Source: Halothiobacillus neapolitanus c2
GTDB lineage: Bacteria > Pseudomonadota > Gammaproteobacteria > Halothiobacillales > Halothiobacillaceae
Direction: 5' to 3'
Length of the DNA stretch: 64,000 bases
NCBI RefSeq assembly: GCF_000024765.1
Contig: NC_013422.1
Coordinates: 701,501-765,500 of the forward strand
The notes under the pieces are model-generated. The model was not told the DNA's origin and did no database searches. It saw nothing but the letters and a program-made list of their open reading frames with translations. Made by a program: the position numbers and the translations under genes. Below are positions 1 to 64,000 of the stretch, piece by piece. Position 1 is the first letter of the stretch; each line of letters opens with the position of its first letter.

Positions 1-18
1 GCGTTTTTTCTTCGTTCA

Positions 19-615
19 TCAGCCTTGAGTCTGACCGGGCACGAAACCGGCCTTGCGACGGGCTTCGGCGGCACCTTTTGTGTCGCCCTGGGCTTGTCGA
101 GTCTTTGCGACCATCTGCCATGCGGCACTGACTTCCCGATTGTTTTGAGCGTATTGCACGGCACGAAGGGCGAACTGTTCGGCCTGTGCGGGTTGCTTTT
201 GGGCTAGTCGCAATTGCGCAAAATCGAGCCAGAGTCGGGTATTGTGCGGTTGAATCTGGACGGCGCGTTCCAACGTGGCCTCGGCCCCGCCAAAATCACC
301 GGACTGCGTTTGTGTCTCGGCGCGGGATACCAGTGCCAGAACAGCCGGGGTGCTGGCTGTTTGAACCGCTTGGGGCGGTGTGTTCGATGTTGAATTGCCA
401 TTGGATTGCGGCAGGGTTTTTTCTTGTAATCGCGGGATGTTCAGTGGGTGTGCCTGCACGGAGGGCGGCACAGGGGGCTGCTTGATGACCATGCTCGGGC
501 GCGGCGGGGGCGTGCCGGCGCAACCAGCCAACATCGCAACGGTTATGGCAAGAAAGGCGACTGCCCCCATTTTGAGTCCGTGGGTCGGGTGTTTCATCTG
601 TATCCGGTTTGGCAT
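19..615 (-). CDS. TPR lipoprotein, candidate PBP1b activator (LpoP-like)
   Basis: A lipoprotein of about 198 residues. The chosen ATG lies 8 nt after AGGACA and is followed by a short signal peptide ending in a lipobox (LAGC, Cys about residue 32), so it should be anchored to the outer or inner membrane facing the periplasm. A Pro/Gln-rich linker follows, then two to three tetratricopeptide repeats at about residues 90-190. It sits directly downstream of mrcB on the same strand. In Pseudomonas aeruginosa the PBP1b activator LpoP is a TPR lipoprotein encoded next to the PBP1b gene; position and architecture match that here. The role is inferred from context, since TPR lipoproteins are common. 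A longer frame upstream, up to 729, overlaps a hairpin and is unlikely to be translated. Confidence 0.72.
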   Translation of the reverse strand: MPNRIQMKHPTHGLKMGAVAFLAITVAMLAGCAGTPPPRPSMVIKQPPVPPSVQAHPLNIPRLQEKTLPQSNGNSTSNTPPQAVQTASTPAVLALVSRAETQTQSGDFGGAEATLERAVQIQPHNTRLWLDFAQLRLAQKQPAQAEQFALRAVQYAQNNREVSAAWQMVAKTRQAQGDTKGAAEARRKAGFVPGQTQG

Positions 616-690
616 GGGGTCTGTCCTGCTGGGTGTTGTTGCGATCAGTCGTCGGTGCGCGCAAATTGGCAAGTTTTTCCTATGTAAATG

Positions 691-835
691 CAGATTTATT
701 CCATCCTTGGAATAAATCTGCTCGCTCATCGCGGTACACGCCCGCGATGACTCTCACGAATCAAAGACTGATGTCTTTATTCGTGTTGAGGCATCCTGCC
801 CCAAACGGGAAGCACTGAATAAATCAGCGCTTCCC
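691..835. repeat. Four consecutive hairpins between mrcB and the TPR lipoprotein gene
   Basis: Four inverted repeats follow one another. At 691-720 there is a perfect 12-bp stem with a 6-nt loop. At 727-749 there is an 8-bp stem CATCGCGG/CCGCGATG. At 755-785 there is a 13-bp stem with one bulge and a TGAT loop. At 807-835 there is a 12-bp stem with one wobble and a 5-nt loop. None is followed by a clear T tract on the minus strand. They may act as partial terminators or as mRNA-stabilising structures between mrcB and the lipoprotein gene. Confidence 0.6.
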
Positions 836-842
836 TATCCCG

Positions 843-3272
843 TTATCGGAAAAAATTCAAAATCGGGTTGAGTGGATTGCCGTTTGTCCCGCCGCCCCGA
901 TCGGTATTCCCGGAGTCGGTCGAGTTGCCGTTGCAATCGAGAATGGTTTTGGGTTCGAAACCGCTCATAAATGGCATCAGGATGCCGGGGCACTGGCTGG
1001 GAACGCGCGCCTGCTGCGCCACATCGACATTGACGAAATCGATGCCTTTGGGCGGTGTCATGTCCCGTGGCTTGTTGTAGAGCGGTTTGAATGCCGCTGC
1101 CCATAAAGGCAATGCACCGCTGGCACCGGTCAGGCTGGTGGGCTTGTCGTCATCGCGACCGACCCAAATTACCCCGACCCGATTGCCCGTAAAGCCGGCG
1201 AACCAGGCATCCCGGCTGTCGTTGGTGGTACCTGTCTTGCCGGCTACACCCACCGACGGGGGAATGGTGCGGTTCAAGGCGCGTGCCGTGCCGTTATTCA
1301 CCACACCTTGCATGGCGTATTGCAGCAGATAGAGCGCATCGGGATCGGCCACTTTGGTGACGGTCAGCGGGTAACGCGTCAGCGGTTTGCCTTCGGCATC
1401 CACCACACTGCGAATGGCGCGCAGCGGACTGTAAAAGCCGTCTGAGGAGAGCGTTTGGAAGATTTGTGCGACATTAAATGGACTCATCGTCATCGAGCCG
1501 AGCAGCATCGAGGGATAAAACGGCTTGATGTCTGGTCCGCCCAGTCGGTGCAACATGGCCGATACATTATCCAAGCCAACGCTCAAGCCAAGACGGATAC
1601 TCGGCACATTGCGCGATTCGGCCAAATCAGTGTACAGCGGCGTGGGGCCGAGGAATTTACGGTCGTAGTTTTCCGGTTTCCAGGGTTTTGAGCCGGGCTG
1701 ATCGACGGTCAAGGGGCTGTCGTCCAGTGGCGTGATCAGTGAGTACTTAGCCGGATCGGAGAGCGCTGTCAGGTAAATGGTGGGTTTGATCAGCGAGCCG
1801 ATCTGTCGCTGGGCATCCAAAGCGCGGTTGTAACCCTCATAGGTTGGATTGCGCCCGCCGATCAACGCTTCGACTTCACCGGTACCGATCGAGGTGATGA
1901 TGCCCGCGGTCTCCAGGGAGTCGGGCTTGTAATGACGGGCTTTTTCAATCGCATTCAGTGCTGTGACCGAGTGCTCAAGCGCTGCCTGAACACGGGGCTG
2001 CATGGTGGTGAAAATGCGTAACCCTTTGGTTTTGAGGTCTTCGGGGTTGTATTGCTGCGACAGTTGCCGTTGCACCAGATCCAGGAACGCGGGATGGGGC
2101 GAGGTCGTGCCTTTTTCCTTGAGTACGCCCAGTGGCTTTTGTTTGAGTTCGCCCGCTTCGGTTTCCGAGATCAGGCCGTTGTTGGCCATAAGATCAATGA
2201 CGGTGTCACGACGATCCTTTGCGCGTTCAGGGTTTCGACGGGGATTGTAGTACGACGCGCCCTTGACCATGCCGACGAGCAGGGCGATTTCCTCGGGCCG
2301 CAGTTCGTCGACCGGCCGGCCGAAATAATAGCGCGCGGCCAAGCCAAAACCGTGAATGGCGCGGCTGCCGTCCTGACCGAGGTACACCTCGTTCAAATAA
2401 CCTTCGAGGATTTTATCCTTGGAGTAGTGCCATTCCATTTCCAGCGCCATGATCATTTCTTCGAGCTTGCGCTTGTAGGTGCGCTTGGGCGTGAGAAACA
2501 GATTCTTGGCCAGTTGCTGGGTGATGGTGCTGCCGCCTTGCACTTTATGACCGCTGACAATATTGACCAGCAGCGCGCGCAGGACCGCGCTCGGCACCAC
2601 GCCGTGATGATAATAAAAATCCCGATCTTCGACCGTGATGAGCGTCTTGATCAGGAGCGGCGCGTCTTTCTGTACCTGTTCCACATTGAGCAGCACGCGG
2701 TCTTCATTGATGTCCGGGTAGAGTTGGCCGATCGTCATCGGTTCCAGGCGGATGATACCGAGGCTGTTGCCCTTGTCGTCGTTGACTGCCTTGACCCGGT
2801 TATCGATGAATTGAACCCGAATCTGCCTGTCCGTTTCGTTGCCATCCGGGAAATCGAATGCCCTGCGGTGCAGGCGGATTTCATTGCCGACTCGATCATA
2901 TGTTCCCGTTTCGGTGAGTGTGTCTCGGTCGCGATAATGCAGACTGGTGAGTTCGTCCACCAGTTCGCCGGGTGAGAGATGTTGACCGACATAAATTTCT
3001 TGTGGCGCGGCATAAACGGTGGCGGGCAGCTTCCAGAGCGTGCCGGAAAAGCGATCGACGACGCGTTGATTCAGAAAATACGCCCAGATGCTCATCAGCG
3101 CAGTGAGCACCAGTACAGCGATAATAACGATGCGCCAGAAAAGACCACGCAGGCTGAAACGACCCACACGAACGCCCTTCGAAGCGCTGTTGTTGGCTGG
3201 TTTTTTACCGTTAGAACCTTTGCGGGCTGGGGGTTTTTGGGCTGGTCGAGCTGTTTTTTTTGTTTGCGCCAC
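843..3272 (-). CDS. mrcB: Penicillin-binding protein 1B, bifunctional glycosyltransferase/transpeptidase
   Basis: Class A PBP that polymerises lipid II and cross-links peptidoglycan from the inner membrane. Order: a Lys/Ala-rich cytoplasmic tail, one membrane segment at about residues 42-65, a UB2H-like region, a GT51 glycosyltransferase with the catalytic VEDRDF motif near residue 215 and GGSTITQQL, then a transpeptidase with SLIK (near 493), SRN (near 553) and KTGT (near 679). The start is a GTG preceded by GGGTGA at 6 nt; the same frame is open to an ATG at 3335, but that region lacks a ribosome-binding site. The size (809 aa) is usual for PBP1B. A TPR lipoprotein lies downstream as a likely partner. 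The C-terminus is a low-complexity Gly/Asn/Asp tail. Confidence 0.96.
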   Translation of the reverse strand: MAQTKKTARPAQKPPARKGSNGKKPANNSASKGVRVGRFSLRGLFWRIVIIAVLVLTALMSIWAYFLNQRVVDRFSGTLWKLPATVYAAPQEIYVGQHLSPGELVDELTSLHYRDRDTLTETGTYDRVGNEIRLHRRAFDFPDGNETDRQIRVQFIDNRVKAVNDDKGNSLGIIRLEPMTIGQLYPDINEDRVLLNVEQVQKDAPLLIKTLITVEDRDFYYHHGVVPSAVLRALLVNIVSGHKVQGGSTITQQLAKNLFLTPKRTYKRKLEEMIMALEMEWHYSKDKILEGYLNEVYLGQDGSRAIHGFGLAARYYFGRPVDELRPEEIALLVGMVKGASYYNPRRNPERAKDRRDTVIDLMANNGLISETEAGELKQKPLGVLKEKGTTSPHPAFLDLVQRQLSQQYNPEDLKTKGLRIFTTMQPRVQAALEHSVTALNAIEKARHYKPDSLETAGIITSIGTGEVEALIGGRNPTYEGYNRALDAQRQIGSLIKPTIYLTALSDPAKYSLITPLDDSPLTVDQPGSKPWKPENYDRKFLGPTPLYTDLAESRNVPSIRLGLSVGLDNVSAMLHRLGGPDIKPFYPSMLLGSMTMSPFNVAQIFQTLSSDGFYSPLRAIRSVVDAEGKPLTRYPLTVTKVADPDALYLLQYAMQGVVNNGTARALNRTIPPSVGVAGKTGTTNDSRDAWFAGFTGNRVGVIWVGRDDDKPTSLTGASGALPLWAAAFKPLYNKPRDMTPPKGIDFVNVDVAQQARVPSQCPGILMPFMSGFEPKTILDCNGNSTDSGNTDRGGGTNGNPLNPILNFFR

Positions 3273-3338
3273 CGAGTTCACCCACACTGATACACTAGAA
3301 CCATAATTAGTGACCAGTTTAACAGCATCTGGCATGAA

Positions 3339-3362
3339 GGGTGCCTCGAAAGACCGTGATCC
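3339..3362. repeat. Solo, degenerate end of the palindromic repeat family
   Basis: GGGTGCCTCGAAAGACCGTG resembles the outer end of the dispersed repeats seen at 18.4, 24.4, 51.4 and 52.8 kb (GGGCACCTCGAAATACCCG and GGGTGCCTCGAAAAACC). No partner end is found within 200 bp, so this is probably a decayed fragment just upstream of mrcB. Confidence 0.35.
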
Positions 3363-3478
3363 TCGTTCGATGCGTCATTCGTCACGAACAGTCGGTTCTT
3401 CAATTCGATCTTATTCACGTGATGCCCTTTTGCCTGAGCACATATAAATTTCCAGTTCAAAAATTTCTGAAGGAATAA

Positions 3479-5014
3479 ATGGTTATGAATTCCCCCGTTA
3501 CACAGGCGCTACCTCTGGAGCAATTCAAGCGACATCTGCATGACCAATATGGCGAAGTGGTGCATTTGCAGACCCATATTTCCCACGTGTTGCTGGCCGG
3601 GCCGCACGCGTACAAAATCAAAAAACCCATGGATTTCGGCTTTCTCAATTTTACCGACCGCGACCAACGGCGGTTCTTCTGCCATGAAGAAATCCGCCTG
3701 AATCGGCGGCTCGCGCCCGATCTGTATCTGGGTGTGGTCGGGCTTGATGCGGATGGACGACTGGTGGAAACGGCCAACACGCAAATCGAGCCGATGGTGC
3801 ACATGCGTCGTTTTGATCAGAATGATCGCCTGGATAACTACGCGCAGACCCAAGGCTTGGATGACGTGCTGATCGACGATCTGGCCCGGCAAATCGATCA
3901 ATTTCACCAGAATGCAGCCATCGCGCCGAAAGATAGTCATTTCGGTACCCCTGAAACGGTTTATTTCCCAATCAATCAGAATTTCGAGCAGATTCGCGGC
4001 TTTCTGACCGATGATGCCGATCAAACCCAGATCGACCGCATTGAGACGGCAAGCGAAGCGGCTTTTCTGGCGCTCAAGCCCACCATCGCAGCGCGCAAGA
4101 GTTCCGGCCATGTGCGCGAGGGACACGGCGATATGCATTTGGGCAATATTGCCCGAATCAACGGCAAGGTGATGATTTTCGACGGCATCGAGTTCAACGA
4201 AGATTTCCGTTGGAGCGATACGGCCAACGATCTGGCGTTCCTGCTGATGGACCTCACCGATCGACAGTTTCTCGGTGCCGCGCGTCGTTTGTTGAGTGTT
4301 TACCTCGAATCCAGCGGCGATTATGAAGCCCTGCCGCTCATTCGCTTCTATGCGGCCTATCGAGCGATGGTGCGCGCCAAAATCGCCTTGTTCGGCATTC
4401 GCCCCGATATGAGCGCCGATGAGCAGGCAGGGCAGTGGGCCATCTTCCGCCGTTATGCCGATCTGGCCGAACAGTTCCTGGCGCCGACCGAGGCCTCGCT
4501 GTGGATTACGGTGGGCTTCTCGGGGAGTGGGAAATCTTTGGCGTCGATGGAGCTGGTGCAATCATTGGGCGCGGTGCGAGTGCGCTCGGATGCCGAGCGG
4601 CTGCGTCACTTCCCGGAACGTGCCATGCGCTACACACCGGAGGCAACCAAGTACGTTTATAACCACTTGATCGATATCGCAACGATTGGATTGAACGCCG
4701 GTTGGCCGATGATCATCGACGCCACGTTTCTGCGTGCGGAGCATCGTGCGTTGTTCGAGCAACTGGCCCAGACCCTCGGTTTCCCGTTCCATATTTTATT
4801 CATCGAATGCGATGCACCTACGTTGCGTCGCTATCTGCGCGAACGCACGGCACAAGGCGGGGATATTTCGGAAGCAAACGAGGAAGTGCTCGAAGCGCAA
4901 TTGCAAAAACTCCAGCCGCTGACGACCGCCGAACACGCCTACACTTATCGCTTGCAATGCGATACGTCATTTGCCGGTCAAATTGCCGATATTGTCTGGG
5001 CAAAGACAACCTGA
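3479..5014 (+). CDS. Fusion of an aminoglycoside-phosphotransferase-like kinase and an AAA-type P-loop kinase
   Basis: Protein of 511 residues made of two kinase-like halves. Residues about 1-330 carry the APH-type catalytic signature HGDMHLGN near 216 and the metal-binding IFDGIEFN segment near 234. Residues about 340-511 carry a Walker A motif GFSGSGKS near 345 and resemble small P-loop kinases (AAA_33). This is the COG2187-COG0645 fusion found in many proteobacteria; its substrate is unknown, and aminoglycoside resistance should not be assumed. An AGGA box at 3471 could serve either the ATG at 3479 or the one at 3485, the latter with better spacing. It stands alone on plus, divergent from mrcB. 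Confidence 0.88.
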   Translation: MVMNSPVTQALPLEQFKRHLHDQYGEVVHLQTHISHVLLAGPHAYKIKKPMDFGFLNFTDRDQRRFFCHEEIRLNRRLAPDLYLGVVGLDADGRLVETANTQIEPMVHMRRFDQNDRLDNYAQTQGLDDVLIDDLARQIDQFHQNAAIAPKDSHFGTPETVYFPINQNFEQIRGFLTDDADQTQIDRIETASEAAFLALKPTIAARKSSGHVREGHGDMHLGNIARINGKVMIFDGIEFNEDFRWSDTANDLAFLLMDLTDRQFLGAARRLLSVYLESSGDYEALPLIRFYAAYRAMVRAKIALFGIRPDMSADEQAGQWAIFRRYADLAEQFLAPTEASLWITVGFSGSGKSLASMELVQSLGAVRVRSDAERLRHFPERAMRYTPEATKYVYNHLIDIATIGLNAGWPMIIDATFLRAEHRALFEQLAQTLGFPFHILFIECDAPTLRRYLRERTAQGGDISEANEEVLEAQLQKLQPLTTAEHAYTYRLQCDTSFAGQIADIVWAKTT

Positions 5015-5120
5015 CAATAGGGCATCAGATTGCCGCCTTGGACAGTCAACCGTTAATAATCATAGGCAAAATAAGTAGTCGTGGATGCTCGCCAAAAAGC
5101 CAGGACTGTTTGCTTCAATC

Positions 5121-5140
5121 AAGTCGTATCACTACGACTT
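5121..5140. terminator. Hairpin downstream of the kinase fusion
   Basis: AAGTCGT-ATCACT-ACGACTT forms a perfect 7-bp stem with a 6-nt loop, about 110 nt after the stop codon of the kinase fusion and before the convergent lipoprotein gene. No T tract follows on either strand, so termination is only a possibility. Confidence 0.3.
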
Positions 5141-5194
5141 CAAGTGGAGGGCTCAGAGCAGTGATCTGCCTTGATCCACTTGTGTCGATCGTTC

Positions 5195-5401
5195 TCAGTG
5201 CTTGACCTGATTGCCCACCAAACCACCTACGGCGGCGCCCCCCACGGTACCCAGGGCATTGCCATTCGTCAGGATCGACCCGCCGATGGCGCCAACCCCT
5301 GCCCCGATGGCGGTGTTGCGCTCGCGGGGTGTCATGTTCGCACAGCCAGACAAGCTGACTAAAACCAAACCCAGCACGGTCAGTGTCTTCAAGCTCTTCA
5401 T
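5195..5401 (-). CDS. Small glycine-zipper lipoprotein, OsmB-like
   Basis: 68-residue lipoprotein. The ATG at 5401 has GGAGG 8 nt upstream, which decides this start over a longer frame. The signal peptide ends in the lipobox LSGC. The remainder is a glycine zipper (GAGVGAIGGSILT... GGAAVGGLVG) typical of OsmB and of 2TM glycine-zipper proteins that associate with the outer membrane. In Escherichia coli OsmB is induced by osmotic stress and stationary phase; that regulation is not shown by this sequence. It is the last gene before mutS on the minus strand but is probably a separate unit. Confidence 0.8.
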   Translation of the reverse strand: MKSLKTLTVLGLVLVSLSGCANMTPRERNTAIGAGVGAIGGSILTNGNALGTVGGAAVGGLVGNQVKH

Positions 5402-5589
5402 CAATACGCCTCCAAAATGAGTTGCAGATTCCGTAATGATGATAGACGTCATTATGAAAAAAGATGTATCGCACCTACAACAAAGCGATTAAGGCAAAAC
5501 CAGCCAACATCCACCAGCCGAGTGCCGGTCAATGCTGTTTACCGGCCGAGTGAATAGCAACTACCTGCAGGGCTGGGCCGTCAGCGTTT

Positions 5590-8235
5590 TTACTTCTTAA
5601 GTTCATTGCGCCAGGCATAAATCAAATCCAGCGCCTGCTTCGGCGTGAGTATGTCCGGGTCGAGTTTTTCGAGCGCGGTAATCAACGGGTGCGGCTCAAT
5701 CTCAGGTTCCTCAATTGCATCGGTTACTTCGGGCGCGGCAAACAAATCGAGCTGCGGCGTGGCCGCTCCCACGGGGTGTTGCTGCTCTAGTTGTTTTAGT
5801 AACGCTTGTGCTCGCCGAATAGCCTCCCGGGGCAAACCGGCCAGCGCAGCGACCTTGATGCCGTAACTCTGGCTGGCCGGGCCATCTTTCACGCTGTGCA
5901 GAAAAATCAAATCGTCCTTGTGTGTGACGGCATCGAGGTGTACGTTTCGGACCGTATCGAAGCGCTCGGTCAGTTGAGTCAGCTCGAAGTAATGGGTGGC
6001 GAACAGCGTGAGCGCGCGGTTGCGGCGAATCAGGTGCTCCGCCACGGCCCAGGCCAGTGCCAGGCCATCGAAGGTCGACGTGCCCCGACCGATTTCATCG
6101 ATCAATACCAGTGAATTTTCGGTCGCCGTGTGCAGGATTTCTGCCGTTTCGGTCATCTCGACCATAAAAGTCGAACGGCCGGAGGCCAGATCATCGCCCG
6201 CGCCGATGCGGGTGAAAATGCGATCGATCGGACCGATACGCGCGCGGGTAGCAGGGACGAACGCGCCAATGTGCGCCAGCAGCACGATCAACGCCGTTTG
6301 CCGCATATAGGTCGATTTACCGCCCATGTTCGGGCCGGTAATCATCAACAGTTGCCGGTTTGGCGTGAGTTCGCAATCATTCGGTGTGAAGGGCTGATTC
6401 CCTAAGGTTTGTTTGGTCAGGGCTTCAATCACCGGATGTCGTCCCGCTTCGATGTGGATGCCCGGTTCACTGCCGAGTTCCGGTGCCACCCAGCGCTGGC
6501 ACTCGGCCACCCGCGCCAAACTGTGCAGCACATCGACCTCGGCAATGGCTTCGGCCATGCGGCGCAGGGCGCTCTGGTGCGTCGCGAGGGTTTGCAACAA
6601 TTCGGTGAAGAGCCCTTGTTCGCGTGCCAAGGCGCGGTCGCGGGCGGACAACACGCGATCTTCGAAGGTTTTCAGCTCTTCGGTCGTATAGCGCTCCACC
6701 GATTTGAGCGTCTGGCGGCGAATAAACTGCGGTGGCATTTTTTCGGCCTGCAACCGGCTGACTTCAAAATAGAACCCCTGCACACGGTTGTAGGCGATCT
6801 TCAAGGACTGAATACCGCTTTGCAGTCGCGCTTGGGCTTCGAGCGCATTCAGGGCGTCGTCCGCGTGTTCAGAAAGGTGGCGCAATTCGTCGAGTTCGGC
6901 ATCGAATCCGGCGGCAATCACGCCGCCATCGCGCAGCCACACGGGTGGTTGGGTCACCAGTGCGCGGTTCAGCAATTCACGCGGGGCGGGTTGATCGGTC
7001 AGCCGAACGGCCAGATCGCGCCATAAGGGCAGGTCGAGTTGGTTGAGTTGCGCACTCAGCGCGGGCAATACACCAAGGGCATCGCGCAGCCCGGACAAAT
7101 CACGGGGGCGGGCGCTGCCCATCACGATGCGGGTGGTGATGCGTTCAATATCGTTGATACCGCGCAACGATTCGCGCAGCGCATTGATCTTGCCGCGCTC
7201 GATCAGTTCGCCAATCGCCTGCTGCCGATGCCGCAACACGGCCTGATCACGCAGCGGGCGACCTAGCCAATGCTTGAGCAGCCGCGAGCCGTGCGCGGTC
7301 ACCGTCTCATCCAGCAGGTTGATCAGCGTGGCTGCCGAACGGCCGTCATCGTGACTTCCTTCTTGATTTGAAGTGAAGAGCTCCAGATGGCGACGGGTGT
7401 TGCGGTCAATCAGCAGGGCATCGCCCAGGTGCTCCACCCGCAGGCGCTCGATATGCGGCACGGCACTACGCTGGGTCTCGGCTACATAGGTCAGCAAAAT
7501 GGCGGCCGCACCCAGCGCCGGTTGATGGATTTCCGTCACGCCAAAACTTTTAAGATCGTGAATCTGCCAGTGTTTGAGCAAGGCCGCCTGCCCGCGTTTG
7601 GCATCGAACTGCCAATCGGCGCGCGTACGCCAACGTTTGGGGTCCACGCCTATCTTCGCCGCCGTGTCGGCGGCCTCGGCCAGCGATTCCGGCAACAGCA
7701 ATTCACGCGGATCGATTCGCGCCAGCTCGGCCGTCAGCGCCGCATCATCGAGCCGCATGAGCACGAAATCGCCTGCCGCCAGATCCAGATGCGCCAACCC
7801 GTATTCCGGTGGCGTGGTTGCCAGCGGCACCAATGCCGCCAAGCGGTTGCCTTCGCGCTGATCGAGCAAGGCCTCATCCGTGACCGTTCCGGGTGTGACG
7901 ACCCGCACCACCGCACGCTCCATCGGGCCTTTGGTTTTGGTTTCACCGATCTGCTCGCAAATGGCCACCGATTCGCCCGCGCGAATCAACCGCGCCAGAT
8001 AGCTCTCGTAGGCATGAACCGGAACACCCGCCATCGGAATCGGCTCGCCTGCCGACTGCCCGCGCGTCGTCAGTGTCAAATCGAGAATGCGCGCCGCCCG
8101 CTCGGCATCGGCGTAAAACAGCTCGTAAAAATCCCCCATACGATAAAACAGCAACACATCCGGGTGCGCCTGTTTCATCGTCCAGAATTGCTGCATCATC
8201 GGCGTGTGTTGGCTTAGATCTTTTGATTCAGTCAC
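5590..8235 (-). CDS. mutS: DNA mismatch repair protein MutS
   Basis: Mismatch-recognition ATPase of 881 residues. The N-terminal domain has the mismatch-contacting motif ([10 protein letters not shown], near residues 31-40). The connector, core and clamp domains follow. The ABC-type ATPase has Walker [10 protein letters not shown] near residue 630, the [15 protein letters not shown] signature, Walker [14 protein letters not shown] and the ATHYFEL switch. Translation starts at a GTG. The C-terminal tail (about 800-881) corresponds to the tetramerisation and helix-turn-helix region of full-length MutS. No mutL is in the window. The upstream sequence is a recombinase relic, so its promoter must lie in that decayed sequence. 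Confidence 0.98.
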
Positions 8236-8487
8236 TTGTTGCTCTTTCGTCTAATTTTCCCAATGACTGTTTAAAACTCGGAGTATCCACCATGACGCAT
8301 GAACGATTACGAATATACCGGTTCGTCATTTCTTCGTTGGCGTGTCCGCCGAGGGCTTGCGTATTTTTTTGAGTCTTTGAGTGAATTGGTACGCAGGTCG
8401 TGAAGCGCGGTGCCTTGCACCCCAACTTTACTGAAAGCACTTCGATTCATACCTTTGCGGGTCTGGTGTGTTTTTGGATCCTTCAGG
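8228..8487 (-). pseudogene. Remnant of a tyrosine recombinase/phage integrase C-terminus
   Basis: Only the catalytic C-terminal part is left. Reading on minus, one frame gives KVGVQGTALHDLRT with the HxxR motif at about 8391-8402. A second frame gives ALGGHANEEMTNRYIRNR with the GH box and the putative nucleophile Tyr. The two frames join if one base is removed from the run of seven A residues at 8364-8370, so this is a single homopolymer frameshift in an already truncated gene. The N-terminal half is absent: a stop lies just upstream of about 8490. The relic fills the gap between minC and mutS and slightly overlaps the mutS start. Confidence 0.7.
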
Positions 8488-8575
8488 CTTGCCTTATCCC
8501 TGGTTTAGGATGAGGCATGAACGAGGGTATTTTCCATGTCCTGCACGGGTAGGTCTGCATTGGTGCAAACCTTTC

Positions 8576-9370
8576 TTAGATAAAAACACGAATGTCCAGT
8601 TGACCTTTTTGATCCAGTTCGATCAATACCCGTTTGCCCCATGCCGGATGCTTGGCTAACTGCTCGCCATCAAGGTAGATGCCGTTGATGGCGATAATTT
8701 CCGGCTCGAATGATTCACAGAAAATTCGGGCCTGTGGCATGCCGTTGACGCCCGCCGCAGCCGTGCCTTTGAGTGCGCCATGGACATAAATTGAGCCATC
8801 AGCCACCACCCGCGCGCCTGCTCCGACCATGCTGATGACGATCAGGTCGGCTTGTTTTGCATAAAGTTCTGCCCCTGAACGCACTGGCTGACGAATAACC
8901 ATCGGCGGCTCCAGCGAATGAGCCGGACGTTCTGTTTCAGGCGCGTGTACTTCCTTGGCGGCGGGTTTTGGCTCCACTGGCTCCGGGGCTACAAGTTCTT
9001 TGACTACGGGTGGAGCCGCCACGGGTTCTGGAACAGGGCGGCCTTCAATGTGCGGTAGTTGGGCTTGTGCTGCCTGTTCTCGCTGTTTTGCGTTACCGCC
9101 CAACACGGCAATGGGTTCGAGTTGGTAATTCCGGAGCAAGCTGATCAGTGCTGGGAAATCGACCCATTTGCCGCTGTTTTCGATACCCGAAAGATCAATC
9201 AGTATCGGCTCCGGTTTACTGAAGATGCCATGCCCACCGAATGTATCTTTGAACGCCCTGGTCAGCTTCAGTAAGTGGGTTTCTCGCAGCACCAGGCAAG
9301 TCACGGGAGCAGGGTTGCGGTGCAGGCTGAACGTTTCGTGTTCGATCGGGGTAAAGGGCGATGGGCTCAT
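8576..9370 (-). CDS. minC: Septum site-determining protein MinC
   Basis: 264 residues. The N-terminal domain (about 15-105) is the FtsZ-inhibiting MinC_N fold. A long Pro/Glu/Ala-rich linker (about 108-160) follows. The C-terminal beta-helix (about 165-262) has the family signature VRSGAELYAKQADLIVIS, then GARVVADGSIYVHGALKG and IFCESFEPEIIAINGIY, which bind MinD. MinC blocks FtsZ polymerisation away from midcell when recruited by MinD. No minD or minE follows: downstream is the recombinase relic and mutS. zapD lies 88 nt after its own end upstream, so the two may be cotranscribed. Confidence 0.95.
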   Translation of the reverse strand: MSPSPFTPIEHETFSLHRNPAPVTCLVLRETHLLKLTRAFKDTFGGHGIFSKPEPILIDLSGIENSGKWVDFPALISLLRNYQLEPIAVLGGNAKQREQAAQAQLPHIEGRPVPEPVAAPPVVKELVAPEPVEPKPAAKEVHAPETERPAHSLEPPMVIRQPVRSGAELYAKQADLIVISMVGAGARVVADGSIYVHGALKGTAAAGVNGMPQARIFCESFEPEIIAINGIYLDGEQLAKHPAWGKRVLIELDQKGQLDIRVFI

Positions 9371-9458
9371 GGATGGATTGTCTGGTTATATTTCTGATTA
9401 TATTTTGGGATGAAATTTTTTCGTTAGGACTTGGTCGTTGAAACGGTACCGTGATGCT

Positions 9459-10250
9459 TTATAACTGACAGATCGCCAATTCGAAAGCGACATCGTGATT
9501 GACCTGAAAAGGATGCCCTGTCTGGCGGTCGAGTCGCATGAAGCGGACGATGACGCGATGTTTGCTGGCGCTAATTTCTGGATACACATTGCTGCCATCA
9601 TCCAAAAGAACGCGAACCAGCTGATACGGTGTTCCCAGTTCCAGATTCAATTGAAAAAAGCCATCCTCCGCCGTTCGGATTTCCGGAGCTACGCTGTTGC
9701 GGATGAGGTCGATGACCAGCTCATTTGCTCTGCGGATGGTGGCGAGGGGTTCCAGCCACTCCAGAAAGTCTTCCCTTCGCTCTGAATAAGGCTGCGCCAG
9801 CCAGTAGTGCAACGCTGCCAAGTCGAAAACACACAAGGCGCCGGGGATCGAAGCGCGCTGACGAATGGCATTGATCAGCTCGTGTTTTTTCAGGTGTGCC
9901 CCCGGTTGCGTGTTCATCCGGTGGAGTTGATCGAGCAATTGCGCCTGCTGATCCAGCAACTGATTCAGCATTTCGGCATTGACCTGCGGCGTGTGCGCTA
10001 CCTGAAGCAGCTTGGCCTGTTGGCGCTCCAGTTCCTTGATGAGTTCCCGTTTAACATCAATTCGCCCGAGCACATCGGTGGCTTCGATCAGAATGAGCAT
10101 CGCACACAACGAACCCTCGGCAGTTTCGTCTGCCAAGTGCTGATCGAAGCGATCGAACAGATACTCCAGCCTGAGACAGGCACGAATCCGTTCATTCAAA
10201 GGTTGTTCGAAGTTTTTCAGAAAGCTTGCCCCGGTAAACTGTTCTTTCAT
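9459..10250 (-). CDS. zapD: Cell division protein ZapD
   Basis: 263 residues from the ATG at 10250, chosen because ZapD proteins start about 13 residues before the FEQPLNERIRACLRLEYLF motif; the frame stays open to a TTG at 10292. The family landmarks are present: the N-terminal helical domain with ELIKELERQQ, the mid motif RASIPGALCVFDLAALHYWL, and the C-terminal beta domain ending in HDVAFELAICQL. ZapD binds the FtsZ C-terminal tail and bundles protofilaments at the Z ring. In enterobacteria it lies between coaE and yacG; here it precedes minC, another FtsZ regulator, on the same strand. Confidence 0.92.
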   Translation of the reverse strand: MKEQFTGASFLKNFEQPLNERIRACLRLEYLFDRFDQHLADETAEGSLCAMLILIEATDVLGRIDVKRELIKELERQQAKLLQVAHTPQVNAEMLNQLLDQQAQLLDQLHRMNTQPGAHLKKHELINAIRQRASIPGALCVFDLAALHYWLAQPYSERREDFLEWLEPLATIRRANELVIDLIRNSVAPEIRTAEDGFFQLNLELGTPYQLVRVLLDDGSNVYPEISASKHRVIVRFMRLDRQTGHPFQVNHDVAFELAICQL

Positions 10251-10463
10251 GGCATCTTTGATTAAATCGAATGTGCCGCCATGAACCATCAATAGCGTGA
10301 ATGTACATGAAATATCATATTTTTTGATTTTTGCCCTCTGAATACGCTGGGATGGCGTTATTCAAAGCATGCTCAAATCCACGTTCTTTGATGGTACACC
10401 CAACGAAGGCGGGCTGGCTATGCCCTGGGTTTAGTTTGGCCTACCATCTGTGCTCGCCAAGGT

Positions 10464-14180
<3,717 letters not shown>

Positions 14181-14253
14181 GAGTGTGATGAACCAGAAAT
14201 GCGTGCGCTGACAATGTACTGCGCTGGATGATTGTATTTATGGGATGTTGTAT

Positions 14254-14793
14254 CTACGAGGGCGTCTGATTGATCCCGTTTGCGCGTTGTTTTTGCTTAC
14301 GACGTTTATGCAATATCACATTCAGACGCCATAAAAACTGAATGATCAGATAACCGAGCACTGCGCTAAGGGTTGCCAATATCAAAAGGCCAACCAGTAA
14401 AGGTAGCCACAGGACATGCAGTTGCGCAAGCACCCACTCAAACGTGATGCCCGATGTGGGTAGTGCCACTGTGCCGCCGGTCAGCCAAGCCCCGATGATA
14501 TAGGCAGACCACAGGATCGGCACCATGGTAAACGGGTTGGAAAGCAGTGGCATAGCCACGGCAAGCGCCACGTTCACACGGAAAAATACTGCGGTGATCG
14601 CAGCCAAAAGCATTTGAAACGGGATTGGAAGAAAAGCAATAAACAATCCAATGGCCACGCCGCCGGAGACAGAGCGGCGATTCATATGCCATAAGTTTGG
14701 ATGGGCGAGCCACTTGGCAAAAGGCCGCATAAAAGCCGGCGCCAATACGGTATCCTTACTCGGGGCCCATTTGCGAAAAAACTTTCGTGGCAT
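14254..14793 (-). CDS. DUF2062 membrane protein
   Basis: 179 residues from the ATG at 14793 (MPRKFF). An N-terminal cytoplasmic segment ends with HMNRRSVSGGVAIGLF, typical of DUF2062. Three hydrophobic segments follow: two around the PIPFQM and NPFTMVP loops and one near the C-terminus. The C-terminus is Lys/Arg-rich. Function is unknown; the family has been linked to envelope integrity only by association. It lies directly upstream of metH on the same strand (73-nt gap) and may be cotranscribed with it. Confidence 0.85.
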   Translation of the reverse strand: MPRKFFRKWAPSKDTVLAPAFMRPFAKWLAHPNLWHMNRRSVSGGVAIGLFIAFLPIPFQMLLAAITAVFFRVNVALAVAMPLLSNPFTMVPILWSAYIIGAWLTGGTVALPTSGITFEWVLAQLHVLWLPLLVGLLILATLSAVLGYLIIQFLWRLNVILHKRRKQKQRANGINQTPS

Positions 14794-14876
14794 GACACTC
14801 TCGACCAAATTAGGATTCAGAGTATAACCAAATAAGCGCGGGCATATCGGTCGAATTGGCGTCCTGTTTGCTGACG

Positions 14877-16430
14877 TTATTCTGGAACGATTTCTGTTTT
14901 TGACTTCTTGCCGTTTTTTGTTTTTAGGGCGAAGGCGACGGGTATCATCAACAAGAAACTGGCAAGAATCATCACAAATGCATCGTGATAAGACAGCATA
15001 TTGGCTTGCTCACGAAGTACATTCCCTAAAATAGCTGCGCCTTGTGGCGAGTCAGGTTGCAAGTGCAATGGGGCAAGATACTGCCAGGTTAGTGGGTTTT
15101 CGATTGTCACTCCGCCGCCGAGTTGGTTCCAGGCAACCTGTGCATGGCGGCTCACCAAGGTGGCAACCAGTGAAATCCCGATAGAAGAACCCACCGTGCG
15201 CACCAAACTGTAAATCCCAGCGGCTTCAGCGGCGAATTGTGGTGAAAGTGTCGAAAATGCGGCAGTGGACAAGGGCACAAAAATCATGCCGATGCCCGCC
15301 CCCTGGAACAACAGCGGCCAAACGATCTGCCACGTGTTGATTTCAAGGTTGTACTGCGTCATCCCCCAGCTGCCCACCAAACTCAATACAATTCCCATCA
15401 AAATGATGGCGCGAATATCCACCTTGCCGATAATCCGCCCGACAATCATCATCGCGATCATGCTGGCAATGCCGCGTGGCGCCAGCACCATGCCGGTGGT
15501 GAGGACGGGGTAATTCATTTCCTGTTCGAGCATCAAGGGTTGCACAAAAATCGCCCCGAACATGCCGAGCCCCATTAAAAGCATCACGCCATTGGCCAGC
15601 GTGAAATTGCGATCCTTGAATATTTCCAGCGAGAAGACGGGTTTGCGATCGGGCACAAAGCTCAACCAGACAAAAAAGATGAACGCGATCACAGAAACGA
15701 CCGCTGCTGTGACGATGGTAGATGAAGAGAACCAGTTGTCTTGATTGCCTCGATCAAGCACATATTGCAGCCCACCGATGGCCAGGCCGAGCAGGGTAAA
15801 ACCCCACCAATCCATGGTGCGTCCGTGCTTTCGCGGCAGGCGTGGTACAAAACGCCCAACGATAAAAAAAGAAAGCAGGCCCACGGGCAAGTTGACGTAA
15901 AACGTCCAGCGCCAATTGATAGCTTCGGTGATCCAGCCGCCGATGGTGGGGCCGAGAATGGGGCCGACCATGACGCCAATGCCCCAGATCGCCATGGCCT
16001 TGCCTCGTTGATCGGGTGGGAAAACCTGAACCATGATGGCCTGCGACAAGGGTACCAGCGCCGCACCGGCCACACCCTGAAGCAACCGGAAACTGACGAT
16101 TTGCGGCAAGTTCGCCGATAAGCCGCAGAGCGCCGAGGCCACCACGAACAGGCCGATGCTGAACATCAGGTATTCGCGTTGGCCGAATTTATCCGTGAAG
16201 TAGCCGGTCAGCGGCATCACAATCGCCGAGGCCACAAGATAACTGGTCAGCACCCAGGAAATCTGATCGGGCGAGGCACCTAAATCGCCGGCCATATACG
16301 GCAGGGCAACCGAGGCAATGGTGGTGTCCAGCACTTGCATGACCGTTGCCGTCATCACCGCAAACGTGATCATCACTCGTTCGAATGAGGTCAGTTTGGT
16401 GGCATCAAATAGTGGTTTTGATTGGCTCAT
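14877..16430 (-). CDS. emrB: Multidrug efflux MFS transporter, EmrB/DHA2 family
   Basis: 517 residues with 14 predicted membrane helices, the hallmark of DHA2 drug:proton antiporters. Family motifs seen include motif A in the loop after helix 2 (GYFTDKFGQREYLMF), motif D1 (LDTTIASVALPYMAGDLG) near the N-terminus, and motif C (GVMVGPILGPTIGGW) in helix 5. It exports hydrophobic drugs with EmrA and an outer-membrane channel, TolC in E. coli, which is not in this window. It follows emrA by 21 nt, so cotranscription is likely. Confidence 0.93.
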   Translation of the reverse strand: MSQSKPLFDATKLTSFERVMITFAVMTATVMQVLDTTIASVALPYMAGDLGASPDQISWVLTSYLVASAIVMPLTGYFTDKFGQREYLMFSIGLFVVASALCGLSANLPQIVSFRLLQGVAGAALVPLSQAIMVQVFPPDQRGKAMAIWGIGVMVGPILGPTIGGWITEAINWRWTFYVNLPVGLLSFFIVGRFVPRLPRKHGRTMDWWGFTLLGLAIGGLQYVLDRGNQDNWFSSSTIVTAAVVSVIAFIFFVWLSFVPDRKPVFSLEIFKDRNFTLANGVMLLMGLGMFGAIFVQPLMLEQEMNYPVLTTGMVLAPRGIASMIAMMIVGRIIGKVDIRAIILMGIVLSLVGSWGMTQYNLEINTWQIVWPLLFQGAGIGMIFVPLSTAAFSTLSPQFAAEAAGIYSLVRTVGSSIGISLVATLVSRHAQVAWNQLGGGVTIENPLTWQYLAPLHLQPDSPQGAAILGNVLREQANMLSYHDAFVMILASFLLMIPVAFALKTKNGKKSKTEIVPE

Positions 16431-16451
16431 GAGATGTCAAACACGCCTCGG

Positions 16452-17660
16452 TTAGAGCGAGCTCTTATGCGAAGGCGACGTGTGCCCGCCCAAACCGATC
16501 ACGTTGAGCATGGATTGCCAAAAACCGTGCGGGTCTTTTGTCAGTTCAATGCGGGTGGTCGTGCTGGTGCCAATGGGAAGATGATGTTTGGTATCGGTAT
16601 CGTCCAGCAAAATGCGCACCGGCACGCGCTGCGTCACCTTCACCCAATTACCCGTTGCATTTTGTGGCGGCAGTAGCGAGAACGCGTTGCCTGCACCTGC
16701 GGCAATCGAGAGGACATGGCCCTTGAATACGTGGCCGGGATATATATCCGATTCTATCTGCGCCGGTTGGCCGATATGAACGGCACCCAGATCGGTTTCC
16801 TTGAAGTTGGCATCGACCCATAAACCGGTGGTGGCGACAATCGAGCAAACCGTTTGATTGGCATTGACGGTTTGTCCAGGTTCAATATTGTAGTTAGCGA
16901 GTCGACCGGACATGGGCGCCCGAACGACCGTTTTGCTCAGGTTGTATTGTGCTTGCGCCAACTTGGCCTGAGCCGTTTTTATCAGATCATTTTCCGCACC
17001 TTCTGCGCCCGCTTGGGTTTTGGCTTGTGCCAATTGCGCTTGAGCCTGATCAACAGCGGCATTGGCTACGGCTAAAGCTGATCGCGCGTCCGATAACGCC
17101 TGCTCGGATACAAATTGCTTGTTTTTAATGTTGGTGAGCCGATGCAAATGATCCTCGGCCTGCTGGGCCGATGCCTTCTGGCGCATGAGTTCCGCCTGTG
17201 CCGTGTTGATTGCGGCGTTGGCTGTTTGCTGCTCGCGCTCTGCTGTGGCCAGACCGGCTTGTGCTTCATCGACGGCAATCTGGAACGGCGCGGGGTCGAG
17301 CGTGAACAGGATGTCGCCTTTTTGGACATCCTTGTTGTTCTGCCAGGGTGTGGTTTGAATCAGGCCGGCTACTTGCGAACCAATTTGCGTTTGATTGCCG
17401 CTGATGAACGCATCTTCAGTTGATAGATACTGGTGACTGTAGTTGAGATAACCCAACCCAAACCAGGTGGCAATCAGCAGTAATACGATGATGAATACAA
17501 GCCGCTGCCTTGAAGATTTTGATTTGGCCGATGCGGGTTTCTGCTGCTTGCTCTTTGGTGCCTCGGATGAAGCGTCAGTCGAGGCAGAGAGCGTTGGCGC
17601 GTCCTTGTTCGGCTCAGATGTGTCCGCCTTAGATTGGGTCTCCTTGGTTGTTTGATTCAT
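16452..17660 (-). CDS. emrA: Membrane fusion protein, EmrA/HlyD family
   Basis: 402 residues. A cytoplasmic tail rich in Ser/Thr/Lys (1-48) precedes one membrane helix (about 50-70). Next come a biotinyl-lipoyl half-motif (EDAFISGNQTQIGSQVAG), a long periplasmic alpha-helical hairpin rich in Ala/Gln (about 120-230), the second lipoyl half (VVRAPMSGRLANYNIEPGQ) and a beta-barrel domain. This is the periplasmic adaptor of the EmrAB pump. Its first 32 nt overlap the end of the MarR gene, which suggests translational coupling. Confidence 0.93.
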   Translation of the reverse strand: MNQTTKETQSKADTSEPNKDAPTLSASTDASSEAPKSKQQKPASAKSKSSRQRLVFIIVLLLIATWFGLGYLNYSHQYLSTEDAFISGNQTQIGSQVAGLIQTTPWQNNKDVQKGDILFTLDPAPFQIAVDEAQAGLATAEREQQTANAAINTAQAELMRQKASAQQAEDHLHRLTNIKNKQFVSEQALSDARSALAVANAAVDQAQAQLAQAKTQAGAEGAENDLIKTAQAKLAQAQYNLSKTVVRAPMSGRLANYNIEPGQTVNANQTVCSIVATTGLWVDANFKETDLGAVHIGQPAQIESDIYPGHVFKGHVLSIAAGAGNAFSLLPPQNATGNWVKVTQRVPVRILLDDTDTKHHLPIGTSTTTRIELTKDPHGFWQSMLNVIGLGGHTSPSHKSSL

Positions 17661-18108
17661 GACACATCTGCTCCAGATTTTGTTTTACTTTGCTCAACAA
17701 CTTTGTGAAATCATTGCGTTCTTGTTCATCGAGCACGTCCAAGATGGCGTGGCGGACCATACCCAGTTTTTCATCAGCTTCTTTGATTTGCGGCAATGCC
17801 GAATCAATCAGCCAGATCGTTTTTGCACGGCGGTCGGTCGGTGCGACACGACGCTCGATCCAATTCAGGCGCTCCAGGCTGTCGAGCAACTTGACCAGTG
17901 TCGGCCCTTCGATTGCCAGTGCGCTCGCCAACTCTTTCTGGGTGCGTCCCTGGCCTTCATCTCTCAGCACGCGGATGACGGACCATGCGGATGCCGTAAG
18001 TTCATATTGTGCCAACACAGTGTTTAGCTGAGCGCGCCACATCCGCGTGGTATCGAAAAGCAGACGGGCAATCTGTTCGTCCGACATTGTTGCGTAGTCT
18101 TTAAGCAT
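17629..18108 (-). CDS. MarR-family repressor, EmrR-like
   Basis: 159 residues with a winged-helix MarR fold: the helix-turn-helix lies around RTQKELASALAIEGPTLVKL and the wing around WIERRVAPTDRRAKTIWL. The ATG at 18108 has AGGTGG 9 nt upstream, which decides it over the GTG at 18120. As first gene of the emrR-emrA-emrB operon it probably represses the operon and is released by drug ligands, as EmrR does in E. coli; the repression itself is inferred from context. Confidence 0.9.
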   Translation of the reverse strand: MLKDYATMSDEQIARLLFDTTRMWRAQLNTVLAQYELTASAWSVIRVLRDEGQGRTQKELASALAIEGPTLVKLLDSLERLNWIERRVAPTDRRAKTIWLIDSALPQIKEADEKLGMVRHAILDVLDEQERNDFTKLLSKVKQNLEQMCHESNNQGDPI

Positions 18109-18366
18109 AATAGTAACCACCTAATGATTTTTCCAGTTAATTATATGCGAAATAAACAGACGGTTGGGTGTCCGCTTCGCTCTTTGCCTGGCACATACAT
18201 GAGGTGCCCAGTCGTTGTGATCCCGTCTTTTCCACATCAATCAGATCTTCTCAATGAACCAATGAGTCGATCTAATCAAAAACATTATATAAAAAATATG
18301 CAGATATATATAAATATTAGAAATATTGCGCTGGAAAAATTAAGGAAAATCGATCGTCAGTCATCA

Positions 18367-18475
18367 GGGAAGCTCGAAAAACTCGTCATTCCCGCGTAGG
18401 CGGGAATCCAGCGCCTTGAATTTTCTGGGTTCCCGCTTTCGCGGGAACGACGAATCACGGTATTTCGAGGTCCCC
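18367..18475 (+). repeat. Palindromic repeat, copy A (dRS3-like core)
   Basis: About 109 bp. It contains two internal hairpins: ATTCCC-N8-GGGAAT at 18388-18407 and GTTCCCGC...GCGGGAAC at about 18429-18448. The ends are imperfect inverted repeats of about 25 bp (GGGAAGCTCGAAAAACTCG and, reversed, GGGACCTCGAAATACCGTG). The first palindrome fits the neisserial dRS3 consensus. The rest of the gap 18109-18688 holds an AT-rich stretch at 18270-18350 and the pyrG promoter; no gene is seen there. Confidence 0.85.
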
Positions 18476-18520
18476 ATCAGTGCCAGATGAGCGAACGAGG
18501 TGCGTTGCTGACGGGGCAAA

Positions 18521-18549
18521 TTGTTCTTGGGGGCCGAATGTTTTATGAT
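18521..18549 (+). promoter_or_regulatory. Sigma-70 type promoter for pyrG
   Basis: TTGTTC (18521-18526) and TATGAT (18544-18549) are separated by 17 nt, giving a leader of about 130 nt before the pyrG ATG at 18689. This is a consensus match only, not experimental. Confidence 0.5.
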
Positions 18550-18664
18550 GCCAGTCCATCAACTTTGCCGTTCTGGTCATCAGAGGTTCTTTGTCTGGCG
18601 ATTCCTTTTGCGAATCTTCCGCTCGCCTCTTCGCATGAATTTCTGGTTGGCTTCTTCGTTATAG

Positions 18665-22538
<3,874 letters not shown>

Positions 22539-22564
22539 GATATTAGCGCTCGCGAATCATTGAA

Positions 22565-22981
22565 ATGACTCGAACCATCCGCCTGTCTTTGCTGGTAGGG
22601 TTGCTGATCATTCTTGGCAGCCTTCAGTGGCGGCTCTGGTTTGGTGGGTCATCTCTGCGGGAGCTTTGGCAAAAGCAGGCAAGACTGTCGGAAATGATTC
22701 AGACGCAAGATGCGCTGACCGAGCGCAATCGTCGTTTGTTCGCAGAAGTGGATGATCTCAAGACCGGCTTGGGCGTCGTTGAGGCCCTCGCTCGTCTGGA
22801 TCTAGGGATGATCGGCCCTAATGAAACCTTCTATCAGGTCATTGAAGATGCTCAAACCGACCAGATCACCCCTAACGCGCCAACGGCACCGCAAACCTCA
22901 TCGGTGAATCCTGAACCCACGCCATCAGCGATATCAACCGGATCGGGACAAGGGACGCCTCAACAACGTTCAACTCCGTAA
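22565..22981 (+). CDS. ftsB: Cell division protein FtsB
   Basis: 138 residues. One N-terminal membrane helix (about 5-22) leads into a leucine-zipper coiled coil (about 30-70, ERNRRLFAEVDDLKTG) and the VEALARLDLGMIGPNETFYQVIE motif typical of FtsB. It acts in the FtsQLB complex that activates septal peptidoglycan synthesis. The Pro/Thr/Ser-rich tail of about 45 residues after that motif is longer than in E. coli FtsB (103 aa). Gene order eno-ftsB-ispD-ispF supports the call. Confidence 0.95.
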   Translation: MTRTIRLSLLVGLLIILGSLQWRLWFGGSSLRELWQKQARLSEMIQTQDALTERNRRLFAEVDDLKTGLGVVEALARLDLGMIGPNETFYQVIEDAQTDQITPNAPTAPQTSSVNPEPTPSAISTGSGQGTPQQRSTP

Positions 22982-22998
22982 TCCTTACCCACTGTTCA

Positions 22999-23805
22999 TT
23001 GGCGCCAACTTCCTTGATTCCTCCTCATTTATCCCCGAACGATTCGATCATCGATGATTGGTGGTTGGTGTTGCCTGCGGCCGGGATGGGGCGGCGCATG
23101 GGTGCCGATCAACCCAAGCAGCATTTGAAGGTTGATCAACGGACTCTGGTTGAAGTCACCCTGTCTCGTTTCATCGGCTTGCCCGGGTTGAAAGGGGCTG
23201 TGTTGGCATTGGCGCCAAACGATGAACTGACGCCGAAGCTTCTGGCGTCCTTTTCAGCTTTCCCGCTCCACTTCACCGCAGGTGGTGCCACCCGCTCAGA
23301 TAGCGTGTTGGCTGCATTGAACTATCTTTCTGGCCAACTGGCGGTTGACTGGCAGCATTGGGTATTGGTGCATGATGCCGCACGCCCCTGTGTTCGGCCT
23401 GCCGATGTGCACAAGCTGCTCGAAGCAGTCCGTGGTTCAAATGCGGGTGGTTTACTGGCGGTACCCGTGCGGGATACGCTGAAACAAGCAGATGAACGCA
23501 ACCGGGTTTCGATGACCGTTCCACGCGACGGGGTGTTTCATGCGCTCACGCCCCAGGCGTTCAGGCTTGGGGCTTTGGCTGATGCGATGGATCGTGCGCA
23601 TCAGGATGGTGTGACCCTCACGGACGAATCCTCGGCGATGGAGCATGTCGGTATGAAACCGTTACTGGTGAAAGGTCATGCCGATAACCTCAAGATCACG
23701 CATCCCGATGATTTGCCGTTGGCAAGATTGATCTTGCAGGCCCAGTCCGCCATCCAGGCCGCCACTCAGTCAGCCTGGATTGGTGACAAGTTAACTCCTG
23801 AATAA
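22999..23805 (+). CDS. ispD: 2-C-methyl-D-erythritol 4-phosphate cytidylyltransferase
   Basis: About 268 residues. Transfers CMP to methylerythritol phosphate in the non-mevalonate isoprenoid pathway. The nucleotide-binding motif LPAAGMGRRMGADQPKQHL sits near residues 30-48, and VHDAARPCVRPADV and TDESSAMEHVG follow. No ATG lies upstream of the motif in frame: the start is probably the TTG at 22999 or a TTG shortly after, so the N-terminus is uncertain by about 5-10 residues. It lies between ftsB (17 nt) and ispF (16 nt). Confidence 0.95.
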   Translation: MAPTSLIPPHLSPNDSIIDDWWLVLPAAGMGRRMGADQPKQHLKVDQRTLVEVTLSRFIGLPGLKGAVLALAPNDELTPKLLASFSAFPLHFTAGGATRSDSVLAALNYLSGQLAVDWQHWVLVHDAARPCVRPADVHKLLEAVRGSNAGGLLAVPVRDTLKQADERNRVSMTVPRDGVFHALTPQAFRLGALADAMDRAHQDGVTLTDESSAMEHVGMKPLLVKGHADNLKITHPDDLPLARLILQAQSAIQAATQSAWIGDKLTPE

Positions 23806-23821
23806 ACAGATCGGAGCAGTT

Positions 23822-24343
23822 ATGAGCGAGCAAAAATCGTCGTCATTCCAGTCCGTGCCTTGGCGGGTCGGGCACGGGTTCGATGTGCACGCGTTCAAGC
23901 CGGGCGATCACCTGATGATCGGCGGGGTGCGTATCCCGTTCGATCAGGCTTTCAAGGCCCATTCGGACGGTGATGTGTTGATTCACGCTTTCTGCGATGC
24001 GCTGTTGGGTGCGGCAGGTTTGGGGGATATCGGGCAGCATTTCCCCGATACGGATCCCGCGTACCTCGGGATCGACAGCACACGTCTGCTGACGCATGTG
24101 CATGCGCTTTTGATGTCACACCACTGGCGTATCGGCAATGCCGACTTGACGATCATTGCCCAGGCGCCTCGCATGAGCACCCATATTCCGGCCATGCGGA
24201 CGCGATTGGCCGATCTTCTGCAAATGGAAGTCGGTGCGCTGAACATCAAGGCCACCACCACAGAGCGTTTGGGCTTTACCGGTCGGGGTGAGGGTATCGC
24301 GGCAGAGGCAGTGGTGTTGATTGTTCGCACCGACACTGCTTGA
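23822..24343 (+). CDS. ispF: 2-C-methyl-D-erythritol 2,4-cyclodiphosphate synthase
   Basis: 173 residues. Cyclises the CDP-methylerythritol phosphate intermediate, two steps after IspD in the isoprenoid pathway. The metal site is in GHGFDVHAF (Asp and His near residues 20-22). The HSDGDVLIHAFCDALLGAAGLGDIGQHFPDTDP segment and TTTERLGFTGRGEGIAAEAV complete the signature. The N-terminal 12 residues are a short extension. It ends the pyrG-ispF plus-strand block; repeat copy B follows 48 nt later. Confidence 0.97.
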   Translation: MSEQKSSSFQSVPWRVGHGFDVHAFKPGDHLMIGGVRIPFDQAFKAHSDGDVLIHAFCDALLGAAGLGDIGQHFPDTDPAYLGIDSTRLLTHVHALLMSHHWRIGNADLTIIAQAPRMSTHIPAMRTRLADLLQMEVGALNIKATTTERLGFTGRGEGIAAEAVVLIVRTDTA

Positions 24344-24391
24344 TCTTGCGTCGCTTGCCGCGTTTTGCCGGCGAATACTTGTTTTATAGTT

Positions 24392-24501
24392 GGGCACCTC
24401 GAAATACCCGTGATTCGTCGTTCCCGCGAAAGCGGGAACCCAGAAAAATCAAGGCGCTGGATTCCCGCCTACGCGGGAATGACGGGTTTTACGAGCTTCC
24501 C
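24392..24501 (-). repeat. Palindromic repeat, copy B
   Basis: Full-length copy of the 110-bp element, inverted relative to copy A, with both internal hairpins and both ends (GGGCACCTCGAAATACCCG and, reversed, GGGAAGCTCGTAAAACCCG). It lies between the convergent ends of ispF and the GGDEF gene. Confidence 0.88.
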
Positions 24502-24514
24502 AGTTATCGAAGCG

Positions 24515-27200
24515 TCATGACTTTTGCGGTTTGACGGTGGGAGTCTCTTCGATCCAGCGTCGCCACCAGATCCCGTGCGTCTGCTTGTGCGTTTTTGCTC
24601 GATAGAGTGCAGCGTCAGCGCGACGCAGTAACAAGTCACTTTCAATGCCGTCATCAGGGTAGATGGCTACGCCCATGCTCATGCCCACCCAAGCAAGTTG
24701 ATCTTCTGCAATGTCGAACGGTGTTTCGGTAGCTTCGTGCAGGCGATTCAGTATCAGTGGCAACTGTTCGTCCAGATGCGCCGCATCGAGATGGCCGATG
24801 ATAATCACAAATTCGTCGCCGCCGATTCGTGCCAGAACATCGTGTTCGCGCAATCGCCCTGTCAGGCGTTGAGATACTGCCTTAAGTAACCGGTCGCCAG
24901 CTTCATGGCCATAGGTATCGTTGACCGGCTTGAAGTCATCGAGGTCAATCATGCCTACAGCCAGAGGCTGGTTCGTCAACCGTGCTTGAAGGACGCGTTC
25001 CTCCAGGGTTTTTTCAAGCGCGCGCCGATTGGGCAGGTGTGTGAGCGAGTCATGGAGCGATTGATATTCGAGCCGTTCATTGAGTTGCCGCAGCGCAGTG
25101 ATGTCACGCAGAACGCAGACATAGTGCGTTCGTTGGTTTGCTGTATTTGACGACGGGGTTAATGGTCATCAGGCTCCAGAATGCTTGACCATTTTTCTTT
25201 TTGATCGGCGTTTGGCCCTGATAGCCTTTGCCGTCGGTTTGGATTTGCTTAACGACAGATTTAATTTCATTTGGTGTTTGGGGATCAAGCAGATCGACAA
25301 GAGAGGTGTTTCTGACTTCCGACAGTGTCAGCCCGGTCTGAGTGGTGAAGGCCGCGTTGACGTAGATAATTTGTTGTTGGTTGTCCGCGATCACCACGCC
25401 TTCCTGGATTGAAGTCAGGGCCGAGGCCAGAAGGCGTTGCTGGCTGAGGGCTTCGTGGTACTCCGTGATGTCGGTAATCATCCAGGTTTCATCGAAGCCT
25501 GGTAGATCGAACGGTTGCCCTGTCAGGCTAAACCAGCGAATTTCTGCATTATCTAGCCGTCGAAATTGGGCTTCGAAGCGAATTTGTTCGCCTTTGGCAA
25601 AGGTCTCCGGTATCAGTCGAAGCAGGTGCGCCTGATCCTCTGGGCGATAGTAATATTCGCGCGTCGGGTGATCCACCAACGCCTCGGGGCCATCTGCGCC
25701 GATCATGTCAGCCAAGCGCTGGTTGGCGAATTTGATGATGCGGTTTTGCAGCAGCATGATGCCAGCGGATGAATTATCCAGAATGGCCCGGTTAAAGGCA
25801 GAGCTCAGGCGTTCACGTTTCATGAGTTCCAGCCGATCGAGCCCACGGGATATATCTTCGGCAAGTTCCTCAAATAGCCCTTGGAACTCCGTTAAGTCCC
25901 TGACTTCCGGATAGTAGATGGCTAACAATGCTTGAATTTCACCCTCTCGCCTAAGCGGCAGGCTGGCCACTGCCCGCAAGTCGAAAGCGCGTGCGCGTTC
26001 TTGCCACTCGCAGGGAAATGGGGAGATGCTGGGGTCGGTGCTGAAAAATGGCCGGCCGGTGTTCCAGGTCTGTATGCAAAAACCCTGACCTGTGTAGTGG
26101 TTGGGATCAATGGACAAACGCAGTCCATCCAGAAACTCCGTCCTGCCCGCTGCGGCCAGAAACTTGAAAACACCTTGTTCGTCTGGTCTGCCAACCCACA
26201 TGAGCGCAAGTTGCCCTTCATTGACGCCGATCTCGCAAATCTCGTTGAATAACTGGGTTTCATCCTCGGCTACTGCGATGACCTGGCTTATTTCGGCGAG
26301 CATCCGGTTGAATTGAGATAACCGCTGCAAGTGTTGATTGGCGTGCGCGCGTTCATGCAACAGGCGCCGGGTGAGCAGTGAAACAGTACCCAGGAAGATC
26401 ATCAGGCTGAACTCAAGGATCCAGCGTTGCCATGCCGCTGCCAGATAACGTTTCCAGGCGAGATCGACAGCACCATAAGCCTCGACACAGAGGGGAGTCC
26501 CTATGATATTCGTTTGATTTTGTGTCTCAGATGATGCGAAGTCATGGGGGGGTAAAATAGCGCCATCGCGCCATTCCCCCAGAATTTTATTGGAGCGCGT
26601 GTCTTTGAGGCGAAAGAAAAACGGGGTATTTTTTAAGTCGAATGATATTAACTGAGCCAGTCGATAGGGCGAGCCGAGAAAAAAACGCACTACACCTTCC
26701 TGATTTTCTACACGATAACGCATTGAGAGTACATGGTCCTGAAAACGCGGTGCAAACTTACTCTCGCCCAGTAGAAAGTTTGGATGGTCGTCCATGGGGG
26801 TAAACTGCTCGGTCCCAAAGATTGGCTCGCTACTTTGCTGAACGGTTGACCATAGGATTTCCTTGCCGTCGGCAGAAAGGATGTTCAGCGCGTAAAAATC
26901 CGGATGAATGTCCATGAACCGCTGAAGGGAGCGAACGGTTCTCGGTGAGAGATCAGTCGGATCCGTCCCTTCATCAAGCAGACTGGTGCCGATGAATTCG
27001 AGTTCTATAAATTGCGTTAAAAGTCGGCTTTGAATCTGGCTGGCAAAAACCGCGGCGGCACGGTCTGCATCCTGATTGGTGCTGAGCGCGGTTTGCTGGA
27101 ACTGTTGATGCTCGCTGATCACGATCCAGATCAAAAGGATCAGAGCCGGCAACCCCAGCAGGAGATTGATTGCAAGCGGGCGGGTGAAAAAACGAATCAT
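24515..27200 (-). pseudogene. Membrane GAF-PAS-PAS-GGDEF sensor, split by a frameshift
   Basis: One gene read in two frames. The first part (27200 to about 25104) encodes a membrane helix, a periplasmic domain, a second helix, a GAF domain, two PAS domains, and stops at NPVVKYSKPTN. In the next frame, from about 25135, the sequence continues RTHYVCVLRDITALRQLN, the expected PAS end, and then a linker and a GGDEF domain with an intact LARIGGDEFVI motif and the DLDDFKPVNDTYGHEAGD site. One extra base between about 25125 and 25138 explains this. If the frameshift is real the diguanylate cyclase output is lost; if it is a sequencing error, the gene is an intact sensor of about 900 residues. A TTG at 27236 is an alternative start. 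Confidence 0.82.
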
Positions 27201-27337
27201 GCGATCATTTTTTGTTTTGGTAGCCGCATTAATCAAAGAATTTGTTCTCTTATTCTGTTCTTTAGTTGCGCCATGATCCTATCTGGATGATGGAACAGAT
27301 CGACTTTAACCAGCGATCACCACTTTACCCCCAAAGC

Positions 27338-27370
27338 ACAAAAAACCCCCAGAAAAAAAGCTGAGGGTTT
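27338..27370 (-). terminator. Rho-independent terminator after dsbD
   Basis: On the minus strand AAACCCTCAG and CTGGGGGTTT form a stem with one mismatch around an 8-nt T-rich loop, followed by a run of T. It lies 64 nt after the dsbD stop codon. Confidence 0.75.
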
Positions 27371-27433
27371 ATCTCTGTTTCTTATTCCATGGCATTATTA
27401 AGAATCAGCACATTTCAGTGGACGGCTGTTGCC

Positions 27434-29743
27434 TCACGGCGCACTCGCTGCTTCGATATGCTTCATGAACGTCTGGGGTGGTTCATAGCCCACCACTTGC
27501 TGGGCTTTTTGTTCCTCACCTTTTGCGTTGAAAAACACAATGGTGGGTGGGCCAAGCACACCGAAACGCTTGAAGAGTGCCTTGTCATCCGCGTTGTTGG
27601 CGGTCACGTCCGCTTGAAGCAGAACAAAGGGTTTCAAGCCGGCGATGACAGTGGGATCGCTGAAGGTGTTGTGCTCCATCTCCTTGCATGACACGCACCA
27701 GTCGGCATAAAAATCCAGCATCACTGGCTTGCCTTCGGCTTTGGCCTGAGCCAGTTTCGTGTTGAGGTCGGCCAGATTCTTGACGGGCGTGAACGAAAGC
27801 GCGGCGGCTGATTGAGCACCGCCAACTTGCGTGCCCATGCCCACGCCTGCCAGGGGTGTAAAGACGCTGCCTTTGCCCCCGGTGGCAACACCGACCAAAA
27901 TCAACGAACCCCAGATCAGCAGAATGACGCCGATCGTTTTCCAGAGTCGCGACCAACCCGATGCTGCTTCCTTGAGCGGGTCGGTTGCACTCAAATATAC
28001 GGCCGCACCAATCAACAGGATGCCCCATAGTGCTTGAGCCACGATATCCGGAATGATGCGTTCGAGCATCCAGATGGCAACGCCCAGCATCAGCACGCCG
28101 AATACGTTTTTGACGGCGTCCATCCAGGCACCGGCGCGCGGCAGGAACTTGCCGCCCAGCGTGCCCACGATGATCAGGGGCAGGCCCATGCCGATACTCA
28201 TGGCAAACAAAGCCGTACCGCCGAGAACGGCATCACCCGTCTGCCCGATGTAAATCAGCGCACCGGCCAGCGGTGGTGCCATGCAAGGACCGACGATCAG
28301 CGCGGAGAGCAGGCCCATGATGGCCACACCCACGAGTGTGCCGCCCTGCTGGTTGTTCTGGACCTGCATGATTTTTGATTGCAGTGATGAGGGGAGTTGC
28401 AGTTCAAAGAACCCGAACATCGAGAAGGCAAGCGCAATGAAAACGCCCGCAAAGGCAGTGAGAATCCAGGGGTTCTGGAAGGCCGCCTGCAGGTTCGAGC
28501 CGAACAGACCGGCAAGTATACCCGCCACGGTGTAGGTAACCGCCATCGCGAGTACATATACGACTGAGAGAACGAAAGCCTTGCGTGTCGTGATTTTATC
28601 GCCTTGGCCTGCAATGATGCCCGCAAGAATCGGGATCATCGGGAATACACAAGGGGTGAATGCCAGCAGCAGACCAATCACCAGAAATCCGAGGATGATG
28701 GTCCAGAGGCTGCCGGTTTGCAGTTCATGGGTAATGGCATCCGTCTGGCTGCGTTGCACCGGTTCCGATTGAGCCGGTTGCGGCGCTCTGGTAGAAGCGG
28801 AATTCATGCTGCTCGGCAGACTGACGACTTTCTCAAGGGTGGCCTTCGGTGCCGTAGCCAAGGGCTCGACCGAGCCTGTCTTGAAGTTTACCTTCCAGGC
28901 ATGTTCAATCGGGGGATAGCACAGGCCCATATCTGCACAGCCCTGAGAGCCGGCGACGACGACGGCTGAATCGCTGCTGCCGGGTTTGATGCCGACTTTG
29001 GCGTCGAGTGTGTGATAGAAGACTTGAACTTTCCCAAACCCCGGATCATCAACAACCTTGCCGTTTGGTATGGAGCCCGTGGTGATTTTTGCATCGGTGT
29101 CGTCGAGCCCTACCTTGATGCGATCTCGATACAAGTGGTAGTTGTCGGCGATATCCCAGTGAAGCTGGATTTCATTGTTTTTTACCTGGATGCTGGCCTT
29201 GAATGCCTGCTCAGGATCAAGCGGTTGCTGCCCGCCATCGCCTCCAAGCGACGAGAGGCTGCTGAGGCTTGATGATTCAGGCGATGCGGGTTTTGTTGCG
29301 CTCGCAGGAAGCTTGATTGTTACTTCCTGCGTCTGAGGAGGGTAGCAGACACCCTGAGTATCGGAGCACCCTTGGTATTTGAGCTTTAATTTGGCTTCGC
29401 CCGGCTGGCTGGCTTCGATCGGCACCTGAACGGTAAAGTCTTTCTTGTACACGACAAGTTTGCCAAAGTAGGGGTCGTTGTCGATAACGCCTTCTGGTAA
29501 GACAGGTTTGCCGAGTTTGAGCGACTCGGTCTGCGAGGTGATCGCAATTCTGTCACGGTAAAGATGGTAGCCATCGGCGACATGAAATTTCAGATCAATG
29601 CTGGCACCATTTAACTCAGCCGAAGCGTGGAAAGCTTCTTCGGGGTTGAGGAGATCCGCACTGCGCGCGCTGTAATTCAGAAAAACAGTTGAAAACAACA
29701 CCAGGCTGGTGAGGACTGCCTTAAGCAATTTGTACATGGACAT
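27434..29743 (-). CDS. dsbD: Thiol:disulfide interchange protein DsbD with two N-terminal alpha domains
   Basis: 769 residues from the ATG at 29743, well above the 565 of E. coli DsbD. After a signal peptide, a first alpha domain (about 30-150) has the redox pair in YQGCSDTQGVCYPP. A second alpha domain (about 172-300) has SQGCADMGLCYPP, closer to the E. coli spacing. The eight-helix beta domain (about 345-620) keeps its two Cys in FTPCVFPM and VGPCMAPP. The C-terminal thioredoxin-like gamma domain has WCVSCK near residue 684. DsbD passes electrons from cytoplasmic thioredoxin to periplasmic thiol proteins such as DsbC and cytochrome c maturation factors. The duplicated alpha domain is the oddity here. 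Confidence 0.96.
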   Translation of the reverse strand: MSMYKLLKAVLTSLVLFSTVFLNYSARSADLLNPEEAFHASAELNGASIDLKFHVADGYHLYRDRIAITSQTESLKLGKPVLPEGVIDNDPYFGKLVVYKKDFTVQVPIEASQPGEAKLKLKYQGCSDTQGVCYPPQTQEVTIKLPASATKPASPESSSLSSLSSLGGDGGQQPLDPEQAFKASIQVKNNEIQLHWDIADNYHLYRDRIKVGLDDTDAKITTGSIPNGKVVDDPGFGKVQVFYHTLDAKVGIKPGSSDSAVVVAGSQGCADMGLCYPPIEHAWKVNFKTGSVEPLATAPKATLEKVVSLPSSMNSASTRAPQPAQSEPVQRSQTDAITHELQTGSLWTIILGFLVIGLLLAFTPCVFPMIPILAGIIAGQGDKITTRKAFVLSVVYVLAMAVTYTVAGILAGLFGSNLQAAFQNPWILTAFAGVFIALAFSMFGFFELQLPSSLQSKIMQVQNNQQGGTLVGVAIMGLLSALIVGPCMAPPLAGALIYIGQTGDAVLGGTALFAMSIGMGLPLIIVGTLGGKFLPRAGAWMDAVKNVFGVLMLGVAIWMLERIIPDIVAQALWGILLIGAAVYLSATDPLKEAASGWSRLWKTIGVILLIWGSLILVGVATGGKGSVFTPLAGVGMGTQVGGAQSAAALSFTPVKNLADLNTKLAQAKAEGKPVMLDFYADWCVSCKEMEHNTFSDPTVIAGLKPFVLLQADVTANNADDKALFKRFGVLGPPTIVFFNAKGEEQKAQQVVGYEPPQTFMKHIEAASAP

Positions 29744-29977
29744 ACGGTTCAAGCACCTTTTGTTGGGAGCGGTTTCAGATGACTGAGACCCGAATTCTTC
29801 ACGGAGATTCCGGAGTGTGGTGGTTTGGGCCAAAATTTGTATGAGTGGCCACTCCATTTGCTGCATTGAATTTTGCTTTGCATGACACCACTATGATCCT
29901 AGACCGTTTAGGCCGGTTAGTTAGTATGCAAATAAATCGATGCCTTTGCATCGCCCAATCTATGAAGGTTTTTGATA

Positions 29978-30433
29978 GTGAACCCGTTATCTCTTATTGC
30001 TCTGTTACCTGTAATCGAAATCATACTGCTCATCGGCATGGGTTCTCTGTTCGGGTTCTGGTTCACTCTATTGTGGATTATCGGCACGGCTGCTGTCGGT
30101 GTCTATCTGCTTCGGCGAGTGCGCGGGGCGTTTCAGATCGGGCGGCCACTGGATGCAGTCGGGCAGTCGACAGCCGCTGATTCGTTGGGTATTTTTGCTA
30201 CCTGGGTTGGTGCCATTCTGCTCATTCTGCCTGGCCCACTTACGGATCTCTTGGGTTTGGTTCTTGTCCTTCCTTGGTTGAGGAAATTGACGTTTGGTAT
30301 CTGGATGGCAAAGAACCTGCACACGATCGTAACGAGGCGAAATGCACGTGGTCAGGTTTATGAGGGAGAAATCGTCGACGTGCATAAGGAGCATCGGGTC
30401 ATCCGGCAGGTGGACGAGGACCGCGACAAGTAA
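29978..30433 (+). CDS. fxsA: FxsA family membrane protein
   Basis: About 151 residues, starting at a GTG (29978) with GAAGG 9 nt upstream. Two to three membrane helices lie in the first 110 residues (ALLPVIEIILLIGMG, WFTLLWIIGTAAVGVYL and AILLILPGPLTDLLGLVL). The motif RRVRGAFQIGRPL and the PGPLTDLLG loop are FxsA signatures. In E. coli FxsA can relieve F-plasmid exclusion of phage T7; its cellular role is not known. The C-terminal 40 residues are charged. It reads away from dsbD. Confidence 0.9.
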   Translation: MNPLSLIALLPVIEIILLIGMGSLFGFWFTLLWIIGTAAVGVYLLRRVRGAFQIGRPLDAVGQSTAADSLGIFATWVGAILLILPGPLTDLLGLVLVLPWLRKLTFGIWMAKNLHTIVTRRNARGQVYEGEIVDVHKEHRVIRQVDEDRDK

Positions 30434-30761
30434 CAGCACCACCTTGCTGTCACGGTGTGGTCAATCGTTGAAGCCAGATTCTTTGGTCACCGTGGCAGTT
30501 GAATGGGCGGAATATTTGACCCTCTTCCCACGCACGCATCGGATCAGCTGGGTGCTGGGCCGAATGGAAGGACATTACAGTAAGCGAATGGCGATGCGGC
30601 GCAAGTTGTTGATTGCCAGTCTCAGCTCATAACGAGGTCGTTCGATTACAGTACGCTGCGTATTCGAACCAGTTGATCGGTAGGGTCGGATTGAACGCTC
30701 AAACGGGGTTCTAAGCGCTATACTGTAATTTGAGTTTGCACGCAGCTTGGATGACCACGAC
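30434..30761. other. Gap without a recognisable gene
   Basis: About 330 bp of ordinary composition. A TATACT hexamer near 30719 may be the -10 of the following gene, but no well-spaced -35 was found. CACGGTG near 30456 and CACCGTG near 30487 could pair across about 25 nt. No open frame here looks like a protein. Confidence 0.5.
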
Positions 30762-31265
30762 ATGAGCGATTCTTCCGACCTTCCTCTTCAACCCAGCTCA
30801 GACCTCGAGCGCCTCATCACACTGCGTGATCAAGCGCGGGCGCTGATTCTGGCAACGATGGATGAAGATGGGTTCCCGAGCTTGAGTACCCTGCCATTTG
30901 TTTGGCATGAGGGCGCGTTCTGGGTTTTGATGAGCGATCTTTCGCCCCACACGCGACAAGTACGGCGCAATCCGACGGTCGAACTGATGTTACTGGAAGA
31001 TGAGTCCAGAACGCACAACATCTACAATCGCGTACGCGTGACCTGGCGATCGGATGTAACCCGGATCGAGCGCAACGATACTCGTGTGCATGAAATGTTT
31101 GATGCGCTGAAAGTACGCCACGGAAAGATTCTGGATGTATTAACCCAATTGCCTGATTTTCACTTGCATTGCATTGTGCCCGGTGCCGGGCGGTTGGTGA
31201 ACGGCTTTGGTCGTGCGTTCAAGATCGACGGGTTTGAATTGGTGGCTCATTTGCGCGGTGCGTAA
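30762..31265 (+). CDS. HugZ-like FMN-binding split-barrel protein
   Basis: 167 residues from the ATG at 30762; a TTG at 30747 would add five. The fold is that of pyridoxamine 5'-phosphate oxidase-like proteins (ALILATMDEDGFPSLSTLPF, then FWVLMSDLSPHTRQVRRNPTVELMLLEDE). The mid and C-terminal parts (RVRVTWRSDV, PDFHLHCIVPGAGRLVNGFGRAFKI) match small HugZ-family proteins, some of which degrade heme. Whether it uses FMN, F420 or heme cannot be told from sequence. It appears to be a single-gene unit. Confidence 0.82.
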   Translation: MSDSSDLPLQPSSDLERLITLRDQARALILATMDEDGFPSLSTLPFVWHEGAFWVLMSDLSPHTRQVRRNPTVELMLLEDESRTHNIYNRVRVTWRSDVTRIERNDTRVHEMFDALKVRHGKILDVLTQLPDFHLHCIVPGAGRLVNGFGRAFKIDGFELVAHLRGA

Positions 31266-31322
31266 TCGAAGCTGGTTTCGAATAAATTCGAGGAAAGTCT
31301 GTCTCCGGTAAGCTGCGACGGC

Positions 31323-32132
31323 TTACCTGATTTGAAACACCCACTCCAATGCGACCTTGGTGCCAAAATAGGCCAGAACCAGGGTTGAGTAGCCCACAAG
31401 TGTCCAGTTCACGGCGGTTTTCCCGCGCCAACCTGCAACATGTCGACCGATCAGTAATCCGGCAAAAATGAACCAGCCGATCACGGCCAGAATTGTTTTG
31501 TGTACCAGATGCAGGGCAAATATATTTTCAATGAAGATAAAGCCGGTCGCCAGAGCCAGCGTCAGTAGAAGAAACCCCACACTGATAAAACGGAACATCA
31601 GTTCTTCGACCGATTCCATCGGCGGCAATTTACTGACCAAGCCGGATGGATTGCGCGAATGCAATGCGCGATGCTGCCAGGAGAGCATGAGCGCTTGCAG
31701 GGCGCCAAGTGTAATCAATGCGTAGGCAATCAGTGAGATGAAGATATGGGCATCCAGCGCGGGGTTGCGCGCATGGAGCACGATACTGTGGTCGGGAAAA
31801 AACTGTGCGAGTACGACTGATACCGCGGTGACCGGAAGCAGGACCAGCAAGATGTTCTCAACCGGACTGCGCAGGCTGGTGAACAGGGTAATGAAGGTAG
31901 AAAGCCAGAATATCGCCGACAGCGCGTTGAATATGCTCATGTTCAAGCCCATGACGTGCTCGAGATAAGCATTCTGATAAATCAAATAGCCATTACCGAG
32001 CATCGCCAGAGCCGAAACAATTAGCATGGCCTTGCGGAATTTTGTCGTCGTTTGTGCCGGCTGCATGCCTGGGTAGAGTAGGACTGCGGCCAGAACATAT
32101 CCGAGGATGGTCAGAAGGGCGATGCTGGTCAT
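31323..32132 (-). CDS. CcsA/YpjD-like inner membrane protein
   Basis: 269 residues with eight hydrophobic helices. The cytochrome c assembly (CcsA/CcmC) core is visible from about 70 to 250, with conserved His in LHARNPALDAHIFISLIAY and in LHLVHKTILAVIGW that could bind heme. YpjD of E. coli has the same length and arrangement and lies next to ffh; ffh is not beside it here. A role in heme handling is an inference from the family. It is convergent with the HugZ-like gene. Confidence 0.85.
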   Translation of the reverse strand: MTSIALLTILGYVLAAVLLYPGMQPAQTTTKFRKAMLIVSALAMLGNGYLIYQNAYLEHVMGLNMSIFNALSAIFWLSTFITLFTSLRSPVENILLVLLPVTAVSVVLAQFFPDHSIVLHARNPALDAHIFISLIAYALITLGALQALMLSWQHRALHSRNPSGLVSKLPPMESVEELMFRFISVGFLLLTLALATGFIFIENIFALHLVHKTILAVIGWFIFAGLLIGRHVAGWRGKTAVNWTLVGYSTLVLAYFGTKVALEWVFQIR

Positions 32133-32206
32133 GACAAACAGAATGATTAGTTAATGACAGCGTTCAGAATACGCTATTTCAAGAATAAATTGAGCGCTAA
32201 TCTGAC

Positions 32207-33658
32207 TCATGGATTTGGAGCGGGCAATTTTTTCCCGGGATTCATGATGCCTTCAGGGTCGAAGACCCTTTTAATGCCATGCATCAAGGCCAGGTTGACC
32301 GGCGGGATTTCGGCGCGCACATAGTCACGTTTAACCGCGCCGACACCATGCTCACCGGAAAGGGTGCCATCCAAAGCCAGCACCGTCGTGAAAATCTCGC
32401 CAAGCGCTTCTTCCGCCGCTGCCATCTGACCGGGGTTTTCAGGATCGATGAGTAGATTGACGTGAATATTGCCGTTACCCGCGTGGCCGAAATTGACGAT
32501 CGTGATGCCGTGCCGTGCCGCGCTCTGATCGATGGCTTGAATCAGCGTTGGGATGCGGGAAACCGGCACGACAACGTCTTCGTTGATCTTTTTGGGTGCC
32601 ACATGCCGCAAGGTCGGGGACAGTGCCTTGCGTGCCGACCACAGTGCCGCGATTTCGGCCTTGGTTGTGGCAACACTCAGGCTGATTGGCGCCATAACGT
32701 GGCCGGGGTCACCTTCTGCTGCGGCCCGTATCTTCTGGATTTGTCCATCCAGTGATTCGGCAAGCCCGTCGATTTCGATCATCAACAAGGCACCGGCTTC
32801 GGGTGGGATGTCCAGCGCAGAATTCCGGTCACTGAACTGGCGCATCAGGTTGAGGGCATTGCCATCGATGAATTCGATTGCCGACGGTGTGGCGGGCTGA
32901 TTCATCAGGCGGGAAACCGCTGCGGATGCGGCATGCATGTCTCGAAAAAAAACGCGCATCAATCGGATGGCATCCGGCAGGGGCGTGAGCTTCAAGGTCG
33001 CTTCGGTGATGATGCCGAGCGTGCCTTCAGAACCGATGAACAAGCGCGTGAGATCGTAACCGACCACACCCTTGGTGGTTTGCGTGCCCGCCTTGACCGT
33101 ATCGCCCGTACCGGCCACGGCCGTCAGCCCCAGTACGTTTTCGCGGGTTGTGCCGTATTTCACGGCATGTGGCCCCGCCGCATTGCAGCCGAGATTGCCG
33201 CCGATGGTGCACAGTGCGTTACTGGTCGGGTCGGGAGGCCAGAAAAACCCTGCCTCGCCGACGATGCGCTGAACTTCGGCATTGATGATGCCGGCCTCCA
33301 CCCGGATCAGACGATCCTCCGGTCGAAACTCAAGCACCCGGTTCATTCGATCCATCACGACCACCACGCCGCCATGCAACGGCACACTGCCGCCCGCCGT
33401 ACCGGTGCCTCTCCCTCTGGGCGTGATGGGAATCCGGTGCTGGCGGGCAAGCCGGACGAGGGTGGCGACTTCATCGTGACGATCGGGAAAAACCACCAGT
33501 TGCGCCGCGTGATGCAGGCGGCTGTTATCCATGCCATACGCCCAGCAGGTGGCCGGTTCGATGCTCAGGCGATCGGCGGGAAGTTCGGCACTGAGCGCCC
33601 GTAAGAGTGGTTGAATATCCACTGCGAGCAACGCGTCGAGATTCTTTTCGGTGCTCAT
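32207..33658 (-). CDS. FAD-linked oxidase, GlcD/D-lactate dehydrogenase type
   Basis: 483 residues from the ATG at 33658, whose ATGA overlaps the stop codon of the upstream diaA gene. The N-terminal PCMH FAD domain has ITPRGRGTGTAGGSVPLHGG near residues 80-100 and IGSEGTLGIITEATL. The C-terminal domain has NFGHAGNGNIHVNLL and the end motif SGEHGVGAVKRDYV. The family oxidises D-lactate or glycolate and passes electrons to the quinone pool or cytochrome c. Substrate is not decided by these motifs; glcE and glcF partners are not adjacent, which favours a single-subunit D-lactate dehydrogenase. Confidence 0.88.
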   Translation of the reverse strand: MSTEKNLDALLAVDIQPLLRALSAELPADRLSIEPATCWAYGMDNSRLHHAAQLVVFPDRHDEVATLVRLARQHRIPITPRGRGTGTAGGSVPLHGGVVVVMDRMNRVLEFRPEDRLIRVEAGIINAEVQRIVGEAGFFWPPDPTSNALCTIGGNLGCNAAGPHAVKYGTTRENVLGLTAVAGTGDTVKAGTQTTKGVVGYDLTRLFIGSEGTLGIITEATLKLTPLPDAIRLMRVFFRDMHAASAAVSRLMNQPATPSAIEFIDGNALNLMRQFSDRNSALDIPPEAGALLMIEIDGLAESLDGQIQKIRAAAEGDPGHVMAPISLSVATTKAEIAALWSARKALSPTLRHVAPKKINEDVVVPVSRIPTLIQAIDQSAARHGITIVNFGHAGNGNIHVNLLIDPENPGQMAAAEEALGEIFTTVLALDGTLSGEHGVGAVKRDYVRAEIPPVNLALMHGIKRVFDPEGIMNPGKKLPAPNP

Positions 33659-34209
33659 TCGGTCAGGCCAAGTAGTTGGCGGTCGATCAAGTCGCACAGG
33701 GTGTGCAGGATGATGAGTTGGGCTTCGTGTACCAGTCTCTCGGAGTCTGAGGCAAGACACAGCAAGGAGTCGCTGGTTTGCATCTCCGGCATCAGTTGCT
33801 CTGCGACGCCACTGGTCAGTAGGACGATCGTCATGCCACGTTCCCGTGCGGCGTTCAGGGCGGGTTGCAAGCCCTCGGTGCCGCGCCGCGCAATCGCAAA
33901 AAGAATGTCGTTGTGCGTGCCAAGAGCGCGAATCGGTTTGGCATAAGGCTCGTGACCGCCCGGAAATTCCTGCAATGAGATCACCGGCAGGCCGGGGCGA
34001 TCATGCTCGAATTGCCCGACCATCAGCCGGGCAAAATGTGCGGCCAGTTGCGAGCGTTCCCGTGCGCCGCAGACGAGAATCTTCTGCCCGTTGAGTACGG
34101 CATGCAGCATCGCCCCCGCCGCTTGCAGGAGCGGTTCGGACTGAGGGGATAGCACCGCGTCGAGTTGCGATAAGGTTTGTTGGAGTCGGTTATGTACGAG
34201 TTTTAGCAT
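33655..34209 (-). CDS. diaA: SIS-domain protein, DiaA/GmhA-like
   Basis: 184 residues with a SIS fold: ILVCGARERSQLAAHFARLM near residues 45-64 and DILFAIARRGTEGLQPALNAARERGMTIVLLTSG. The gene order lpoA-yraN-diaA is that of E. coli, where DiaA binds DnaA and helps initiation at oriC. GmhA is the other homologous family (heptose synthesis). The usual CGNGTSA of the SIS loop reads CGARERS here, which argues against GmhA activity. Context supports DiaA; the downstream gene overlaps by 4 nt. Confidence 0.8.
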   Translation of the reverse strand: MLKLVHNRLQQTLSQLDAVLSPQSEPLLQAAGAMLHAVLNGQKILVCGARERSQLAAHFARLMVGQFEHDRPGLPVISLQEFPGGHEPYAKPIRALGTHNDILFAIARRGTEGLQPALNAARERGMTIVLLTSGVAEQLMPEMQTSDSLLCLASDSERLVHEAQLIILHTLCDLIDRQLLGLTE

Positions 34210-34286
34210 GGCGATTTCTTCAGCGAGTGTGCATTCGGGCTGGACGGTGCATGGATGTCAACACGGTGGTGTGCCGTGCCGGATGG

Positions 34287-34784
34287 TTATTCAGCCTGAA
34301 AGGCATCTTGTATCCAGTTTACTTCAGCCTGCTTGGCAGCCGGCTCGGATGATGACTCGGAAGGAAGCCCGATGGCGACCACATCAAAGCGGCAGGGGCT
34401 TTTGCGCCAAACGGGTTTTTCGTTGAGCAGGCGTTCTGCGGTTTCGATGATTTTTTTGCGTTTGGCGGGCGATACGCTTTCCGCCGCCGATACCCAGGCG
34501 CCTGCCTTGCGGGCACGGACTTCGACAAACACAAGGGTTGCGCCATCCTGCATGATCAGGTCGATTTCCCCACGTCCTGCGCGGACATTGCGGTCAATCA
34601 GCTTGAGCCCTTGTCGCGAAAGATATTCCGCTGCCATCGTCTCGGCTCGGTGACCTCGTGCCAGCGTGGTTTGTGCTTTAGCGTTCGGCAACTCTGCGTC
34701 CGTGCCGCGCATCGGAATCAATTTGCCGAACCGTTTACTAAGCCGTTTACTGAGCCCATTAATTAGCCATCGGGGCAGTATCAT
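34287..34784 (-). CDS. yraN: UPF0102 protein YraN, nuclease-fold
   Basis: 165 residues, of which the first 40 are a basic extension. The conserved domain starts at ARGHRAETMAAEYLSRQG and has the restriction-endonuclease-like metal site GRGEIDLIMQDGATLVFVEVRAR (Asp and Glu). UPF0102 members are predicted nucleases of unknown role. Its start lies inside the end of lpoA (26-nt overlap), so the two are translationally coupled; diaA follows. Confidence 0.9.
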   Translation of the reverse strand: MILPRWLINGLSKRLSKRFGKLIPMRGTDAELPNAKAQTTLARGHRAETMAAEYLSRQGLKLIDRNVRAGRGEIDLIMQDGATLVFVEVRARKAGAWVSAAESVSPAKRKKIIETAERLLNEKPVWRKSPCRFDVVAIGLPSESSSEPAAKQAEVNWIQDAFQAE

Positions 34785-36876
34785 TTGTGGGCGCTACGCT
34801 TGCCGGTGGTGGCGCCATGCCACCGCCATCCGTGAATGTCGGCACGGCCTTGGCAGTGCCCGAATCTGTAGGTTCCGACCCCGCCGGTTGGGTGGCTGTG
34901 CCGTCACCACTGTCGGGTGTGATGTTGTCTTCCGGCGGCAGAGCAACCGTCGGGTTGCCCTCTGCCTGCTTGCTGCTGTAGTCGACGACTGTACTTGGGA
35001 TATAGCCACTGTCCGTGCCGTCCATCGGTTGCAGCAGGCCTTGTTGGAATTGTCCCCAGGCCGGTTTGCGTTCAATTTCCCCTGTCAGGGAGAGACTCAA
35101 CTGACCGGTTAGCCCATTGATGGCCTGATGCGCAAGCAAGGGCTGCAAGTTGGCGGCAATCATCAGGGCATCGGCGCCAAAAGCGAATAGACGCGGGAGT
35201 TGTGAGAGGCTCGCGCGTTCGTAATTAGGCCGCATGGTGCCGTTTGGCCCCTCGTTGGCTGCGAGCAGTACCGGTTCGACCGGAATAACGAGGCCGTCCA
35301 TGTCCTGATTGGCGAGCGGATTGGGCGTGCCGTTGTACACCATGCCGACGCTGTACCTAGGAAGCTGGTCGGCGCCGAAATAATCGAGTTGCGGCACGAT
35401 CATCCGCATCTGCTGGCTGGTGGCACCAAGGAAAATCCCCTGCGCATCTCGTCTAATCTTCGGCTGGAATGGGCCATTTCTGGAAGAGGTGACTTCCAGT
35501 AGCCGGCGAAGCTGGCTCGAGAAATCGGTGGCGCTCGGTTCGAAGAAGGCGTTGTCGAGAATCTGCCCGCCGAGCAGAGTGTACTCACGCGTGAAGGCAT
35601 CACTGATGCGGTGACCGAGGCTGTTGTCCGCGCAGTAGACCAGCGCTGTCATTTTCTGGTCGCGAATCATCTGATCGGCAGCGGCACGCGCATCGGCATC
35701 GGGCGACAGCGAGTAGCTTACGACACCGGCAGGCAGGCTGGTGCCATCGGTGGGTGTGTTCAAGGCAATGACGGGTGGTGCATTGGCAGGCAGGTTGGCA
35801 AGCGCTGGAATCTGCTCCTTGAGCAGCGGCCCGATAATCACCGAAGGATTGGTTGCCAGCGCCGCCGTCAATGCCTGGGTGAAAGAGGCCAGTGTGCTGC
35901 CGCTGTCCTGAATCTGAACGCTGCGATCACCGGCCATTCCGAGCCGGTCATGGGCGAAATTGATGCCATCGCTGATGGCCTGGCCTACAGGCTGGTAATC
36001 GCCGGATAGCGGCACCAATACAATGACCGGCCCTTGGCCCGTCGGTAGGGGAATATTTGTGGCAGTATCCGATCGGCTGAGGAGCAGGGCAGTGAATCCG
36101 GAGGTGACCGCTGGATGATCCGGGTGGTTATTGATCCAGGTGTTCAGCTCTCCGGGGCGTGTCCGGTACGCCAGGGCAAGGCCGATCCAGTCGGCAAAAT
36201 GGGCATTGGTTGCCTGTTTCGCTGCATCCGAGAGTTGATTGATGTCGGCTGAGGAAAGATCGTTCCAGAGCGTTGCTCGGTTTTGATCTGCTGCTGCACC
36301 GGTGAGCAGATCATTAAGTGCCGAGCGTTGGCGGGCTGCATCGATAGGCCGTTTTTCGGCTTCATCAATGGCGGCCAGCAGGATCAGGCGACGTTTCGCT
36401 TCATCCGGAGTCAGCGGTATCGGCAGATTGTTGACCGTATCATATGCATTGGAAAGACTGCCTTGCTGCCATTGTTCGAACCCGGTGAGCAGTTGGGCGC
36501 GCCGTGCGGATACGGCAGGCCAGAGTGCTTGCGTGTGTGCCTGCGCGTAGAGGGTGTTTGCCAGCGCAAAATCTTCGGCGTCTATGGCCGTTTCCAGTGC
36601 GCGCATCTGCATATCCGCCTGCGTGGTGCCTTTGAGCGTGGCGGCGTAGTTCATCTGGGCGGCGGCGATCTGTTTTGGATCCTGGCTGGCAAGTGCCTGA
36701 TTGAGCGCAGCCTGCGGGCCGGATGGTGCTTGACTTGTGTTGGAATTATAGGGGTTCTGAGCACAGCCTGAGAGCAGGCCGAGCATGAGCAGGAACGCGA
36801 AGCCCGCCTTCGTTATGTGACGAAAACTCGCAACTTGTCGGCGGAAGGCGCTCAAATCTCTAATAGTGGCAGGCAT
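34759..36876 (-). CDS. lpoA: LpoA, lipoprotein activator of PBP1a
   Basis: 705 residues from the ATG at 36876. The signal peptide ends in a lipobox (GLLSGC, Cys about 38). A helical TPR-like domain (about 45-270) is followed by a periplasmic-binding-protein-like domain starting with VIVLVPLSGDYQPVGQAISDG near residue 290. The last 60 residues are Pro/Thr/Asp-rich. In E. coli LpoA spans the periplasm from the outer membrane and stimulates the transpeptidase of PBP1a. Divergent from rsmI across about 100 bp, as in E. coli. Confidence 0.94.
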   Translation of the reverse strand: MPATIRDLSAFRRQVASFRHITKAGFAFLLMLGLLSGCAQNPYNSNTSQAPSGPQAALNQALASQDPKQIAAAQMNYAATLKGTTQADMQMRALETAIDAEDFALANTLYAQAHTQALWPAVSARRAQLLTGFEQWQQGSLSNAYDTVNNLPIPLTPDEAKRRLILLAAIDEAEKRPIDAARQRSALNDLLTGAAADQNRATLWNDLSSADINQLSDAAKQATNAHFADWIGLALAYRTRPGELNTWINNHPDHPAVTSGFTALLLSRSDTATNIPLPTGQGPVIVLVPLSGDYQPVGQAISDGINFAHDRLGMAGDRSVQIQDSGSTLASFTQALTAALATNPSVIIGPLLKEQIPALANLPANAPPVIALNTPTDGTSLPAGVVSYSLSPDADARAAADQMIRDQKMTALVYCADNSLGHRISDAFTREYTLLGGQILDNAFFEPSATDFSSQLRRLLEVTSSRNGPFQPKIRRDAQGIFLGATSQQMRMIVPQLDYFGADQLPRYSVGMVYNGTPNPLANQDMDGLVIPVEPVLLAANEGPNGTMRPNYERASLSQLPRLFAFGADALMIAANLQPLLAHQAINGLTGQLSLSLTGEIERKPAWGQFQQGLLQPMDGTDSGYIPSTVVDYSSKQAEGNPTVALPPEDNITPDSGDGTATQPAGSEPTDSGTAKAVPTFTDGGGMAPPPASVAPTNDTAPMAN

Positions 36877-36975
36877 GGCAAATGAGTGACTCTCGTGATG
36901 GAAATGGCACAGTTGCCATGAGATTAAAGTGACGATGGACGGTATGATGATTAAATTAATTTTGAGTAGCAAGTC

Positions 36976-37956
36976 ATGATGATGCCGATGGACGCTTCCT
37001 CTGCGGACACCTGTTGTGCCCATGCCGCGCCAACCTCGCCGGTAGCGGATGAAACAGAGGAATTCGATGATGGCCTGACGCCCACCCGCTGGGTTGAACC
37101 CGGCGTGTTGTACCTTGTGGCGACACCCATCGGCAATCTGGCTGATCTGAGCCCGCGGGCGGTTGCCGTGCTCAAGGGCGTACAGGTTATCGCCTGTGAG
37201 GATACGCGCCATGCGCGCAAGTTGTTGGATCATTTTGGTGTTCGCCAGCGCGTAGTGGCGTTACACGAGCACAACGAAGCATCCCGTGTGGCGACTGTGG
37301 CCGAGTGGCTTTCTGAGGGGCAGTCGGTTGCGTTGATCAGCGACGCGGGCACACCTGCCATCAGTGACCCGGGAAGCCTGCTGGTGCGGCGACTGGTCGA
37401 TCTGGGGCATCGCGTGAGCCCCATTCCCGGCGCGTGTGCGGCGATTGCAGCTTTGTCGGCTTCCGGGCTCGACAGCACGCATTTCTGGTTCGAAGGGTTT
37501 CTGCCTGCCAAGACCCAATCGCGCGCTGCCCGTTTACAGGTTTTGGCTACCCAACCGGCGACGCTGATTTTCTACGAAGCCCCTCATCGGATACGCGCCA
37601 TGCTGGAAGCCGCACAGACGCATCTTGGCGAAGCACGCCGCGCCGTTGTGGGTCGAGAGCTGACCAAACGGTTCGAAACGCTGGTTTCCGGTGACCTGGA
37701 GTATCTGGCTGCCGCCGTTCAATCAGGCCAAATCCCGGAGCGTGGCGAGTTTGTGGTGCTGGTCGAAGGGGCCGAGCCCCAGGAAACTTCTGCCGAAGCA
37801 TCGGGCGTGGCTGTCGAGCAATTGCTTACTGTCTTGCTGGCCGAAAAGGCGCCTGCCAGCATGATCGCCCGCGTACTGACCAAATTGACTGCGATGAAGC
37901 GCAACGAAGCGTACGCCATTGTTCAGGCCCGATTGGGCGAAGTTTCGGAGGGTTGA
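36976..37956 (+). CDS. rsmI: 16S rRNA (cytidine(1402)-2'-O)-methyltransferase
   Basis: 326 residues; E. coli RsmI has 286, the difference being an N-terminal extension of about 40 residues. The tetrapyrrole-methylase fold is shown by LYLVATPIGNLADLSPRAV, IACEDTRHARKLL, LHEHNE, LISDAGTPAISDPGSLLVR and EGFLPAK. It 2'-O-methylates C1402 in the P-site of 16S rRNA. Several in-frame ATG codons occur in the first 15 nt and none has a clear ribosome-binding site, so the start is uncertain. Confidence 0.96.
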   Translation: MMMPMDASSADTCCAHAAPTSPVADETEEFDDGLTPTRWVEPGVLYLVATPIGNLADLSPRAVAVLKGVQVIACEDTRHARKLLDHFGVRQRVVALHEHNEASRVATVAEWLSEGQSVALISDAGTPAISDPGSLLVRRLVDLGHRVSPIPGACAAIAALSASGLDSTHFWFEGFLPAKTQSRAARLQVLATQPATLIFYEAPHRIRAMLEAAQTHLGEARRAVVGRELTKRFETLVSGDLEYLAAAVQSGQIPERGEFVVLVEGAEPQETSAEASGVAVEQLLTVLLAEKAPASMIARVLTKLTAMKRNEAYAIVQARLGEVSEG

Positions 37957-38052
37957 CTGCAGATTGCTTGTCAGTTGCCCCGGCCAATCGGTAGTATGGC
38001 GGGTTAAGGCTTCACTTAAGTTATAACAAATCTTTTTCTACGAAGGCGGTAT

Positions 38053-38955
38053 ATGGCGACGCAACAGATCACGGGCAGTCTGGTGGCACTGGTCACTCCG
38101 ATGACGGACACTGGGGCCGTGGATTACTCGGCATTGGCGCAGCTGGTCGAGTTTCATATCGAGCAAGGTACGGACGCGATCATATCGGTCGGTACGACAG
38201 GTGAGTCGGCCACGCTGGACTTCGACGAGCATGTGGCCGTCATCGAAGCGACCGTGCGCGCGGCGGCGGATCGGATTCCGGTCATCGCCGGTACGGGCGC
38301 CAACAATACCCGTGAAGCCATCGAACTGACCGAAGCCGCCAAAAAAGCCGGTGTTGTCGCGCACCTGTCGGTCACGCCTTATTACAACCGCCCCACGCAA
38401 GCGGGTTTGATCGCCCACTTTACAGCCATCGCCGATGCGGTTGACCTCCCGATGATCCTGTACAACGTGCCCGGCCGTACCGCAGTGGACATGACGACGC
38501 AAACCACATTGGCCTTGAGCGCGCACCCTCGAATTATCGGCACAAAGGAAGCCAGTGGGTCCCTGGAACGCATTCAGGCGTTGATTGCGGGCGCGCCGGA
38601 AGGGTTTGCCATCTACAGCGGTGATGACGGTCTGGGATGCAAAACGATTTTGTCGGGCGGGCAGGGCACCATTTCCGTTACGGCCAACGTGGCTCCGGCC
38701 TTGATGCATCAAATGACGTCGGCGGCCTTGCGGGGTGATGAAGACGAAGCACTGGCCGTTGATGCCCGTCTTGCTTCTCTTCACCGCGAATTGTTCTGCC
38801 AACCCAATCCGATTCCGGTGAAATGGGCAGTTGCCGCAATGGGCTTGGCCTCTCCGGCACTCCGCCTGCCTTTGCTGCCGTTGACGCCGGAGTTCATCCC
38901 TCAGGTTTGTGCTGCGCTGAATTCCGCTGGCATTGCCACCGAAGGCTGTTCATAG
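38053..38955 (+). CDS. dapA: 4-hydroxy-tetrahydrodipicolinate synthase
   Basis: 300 residues. First committed step of lysine and meso-diaminopimelate synthesis: condensation of pyruvate with aspartate semialdehyde. Motifs: SVGTTGESATLDFDEH, the Tyr of YNVPGRT and the Schiff-base lysine in IIGTKEASGS near residue 165. AAGG lies 6 nt before the ATG. It is followed by a terminator and then bamC, the usual dapA-bamC order. Confidence 0.97.
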   Translation: MATQQITGSLVALVTPMTDTGAVDYSALAQLVEFHIEQGTDAIISVGTTGESATLDFDEHVAVIEATVRAAADRIPVIAGTGANNTREAIELTEAAKKAGVVAHLSVTPYYNRPTQAGLIAHFTAIADAVDLPMILYNVPGRTAVDMTTQTTLALSAHPRIIGTKEASGSLERIQALIAGAPEGFAIYSGDDGLGCKTILSGGQGTISVTANVAPALMHQMTSAALRGDEDEALAVDARLASLHRELFCQPNPIPVKWAVAAMGLASPALRLPLLPLTPEFIPQVCAALNSAGIATEGCS

Positions 38956-38968
38956 AACACAGCAGTAC

Positions 38969-38995
38969 AGCGGTTACAAGCTTGTGCCGCTTTTT
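38969..38995 (+). terminator. Terminator after dapA
   Basis: AGCGG pairs with CCGCT, and inside it ACAAG pairs with CTTGT, giving a long stem followed by TTTTT. It lies 13 nt after the dapA stop, so part of the transcripts may end before bamC. Confidence 0.7.
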
Positions 38996-39091
38996 AATGT
39001 GCCCCACTCATTGGAAAATGAGAAAAGATGTGATCGAATCGGTTACCTTATGGCCTCAAAATTTACTTCCTAATCATCGCGAGTTTTTTCC

Positions 39092-40219
39092 ATGATCTTC
39101 AACGCCCCTTCAGCCGTGCGATTCAAACTTACCATCCTGGCCGGAATGGTTCTGGGCGCAAGCACCTTGGCGGGCTGCTCCTACATCCCGTTTATCTCTT
39201 CTGACCAACCGGTGAACAGGGCTGCCAAGCTGGACGTGCCGCCGGCCTTTACACCACCAAGCCCGCGCGCTGAATTGGCTGTTCCCGAAATTGCTTCGGC
39301 TCGGGCTGCACAGGCCGCGGCTCGAACAGAAGGTAGCGGTGTCCTTGTTTCCGGTACCGGGGTCAAGGTCATGGGTGGACCGGATTCGCGTTATCTGGCC
39401 GTTGATGCCAAGCCGGATGCCGTATGGCCGAAACTGCAAAATTTCCTGCAGGATGAGGGTTATATCGTCAAGAAAATCGAGCCGGGTGTCGGGATGATTG
39501 AAACGGACTGGACCGGCACGCAGTCTGCCGATCAAAACGGTTTCAACCTGATGAGCTTCTTGAAAATTGCCAAGGACACGTTCTTCAAGCCGGATCATAT
39601 CCAGAAGGTGCGTATCCGCATCGAAAATGGTGAGAGTAAGGATCAGACGCTCGTATTCGTGACCAGTAAGAAAATGGAGTTGACCGGCGAGAAGCCATAC
39701 TTCCCGGGTGATGATGAGTCTTCGTTCAAATACGCCAATGCTAAGGCTGATCCTGCGCTGACGGCAGATATGCTTGCCCGCTTGACGGCCTATCTCTCGG
39801 GCAAAACCGAAGCAGAATCCCGTGCGTTGGTAGCTGCCAGCTTCGCTCCTCGTTCGAAAATCATCTTCAACAAAGATAAGGACGAGCGGTATCTGGTGGT
39901 TAGCCAGGCTTATCCGCAAGTATGGAATCGCTTGGGCTTGGCCTTGGATCGCTTGGGCTTCAATCCGGTCAAGAGCAATCAGAAAGACGGTGAAATTACG
40001 GTTACACACCCTTACCCGCAATCGTTCTATGCCGATGGCGCCATTCGCGGTGCGAAGGTGGATATGAAGCAGAAGATGAGCATGCAGCTCACTTTGAAAG
40101 CGTTACCGCAGAAAGACGGTTCAACACGCATTGATGTGTCTGAAATCAGTGTGACTGGCGGTACATTGCCCGATGACCGCTACGCGGTATTGAGCAAAAT
40201 CAACGAACAGATGGAATAA
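39092..40219 (+). CDS. bamC: Outer membrane assembly factor BamC
   Basis: 375 residues. The signal peptide ends in a lipobox (LAGC, Cys near 29). An unstructured stretch (about 30-100) is followed by two helix-grip domains (about 105-220 and 265-375), the arrangement of E. coli BamC (344 aa). The position behind dapA is that of E. coli. BamC is a lipoprotein of the BAM complex that inserts outer-membrane proteins. Recognisable segments are YLAVDAKPDAVWPKLQNFL in domain 1 and RYLVVSQAYPQVWNRLGLAL in domain 2. Confidence 0.93.
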   Translation: MIFNAPSAVRFKLTILAGMVLGASTLAGCSYIPFISSDQPVNRAAKLDVPPAFTPPSPRAELAVPEIASARAAQAAARTEGSGVLVSGTGVKVMGGPDSRYLAVDAKPDAVWPKLQNFLQDEGYIVKKIEPGVGMIETDWTGTQSADQNGFNLMSFLKIAKDTFFKPDHIQKVRIRIENGESKDQTLVFVTSKKMELTGEKPYFPGDDESSFKYANAKADPALTADMLARLTAYLSGKTEAESRALVAASFAPRSKIIFNKDKDERYLVVSQAYPQVWNRLGLALDRLGFNPVKSNQKDGEITVTHPYPQSFYADGAIRGAKVDMKQKMSMQLTLKALPQKDGSTRIDVSEISVTGGTLPDDRYAVLSKINEQME

Positions 40220-40329
40220 ATATTATCCAGCGTCCCGTCAAGCTATGCCCTTTGCTATCGCCGGGTGCACCGTAACATGTGGTGTGCGAGGCGTGCAGTT
40301 GTTCAGCAGCATGGTTTTTTGTTCTTGAT

Positions 40330-40352
40330 AACCGCCTGATCCGGGCGGTTTG
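40330..40352 (+). terminator. Hairpin terminator after bamC
   Basis: AACCGCC and GGCGGTT form a 7-bp stem with a 7-nt loop and only a short T run. It lies 110 nt after bamC. A TATAAT at 40382-40387 just downstream may be the -10 of the argG promoter, but no good -35 is seen. Confidence 0.5.
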
Positions 40353-40429
40353 GCTTGGGCGGGTCCAACCCAGCTTTGGGTTATAATCCCCAAAAATTTG
40401 CATTTTTAACGACAGGTTCCTGAAGCGTA

Positions 40430-41656
40430 ATGACGACACAATCCGAATTCAAGAAAGTAGTGCTGGCCTATTCCGGTGGCCTTGATACCTCAGTTATTCT
40501 CAAGTGGCTTGAAGATACCTACGGTTGTGAAGTGGTGACATTCACAGCCGATCTGGGGCAGGGCGACGAGCTGGAGCCTGCACGCATCAAGGCGCAGAAA
40601 ATGGGCGTCAAGCAGATTTTTATTGAAGATCTGCGTGAAGAATTCATCCGTGACTACGTATTCCCGATGTTCCGCGCCAATGCGGTTTATGAAGGGGAAT
40701 ACCTCTTGGGTACGTCAATTGCCCGCCCGTTGATCGCCAAGCGTCTTGTCGATATTGCCAATCAAACCGGTGCGGATGCCATTGCGCACGGTGCGACCGG
40801 CAAGGGTAACGATCAGGTGCGGTTTGAATTGGGCGCCTATGCCCTCAAACCCGGTATCAAGGTGATTGCGCCGTGGCGCGAGTGGGATCTGCTCTCGCGC
40901 GAAAAACTGATGGCCTACGCCAAAACCCATGATATTCCTGTCGATTTCGCCGCTGCGGGCAAGAAATCCCCTTATTCGATGGATGCCAACCTGCTGCACA
41001 TCTCTTACGAAGGTGGCAACTTGGAAGATCCATGGTGGACGCCTGAGGAAAGCATGTGGCGCTGGTCCGTATCCGCGGAAGCGGCGCCGGAGCAAGGCGA
41101 AGAATTCGTGCTGACCTTTGTCAAAGGTGATCCGGTTGCCATCAATGGCGAAGCCCTTTCTCCTGCCACCTTGTGGGAAAAATTGAACAAGCTTGGCGGC
41201 GCGCATGGTGTCGGCCGACTTGATCTGGTCGAAAATCGCTATGTCGGCATGAAATCGCGTGGCTGCTATGAAACGCCGGGTGGAACGATCGTTCTCAAAG
41301 CGCGTCGGGCACTGGAATCCATCACGCTGGATCGCGGTGTCGCCCATCTCAAGGATGAACTCATGCCGCGTTACGCCGAAATGATTTACAACGGCTATTG
41401 GTGGTCGCCTGAGCGCGTTATGCTGCAAGCGGCGATTGACGCATCCCAGGCTTATGTGAATGGCGACGTGCGTTTGCGCCTCTACAAGGGCAACGTCCAG
41501 GTGTTGGGCCGCCGCTCGGATGACACCTTGTTCGATCCGTCCATTGCCACCTTTGAAGACGATGCCGGTGCCTACGATCAGCGTGATGCGGCGGGCTTTA
41601 TCAAGCTCAATGCGCTTCGTATGCGCATTGCTGCGCAAGCCGGCCGCCATTTCTGA
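40430..41656 (+). CDS. argG: Argininosuccinate synthase
   Basis: 408 residues. Joins citrulline and aspartate with ATP in arginine synthesis. The PP-loop motif [15 protein letters not shown] is near residues 12-26. Other segments: [40 protein letters not shown] and [11 protein letters not shown]. The N-terminal type is the usual short one of most bacteria, not the long E. coli form. No argH is adjacent. Confidence 0.98.
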
Positions 41657-41745
41657 GGCATATTTTCTCAGCCTTTGCTTGAACCGCTGCCAAGTGCCTG
41701 ATCCTCGGATGGACAGGCGTTAATTTTGATAGCCAGGATGAGCCA

Positions 41746-44544
41746 GTGACGCAATCAGTGCACCTTGAAACAAAAGCATGTTATGGGCCTCGACAGTGGG
41801 TCGTTAAGGTGCTTTGGTGCAAAAATATCCCTTTTTTTCGTGTACTGCTGTCCTTGTTCCTGTTTGTCTCGTCAGTTTCTGGCGTTCAGGCGGCGGAACC
41901 AACCCAAACGACCGACAAGGTCATTCAAATCGGCGTATTGGCCTATCAGGGAAAAGCGCAAACGGCGCGTCGCTGGGATTCAACCGCTGCGTATCTGAGT
42001 GAGAAAAATCCCGGCTATTCCTTTCATATAGAGCCAATGTTCCTGTCCGAGCTTGCCGCCGCCGTGCGGGAAAACCGCCTCGACTTCGTGCTCACTCAGC
42101 CCTTGCAGTTTGTGCAACTGGCTCAAAATGATGATGTCTGGCCATTGGCTACCATGGTTGTTAAAACACCTGGCGGCACGCTGAATCGGTTTGGTTCGGC
42201 CATTATTGTGCGTGCCGATCGAAGCGATCTTCAACATGTCTCTGATTTGAAAAACAAAATAGTGGCTGGTGCGTCCAAAGATGCATTGGGCGCGTGGTTA
42301 CTGGGTCTTGATACTCTGGTCCGTGCAGGGATCGATCCCAAAACGCAAATTCAACCCCTGTTCACCGGCTTGCCGATGTTTCAGATTGTGGAGGCCGTTT
42401 GGCAGCACCGCGCCGATGCGGGCGTAATACGCGCCGGATTTCTAGAACAGCTTGAGTCACAAGGTGCTGTAAAAAAGGGTGAATTCCGGGTTCTCGACCC
42501 TAGTCAGTACAGTGATTATCCCTATCTGGTTTCAACCGAGCTTGTGCCCGAATGGCCGTTTTCTGCGACAAGTAGCGTGGATCGAGTGTTTGCCGAAAAG
42601 GTAGCCCGGGACTTGATGGGGATGACGCCTGATAACCCCGCATTAATTTCAAGTGGAATCAGCAAGTGGGCATTGCCGCTGGATTACTCGACTGTTCAGC
42701 AAATAAGGGATCGCTGGTTGCCAGGCGACACGTCGCTTATCGTTTTATTCAAGTCATACGGTTGGTGGTTGCTTCTGCCTATTGGCTTGATGCTCCTTGT
42801 TTTTTTTCTGCAAGGTAAACGAACGCAGAAAAAAATAGCACGCCAGGAAATTCAGCTGAGGAAAACACTCAATGCGCTGGAAGATTCGGTTGTTGTTCTG
42901 TCGCTGGATGGCCGCGTGTTATTCGCCAATCAACCCAGTCGACAGCTTTTGAGACATCCCGTTGAACACACCGACGAGTTGAGTGGGCGACATTACACGG
43001 TACTTTTCGATCTTCGTTGGCGTGAATCCGACCCCAACTTCGATCTGCGAACGGCCATCGGTTTATTGTGCAAGCGTCCCGAGCAATCCTACAGTTTGCA
43101 ATTGTCTGTTGGACACCAGATCAAGGACATCGATGTTCACCTTCGTCTGCTTGGATCGTGCTTGGATAAGCTGTCATCAAAAATCATCCTCACGCTGCGC
43201 GATGTGACCGACTATCGAGAAGCGACGGCCTTGCTGGCCTACCGGGCCAGCCATGATCGACTCACGGGGTTGCTCAACCTCGCTTCTTTTGCGGACTTCC
43301 TCGAAACCCAGTGCAATGTCCTTGAACAAAAGAAAAGTGAAGGATTGATTCTTTGGCTCGATGTGGATGACTTCCGGCTCATCAATGAGACTAATTCACG
43401 TTCTGCCGGGGATCAGGTTGTTGCCCGTATCGCAAGTTTTTTGAGTTTTTCTGTGCCGCCAACGGGCGTTATTGCGCGACTGGGGGTTGACGAATTCGGG
43501 GTTTGGATTCCGGACGTGCAATCCTTCCCTTATCAGCAATGGCCGGATGAGTTGCTGAGCGGCTTGCAGGATATGCGTTTCGAGATTGGCGATCAGCGGC
43601 TCCGAGTGAGTGTCAGCATGGGTGCGTGTCTGGCTGATTATCGATTGGGTGCTGATCTGCTGAATGATGCTGAAGCAGCCTGTCGGCGGGCGCATCGCGA
43701 GGGCGGTAATCGGGTGGTCTGGTTCTCTCGTGATGATCAGGAAATCGAATCCAGACGCCATCAACTGGCCACCTTGCACCAACTCAAACAGGCTCTGGAT
43801 GAAGAGGGGTTGATGCAGGTGATTCAGGCCATTGTGCCGCTGCCGCTCCCTTCTGCCAATCAGGCGCTCCTGCCGCATTATGAGGTGCTGTTGCGGTTGC
43901 GCGGTGCGGATGGCAGCCTGCAATCGCCGGTGCAGTTCATCGAAGCGGCAGAAAAATACCACTTTATGTCCGAAATCGATCGGTGGGTTATACGCCAGAC
44001 GTTCGCACTGTTGACGCGTTGCGGGAAAAACCCGCCACTGCTTGCCATCAATCTCTCCGGCGCAACAGTGCAGGATCCATCGATGAACGCGTTCATCCGT
44101 TCTGCTTTCCGTGAGTTCAATCTCGATCCAGCCTTGATCTGTTTCGAGATTACCGAAACCTCCGCTATCACTAATTACGAATTGGTGTTGGAACTGGTCC
44201 ATTCGTTACGTCAGTTGGGCTGCAAGATCTCGCTCGATGACTTCGGTGCGGGGTTATTGTCTTTCGAATTCATGCGTCGTTTGCAGCCGGATTTCGTCAA
44301 AATCGATGGCAAGCTGGTTCGTGACATCGAGCATGACCCGGTCGCCTCGGTCATCGTCAGGGCCATTCAGCAGGTATCGGAAGTGATGGGTGCCAAAACG
44401 ATTGGCGAGTGGGTCGAGAACGAGGCCACCTTGCGCCGGTTGGAGGCCATCGGTATCGATTTCATCCAGGGTTATTACTACCACGCGCCGGTTCCCATCG
44501 AGACCTTGATCCAGGAACCGTTGATTCATCAATTGCCCGACTGA
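41746..44544 (+). CDS. Periplasmic PhnD-like sensor joined to PAS, degenerate GGDEF and EAL domains
   Basis: 932 residues from a GTG with AGGA 7 nt upstream. After a signal/anchor (about 28-50) comes a PhnD-type substrate-binding domain (about 58-320), the sensor class found in TtrS and in phosphonate transporters. A membrane helix (about 336-358) leads to a PAS-like domain, then a GGDEF domain whose motif reads LGVDEF (near 580), so cyclase activity is unlikely. The EAL domain (about 670-925) has EVLLR instead of EALLR but keeps INLSG, FEITET, LDDFGAG, VKIDG and GEWVE, so phosphodiesterase activity is plausible. It probably links an external ligand to c-di-GMP breakdown; ligand unknown. Confidence 0.85.
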   Translation: MTQSVHLETKACYGPRQWVVKVLWCKNIPFFRVLLSLFLFVSSVSGVQAAEPTQTTDKVIQIGVLAYQGKAQTARRWDSTAAYLSEKNPGYSFHIEPMFLSELAAAVRENRLDFVLTQPLQFVQLAQNDDVWPLATMVVKTPGGTLNRFGSAIIVRADRSDLQHVSDLKNKIVAGASKDALGAWLLGLDTLVRAGIDPKTQIQPLFTGLPMFQIVEAVWQHRADAGVIRAGFLEQLESQGAVKKGEFRVLDPSQYSDYPYLVSTELVPEWPFSATSSVDRVFAEKVARDLMGMTPDNPALISSGISKWALPLDYSTVQQIRDRWLPGDTSLIVLFKSYGWWLLLPIGLMLLVFFLQGKRTQKKIARQEIQLRKTLNALEDSVVVLSLDGRVLFANQPSRQLLRHPVEHTDELSGRHYTVLFDLRWRESDPNFDLRTAIGLLCKRPEQSYSLQLSVGHQIKDIDVHLRLLGSCLDKLSSKIILTLRDVTDYREATALLAYRASHDRLTGLLNLASFADFLETQCNVLEQKKSEGLILWLDVDDFRLINETNSRSAGDQVVARIASFLSFSVPPTGVIARLGVDEFGVWIPDVQSFPYQQWPDELLSGLQDMRFEIGDQRLRVSVSMGACLADYRLGADLLNDAEAACRRAHREGGNRVVWFSRDDQEIESRRHQLATLHQLKQALDEEGLMQVIQAIVPLPLPSANQALLPHYEVLLRLRGADGSLQSPVQFIEAAEKYHFMSEIDRWVIRQTFALLTRCGKNPPLLAINLSGATVQDPSMNAFIRSAFREFNLDPALICFEITETSAITNYELVLELVHSLRQLGCKISLDDFGAGLLSFEFMRRLQPDFVKIDGKLVRDIEHDPVASVIVRAIQQVSEVMGAKTIGEWVENEATLRRLEAIGIDFIQGYYYHAPVPIETLIQEPLIHQLPD

Positions 44545-45461
44545 ACAATATCGCCCACCTGCACTACATGTTGGCCGCCATAGTGGATGCGCGACGTGTG
44601 TTCACCCAGTCGTGCAACTTCAGCCGCACCCAGGTTTTGCAGCAAGTATTGCTCGGTAAACGCATCCTGACCGGGCTGATAGACGCGGTCGGTTCGTTGC
44701 AGGATGAGCAATCGGTCGCTGCTGCGCAGACCATCGTTGATGCCGCGATTGATCGTGATGGTCGCGCCGTCGACATGCAGCACCTGACCGATCAGTGGCT
44801 TGCAGCCCAGTGTCCGGTCGATCCAGTTGGCGGCCTCTCCCGCGAGTTGATTCATCGCCCGTCCATAGGCAGAGGCACCGAAATCAGTGCCCAAGGCATC
44901 GATTACAGGATCATATACGCCTGCCTTGACACTGGGTGCACTCACCGTGGTTTGAGCAATGGTCTGCGTTGTCAGCGCATCGACGATGCGGATATCCAGC
45001 GTGCCTCCGCGTGGGTTGAGGCTGGGGCCAAGAAACGACCACATGCTGGCTTGTCCCGATAGGCCGAAGTTATGCCCGCTGATGCGGATAAAGTAGGGCG
45101 TGCCATGGCTCTTGAAGGCGTCAACCGCAGGCTCTGGGCCGGTGGATTGGGTCGCTTCCGTGGTTTCGACGTGAAAGTGACCGGTATTCTGCAGATCGGT
45201 CGCAATGGTTTTACTTAAAGCCGCTCCCAGGTTAACTACATCTTGCGGAGGAGAAGGTAGCCACACGCGGGTCAGCATCACGGTTTTTTTGAAACGCGCC
45301 TCGGCGCATTGGAGCGCCCCGTCTGTTTTGGGTGCTGGCGTTTGGGCGTTTGCTTGGGCCGATTCGCCGGGCGGCGCGGTCATGCCCGGCGCACAGCCAG
45401 TCAATGCAAGCAGGCAGGCCAAGGCCAAAGTGACATGGATGGGGGCGGGGTGCTTCAACAT
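44529..45461 (-). CDS. Lipoprotein with FlgT/CsgG-like architecture
   Basis: 310 residues. The signal peptide ends in LTGC (Cys about 23), then a Pro/Ala/Gln linker. The middle (about 55-220) looks like the CsgG/FlgT alpha-beta fold: an N-terminal strand KTVMLTRVWLP, AALSKTIATDLQNTGHFHV, and ISGHNFGLSG. The C-terminus (about 225-308) resembles the FlgT C-terminal barrel (VLHVDGATITINRGINDGL, then DRLLIL). In Vibrio FlgT forms the H ring of the flagellar motor. No flagellar genes are nearby, so the role is unproven. Its 3' end overlaps that of the GGDEF/EAL gene by 16 nt (convergent). Confidence 0.6.
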   Translation of the reverse strand: MLKHPAPIHVTLALACLLALTGCAPGMTAPPGESAQANAQTPAPKTDGALQCAEARFKKTVMLTRVWLPSPPQDVVNLGAALSKTIATDLQNTGHFHVETTEATQSTGPEPAVDAFKSHGTPYFIRISGHNFGLSGQASMWSFLGPSLNPRGGTLDIRIVDALTTQTIAQTTVSAPSVKAGVYDPVIDALGTDFGASAYGRAMNQLAGEAANWIDRTLGCKPLIGQVLHVDGATITINRGINDGLRSSDRLLILQRTDRVYQPGQDAFTEQYLLQNLGAAEVARLGEHTSRIHYGGQHVVQVGDIVQSGN

Positions 45462-45562
45462 CGTAAGTCCTGTTTCTATATGCCATCTGGCGCGTAGATT
45501 GCGGTCAGTACAGCCACTTTACGCTATGATCATCCCAGTTTTGAAGTACATCCGAGGTATTC

Positions 45563-46966
45563 ATGTCTGTTCGCACCCGTTTCGCGCCATCGCCCACCGG
45601 TTTTTTGCATATTGGTGGTGCGCGCACCGCTCTGTTCAGCTACTTGTATGCGCGCAGGCACGGCGGCCAGTTTGTACTTAGAATCGAAGATACCGACCTT
45701 GAACGATCCACACCGGAATCGGTGAACGCCATTTTGGAAGGCATGACTTGGCTGAACCTCGATTACGACGAAGGCCCGTTTTATCAAACGCAGCGCATGG
45801 ATCGATACAAGGAAGTGATCGACCAACTCATGGCGAGCGGTCACGCTTATCACTGCTACGCGAGCCGGGAAGAGCTGGATCAACTGCGTGAAGCCCAGAT
45901 GGCCCGTGGCGAAAAACCGCGTTATGACCGTCGTTATAGGGATTTTACCGGCACGCCGCCCGCCGGTGTGGCGCCGGTCGTGCGCTTCCGCAACCCGCTG
46001 GATGGCGAGGTTGTGATCGAAGATGGCGTGCGAGGCCGCGTAGTATTCCAGAACAGCGAGTTGGACGACCTGATCATCGCCCGTTCCGATGGCACGCCCA
46101 CTTACAATCTCACGGTGGTGGTTGACGATTGGGACATGGAGATAACCCACGTGATCCGCGGCGATGACCACCTCAACAACACGGCCCGACAGATCAATCT
46201 TTACCACGCCCTTAACGTGACGCCGCCCCAGTTCGCGCATCTGCCGATGATCCACGCGCCGGACGGTACCAAGCTATCAAAACGCCATGGCGCCGTGGGT
46301 GTGATGCAGTATCGAGAAGAGGGTTACCTGCCTGAAGCCCTGCTCAACTATCTTGTGCGCCTCGGTTGGTCTCATGGAGATCAGGAAATTTTCGACCGGG
46401 CGGAAATGATCTCGTTTTTCGACATCAAGGACATCAACCAGTCCGCATCAAGTATCAACCCGGAAAAACTGCGGTGGCTCAACCAGCAATATTTCAAGCT
46501 CCGCCCCGTTGAGGAAACGGCCATCGAATTGCGCTGGCATCTGGGTCGTCTCGGTGTCGACCCGTCGGTTGACGGGCCGAATCCGGCGAAAATCGTCGCG
46601 GCCTATGCCGATCGGGCGCACACACTGGTTGAAATGGCCGAGCAGGCTCTGCCGTACTATCGTGATCTCACCGGCTACGATCCCGTCGCGCTGGAGAAAC
46701 TGGATGACGATGCGCCCGGTATTCTGGACGCTCTGGCGATGGCACTTTCCCAGCCAGAGGACTGGGAAAGCCCGGCGCATCTGGATCATACGGTCAAGGA
46801 AGTGGCCACCACGCTGGGCTTCAAGCTCGGTAAAGTCGGGCCACTGTTGCGACTGGCCCTGTTGGGGCATGGGGCATCACCGAGTCTGGGCGTAACGCTT
46901 GATCTGTTCGGCCAGGAGAAAACCCTGCACCGTTTGCGCGATATGCACGCCTTTCTGGCGCGGTAA
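45563..46966 (+). CDS. gltX: Glutamyl-tRNA synthetase
   Basis: 467 residues, class I. The HIGH-like motif is in APSPTGFLHIGGARTALF and the KMSKR-like motif is KLSKRHGAVGV. RIEDTDLERS and GDDHLNNTARQ are also seen. GAGG precedes the ATG by 5 nt. No tRNA-Glu gene lies nearby. The next gene begins 9 nt after the stop and is probably cotranscribed. Confidence 0.98.
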   Translation: MSVRTRFAPSPTGFLHIGGARTALFSYLYARRHGGQFVLRIEDTDLERSTPESVNAILEGMTWLNLDYDEGPFYQTQRMDRYKEVIDQLMASGHAYHCYASREELDQLREAQMARGEKPRYDRRYRDFTGTPPAGVAPVVRFRNPLDGEVVIEDGVRGRVVFQNSELDDLIIARSDGTPTYNLTVVVDDWDMEITHVIRGDDHLNNTARQINLYHALNVTPPQFAHLPMIHAPDGTKLSKRHGAVGVMQYREEGYLPEALLNYLVRLGWSHGDQEIFDRAEMISFFDIKDINQSASSINPEKLRWLNQQYFKLRPVEETAIELRWHLGRLGVDPSVDGPNPAKIVAAYADRAHTLVEMAEQALPYYRDLTGYDPVALEKLDDDAPGILDALAMALSQPEDWESPAHLDHTVKEVATTLGFKLGKVGPLLRLALLGHGASPSLGVTLDLFGQEKTLHRLRDMHAFLAR

Positions 46967-46974
46967 ACGCACGT

Positions 46975-49347
46975 ATGGTGCGCCTGCCTAACCTGATGTC
47001 CCATAGTTCGCTCCGCTGGGCTTTGGCATACATTGTCATCGCTTCACTGTGGATCGCCTTGATACAGTGGTTGCTCAGCAGTCTCGGTGGTGCGCGCTGG
47101 GTCATTTCCCCTGCTGGTTTGGTTGTTGGCGGCGTATTTGTGCTCGTCACGGCTTGGTTGTTGTTTTTATTGCTTGAGCGCAACCAGCAGGGTCCTCTGG
47201 CCGAGCCGAATGATACTCACTCGCGGGGTTCCGACCCAAAATCGTGGTGGAGCGCATTGGTTATCCTTATTGCGTTCACGTTACTTGCGCAGTTGTTCAT
47301 GGTTTCTTACGCCACGCGCGAATATCGACCGGTTCTCCTCAATCAGGCGCAAACCGAACTGACCTCGCAGTTGCGTCTGCACAGCAAACTGATTACCGAC
47401 TGGTTAACCGAACGAAGCCAAATCGTCGATAAACTGGCGGCACAGTCGGACGCGCTGGCAAATCGGATACGCAGCAGCCAGGCACAACCCGTCCCGCCCT
47501 CCGGCAGTACCTTTCCTTCATTTGTCGCCCTGATTCAGGATGGCCGATTCCATACCATTACCTTGTTTGATCCCGATCACGTCAAGAAGCTTAAATTCGG
47601 CTCGAACCTGATTGCCAAAACGCCGGATAATCTATTCGAGCGGGCGGCTGCCACATCCAAAGTGCAATTTGCCTGTGTGTTCGCACCGGGCCAGAGCGGT
47701 GGTGATTGTTTCTGGGTATTGCCCGTTTATCTGAGCCAGTCTGAGGTGAGCGGCGGCCCGTGGTATATCGTGCTGGCTGCCATGCTCAATGAAAGCGGCC
47801 TGGTGCAGTCCATGCCAGCCGGAGAACCCTTGCGGTTAGAGAACGCAGTGCGCACCTTGCTCCTGCTGGCACAGGGGAATGATTCCGCAAAATCGTGGAT
47901 GACAACGCCGTTGATCGACGATTTTTCGCAATTGAGCGAACCGCAGATGAGTTCACGCGTTGAACCGGTAAGCAAAAGTGATCTTGACTGTTTCCGCAAG
48001 TCACCTGCATTCCTTTCCCTTCAAGCGCGATTGAGCCCATACCCGCCGGATGCTGACGTATTGAAGAGCACTGCCAACGGACAGATCTATTGCCAAGGGC
48101 ATACGCTGCTCTATGCCAGCACACAAGTCCCGCAGATCAATGGCCTGCTCTGGGCCGCTACCACGCAGGACATCGTGCTCGATCCGCTACGCAAGACGCG
48201 CCAATGGCTTGCCACGGCTTCCCTGATCGGCGTGTTTACCCTGTTGATTGCCTTGTTCCTGTTCTGGCGCATCATGCGGTTGCAGCGAGCCAAAGTGCTG
48301 GCCGGTCTGCAGCGTGAGCGCCATCAATTGTCCCAGCTGTGGGATTCCATGCCCGCAATGGGGCTTGCCATTGTCAACCCCACCGATTGGCACATCAGCA
48401 TGGTCAATCAAAGATGGATGCAACTATTCCACGATAGTCAGGAATCGTTGCTGGGGCGGAGCTTTCTGGATGCGATCTCACCGGTGACGGGGCTAAATAC
48501 CGTCGAGAACCTGACTTCGGGCGATCCCAAACTGCTGGAAGACATCCACACCGGTTTGCGTGATGAGGTCAGTTTGATACGCAGAGTACAGACGGGCGAA
48601 TCGAGCCAGAGCTGGGTGCGCTTTCATATTCGCGCGCTCAAATCGAGTCGCCATGACGCCGAAGGCCTCATCGTGGCGGCCGAAAGCTTGGGCGACAGTA
48701 TTGAGCAAGCAAACGAGCTCAAGGCAGAGCGTGATTTCTGCCGCCTGACTGCAACCTTCTCCCAGCCGCAACCGAAACCACCCGTAGCGACGCCGATGCC
48801 GGGCAGTTCATCCGATGACGCCTCAGAACCAGAAATCGAAATCGCAACGGCGGTTGAAGTCAGTCGACTCACCCCGTTGGCGGAGCAGGTCATCGAGCAA
48901 AGCAGCTTGCTCGCCATATGCCTGTACACCAACTGGCCAGAAGTCTGGTCGAGCTCATCTGAACTGACCGGGCCGCAGCTTGAACAGCAGGAACATGTAT
49001 CCTTCGAATGCGTCGGCTGCACCGCCCCCGTCCGTGAAATCGCCAATCAAGTCGCACAAATGGGCCTGATCGACCGCGTACTGGTCGCCCAGACCCCCAT
49101 GTTCATCGACGACCACGCCCGCAACACAACCATCAGCGGCACACTCCAGAACGAGCTGATCGAACAGTTGAAGCAATACCCGGTCGGCGCTTTAGCCATC
49201 GTCCCCATCCCCGCAGTAAACGAAGGCGACCCCGTACGCGCCCTGATCGTATTCGGCGAAGACAACCTACGCTTCACCGAACCGGTCAAAGCCTCACTGC
49301 TGAGCCTGTTGAAAGCACTGACCATACGGCTTGATGAGGAGGAATGA
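46975..49347 (+). CDS. Membrane sensor with PAS-like domain but no recognised output domain
   Basis: 790 residues. Three N-terminal hydrophobic helices (about 14-35, 42-64 and 89-111) precede a large extracytoplasmic region (about 112-405) that may be a Cache-type sensor. A fourth helix lies at about 411-436. A PAS-like domain follows (about 445-560, PAMGLAIVNPTDWHISMVN), then a Pro/Ser linker and a GAF-like C-terminal module (about 640-790). No histidine kinase, GGDEF, EAL or methyl-accepting module is visible. It follows gltX by 8 nt. The second Met (MSHSSLRW) is a possible start. It may act with a separate partner; that is inference. Confidence 0.7.
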   Translation: MVRLPNLMSHSSLRWALAYIVIASLWIALIQWLLSSLGGARWVISPAGLVVGGVFVLVTAWLLFLLLERNQQGPLAEPNDTHSRGSDPKSWWSALVILIAFTLLAQLFMVSYATREYRPVLLNQAQTELTSQLRLHSKLITDWLTERSQIVDKLAAQSDALANRIRSSQAQPVPPSGSTFPSFVALIQDGRFHTITLFDPDHVKKLKFGSNLIAKTPDNLFERAAATSKVQFACVFAPGQSGGDCFWVLPVYLSQSEVSGGPWYIVLAAMLNESGLVQSMPAGEPLRLENAVRTLLLLAQGNDSAKSWMTTPLIDDFSQLSEPQMSSRVEPVSKSDLDCFRKSPAFLSLQARLSPYPPDADVLKSTANGQIYCQGHTLLYASTQVPQINGLLWAATTQDIVLDPLRKTRQWLATASLIGVFTLLIALFLFWRIMRLQRAKVLAGLQRERHQLSQLWDSMPAMGLAIVNPTDWHISMVNQRWMQLFHDSQESLLGRSFLDAISPVTGLNTVENLTSGDPKLLEDIHTGLRDEVSLIRRVQTGESSQSWVRFHIRALKSSRHDAEGLIVAAESLGDSIEQANELKAERDFCRLTATFSQPQPKPPVATPMPGSSSDDASEPEIEIATAVEVSRLTPLAEQVIEQSSLLAICLYTNWPEVWSSSSELTGPQLEQQEHVSFECVGCTAPVREIANQVAQMGLIDRVLVAQTPMFIDDHARNTTISGTLQNELIEQLKQYPVGALAIVPIPAVNEGDPVRALIVFGEDNLRFTEPVKASLLSLLKALTIRLDEEE

Positions 49348-49498
49348 GCTAACACAGTTCATTCGCGTAATTTTATGATTCATTAAAAAGTTATTTGATC
49401 GTAATCTGATGAAAATATTTAAGTTATTAAAAAAATTGATTAGGTTGGAGCAATATGAAAAAGTTTATTTCGTCTAAATCACGTTGTACGCGATAATC

Positions 49499-49840
49499 AT
49501 GAAGCCACTAGGGATAATGAATAAAGAGGAACTTAAACAGGCTTTGGTAAGGGCGATAGTCCTTGAATATCAAAACTCTAATTCATTTGGCGCAATGAAT
49601 TGGGGGCATGATGCGCCCCCATCAATGTTTGTGGCTAGGAATAACCGGTTTAGTCTGGCGAAATTATATGCCAGAAAATATGATCCGGTAAGTAATCTCT
49701 TATTTAAGAGAAAGTTGCCATCTGGTAAAGAATGGGAAGGTACAAAAGTTTTGGTTTCTAACCCAATCCATGCGTGGGTTGAAGGGGAGTGGTTGCATAT
49801 TGGGTGCACTGTTCCAACAAGGCATTGTCGTGGCTTATAA
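49499..49840 (+). CDS. Cassette gene 1, hypothetical protein
   Basis: 113 residues from the ATG at 49499; the ATG at 49517 would give 107, and neither has a good ribosome-binding site, which is common in cassettes. The sequence begins MNKEELKQALVRAIV after the second Met, has a basic centre (RNNRFSLAKLYARKYDP) and an end with conserved-looking WVEGEWLHIG. No family was recognised. Base composition is much more AT-rich than the core genes, which points to foreign origin. It ends 3 nt before the first attC site. Confidence 0.55.
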   Translation: MKPLGIMNKEELKQALVRAIVLEYQNSNSFGAMNWGHDAPPSMFVARNNRFSLAKLYARKYDPVSNLLFKRKLPSGKEWEGTKVLVSNPIHAWVEGEWLHIGCTVPTRHCRGL

Positions 49841-49843
49841 GGT

Positions 49844-49948
49844 GTATAACATGGCGCTCAATCCGACCCACCTCCGCGGTGTGCTTTTTGTGCAAAATTC
49901 GCACAAAAAGTACACCGCTCCGCCGGTCGGCTTAGCTGGGCGTTGGGC
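49844..49948 (+). other. attC site 1
   Basis: GTATAAC at 49844-49850 (one mismatch to RYYYAAC) and GTTGGGC at 49942-49948 (matches GTTRRRY) border a 105-nt palindrome. The arms carry CCGACC/GGTCGG, GCGGTGT/ACACCGC and TTTTTGTGC/GCACAAAAA around an AAAATTC loop, with unpaired bases as in attC hairpins. Cassette excision would cut between G and T of GTTGGGC. Confidence 0.8.
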
Positions 49949-49957
49949 GTCGAAAGA

Positions 49958-50293
49958 ATGAACGGTTCACACATCAAGTATCGTCTCGGCCTTGGCAGTC
50001 CTTTGCTGCGCCGTTCGTTCTGGGAAACCACAGACCGAAGGCAGCTACACATTCTCATCATGCGGTTTGCTCAGAAGCAGCACTTGCTATCTGGTAAGGC
50101 AAAGCCCAGCTTCATTTGGCGCCGGCGTCGCTTGGAGGCTGTCGCAGTATTTGAGCGCCGCTTCGGGCCTGTGCCGGCCGTGTTTAGGGCAGCAACGTTA
50201 CCGAGGAAGCTTTCGTTATACAGCACGGAAGGGCGGCACATTTGGCCGTTTGCCGCCCAACCAGCGCTTCAAGCCGGCAGTCACGCGGCTTAA
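49958..50293 (+). CDS. Cassette 2 open frame, doubtful
   Basis: 111 residues from an ATG at 49958 that lies 15 nt into the cassette. It is rich in Arg and runs into the attC site (last codons QPALQAGSHAA), as cassette genes often do. Another frame (49992-50330) is about as long, so coding cannot be chosen by eye. No family was recognised. The cassette may be non-coding or carry a gene on either frame. Confidence 0.3.
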   Translation: MNGSHIKYRLGLGSPLLRRSFWETTDRRQLHILIMRFAQKQHLLSGKAKPSFIWRRRRLEAVAVFERRFGPVPAVFRAATLPRKLSLYSTEGRHIWPFAAQPALQAGSHAA

Positions 50294-50307
50294 GCTAGGC
50301 GTTATGT
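50255..50307 (+). other. attC site 2
   Basis: GCCCAAC at 50255-50261 matches RYYYAAC exactly, and GTTATGT at 50301-50307 matches GTTRRRY with one mismatch. Between them GCTTCAAGCCG pairs with CGGCTTAAGC with one extrahelical C, the classical short attC design. Length 53 nt. Confidence 0.85.
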
Positions 50308-50329
50308 TCCATCAATGGAGGAGTAAATA

Positions 50330-50917
50330 ATGAGCACTGAGGCACGATTACGGGAAGCAATCGAAGTCGGCGAGGTATTGAAAGTAGTTTACGGTGGTGG
50401 CAGCCAGCCTGGTGCTATGAGGGAGGTGGCACCTATAAGCATTGAGAACGGGAAAGTGCGTGCGCGTTGTTTCACTTCTAATGCAGTGAAGTTATTTGTG
50501 ATTGAAAAAATCACGATACTGCAAGAAGCAAATAGTGTATCCGCAGTCGAATGGAATCCCGACGCCGAACAGGTCCCTCGCTATCAATTAATTAACGATC
50601 TTTCCGAAAAAGAAATAGACTTCTTATTGGCCCTTGGGTGGCATGTTGAATCTGATAATAATTGCCTAAGCCTGCACAGGCGATTTAAAAACGGGAAGCC
50701 TATGAAAGGCTCAGATGTGTCAATTGATTATGAGGAATATGCTTACGATTTAGTTGTCGGGTTAGATGGAGAACTACACGAAGAAAATCGAAGAAAACGT
50801 CAGCGGCCTTGGTCAGTCCGAGGCAAGAATCAAGATACCAGATCCTATGGAAGCCTGGATAAGGCAGCTGGGCTATTCCTTGAATGGGCCGAGTCATTGT
50901 CCCCATCGAAATCATGA
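50330..50917 (+). CDS. Cassette gene 3, protein with WYL-like N-terminus
   Basis: 195 residues with a strong ribosome-binding site (GGAGGAG, 7 nt before the ATG), unusual for a cassette. The first 65 residues (RLREAIEVGEVLKVVYGGGSQ, then REVAPISIENGKVRARCFTS and KLFVIEKITI) resemble the ligand-binding WYL fold that occurs in transcription and defence regulators. The rest (about 70-195) has SEKEIDFLLALGWHVESDNNCLSLHRRF and an acidic centre and was not recognised. No DNA-binding domain is visible. A standalone WYL-type protein could sense a nucleotide-like ligand; this is inference. Confidence 0.6.
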   Translation: MSTEARLREAIEVGEVLKVVYGGGSQPGAMREVAPISIENGKVRARCFTSNAVKLFVIEKITILQEANSVSAVEWNPDAEQVPRYQLINDLSEKEIDFLLALGWHVESDNNCLSLHRRFKNGKPMKGSDVSIDYEEYAYDLVVGLDGELHEENRRKRQRPWSVRGKNQDTRSYGSLDKAAGLFLEWAESLSPSKS

Positions 50918-50933
50918 AAACGCTAATAATGGA

Positions 50934-51002
50934 ACATAACTAGGCGCCTCACCCGACCAAAACCGCGATGCGGTTTTAGTCGGGTGAGCTTGGTCGTTAG
51001 CT
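50934..51002 (+). other. attC site 3
   Basis: ACATAAC at 50934-50940 and GTTAGCT at 50996-51002 (one mismatch each) surround an inverted repeat: CTCACCCGAC and AAAACCGC pair with GCGGTTTT and GTCGGGTGAG, with one extrahelical base on each side and a GAT loop. It ends the recognisable cassette array. Confidence 0.82.
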
Positions 51003-51026
51003 ATTGAATACAAAAAGCACACATTT

Positions 51027-51041
51027 TGCTAAGTTTTAGCA
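51027..51041 (+). promoter_or_regulatory. Palindrome at the toxin-antitoxin start, possible operator
   Basis: TGCTAA-GTT-TTAGCA is a perfect 6-bp inverted repeat ending 1 nt before the ATG of the toxin remnant. Ribbon-helix-helix antitoxins usually bind such sites and repress their own operon; binding here is inferred. Confidence 0.45.
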
Positions 51042-51042
51042 G

Positions 51043-51075
51043 ATGAAGCCCATCACATGGAACCCGGAAAAGTCA
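51043..51075 (+). pseudogene. Toxin gene remnant of a toxin/CopG-antitoxin pair
   Basis: The first codons read MKPITWNPEKS, which is how many small toxins paired with this antitoxin type begin (the BrnT-like class; motif MK..WN..KN). The frame then runs into the half repeat (copy C) and on into the antitoxin gene instead of a toxin body of about 90 residues. The toxin sequence TGGAACCCGGAAAAG overlaps the repeat sequence GGAACCCAGAAAAA, so the join may have used this short homology. Confidence 0.5.
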
Positions 51076-51125
51076 AGGCACTGGATTCCCGCCTACGCGG
51101 GAATGACGGGTTTTTCGAGATTCCC
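51059..51125 (-). repeat. Palindromic repeat, copy C (half element)
   Basis: Contains the ATTCCC-N8-GGGAAT palindrome and one outer end (reversed, GGGAATCTCGAAAAACCCG), but lacks the other hairpin and end. Oriented as copy B, it lies between the toxin remnant and the antitoxin gene, and opposes copy D 300 bp away. Confidence 0.85.
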
Positions 51126-51141
51126 ATTTGGGAGGTCCAAA

Positions 51142-51414
51142 ATGAGTAGGCTGGATAAAGAAGAGCAAGAAATTCTGGATGCATTTGATACGGGTGATTT
51201 GAAGCTGTCGCCAGACAGTGAAGACAGGAAACTGCGGCATCAACAATACGCCGAGGCTATGTTCAAGAAAGATGCCCGTATTAACATCAGACTATCCTCC
51301 AAGGATCTTAGGGTGCTACAGAAGAAAGCCCTGGCAGAAGGCATCCCCTACCAAACGCTTGTTGCCAGCATTCTTCATAAATATGTGGAAGGTCGCTTGC
51401 ACGAGGATAGATAA
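51142..51414 (+). CDS. CopG/BrnA-like antitoxin (ribbon-helix-helix), orphan
   Basis: 90 residues with GGAGG 6 nt before the ATG. It begins MSRLDKEEQEILDAFDTGDLK and ends in a ribbon-helix-helix: ARINIRLSSKDLRVLQKKA then EGIPYQTLVASILHKYVEGRL. This is the common antitoxin partner of small BrnT-like toxins, normally encoded directly after the toxin. Here the toxin is reduced to about 10 codons, so the antitoxin is likely an orphan regulator. It is flanked by inverted repeat copies C and D. Confidence 0.88.
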   Translation: MSRLDKEEQEILDAFDTGDLKLSPDSEDRKLRHQQYAEAMFKKDARINIRLSSKDLRVLQKKALAEGIPYQTLVASILHKYVEGRLHEDR

Positions 51415-51427
51415 TTAAGGAATCTCT

Positions 51428-51537
51428 GGGAATCTCGAAAAACCCGTCATTCCCGCGTAGGCGGGAATCCAGAGCCTTGATTTTTCTGGGTTCCCGCTTT
51501 TGCGGGAACGACGAATCACGGGTATTTCGAGGTGCCC
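51428..51537 (+). repeat. Palindromic repeat, copy D
   Basis: Full-length copy, oriented as copy A, with both palindromes and both ends intact (GGGAATCTCGAAAAACCCG and, reversed, GGGCACCTCGAAATACCCG). It starts 14 nt after the antitoxin stop and could serve as its terminator through the hairpins. Confidence 0.9.
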
Positions 51538-51639
51538 AGATGAAGCTTCAACTGCCACTGTTTTTTTTGAATCAAAAGATTAGGGTCTCAGAAAAATTTA
51601 TTTTCGGCATTTATGAGCTAGCGCAATGAGGTTTTCATT

Positions 51640-52197
51640 ATGAGAACTGTGACAATTAAACCCACCGACATTCTCGATTACTGGTATTCCGATTTCATGC
51701 AGAAGCACTGGTTCGCTTCGACACCGGCATTGGATGATGTGATCAGGGAAAAGTATCAATCGTTGTGGGAGCGGGCTGCGGCGGGCGAACTCGATCACTG
51801 GCAGGATTCGCCCGAGGGGGCGCTGGCGTTGGTGATTGTGCTGGATCAGTTTCCGCTCAATATGTTTCGCGGCAAGCCGGAGAGTTTTCGCACGGAACGA
51901 AAGGCCATTGATGTCACGTTGAATGCGTTGAAAAAAGGATTCGACAAGCAGTTGAGCAAAGACCGGTTGAGCTTTTTGTTCATGCCGTTGATGCACAGCG
52001 AGATACTCGAAGAGCAGGACTTGTCTGTCGCGCTGTTCCGTCGGTACGGGCTGACGGGAAACATCAAGTTTGCGGAACACCATCGGGAGCTCGTGCGAAA
52101 GTATGGCCGATTCCCGCATCGCAATGCCATTTTAGGGCGGGAAAGCACCCCGGCGGAAGTCGCGTATCTGGCTTCGAGGGATGCCTTCAAGGGGTGA
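51640..52197 (+). CDS. DUF924 family protein
   Basis: 185 residues. Begins ILDYWYSDFMQKHWF and has LALVIVLDQFPLNMFRGKPESF near residues 60-82, FLFMPLMHSEILEEQDLSV and HRELVRKYGRFPHRNAILGRESTPAE, all typical of DUF924, an all-helical TPR-like family of unknown function. It may end an older locus interrupted by the accessory DNA. No partner is evident nearby. Confidence 0.9.
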   Translation: MRTVTIKPTDILDYWYSDFMQKHWFASTPALDDVIREKYQSLWERAAAGELDHWQDSPEGALALVIVLDQFPLNMFRGKPESFRTERKAIDVTLNALKKGFDKQLSKDRLSFLFMPLMHSEILEEQDLSVALFRRYGLTGNIKFAEHHRELVRKYGRFPHRNAILGRESTPAEVAYLASRDAFKG

Positions 52198-52248
52198 TCT
52201 GAATCGCTCGATCTTCAGCGATTTGGCTGGATGTTTGGTGGCGCACCT

Positions 52249-52776
52249 TCAAGGATGGGGTTTCGTAATGTCATCAGCCAGCTCGCCCGATGATGATTGT
52301 TCTTTCTCTCCGAGCTCCCGTTTGTCTATGAACCAGAACACCACACCCAGCGAGAGAATGCCAGCGGAAAGAGCCAGAAGCATCATTGGCTGGACTTCTG
52401 TGAAATCCAGGATGATGAATTTTCGTGTCAAGGCCAACAGGGCAATGAGCACCACGATCTTGGTCTGAATGATGTGTTCGCGGCGTTCGATCACTTTGAT
52501 GATTGAGTGTTGAAATTCCATCGCGATCAACAAAGTCATTATGCTACCGAACAATGATTGGAAAACTTGATGACTCAATATGCGCTCGTGTTGAACGAAT
52601 AGGTTCGTCAGAACATCTCGAATGAGTTCCCACAGTGCCATCAGGATGATGATTGCAATCATCATTCCGAGCACGGTAGCGATGACCTGTTCGAACCGCT
52701 CGGCAAAATTCATGACCGACCAATATTTATGGATGTCGACCTGCCGGGGTTCCTTACGATGGCTGATCATGTTCAT
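52249..52776 (-). CDS. PsiE-like membrane protein
   Basis: 175 residues from the ATG at 52776; a TTG at 52794 would add six. Four hydrophobic helices, with FAERFEQVIATVLGMMIAIIILMALWELIRD as first helix and HSIIKVIERREHIIQTKIVVLIALLALTRKFIILD in the middle, the core of PsiE (phosphate-starvation-inducible). The C-terminus is Glu/Ser-rich. Function is unknown. Convergent with the DUF924 gene (51 nt apart). Confidence 0.8.
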   Translation of the reverse strand: MNMISHRKEPRQVDIHKYWSVMNFAERFEQVIATVLGMMIAIIILMALWELIRDVLTNLFVQHERILSHQVFQSLFGSIMTLLIAMEFQHSIIKVIERREHIIQTKIVVLIALLALTRKFIILDFTEVQPMMLLALSAGILSLGVVFWFIDKRELGEKEQSSSGELADDITKPHP

Positions 52777-52811
52777 GGTGTCTTCGATCCTCAAGAGCTC
52801 ATCTAAACCAT

Positions 52812-52938
52812 GGGTGCCTCGAAAAACCTACTGAACGCGGACATTCGTCTGCTTCGCATTAAGCTGGCGGCAGCCCGCTGTCCGATTGAGGCGTAACGCT
52901 GAGCTGGCGATAGCCCGTAACGGTTTTTCGAGGCACCC
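52812..52938. mobile_element. MITE with perfect 17-bp terminal inverted repeats
   Basis: GGGTGCCTCGAAAAACC at 52812-52828 and its exact reverse complement at 52922-52938 border 93 bp of non-coding DNA. CCAT occurs directly outside both ends (52808-52811 and 52939-52942), which looks like a 4-bp target duplication. The ends resemble those of the palindromic repeat copies A-E, but the interior differs, so both may use the same transposase family. No transposase gene is in the window. Confidence 0.8.
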
Positions 52939-52942
52939 CCAT

Positions 52943-53303
52943 GTTTAATTATTCGTGCACAAAAATTTAGGCCTTCTAAGCAGAAATTCAATAGCTACCG
53001 GATAACACAAATAAACGAATTCAATTGGTTGTGTTTCAGACCGCTGCAATACGATACTGGTGCTCGGCGCGAGTTGCGACCGCATCAGAATTGAGCAGGC
53101 GTTTATTTCCAGAGTGTCAACTGTTAGCCCTTTTGGTGTATTGGCAATCATTCCATCACGATCATGGTGCCATCGAGGAAAGTGTCCCAAGGTGGGGCCG
53201 TTGTCGTCAATGTGGTTGCCGTGCTGTTATGGCTGGTTCCGGATCGAGCGGGCGCTGGTAAGCCGTAAACCAATGGGTTCTGCGGACTGAAGCGGCGATG
53301 TCA
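52943..53303. other. Gap without a recognisable gene
   Basis: About 360 bp between the MITE and the YhiN-type gene. A short plus-strand frame near 53150-53260 encodes a hydrophobic end (VVVNVVAVLLWLVPDR), possibly the remains of a membrane protein, but no start or domain could be named. Nothing else was recognised. Confidence 0.45.
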
Positions 53304-54548
53304 TTAAACCACCTGCCCGGCAACCCAGCCCGATGACCATGCCCACTGAAAGTTATAGCCGCCCAGCCAACCGGTAACATCCACGACTTCCCCGATGAAG
53401 TACAGGCCTGGCATGTCTTTGGCTTCCATGCTGCTGGATGACAGGGCGCGCGTGTCCACGCCACCGAGGGTGACTTCCGCCTTGGCATAACCCAAGGTGC
53501 CGGAAGGCATGAGCTCCCAAGCCGCAAGCATTTCGCTCATGGCGGCAATGTCTTTGTTGCTGTGTTCAGCCATCGGTTTCGTCCAGCCTCTTGCGGCCGT
53601 CCAGTCCTGTGCGATGCGTTTGGGCCAGTAATCGCTTAAGCATTGCGCGAGGGTGCGCTTGCTTGATCTGTTTGCCTGTAGCCAAGTGGAAACGTCCAGA
53701 TCCGGCAGTAGATTCAGGCGGATGGGCTGCTTTTTTTCTGCCGAATAGTGTTGGCTTTGCCAGTAGCTCGATACCTGCAAAATGGCGGGGCCGGAGAGCC
53801 CGCGGTGGGTGAACAGCAGGTTTTCCCTGAAACGTATGTTTTGCATCGCCTTTTGCGTGTTTTTCTGCCCTTTGCCTGACGATGCGCTCGGACATTCGGC
53901 GATGACTTCAAGTGAGTTACCCGTGAATGCCTGTAATGGTTCGCCATCGGTCGGCGCTAGGGCGAGGGGGACCAGCGCAGCGTGGGGCGGAATAACCGGC
54001 AGGCCGAATTGTTCAGCCACGCGGTACCCGAACGGCGTTGCCCCGAGTTTGGGGATGGCCAGCCCGCCGGTGGCGATTACCAGCGATTGACTTGTGAAAG
54101 CGCCTTGATCGGTTTCAACCAGGAATCGCTCATCGGTCTTTTTCGTCAGGTGTGTGACGGCACAGGGATGCGCCCAAGTCACGTTACCTTGCGCGCATTC
54201 GGCCTTGAGCATGTCGATGATCTGGTTGGCGGAATCGTCGCAGAACAGTTGGCCGAGCGTTTTCTCGTGATAGGCGATGCCGTGGCGTTCGACCATCCGG
54301 ATGAAATCCTGCGCGCTGAATTGAGCCAGTGCGGAACGGACAAAATGCGGGTTCTGCGACAGAAAGTTTTCCGGTTTGACGTCCTTGTTCGTGAAGTTGC
54401 AGCGGCCACCGCCGGAGATGCGAATGCGCTCGCCAATTTTTGTAACATGATCAATCAGCAGAACGCGTCTACCCCGTTGGCCCGCCTGGGCCGCGCACAT
54501 CATGCCGGCGGCGCCCGCGCCGATCACGATTACATCGAATTCGGTCAT
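53304..54548 (-). CDS. HI0933/YhiN-type NAD(P)/FAD-dependent oxidoreductase
   Basis: 414 residues from the ATG at 54548, which overlaps the stop of the upstream gene (ATGA). The Rossmann FAD motif is VIVIGAGAAGMMCAAQAG. Further HI0933 segments: RIRISGGGRCNFTNKDV, VIATGGLAIPKLGATPFGY, FTHRGLSGPAILQVSSYW and the C-terminal FIGEVVDVTGWLGGYNFQWAWSSG. Members are flavoproteins of unresolved substrate. The gene seems cotranscribed with the two membrane-protein genes upstream. Confidence 0.92.
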   Translation of the reverse strand: MTEFDVIVIGAGAAGMMCAAQAGQRGRRVLLIDHVTKIGERIRISGGGRCNFTNKDVKPENFLSQNPHFVRSALAQFSAQDFIRMVERHGIAYHEKTLGQLFCDDSANQIIDMLKAECAQGNVTWAHPCAVTHLTKKTDERFLVETDQGAFTSQSLVIATGGLAIPKLGATPFGYRVAEQFGLPVIPPHAALVPLALAPTDGEPLQAFTGNSLEVIAECPSASSGKGQKNTQKAMQNIRFRENLLFTHRGLSGPAILQVSSYWQSQHYSAEKKQPIRLNLLPDLDVSTWLQANRSSKRTLAQCLSDYWPKRIAQDWTAARGWTKPMAEHSNKDIAAMSEMLAAWELMPSGTLGYAKAEVTLGGVDTRALSSSSMEAKDMPGLYFIGEVVDVTGWLGGYNFQWAWSSGWVAGQVV

Positions 54549-55102
54549 TTCTTGCGCGCAGAAATGAGTTGCTGGGCTAACAGCAGCAGCCACTCCGGAT
54601 GGGTTTTCAATGTTGTTTTAAGGGTGTGGAACACGATCGGCAACCCGCGTTCAGCCAGAATGCCAGCAGCCCCAGCGACGGCTATAGTTGCCCACGGGAA
54701 GCGGCGCGTGGTGTCGCGCACGACCGATAGCGGGTCGTTGACGGCATCCTTCCAGGATTGGCGAAAATGCTGTTTGGCTTCATCCAGTGAGCGAGGTGCG
54801 GATTGGTTTGCCATGATCGTTAGCCTGATCCGGTTAGCGCATGGCGCGCGATAGGCGATAAAGCCGAGCGTCCCTGCCAACAGCAGGCTCACGCCACCCA
54901 TGATCAAAGCGGCGAGCGCACTGCCTAACGCGGCGGCGAGCGCAAGGTAGCCCGCAGCCAGCAAAAAGCCCAGCGCCGTGAGGATCAGTGCCGAGGCCGT
55001 CAGCAGGAACACCAGACCGAAGCTGACGCGGCGGATGGCTTGCTTTAGCGCGCGCCCTTCTGCCTCAAGCAGTTCGAGCAGGGCAATGACGAACTCTGGC
55101 AT
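54545..55102 (-). CDS. YqjE-like membrane protein
   Basis: 185 residues. A start with LLELLEAEGRALKQAIRR leads into two long hydrophobic helices (about 25-50 and 55-85), the layout of YqjE and phage-holin superfamily III proteins. The C-terminal half (about 100-185) has a soluble segment and another hydrophobic stretch (WATIAVAGAAGILAE) resembling YqjK/ElaB-type tails. It follows the YqjD-like gene by 6 nt, as yqjE follows yqjD in E. coli. Confidence 0.75.
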   Translation of the reverse strand: MPEFVIALLELLEAEGRALKQAIRRVSFGLVFLLTASALILTALGFLLAAGYLALAAALGSALAALIMGGVSLLLAGTLGFIAYRAPCANRIRLTIMANQSAPRSLDEAKQHFRQSWKDAVNDPLSVVRDTTRRFPWATIAVAGAAGILAERGLPIVFHTLKTTLKTHPEWLLLLAQQLISARKK

Positions 55103-55108
55103 CTAATA

Positions 55109-55465
55109 TCAGTGTTTACTGAACAGTTTGGCGAGTACAAACCCGATGCCGAACGCGGTGAGCAGGCTGGCAACCGGATGCCGCTCGATGACTTGTTCTG
55201 CTTGATCGACAGTGGCTCGCGTTTTTTCGCTGACACCCTCTTTGGCCGCATCCACCCGCTGGTTCAAGGCATTAATTGCGTCATGCAGGGTATTGATGGC
55301 GTCTTGCCCGAGGGTTTCTGCCTTGGTTTGGCCGCGTGTTTTCATGGCAACTAACAGGTCGGCTAAATCGGCCTTGAGTTGATGCATGTCTTGCTTAATG
55401 GCGGCGAGTTCGTCGTTGCCGGTGGTGTTTGAAGTGTCTTCTGTGGTTTTAGGTGCGGTAGCCAT
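55109..55465 (-). CDS. DUF883 (ElaB/YqjD) family protein
   Basis: 118 residues. A coiled-coil N-terminal region (about 15-90, ELAAIKQDMHQLKADLADL then ALNQRVDAAKEGVSEK) ends with ERHPVASLLTAFGIGFVLAKLFSKH, a C-terminal tail anchor typical of YqjD/ElaB. E. coli homologues bind ribosomes at the inner membrane in stationary phase. It is the first gene of a likely three-gene operon ending with the flavoprotein. Confidence 0.88.
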   Translation of the reverse strand: MATAPKTTEDTSNTTGNDELAAIKQDMHQLKADLADLLVAMKTRGQTKAETLGQDAINTLHDAINALNQRVDAAKEGVSEKTRATVDQAEQVIERHPVASLLTAFGIGFVLAKLFSKH

Positions 55466-55556
55466 GATGCGATCTCCTTTGATGACAAGAGTTCATCCTA
55501 CACCGATTCGACCGCTATCGCTTTGCGAGTTCAACGGACGGGGCTGAGCGATTGAG

Positions 55557-56405
55557 TTAACAAGCCGGATCAAGTGATGCCTTGAGCAAATCCCGCACGT
55601 GATTAGTTTGCGGCCGAATGCCATGCCACAAATAGAAACTCTCGGCCGCTTGCTCGACCAGCATGCCCAGTCCATCGAGGGCGAATGCGCCCAAAGCCGC
55701 GCCCCATTGCATGAATACGGTGGGTTCACGGCCATAAGCCATGTCGTAGACGGTGGTGTTTGGGCCGATCAACGCGTCTGGCAGGGCAAGCTGTTCACCG
55801 GTCAGGCTGGCGGAGGTGGCGTTGATAATAAGATCAAACGGCTCGGCGGGCAGGGCATCCAATGCACAGCCACCAAGCTGCGTGTGCCCGCCAGACACAT
55901 CTTGAAAATCAGTCGCCAGTTGTTCGGCTGTGGCCACGCGGCGGTTGGCGATGAGCAACCGAGCCGGAATTTCGGCTAGCAGCGGCGCGAGCACGCCACG
56001 CGAGGCACCACCCGTGCCGAGCAGCAGGATTTTTTTGCCTTTGAGGGGAATCTGGTGGAACGCGAGGTCACGCAGCAAACCCACGCCATCGGTGTTGTCG
56101 CCCAGAATATCGGAAGACGAGGGATCTGTCGGAAAAATCAGCGTGTTGACGGCCCCCGCACGTTGTGCCCGTTCGCTCAGTGTATGGCACAAGGCAAAGG
56201 CTTCGCTCTTGAAGGGAACGGTCACGTTCAGCCCCAGCCCACCTTCGCTGCGAAAGTTTTCCACGGTGGCGACAAATCCATCCAAAGCCGCCAGAATCGC
56301 GGTGTAAGCCAGATCGATGCTGGTTTGTTCGGCAAAGGCGCGATGGATCAACGGCGACCGGCTGTGGGCGATGGGATTGCCAATCACCCCGTAACGTGCG
56401 GTCAT
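55557..56405 (-). CDS. aroE: Shikimate dehydrogenase
   Basis: 282 residues. Reduces 3-dehydroshikimate with NADPH in aromatic amino acid synthesis. Motifs: GNPIAHSRSPLIHRAF, LGLNVTVPFKSEAF (catalytic Lys), DNTDGVGLLRDL (catalytic Asp) and the NADP loop LLGTGGASRGVLAPL. The NADP loop is followed by ANRRVATAEQL, with the Arg that binds the 2'-phosphate. It starts 8 nt after rpiA and is probably cotranscribed with it. Confidence 0.96.
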   Translation of the reverse strand: MTARYGVIGNPIAHSRSPLIHRAFAEQTSIDLAYTAILAALDGFVATVENFRSEGGLGLNVTVPFKSEAFALCHTLSERAQRAGAVNTLIFPTDPSSSDILGDNTDGVGLLRDLAFHQIPLKGKKILLLGTGGASRGVLAPLLAEIPARLLIANRRVATAEQLATDFQDVSGGHTQLGGCALDALPAEPFDLIINATSASLTGEQLALPDALIGPNTTVYDMAYGREPTVFMQWGAALGAFALDGLGMLVEQAAESFYLWHGIRPQTNHVRDLLKASLDPAC

Positions 56406-56413
56406 CAGGCGGC

Positions 56414-57076
56414 TTAGATCGTGAGTGTGCGCACGCCTTCGGCGGCGGCAAGAATCAAGACATCGGCGGGGCGCAGGGCAAACAGACCGACGGTGACGAT
56501 GCCGGGGATGTTGTTGAGCTCGGCTTCGAGCTTGGCCGGTTCCATGATGTCCATGTTGTGGATATCCAGAATCTGGTTGCCGTTATCGGTGACAAATCCA
56601 TCACGATACACCGGCTGACCGCCACGCTTGACCAGCTCGCGCGCGACCATGCTGCGGGCCATGGGAATAACTTCGATCGGCAGCGGGAATTTACCGAGAC
56701 GCGGCACCAGCTTGGTTTCATCAGCCACGCAGACAAATTTTTTCGCCATGTGGGCAATGATCTTTTCGCGGGTCAACGCGCCGCCGCCGCCTTTGATGAG
56801 CTGTAAGTTGGCATTGGTTTCATCCGCACCGTCGATGTAGACAGGGATGTCGCCCACGCCATTGAGATCAAACACTTCGATGCCGTGTGCCCGCAAACGC
56901 TTGGTGCTGGCCTCGGAGCTGGAAACGGCGCCTTCGATTTTGTGTTTGATGGTGGCCAATTCATCGATAAAGAAATTCACAGTCGAACCCGTGCCAACCC
57001 CGACAATACTGCCGGTTTGTACGTACTGAAGCGCTGCTTTTGCAGCCTGTTGTTTGAGTTGGTCTTGTGGGGTCAT
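56414..57076 (-). CDS. rpiA: Ribose-5-phosphate isomerase A
   Basis: 220 residues from the ATG at 57076, with AAGGA 7 nt upstream. Interconverts ribose 5-phosphate and ribulose 5-phosphate. Motifs: [59 protein letters not shown], and the acidic CVADETKLV. It is divergent from ilvA across 273 bp, a common gammaproteobacterial arrangement. Confidence 0.97.
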
Positions 57077-57349
57077 GCTGGATTCCTTATTGTTTCGATG
57101 GTCAATGCCATGGTTGATCGTCAAGACGCGCTATTTCGGTTTTCGGGTGTTAAATCTGGCGTGGCATTAGGGCTACAATCAGATAGATGCGGCGCTGGCG
57201 ATTATTGTCGGCCGTTATTCTGGCATGATAGGGCTTAAAGTGCATCATCTGCCTTGCTACTTCTTATAGGTACATCGTTTCGGCCTATCTTCTTAACCTG
57301 CCCATTTGACCCGCCTATTTAATTTACTCATTGATTTTAGGAGTTGGAT

Positions 57350-58873
57350 TTGTCCGCCTTACTTCAGGATTATCTTCATCGGATTTTGACCGCCCGCGTG
57401 TACGACGTGGCGAAAGACACGCCGTTGACGCCCGCAATTCTGCTTTCCGAGCGTCTGGATAATCGAATTTTGTTGAAGCGTGAGGACACGCAGCCGGTTT
57501 TCTCCTTCAAGCTGCGCGGCGCCTACAACATGATGCATCGGCTGATGAGCGAGGGCCGGTTGGCGCACGGTGTGATAACCGCCTCCGCCGGTAATCATGC
57601 TCAGGGCGTAGCCCTTGCGGCTCAGAAGTTGGGCGTGGCTGCCACCATTGTGATGCCGCTCACAACACCCGCCATCAAAGTCGATGCCGTGCGTCGGCGT
57701 GGCGCGAAGGCTGTCTTGCACGGCGATACCTTCGATGAGGCATTTGCTCATGCACAGCAGCTTACTCAGTCCGAAGGTTTGGCTTTTATCCCGCCTTATG
57801 ATCACCCGGATATCATTGCCGGGCAGGGCACCATCGGCGCGGAAATTCTGCGGCATCATCCCGACCCGATTCATGCGATTTTCGTTCCGGTCGGCGGCGG
57901 CGGCTTGATTGCGGGTATCGCGGTCTATGTGAAGATGCTGCGCCCGGAAATCCGGATCATCGGGGTTGAGCCCGACGATGCCGCCTGTCTGGCTGCGGCC
58001 ATGGCTGCAGGCGAGCGAGTTGTTCTGGATCAGGTCGGGTTGTTCGCCGATGGGGTCGCGGTTAAACAGGTAGGCGAATACCCCTTTGTTGTGGCGCAAG
58101 AAGCCGTTGATGAAGTGATCACCGTGGATACCGATGCGATGACCGCCGCCATCAAGGACATGTTTGACGATACGCGCAGCATCAATGAAGCCGCGGGGGC
58201 TTTGGCACTGGCCGGACTGAAGAAATACGTCAAGCAGCACGATCTGCATGGCGAGACACTGATCGCGATCGCTTCGGGCGCCAACATGAATTTCGACCGG
58301 TTGCGATTTGTGGCCGAACGGGCGGATATTGGCGAGCAGAAAGAAGCCCTTTTTGCGGTCACGATTCCGGAAAAACCGGGCAGCTTCCAGGTGTTCTGCG
58401 AACTGCTCGGCCGTCGGCAGATTACCGAATTCAACTACCGTTACGCGGATCAGGATCGTGCGCATATTTTTGTGGGCATCCGTCTGGATACGCCCTCGGA
58501 TCGGTCCGCCGTCTTCAATCGGCTGGTGCATGCCGATTATCCCGTGATCGACCTGACCGACAACGAAATGGCCAAATTGCATGCGCGGCATATGGTTGGC
58601 GGTCATGCGCACGGCATAAGCGATGAGCGTTTGTACCGCTTCGAGTTTCCCGAGCGCCCCGGCGCGCTGCTGCGCTTCCTGACCCATCTGGGCGCCCGCT
58701 GGAACATCAGTCTGTTCCATTACCGCAATCAAGGTGCAGATTACGGCCGTGTTCTGGTGGGTGTTCAAGTAGAGCAGAGCGCCATGGACGAGTTCATAAC
58801 GTACCTCGATGAGCTGAGCTATCCCTACTGGCCGGAAACCGATAATCCCGTTTACAACCTGTTTTTGGCTTGA
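57350..58873 (+). CDS. ilvA: Threonine deaminase (biosynthetic)
   Basis: 507 residues from the TTG at 57350, with AGGAG 6 nt upstream; the TTG at 57344 is too close to it. First step of isoleucine synthesis. PLP lysine in FSFKLRGAYNMM (near 56), ASAGNHAQGVA and VPVGGGGLIAGIA form the catalytic domain. Two ACT-like regulatory domains follow (about 330-410 and 425-505; PEKPGSFQVFCEL and PERPGALLRFL), which bind isoleucine and valine as in the E. coli enzyme. No leader peptide or attenuator was seen upstream. Confidence 0.96.
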   Translation: MSALLQDYLHRILTARVYDVAKDTPLTPAILLSERLDNRILLKREDTQPVFSFKLRGAYNMMHRLMSEGRLAHGVITASAGNHAQGVALAAQKLGVAATIVMPLTTPAIKVDAVRRRGAKAVLHGDTFDEAFAHAQQLTQSEGLAFIPPYDHPDIIAGQGTIGAEILRHHPDPIHAIFVPVGGGGLIAGIAVYVKMLRPEIRIIGVEPDDAACLAAAMAAGERVVLDQVGLFADGVAVKQVGEYPFVVAQEAVDEVITVDTDAMTAAIKDMFDDTRSINEAAGALALAGLKKYVKQHDLHGETLIAIASGANMNFDRLRFVAERADIGEQKEALFAVTIPEKPGSFQVFCELLGRRQITEFNYRYADQDRAHIFVGIRLDTPSDRSAVFNRLVHADYPVIDLTDNEMAKLHARHMVGGHAHGISDERLYRFEFPERPGALLRFLTHLGARWNISLFHYRNQGADYGRVLVGVQVEQSAMDEFITYLDELSYPYWPETDNPVYNLFLA

Positions 58874-58936
58874 TTCGTCTGATGTTCATCCCGGTTTTTC
58901 CCGACTTCCGGCTCAGAAAAAACTGTGCACAGTTTT

Positions 58937-59578
58937 TGTGGATAACCCCGTGCATCACCGTCTGATGACCATCAGCAAGCCCATGCCATCAATGGCTTGG
59001 CACTATTGATTAAAAAATGATCAGATATACGCACTGGCTTTAACCATGCATATAAACCTATGTTTTTATTTGATATAAATAAAAGCTCAGGTTGAGCCTG
59101 AACGCTCTTGTTCCGTATGGGCGTTCATGTTAGCCATTCGAATGTGCATCGTTCTGGTTTGTAATCCTGTGGATAACTTTGTGCACTAATTTGGTAGGTT
59201 GCTAGGTTTTACGGTTGAAATTGGTTTAACTCTTTGATTTTTAGGATGCCATTTTTCACGTCGATCCGAATGGGTGATTCGGACCAGGAAAAATCAAAAA
59301 AACAAGCACCCGATCGCTGTTTTTTTATCCACAAAACCTGTGGATGAACTTGTGGACTTTTTACGGGCATCTTGCCGGAGATACGTGAGATCAAACAGTT
59401 GTGGGATTGGTGAAAAAATAAGCAAAAAATTGCACCTGAAAAATGTACTTATTAACCAATTGATTTTCAAGATTATATTTTTTTAGATAAACGGCCGATT
59501 AGGGGCTTGAGTAAGCGCGGTCATTTTGCTAACGGACCCTTTTTCCAAAAAATCATGCCATGCGGATGATGTGGATAA
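58937..59578. other. DnaA-box cluster, candidate replication origin
   Basis: Four perfect DnaA boxes (TTATCCACA or its complement) lie at 58937-58945, 59168-59176, 59325-59333 and 59570-59578, plus a one-mismatch copy at 59339-59347. Two of the perfect copies plus many A/T runs lie around 59390-59490, which would unwind easily. The stretch 58874-59868 contains no gene and is clearly more AT-rich than its surroundings. Random expectation for a single perfect box in 640 bp is under 0.01. dnaA is not adjacent, so it may be oriC or a DnaA-titration site. Confidence 0.6.
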
Positions 59579-59608
59579 ACCCTTGTGATGCACTGAGATA
59601 TTTATTGA

Positions 59609-59719
59609 GGGCACTTCAAAATGCCTGTGATTCGTCGTTCCCGCAAAAGCGAGAACCCAGAAAAATCAAGGCGCTGGATTACCGCCTAGGCGAGAATGAC
59701 GGGTTTTTTCGAGATTCCC
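59609..59719 (-). repeat. Palindromic repeat, copy E (degenerate)
   Basis: Same orientation as copy B, with both hairpins recognisable but several substitutions (GCGAGAACC, ATTACCGCC and GCGAGAATG break the stems). The ends are GGGCACTTCAAAATGCCTG and, reversed, GGGAATCTCGAAAAAACCCG. It is probably the oldest copy here. Confidence 0.8.
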
Positions 59720-59868
59720 TTGAGATATTCAAGGAAGCTTTGAATAGCTCCACCTTGTCATTTTTCTCATGAGCAATCACTTTGACTATCGTTCATGGTG
59801 CTGCATCCCCAAGTGCTTCTGATTTGATCAGAGATTCCTGCACTTCACCTGCAAGGGGTTTGTGATGC

Positions 59869-60336
59869 TTACTCGGCGGTTAGATTTTCTCGAGCGAGTA
59901 TGCGCGTCCAGCTTTGTGCACTGATCGGCATGATGGATAGTCGATTTCCCCGTCGCACCAGCGGTAGATCTTCCAGTGTTTCGTCTTCTTTAAGTTCCTG
60001 CAAGGTGATGTTCCGCTTGGTATGGCGAACATACTGCACGTCAACTTGCACCCAACGCGGGTTTTCTGGCGTGGATTTCGGGTCGAAATAACGATGCTTG
60101 GGATCGAACTGAGTGGGATCGGGGTAGGGCGCGCTGATCACTTCCATGATACCGACAATGCCGGGTACCTTGACGTTGGAGTGGTAGAAAAAGACGAGAT
60201 CCCCGATTTTCATGGCATCGCGCATCATGTTGCGTGCCTGATAGTTGCGAATGCCGTACCAGCCTTCCACCTTTTGTTTTTCAAGATCGTCGATCGAGAA
60301 GACATCGGGTTCGCATTTCATCAGCCAGTGATTCAT
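59869..60336 (-). CDS. EVE domain protein
   Basis: 155 residues, one EVE/PUA-like domain. Typical segments: MNHWLMKCEPDVFSIDDLEK, GWYGIRNYQARNMMRDAMKIGDLVFFYHSN, VGIMEVISAPYPDPTQFDP and LSIMPISAQSW. EVE proteins bind modified cytosines in DNA or RNA; the substrate of this group (like human THYN1) is not known. AGGAAA precedes the ATG. It follows the 5-FCL gene by 17 nt and belongs to its operon. Confidence 0.93.
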   Translation of the reverse strand: MNHWLMKCEPDVFSIDDLEKQKVEGWYGIRNYQARNMMRDAMKIGDLVFFYHSNVKVPGIVGIMEVISAPYPDPTQFDPKHRYFDPKSTPENPRWVQVDVQYVRHTKRNITLQELKEDETLEDLPLVRRGNRLSIMPISAQSWTRILARENLTAE

Positions 60337-60353
60337 TCGGGTTTCCTCGTAGG

Positions 60354-60938
60354 TTAGCGGTTGGTTTTGATGATACCGCGATTAGTCACGATGTAATCGA
60401 GCGGCACATCCCAGGGGTCGGCTGGCACTTGTGCCATTTCCTGACAGTCGAAAGCAATGCCAATAAGCGTGGGCCGCGGACGACGCAGACCAACGAGGCT
60501 GCGGTCATAAAAACCCGCGCCCATGCCCAGCCGATTACCGCGACGATCGAAGCCGACAAGCGGCATCAAAATGACGTCCATCTGGGCGCTGCGAAGTATG
60601 GGCAGACGTTGGGATTCGAGAATACCAAAGCGGTTGCGGCGAGCGTTGATCGGTCGTTGGGCTTTGGTATTGAGTGTGAACGCGGGCCGAAAATCCAGAT
60701 GCAAATCCGAGCGGATCATGGGCAGCCAGATTTTGGACTCCACTCTGCGCATGAAGGGAAACAGATCGGGTTCACCGTCGAACGGCATGTAGGCAGCAAT
60801 CCGGCGCGCATGGCGTACCTGGGGAATCGCAGTAAGGAAACGCCTGATGCGTTGTTGCTGACGATCGCGACGGTAACCGGTTAAAGATTTTCTGGCTTGT
60901 CGAAGTTGACGTCGAAGTGATGTTTTGCTGGACTGCAT
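60354..60938 (-). CDS. 5-formyltetrahydrofolate cyclo-ligase
   Basis: 194 residues from the ATG at 60938. Converts 5-formyl-THF to 5,10-methenyl-THF with ATP. Motifs: KTSLRRQLRQARKSL at the N-terminus (Lys near 5), YMPFDGEPDLFPFM, ILMPLVGFDRRGNRLGMGAGFYDRSL with the phosphate loop, and the family's final YIVTNRGI. In E. coli the same gene (ygfA) is cotranscribed with 6S RNA, as here: the RNA ends 28 nt before the ATG. Confidence 0.95.
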   Translation of the reverse strand: MQSSKTSLRRQLRQARKSLTGYRRDRQQQRIRRFLTAIPQVRHARRIAAYMPFDGEPDLFPFMRRVESKIWLPMIRSDLHLDFRPAFTLNTKAQRPINARRNRFGILESQRLPILRSAQMDVILMPLVGFDRRGNRLGMGAGFYDRSLVGLRRPRPTLIGIAFDCQEMAQVPADPWDVPLDYIVTNRGIIKTNR

Positions 60939-60965
60939 GATTATGCAAGTACGTTGGTGTGGGGT

Positions 60966-61148
60966 GTCTTCAAAGACGCCGTTGGCGGCTCTTCGACCTT
61001 GAACCGGAGGTTCAAGCTGGGCGGCACGCAATGGATGTTAGGCTTTCCGACGCGGCGGACTTGCACACGACCCATTTGATGCGCCTCCCAATGTCGCAGA
61101 TTAAGGCTCAAGGGATTGAGAGCAACCTGACGCACGTCCGAGAAGACT
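60966..61148 (-). ncRNA. ssrS: 6S RNA
   Basis: About 183 nt. The ends pair: GTCTTC (61142-61147) with GAAGAC (60966-60971), and after an internal loop GACG with CGTC. The 3' part contains the 6S hallmark hairpin CTTGAACC-TCC-GGTTCAAG (60998-61016), as well as GAGCCTTAATCTGCGAC, close to the E. coli 6S segment. The gene lies in front of the 5-FCL gene, the usual gammaproteobacterial location. 6S RNA mimics an open promoter and binds the sigma-70 RNA polymerase holoenzyme. zapA, often upstream, is not here. Confidence 0.88.
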
Positions 61149-61154
61149 GAATTC

Positions 61155-61183
61155 ATCCTAGGCGCTCGAAAGGCATTAATCAA
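61155..61183 (-). promoter_or_regulatory. Promoter of 6S RNA
   Basis: On minus, TTGATT (61183-61178) and TAGGAT (61160-61155) are separated by 17 nt; the proposed 5' end of the RNA is 7 nt after the -10. Confidence 0.7.
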
Positions 61184-61243
61184 GTTCATTTGCGTTTAAG
61201 GGCAGCGGTGGTCTGGAACTTCCCGTCAGCGGGACGAAGCTGA

Positions 61244-61915
61244 TCAAAGCATCGCCTGCAATCGCCACAATGGTTGACCACTGATTCGATATTTGTGTTC
61301 AAACGGGGAGCACGGAGGAACGTTGCCGTCAATTGGCTGAATCTGCGCAGTTTTATGGTGGTACTGGAGTGCCAGTGCCATTTCTTCCAGATAAATGAGC
61401 CAGTTGCTGCGGCACTCAAATGCGCCGCCCAGCGCTAACAAAACAGGGAAAATAGGATGCGCATGAAATCGTCGCGTCAAATGTTTGGGCTTGGGTTCCG
61501 GGTTGGGATAAAGCAGGAAATGACGCTCTGGTCGCCAATGCGCTTGCTCTGCCAATCGCCAGAAATCCAGAAGATCTGCCCGCACGAGCAAGCAGTTATC
61601 CGGCGTGTGCTGTCGTTGCCTAGAGAGCCGATGCGCCGAGCGGTCGATCCCGATGATTTGATGTGCCGGAAACATTTCTGCAAGCGCACGTGAACTGTCC
61701 CCCGTGCCGCAGCCAGAATCCAGAATTAATTTTCCTGTCCTTTCTAAAAGCCATTCCTGAGCACGATCAAATGCGGCCCGGTTATAGTCAGTGATCGGTT
61801 TGCCCCAATCACTTCGGCTGTGTTTGGTTACTTGCGCGAGCAACTGTTCATGAGGCCCGGTTTGGGTGGAAATTACGGCGCGTGAGTTGCCCGATACTGT
61901 GTGATTACTGTGCAT
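61244..61915 (-). CDS. TrmB-family SAM-dependent tRNA methyltransferase, diverged
   Basis: 223 residues. The SAM loop is KLILDSGCGTGDSSRALAE, then IIGIDRSAHRLSR and CLLVRADLLDF. Where TrmB has a DPWPK motif this protein has LLYPNPEPKPKHLTRRFHAHP, then LGGAFECRSNWLIYLEEM. The N-terminal TGPHEQLLAQVTKHS is typical of a proteobacterial TrmB subgroup. tRNA m7G46 formation is likely for the family but the substitution in the catalytic loop leaves the substrate open. It lies upstream of 6S RNA on the same strand. Confidence 0.75.
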   Translation of the reverse strand: MHSNHTVSGNSRAVISTQTGPHEQLLAQVTKHSRSDWGKPITDYNRAAFDRAQEWLLERTGKLILDSGCGTGDSSRALAEMFPAHQIIGIDRSAHRLSRQRQHTPDNCLLVRADLLDFWRLAEQAHWRPERHFLLYPNPEPKPKHLTRRFHAHPIFPVLLALGGAFECRSNWLIYLEEMALALQYHHKTAQIQPIDGNVPPCSPFEHKYRISGQPLWRLQAML

Positions 61916-62000
61916 CAGATTGGAAAAATTTAATGAATTCTGGATGGTAAACGCTGACGAGCCGGATGTGGCCGTGTAACCAACTTATGTGCCACCGCAG

Positions 62001-63692
62001 TTATAACGAGCTACGGACTTGATTTTCCACTTCCTTAGTTGCCGAAGGAGGCCGCTGAGATTGCGGATTGCAGATGGTATTGATGTGGGCCAGCTCGGGA
62101 TTTCGTTCGGGGAAATCGCGGGTGAAGTGCAAGCCGCGACTTTCGCGGCGGGCGAGGGCTGATTTGACGATCAGATCGGCGACTTCGACCAGGTTGCGCA
62201 GTTCGATCAAATTATTGCTGACACGGAAGTGGGCGTAGTAATCCTGAATTTCACGGCGGAGCAACGCAATGCGGTGCGCGGCGCGTTCCAGCCGCTTGGT
62301 GGTGCGAACGATACCGACGTAATCCCACATGGCGCGGCGCAATTCATCCCAGTTGTGGCTGACGATGACGGCTTCGTCGGGGTCGGTTACCTGACTGTCA
62401 TCCCAATCGGGAATGACGGGAAACGGCTGGGTTTTTGATTTGTCTGTCTCGTGCCGCTGGGCGATATCTGCCGCCGCCGCTTCACCGTAGACCAGGCACT
62501 CCAATAGCGAATTGCTGGCGAGACGGTTGGCGCCATGCAGGCCGGTGTGACTTGTTTCACCGATGGCGTAGAGGCCGGCGATGTCCGTGCATCCGTGTTC
62601 ATCGACCACAATGCCGCCGCAGGTATAGTGCGCCGCTGGCACCACGGGCAGGGGCTGACGGGTCATGTCGTAGCCGTATTGCAGGCAGCGGGCATGAATC
62701 ATGGGGAAATGCTGTTCTATGAAGGCCTTGCCCTTGAAGCTGATGTCCAGATAAACGCAGTCGGCCCCGGTACGTTTCATTTCCGAGTCGATCGCGCGGG
62801 CAACCACATCGCGCGGCGCCAGCTCGGCATCTGGGTGGTAGCCGGGCATGAACCGTGTGCCATCGGGCAGCAGCAAAACCCCGCCTTCACCACGGACGGC
62901 CTCGGATATCAGGAACGATTTGGCCCGTGGCTCGAATAGGCAGGTGGGGTGGAACTGCATGAATTCCATGTTGGCTACCCGACATCCTGCGCGCCAACCC
63001 ATGGCAATGCCATCGCCCGTCGAGCTGTCCGGATTGGTGGTGTACAGGTATGCCTTGGCGGCGCCGCCCGTGGCGAGAATGACGTGACCCGCACGCAAGG
63101 TATGCACATGATCCGATTTCAGATCAAGCACATAGGCGCCGACGCATCGGTTGGGTTGGTCGTTCAGCCCCAAGCGATGAGTGGTGATGAGATCAACAGC
63201 CAGTTGATGTTCCAGCAATGTAATGTTCGGTCGGGTGTACACCGTTTCGAGCAAGGTCTCCACGAGGGTACGACCGGTATGATCGGCCGCGTGGGCGACC
63301 CGCCGGGTGCCGTGGCCGCCCTCGCGCGTGAGGTGAAGCTGTTCGGTTCCGGTTTCTCCGGGTGCGTCTTCGCTGGAAAAGGGCATGCCGAGGGACCGGA
63401 GCCAGTCGATCTGTCGAGCGCCCGATGCGACGACGCGGCGCACAACCGTGACATCCGGCAGATCACTTCCGGCTCGACACGTATCGTGAACATGCTGTTC
63501 GACATCCTCGATACCACCCAGCGCCGCCGCGATGCCCCCTTGCGCCCACGGTGTGCTGCCCGAATTGATGGCCCCTTTGCTGAGCAACGTGACCTTCAAG
63601 TGGGTCGGTAGGCGCAACGCCGCTGTCAGCCCCGCGGCCCCCGAACCGATGATAAGAACGTCTACAGCTGGGGTTTCAGTCATTATGGGCAT
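62001..63692 (-). CDS. nadB: L-aspartate oxidase
   Basis: 563 residues; an alternative start at 63683 gives 560. First step of de novo NAD synthesis, aspartate to iminoaspartate. FAD motif VLIIGSGAAGLTAALRL, flavin loop SGSTPWAQGGIAAALGG, REGGHGTRRVAHAADHTGR, YTCGGIVVDEHG, and HTGLHGANRLASNSLLECLVYG. Slightly longer than E. coli NadB (540). Divergent from rpoE, as in E. coli and many relatives. Confidence 0.97.
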   Translation of the reverse strand: MPIMTETPAVDVLIIGSGAAGLTAALRLPTHLKVTLLSKGAINSGSTPWAQGGIAAALGGIEDVEQHVHDTCRAGSDLPDVTVVRRVVASGARQIDWLRSLGMPFSSEDAPGETGTEQLHLTREGGHGTRRVAHAADHTGRTLVETLLETVYTRPNITLLEHQLAVDLITTHRLGLNDQPNRCVGAYVLDLKSDHVHTLRAGHVILATGGAAKAYLYTTNPDSSTGDGIAMGWRAGCRVANMEFMQFHPTCLFEPRAKSFLISEAVRGEGGVLLLPDGTRFMPGYHPDAELAPRDVVARAIDSEMKRTGADCVYLDISFKGKAFIEQHFPMIHARCLQYGYDMTRQPLPVVPAAHYTCGGIVVDEHGCTDIAGLYAIGETSHTGLHGANRLASNSLLECLVYGEAAAADIAQRHETDKSKTQPFPVIPDWDDSQVTDPDEAVIVSHNWDELRRAMWDYVGIVRTTKRLERAAHRIALLRREIQDYYAHFRVSNNLIELRNLVEVADLIVKSALARRESRGLHFTRDFPERNPELAHINTICNPQSQRPPSATKEVENQVRSSL

Positions 63693-63856
63693 TGCTTCGG
63701 CTTGTCGATTGAACGTGAATGATGCGAGTATACTAGGCTGCTTCGACCTTTGGGTCGTCGTTGTTGATGCGCGTCTGTCGATGCCGCGGTACTAAAGCGG
63801 CAACAGTGGGCATTTTTAATTTGAACGGGCCATGAGGCTCGCCGGTACGAGGCTTT

Positions 63857-64000
63857 ATGGCCACAGATACGACCCCATCGGTCACAGAACAAGCCACGGA
63901 TCAACCCACGGATCAACAATTGGTGTTGCGCGCGCAACAGGGTGATCGCCGTGCGTTCGATTTATTGGTGCTCAAATACCAGCATCGCGTTCTGCGACTG
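63857..64000 (+). CDS. rpoE: RNA polymerase sigma-E factor, 5' part only
   Basis: The first 48 codons are in the window and stay open to its end. After a Thr/Gln-rich extension of about 18 residues, the sequence DQQLVLRAQQGDRRAFDLLVLKYQHRVLRL is the start of region 2 of extracytoplasmic sigma factors of the RpoE group. A -10-like TATACT lies at 63729-63734 and a 6-bp hairpin TGCCGC/GCGGCA at 63782-63802 sits in the presumed leader. rseA would be expected next. Confidence 0.85.
   Translation, partial: MATDTTPSVTEQATDQPTDQQLVLRAQQGDRRAFDLLVLKYQHRVLRL

Follow-up and report, generated by a model that had tools for sequence, protein, structure and literature searches.

A short array of gene cassettes lies in the chromosome of Halothiobacillus neapolitanus c2 with no integrase gene beside it, and the question it raises is how the cassettes came to be there. 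Was the site once a full integron that lost its integrase gene, or were the cassettes brought by an integrase from elsewhere to a place that was never an integron? We analysed a 64,000-nt stretch of contig NC_013422.1 (positions 701,501 to 765,500, forward strand), called the window here, and all coordinates without a contig label refer to it. A sequence-only reading of the window had proposed a three-cassette array without an integrase at 49484-51002, and our analysis supports this proposal. We classify the array as a CALIN, a group of attC sites without integrase, and give a probability of roughly 0.8 to its being a degraded chromosomal integron, that is, a CALIN still carrying its attI.

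attC sites

All three attC sites lie on the plus strand, site 1 at 49844-49948 (105 nt, GTATAAC ... GTTGGGC), site 2 at 50255-50307 (53 nt, GCCCAAC ... GTTATGT) and site 3 at 50934-51002 (ACATAAC ... GTTAGCT). They were scored with a PWM comprising both 27-nt attC arms and the stem, which was trained on 52 attC sites from class 1 integron plasmids (L038-L042) and from arrays of the same genus, all outside the window. Over both strands of the 64 kb, sites 2, 1 and 3 took the three top ranks with scores of 47.0, 45.3 and 31.6, versus 22.2 for the runner-up. A structured covariance model of 42 attC sites (R2), built on a hand alignment in which the one extrahelical base was entered as a gap, matched sites 2 (35.9 bits, E 5.9e-6) and 3 (25.4 bits, E 1.2e-3) in the window, where everything else had E >= 1. 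R2 missed site 1 because of its length of 105 nt and a T/C mismatch within the L stem. The left half of site 1 was recovered at E 0.005 by R1, a model that was kept sequence-only because RNAalifold on the arm alignment yielded no pairs, and site 2 was also recovered in a whole-genome attC model search. The positions first read from the letters thus proved exact, and attC models of our own found all three sites (PWM) or two of them (R2). Of the two outcomes that would have spoken against the sequence-only reading, neither occurred, since attC models hit the sites and the site in relatives is either empty or filled with other cassettes.

A plain stem-plus-core scan was too blunt for this purpose, as it placed sites 1 and 3 high and site 2 merely 33rd. 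An Rfam scan over the whole window returned 6S RNA alone (RF00013, 60964-61148, minus strand, 89 bits).

Cassettes

The G^TT crossover points fall at 49483, 49942, 50301 and 50996, and the start of each cassette is complementary to the R'' core of its own attC at 6/7, 7/7 and 7/7 bases for cassettes 1, 2 and 3, respectively. For cassette 3 the complementarity extends along the arm to 13 of 14 positions. All three cassettes thus have the limits that the integron rule of G^TT plus start/R'' complementarity prescribes, and each attC site is preceded by an open reading frame on the plus strand, as had been claimed.

Cassette 1 (49484..49942, plus strand, 459 bp, GC 45%, limits by G^TT) carries an ORF of 113 aa at 49499..49840 that had zero matches in Pfam, NCBIfam, PHROG and PADLOC; structure prediction without an alignment gave a pLDDT of 40 and was of no use. 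A relative with 70% aa identity lies in another member of the genus, inside an array next to intI (G007:C1:2761425-2761739). DNA homology between the two cassettes starts at the CGTT crossover, and their attC sites differ. Cassette 2 (49943..50301, plus strand, 359 bp, GC 58%, limits by the crossover rule) holds an ORF of 111 aa at 49958..50293 with its stop inside its own attC. Searches of Pfam, NCBIfam, PHROG and PADLOC gave no family match for it, and a search of 187 genomes gave no informative homolog, only a weak 34% partial match with 4 stops. The cassette 2 ORF may be non-coding.

Cassette 3 (50302..50996, plus strand, 695 bp, GC 46%) encodes a protein of 195 aa (50330..50917) of the phrog_8498 family (PHROG search, E 2e-34). 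The N-terminal 75 or so residues of its structural model (pLDDT 85) aligned locally in Foldseek with the WYL domains of BrxR/CapW at E 3e-4, and the protein is predicted on this basis to have a WYL-type SH3-like barrel. This WYL-type domain starts near residue 14, and the N-terminal winged-helix of BrxR/CapW is absent; the Pfam WYL model gave no match in the protein, and PADLOC reported no defence system in the region, only a weak WYL. The earlier statement that none of the cassette genes has a firmly known function holds, with family assignment limited to phrog_8498 and the WYL-type domain of cassette 3.

The whole cassette 3 unit, gene and attC, is ~88% identical in nucleotides to a stretch of a Leucothrix MAG contig (L076 3961-4672), which has its own counterpart of attC site 3 (4604-4673, E 6e-7) and further attC sites and cassettes around the unit. 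This match came from the full genome collection; among 369 genomes of the class, cassette 3 was found in H. neapolitanus c2 alone. A relative with 34% identity to the protein occurs in Methylococcus with attC sites on both sides, and further relatives adjoin phage genes or recombinases. The WYL-domain protein of cassette 3 is of a family that prophages carry as well, and a role as nucleic-acid sensor or phage-related accessory gene is plausible for it. Cassettes of the array recur elsewhere as units, cassette 3 whole in Leucothrix and the cassette 1 gene with a different attC in its genus relative. A distant blastn search of the region against plasmids gave no match.

Integrase genes and other attC clusters

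No integrase gene had been seen in the window, and a TIGR02249 search bore this out. A whole-genome search for intI, proposed as a check, uncovered remnants and no intact integron integrase, with no match over the cut-off; every copy found is broken. At locus A the gene is split by a REP-like element and lacks approximately residues 167-272, at locus B it is cut after about 46 aa, and a third remnant at 296 kb spans about 25 aa. Several other members of the genus have an intact intI and large arrays.

The attC model found five clusters only across the 2.58-Mb genome, which indicates few false positives: locus A at 82-92 kb (minus strand), locus B at 1783.5-1791.5 kb, the array in the window, and clusters at 296 kb and 2203-2204 kb. 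Judging from their translations, cassette ORFs at locus B, the locus with the truncated intI (L010 9263-11764), resemble dihydrofolate reductase, isochorismatase and VOC proteins, and these cassettes adjoin conjugation-type and SSB genes. In the last of the five clusters (L067 2940-4257; G000:C1:2202939-2204256) a porin-like ORF of 365 aa, unusually large for a cassette, lies between two attC sites.

The left edge of the array

The sequence-only reading had reported no attI in view. We found a degenerate attI-like sequence at 49356..49483 on the plus strand, which extends between the remnant of an intI start codon (CAT on the reverse strand) and the G of the crossover point at 49483. Full-length global alignment gave z 5.5 with the attI of locus A in the same genome and z 6.5 with that of G002:C21, a sister-species integron that is intact, and TCGTCTAAATYACGTT at the crossover is common to this stretch and the matched attI. 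Its alignment score of 91 was the best among 11,293 control windows, the next being 73 and 71.5, both of them out-of-register alignments at this very position, and then 68.5. The attI of the genus comes in two types, and the left flank aligns with the locus-A type; the second type, GTTATACACC..., was ruled out as a match (z -0.4). The identity is moderate only, and with local scoring an unrelated AT-rich stretch at 52950 outscores 49356-49483. Because of this local score we stop short of certainty and consider the stretch very probably homologous to attI of the locus-A type.

Flanking genes and the same site in relatives

To the left of the array lies a gene for a 790-aa membrane protein with weak Cache/PAS Pfam matches (46975..49347, plus strand), which is conserved in all ten genus genomes searched, and to the right a core gene with a DUF924 domain (51640..52197, plus strand, Pfam 1.7e-58). 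The two are syntenic in two relatives, G001 and the sister species G002, where gene names were read from translations alone. The comparison with relatives for empty sites and cassette swaps, also suggested earlier, was informative in both. In G002 the left flank is alignable to 49480 and is followed by a different, two-cassette array with attC sites at 3112-3174 and 3634-3729 (L059, reverse complement) and then by an RHH/RelE-like pair; the core of its site is mutated to G^CTATG. G001 has no array, and its interval (L058, reverse complement, 2530-4430) holds a DGQHR-type (DndB-like) gene together with another ORF, which suggests that insertions of more than one kind may favour this interval as a hotspot.

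A MITE-like sequence starting CTGTAGAAAAA follows directly after the last attC at ~3728 in the G002 array (L059, reverse complement) and at ~2797 in L066. It is shared by these two arrays, which belong to separate species and occupy different loci.

Right of the array, and not part of a cassette, is a CopG/BrnA-like antitoxin ORF (51142..51414, plus strand, Pfam CopG_antitoxin 1.5e-6) between inverted REP-like copies at 51059-51126 and 51427-51494 (68 nt, 96% complementary). The orphan antitoxin and the two inverted copies may form a composite mobile unit at 51059-51494. The REP-like element, ~110 bp with the core ATTCCCGCGTAGGCGGGAAT, occurs in the window at 18366-18476, 24390-24501, 51428-51538 and 59609-59720 and on L009 at 9434-9545 and 9940-10047, and one copy interrupts the integrase gene of locus A. 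We take the element to be similar to the Neisseria dRS3 repeat.

Discussion

The array had been singled out as the best place in the window for an undescribed system, an expectation that our results do not sustain, as a CALIN is a known kind of array. A complete integron has a functional intI and an attI next to its first cassette; the former is lacking here, and the latter is present as judged by homology only. Given the degenerate attI at its left edge, the array is better interpreted as what remains of an integron after the loss of intI, and not as cassettes dropped at random; the platform here probably began as a full integron, from which intI was deleted.

How might such an array have formed? 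An integron platform would have lain between the PAS-like and DUF924 genes in the common ancestor of H. neapolitanus and the sister species. Its own IntI, or an IntI acting in trans, would have inserted circular cassettes singly, with the folded bottom strand of attC recombining with attI between G and TT. Deletion of intI down to its start codon would have followed, and the array would now be frozen, barring an IntI supplied in trans. Transcription of the cassette genes would come from upstream and run through them one after another. What we show directly are the attC sites, the cassette limits, the lack of an intact intI, the differing content of the site in relatives and the cassette homologs; capture by IntI, the loss of intI from the site, present immobility, read-through expression and any function of the genes we infer. 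Some observations weigh against this history, namely the failure of R2 to find site 1, the moderate identity of the attI match and its lower rank under local scoring, the mutated core of the G002 site and the possibly non-coding cassette 2.

Several alternatives bear on this history. The palindromes could be transcription terminators or REP-like repeats behind ordinary genes, over-read as attC sites, and REP-like inverted repeats do lie close by (51059-51538); this explanation is already refuted by the conserved positions of R, L and spacer in sites that rank 1-3 in 64 kb, by the crossover complementarity of the cassette starts and by cassette-exact homology within other integrons. An alternative that we consider unlikely is that the site never was a full integron, and that a trans-acting integrase inserted a cassette at a non-attI chromosomal site of the attG type, with others accumulating behind the first attC. 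Integration at attG is documented, as PMC12444791 reports in citing Loot et al. 2024, the genome had other integrons, and zero intI coding sequence is left at the site. Against this stands the left flank, whose alignment with the locus-A attI covers the full length, start codon of intI and crossover included (z 5.5-6.5, best of 11,293 windows). Moreover, the sister species uses the same site with different cassettes, and integration at attG is said to be widely dispersed (PMC12444791).

The locus-A type of the attI would also fit a piece of a larger array, from locus A or B, that was moved here with its attI end by general recombination or transposition. This origin is very improbable, since none of the three cassettes has a second copy in the genome (one own-genome match each), and the array makes no use of the attC type most common at loci A and B. 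A broader reading, which we consider rather improbable, is that the PAS-like/DUF924 interval is a recurrent exchange site of the genus, into which integrases encoded elsewhere keep bringing cassettes in trans even though the array itself has none, and that cassette 3 founds an undescribed WYL-only family carried by prophages and integrons, possibly a sensor of single-stranded DNA or phage.

The degraded integron that we favor adds to a series of decay stages within one genus, from intact integrons through an intI broken by a repeat and a truncated intI to an attI without integrase. Comparison of the site with that of the sister species provides material on whether integrase-less arrays stay frozen or undergo editing in trans. 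Cassette 3, present at ~88% identity in a member of another order, gives direct evidence for the movement of cassettes with unknown function between distant environmental bacteria.

Among known systems, the array conforms to the CALIN of IntegronFinder, which requires two or more attC sites and no adjacent IntI and which outnumbered complete integrons by 2961 to 2760 in one survey (PMC9024848). Like these, it has at least two attC sites with no adjacent IntI, is chromosomal and contains few cassettes; unlike them, it keeps a recognisable attI-like left edge. In Xanthomonas, integrons with inactivated intI occur together with position-conserved CALINs that lost intI (PMC12444791), and the genus studied here likewise has genus-wide sedentary integrons, repeated inactivation of intI and CALINs at conserved chromosomal loci. 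The loci differ, as the site here is the PAS-like gene/DUF924 interval and those in Xanthomonas are ilvD, lamG or secF, and here the two species under comparison have different cassettes. Pseudogenes make up nearly a third of intI genes according to Nemergut et al. 2008 (PMC2426708), and the broken genes at loci A and B and the remnant at 296 kb correspond to these, whereas intI at the window locus is gone and not merely mutated. With the class 1 mobile integrons of plasmid loci L038-L042 the array shares its attC architecture, and it differs from them in having no intI1, no resistance genes and no plasmid or transposon around it. What is less common about this CALIN is its recognisable attI together with a swap of cassettes at a fixed site.
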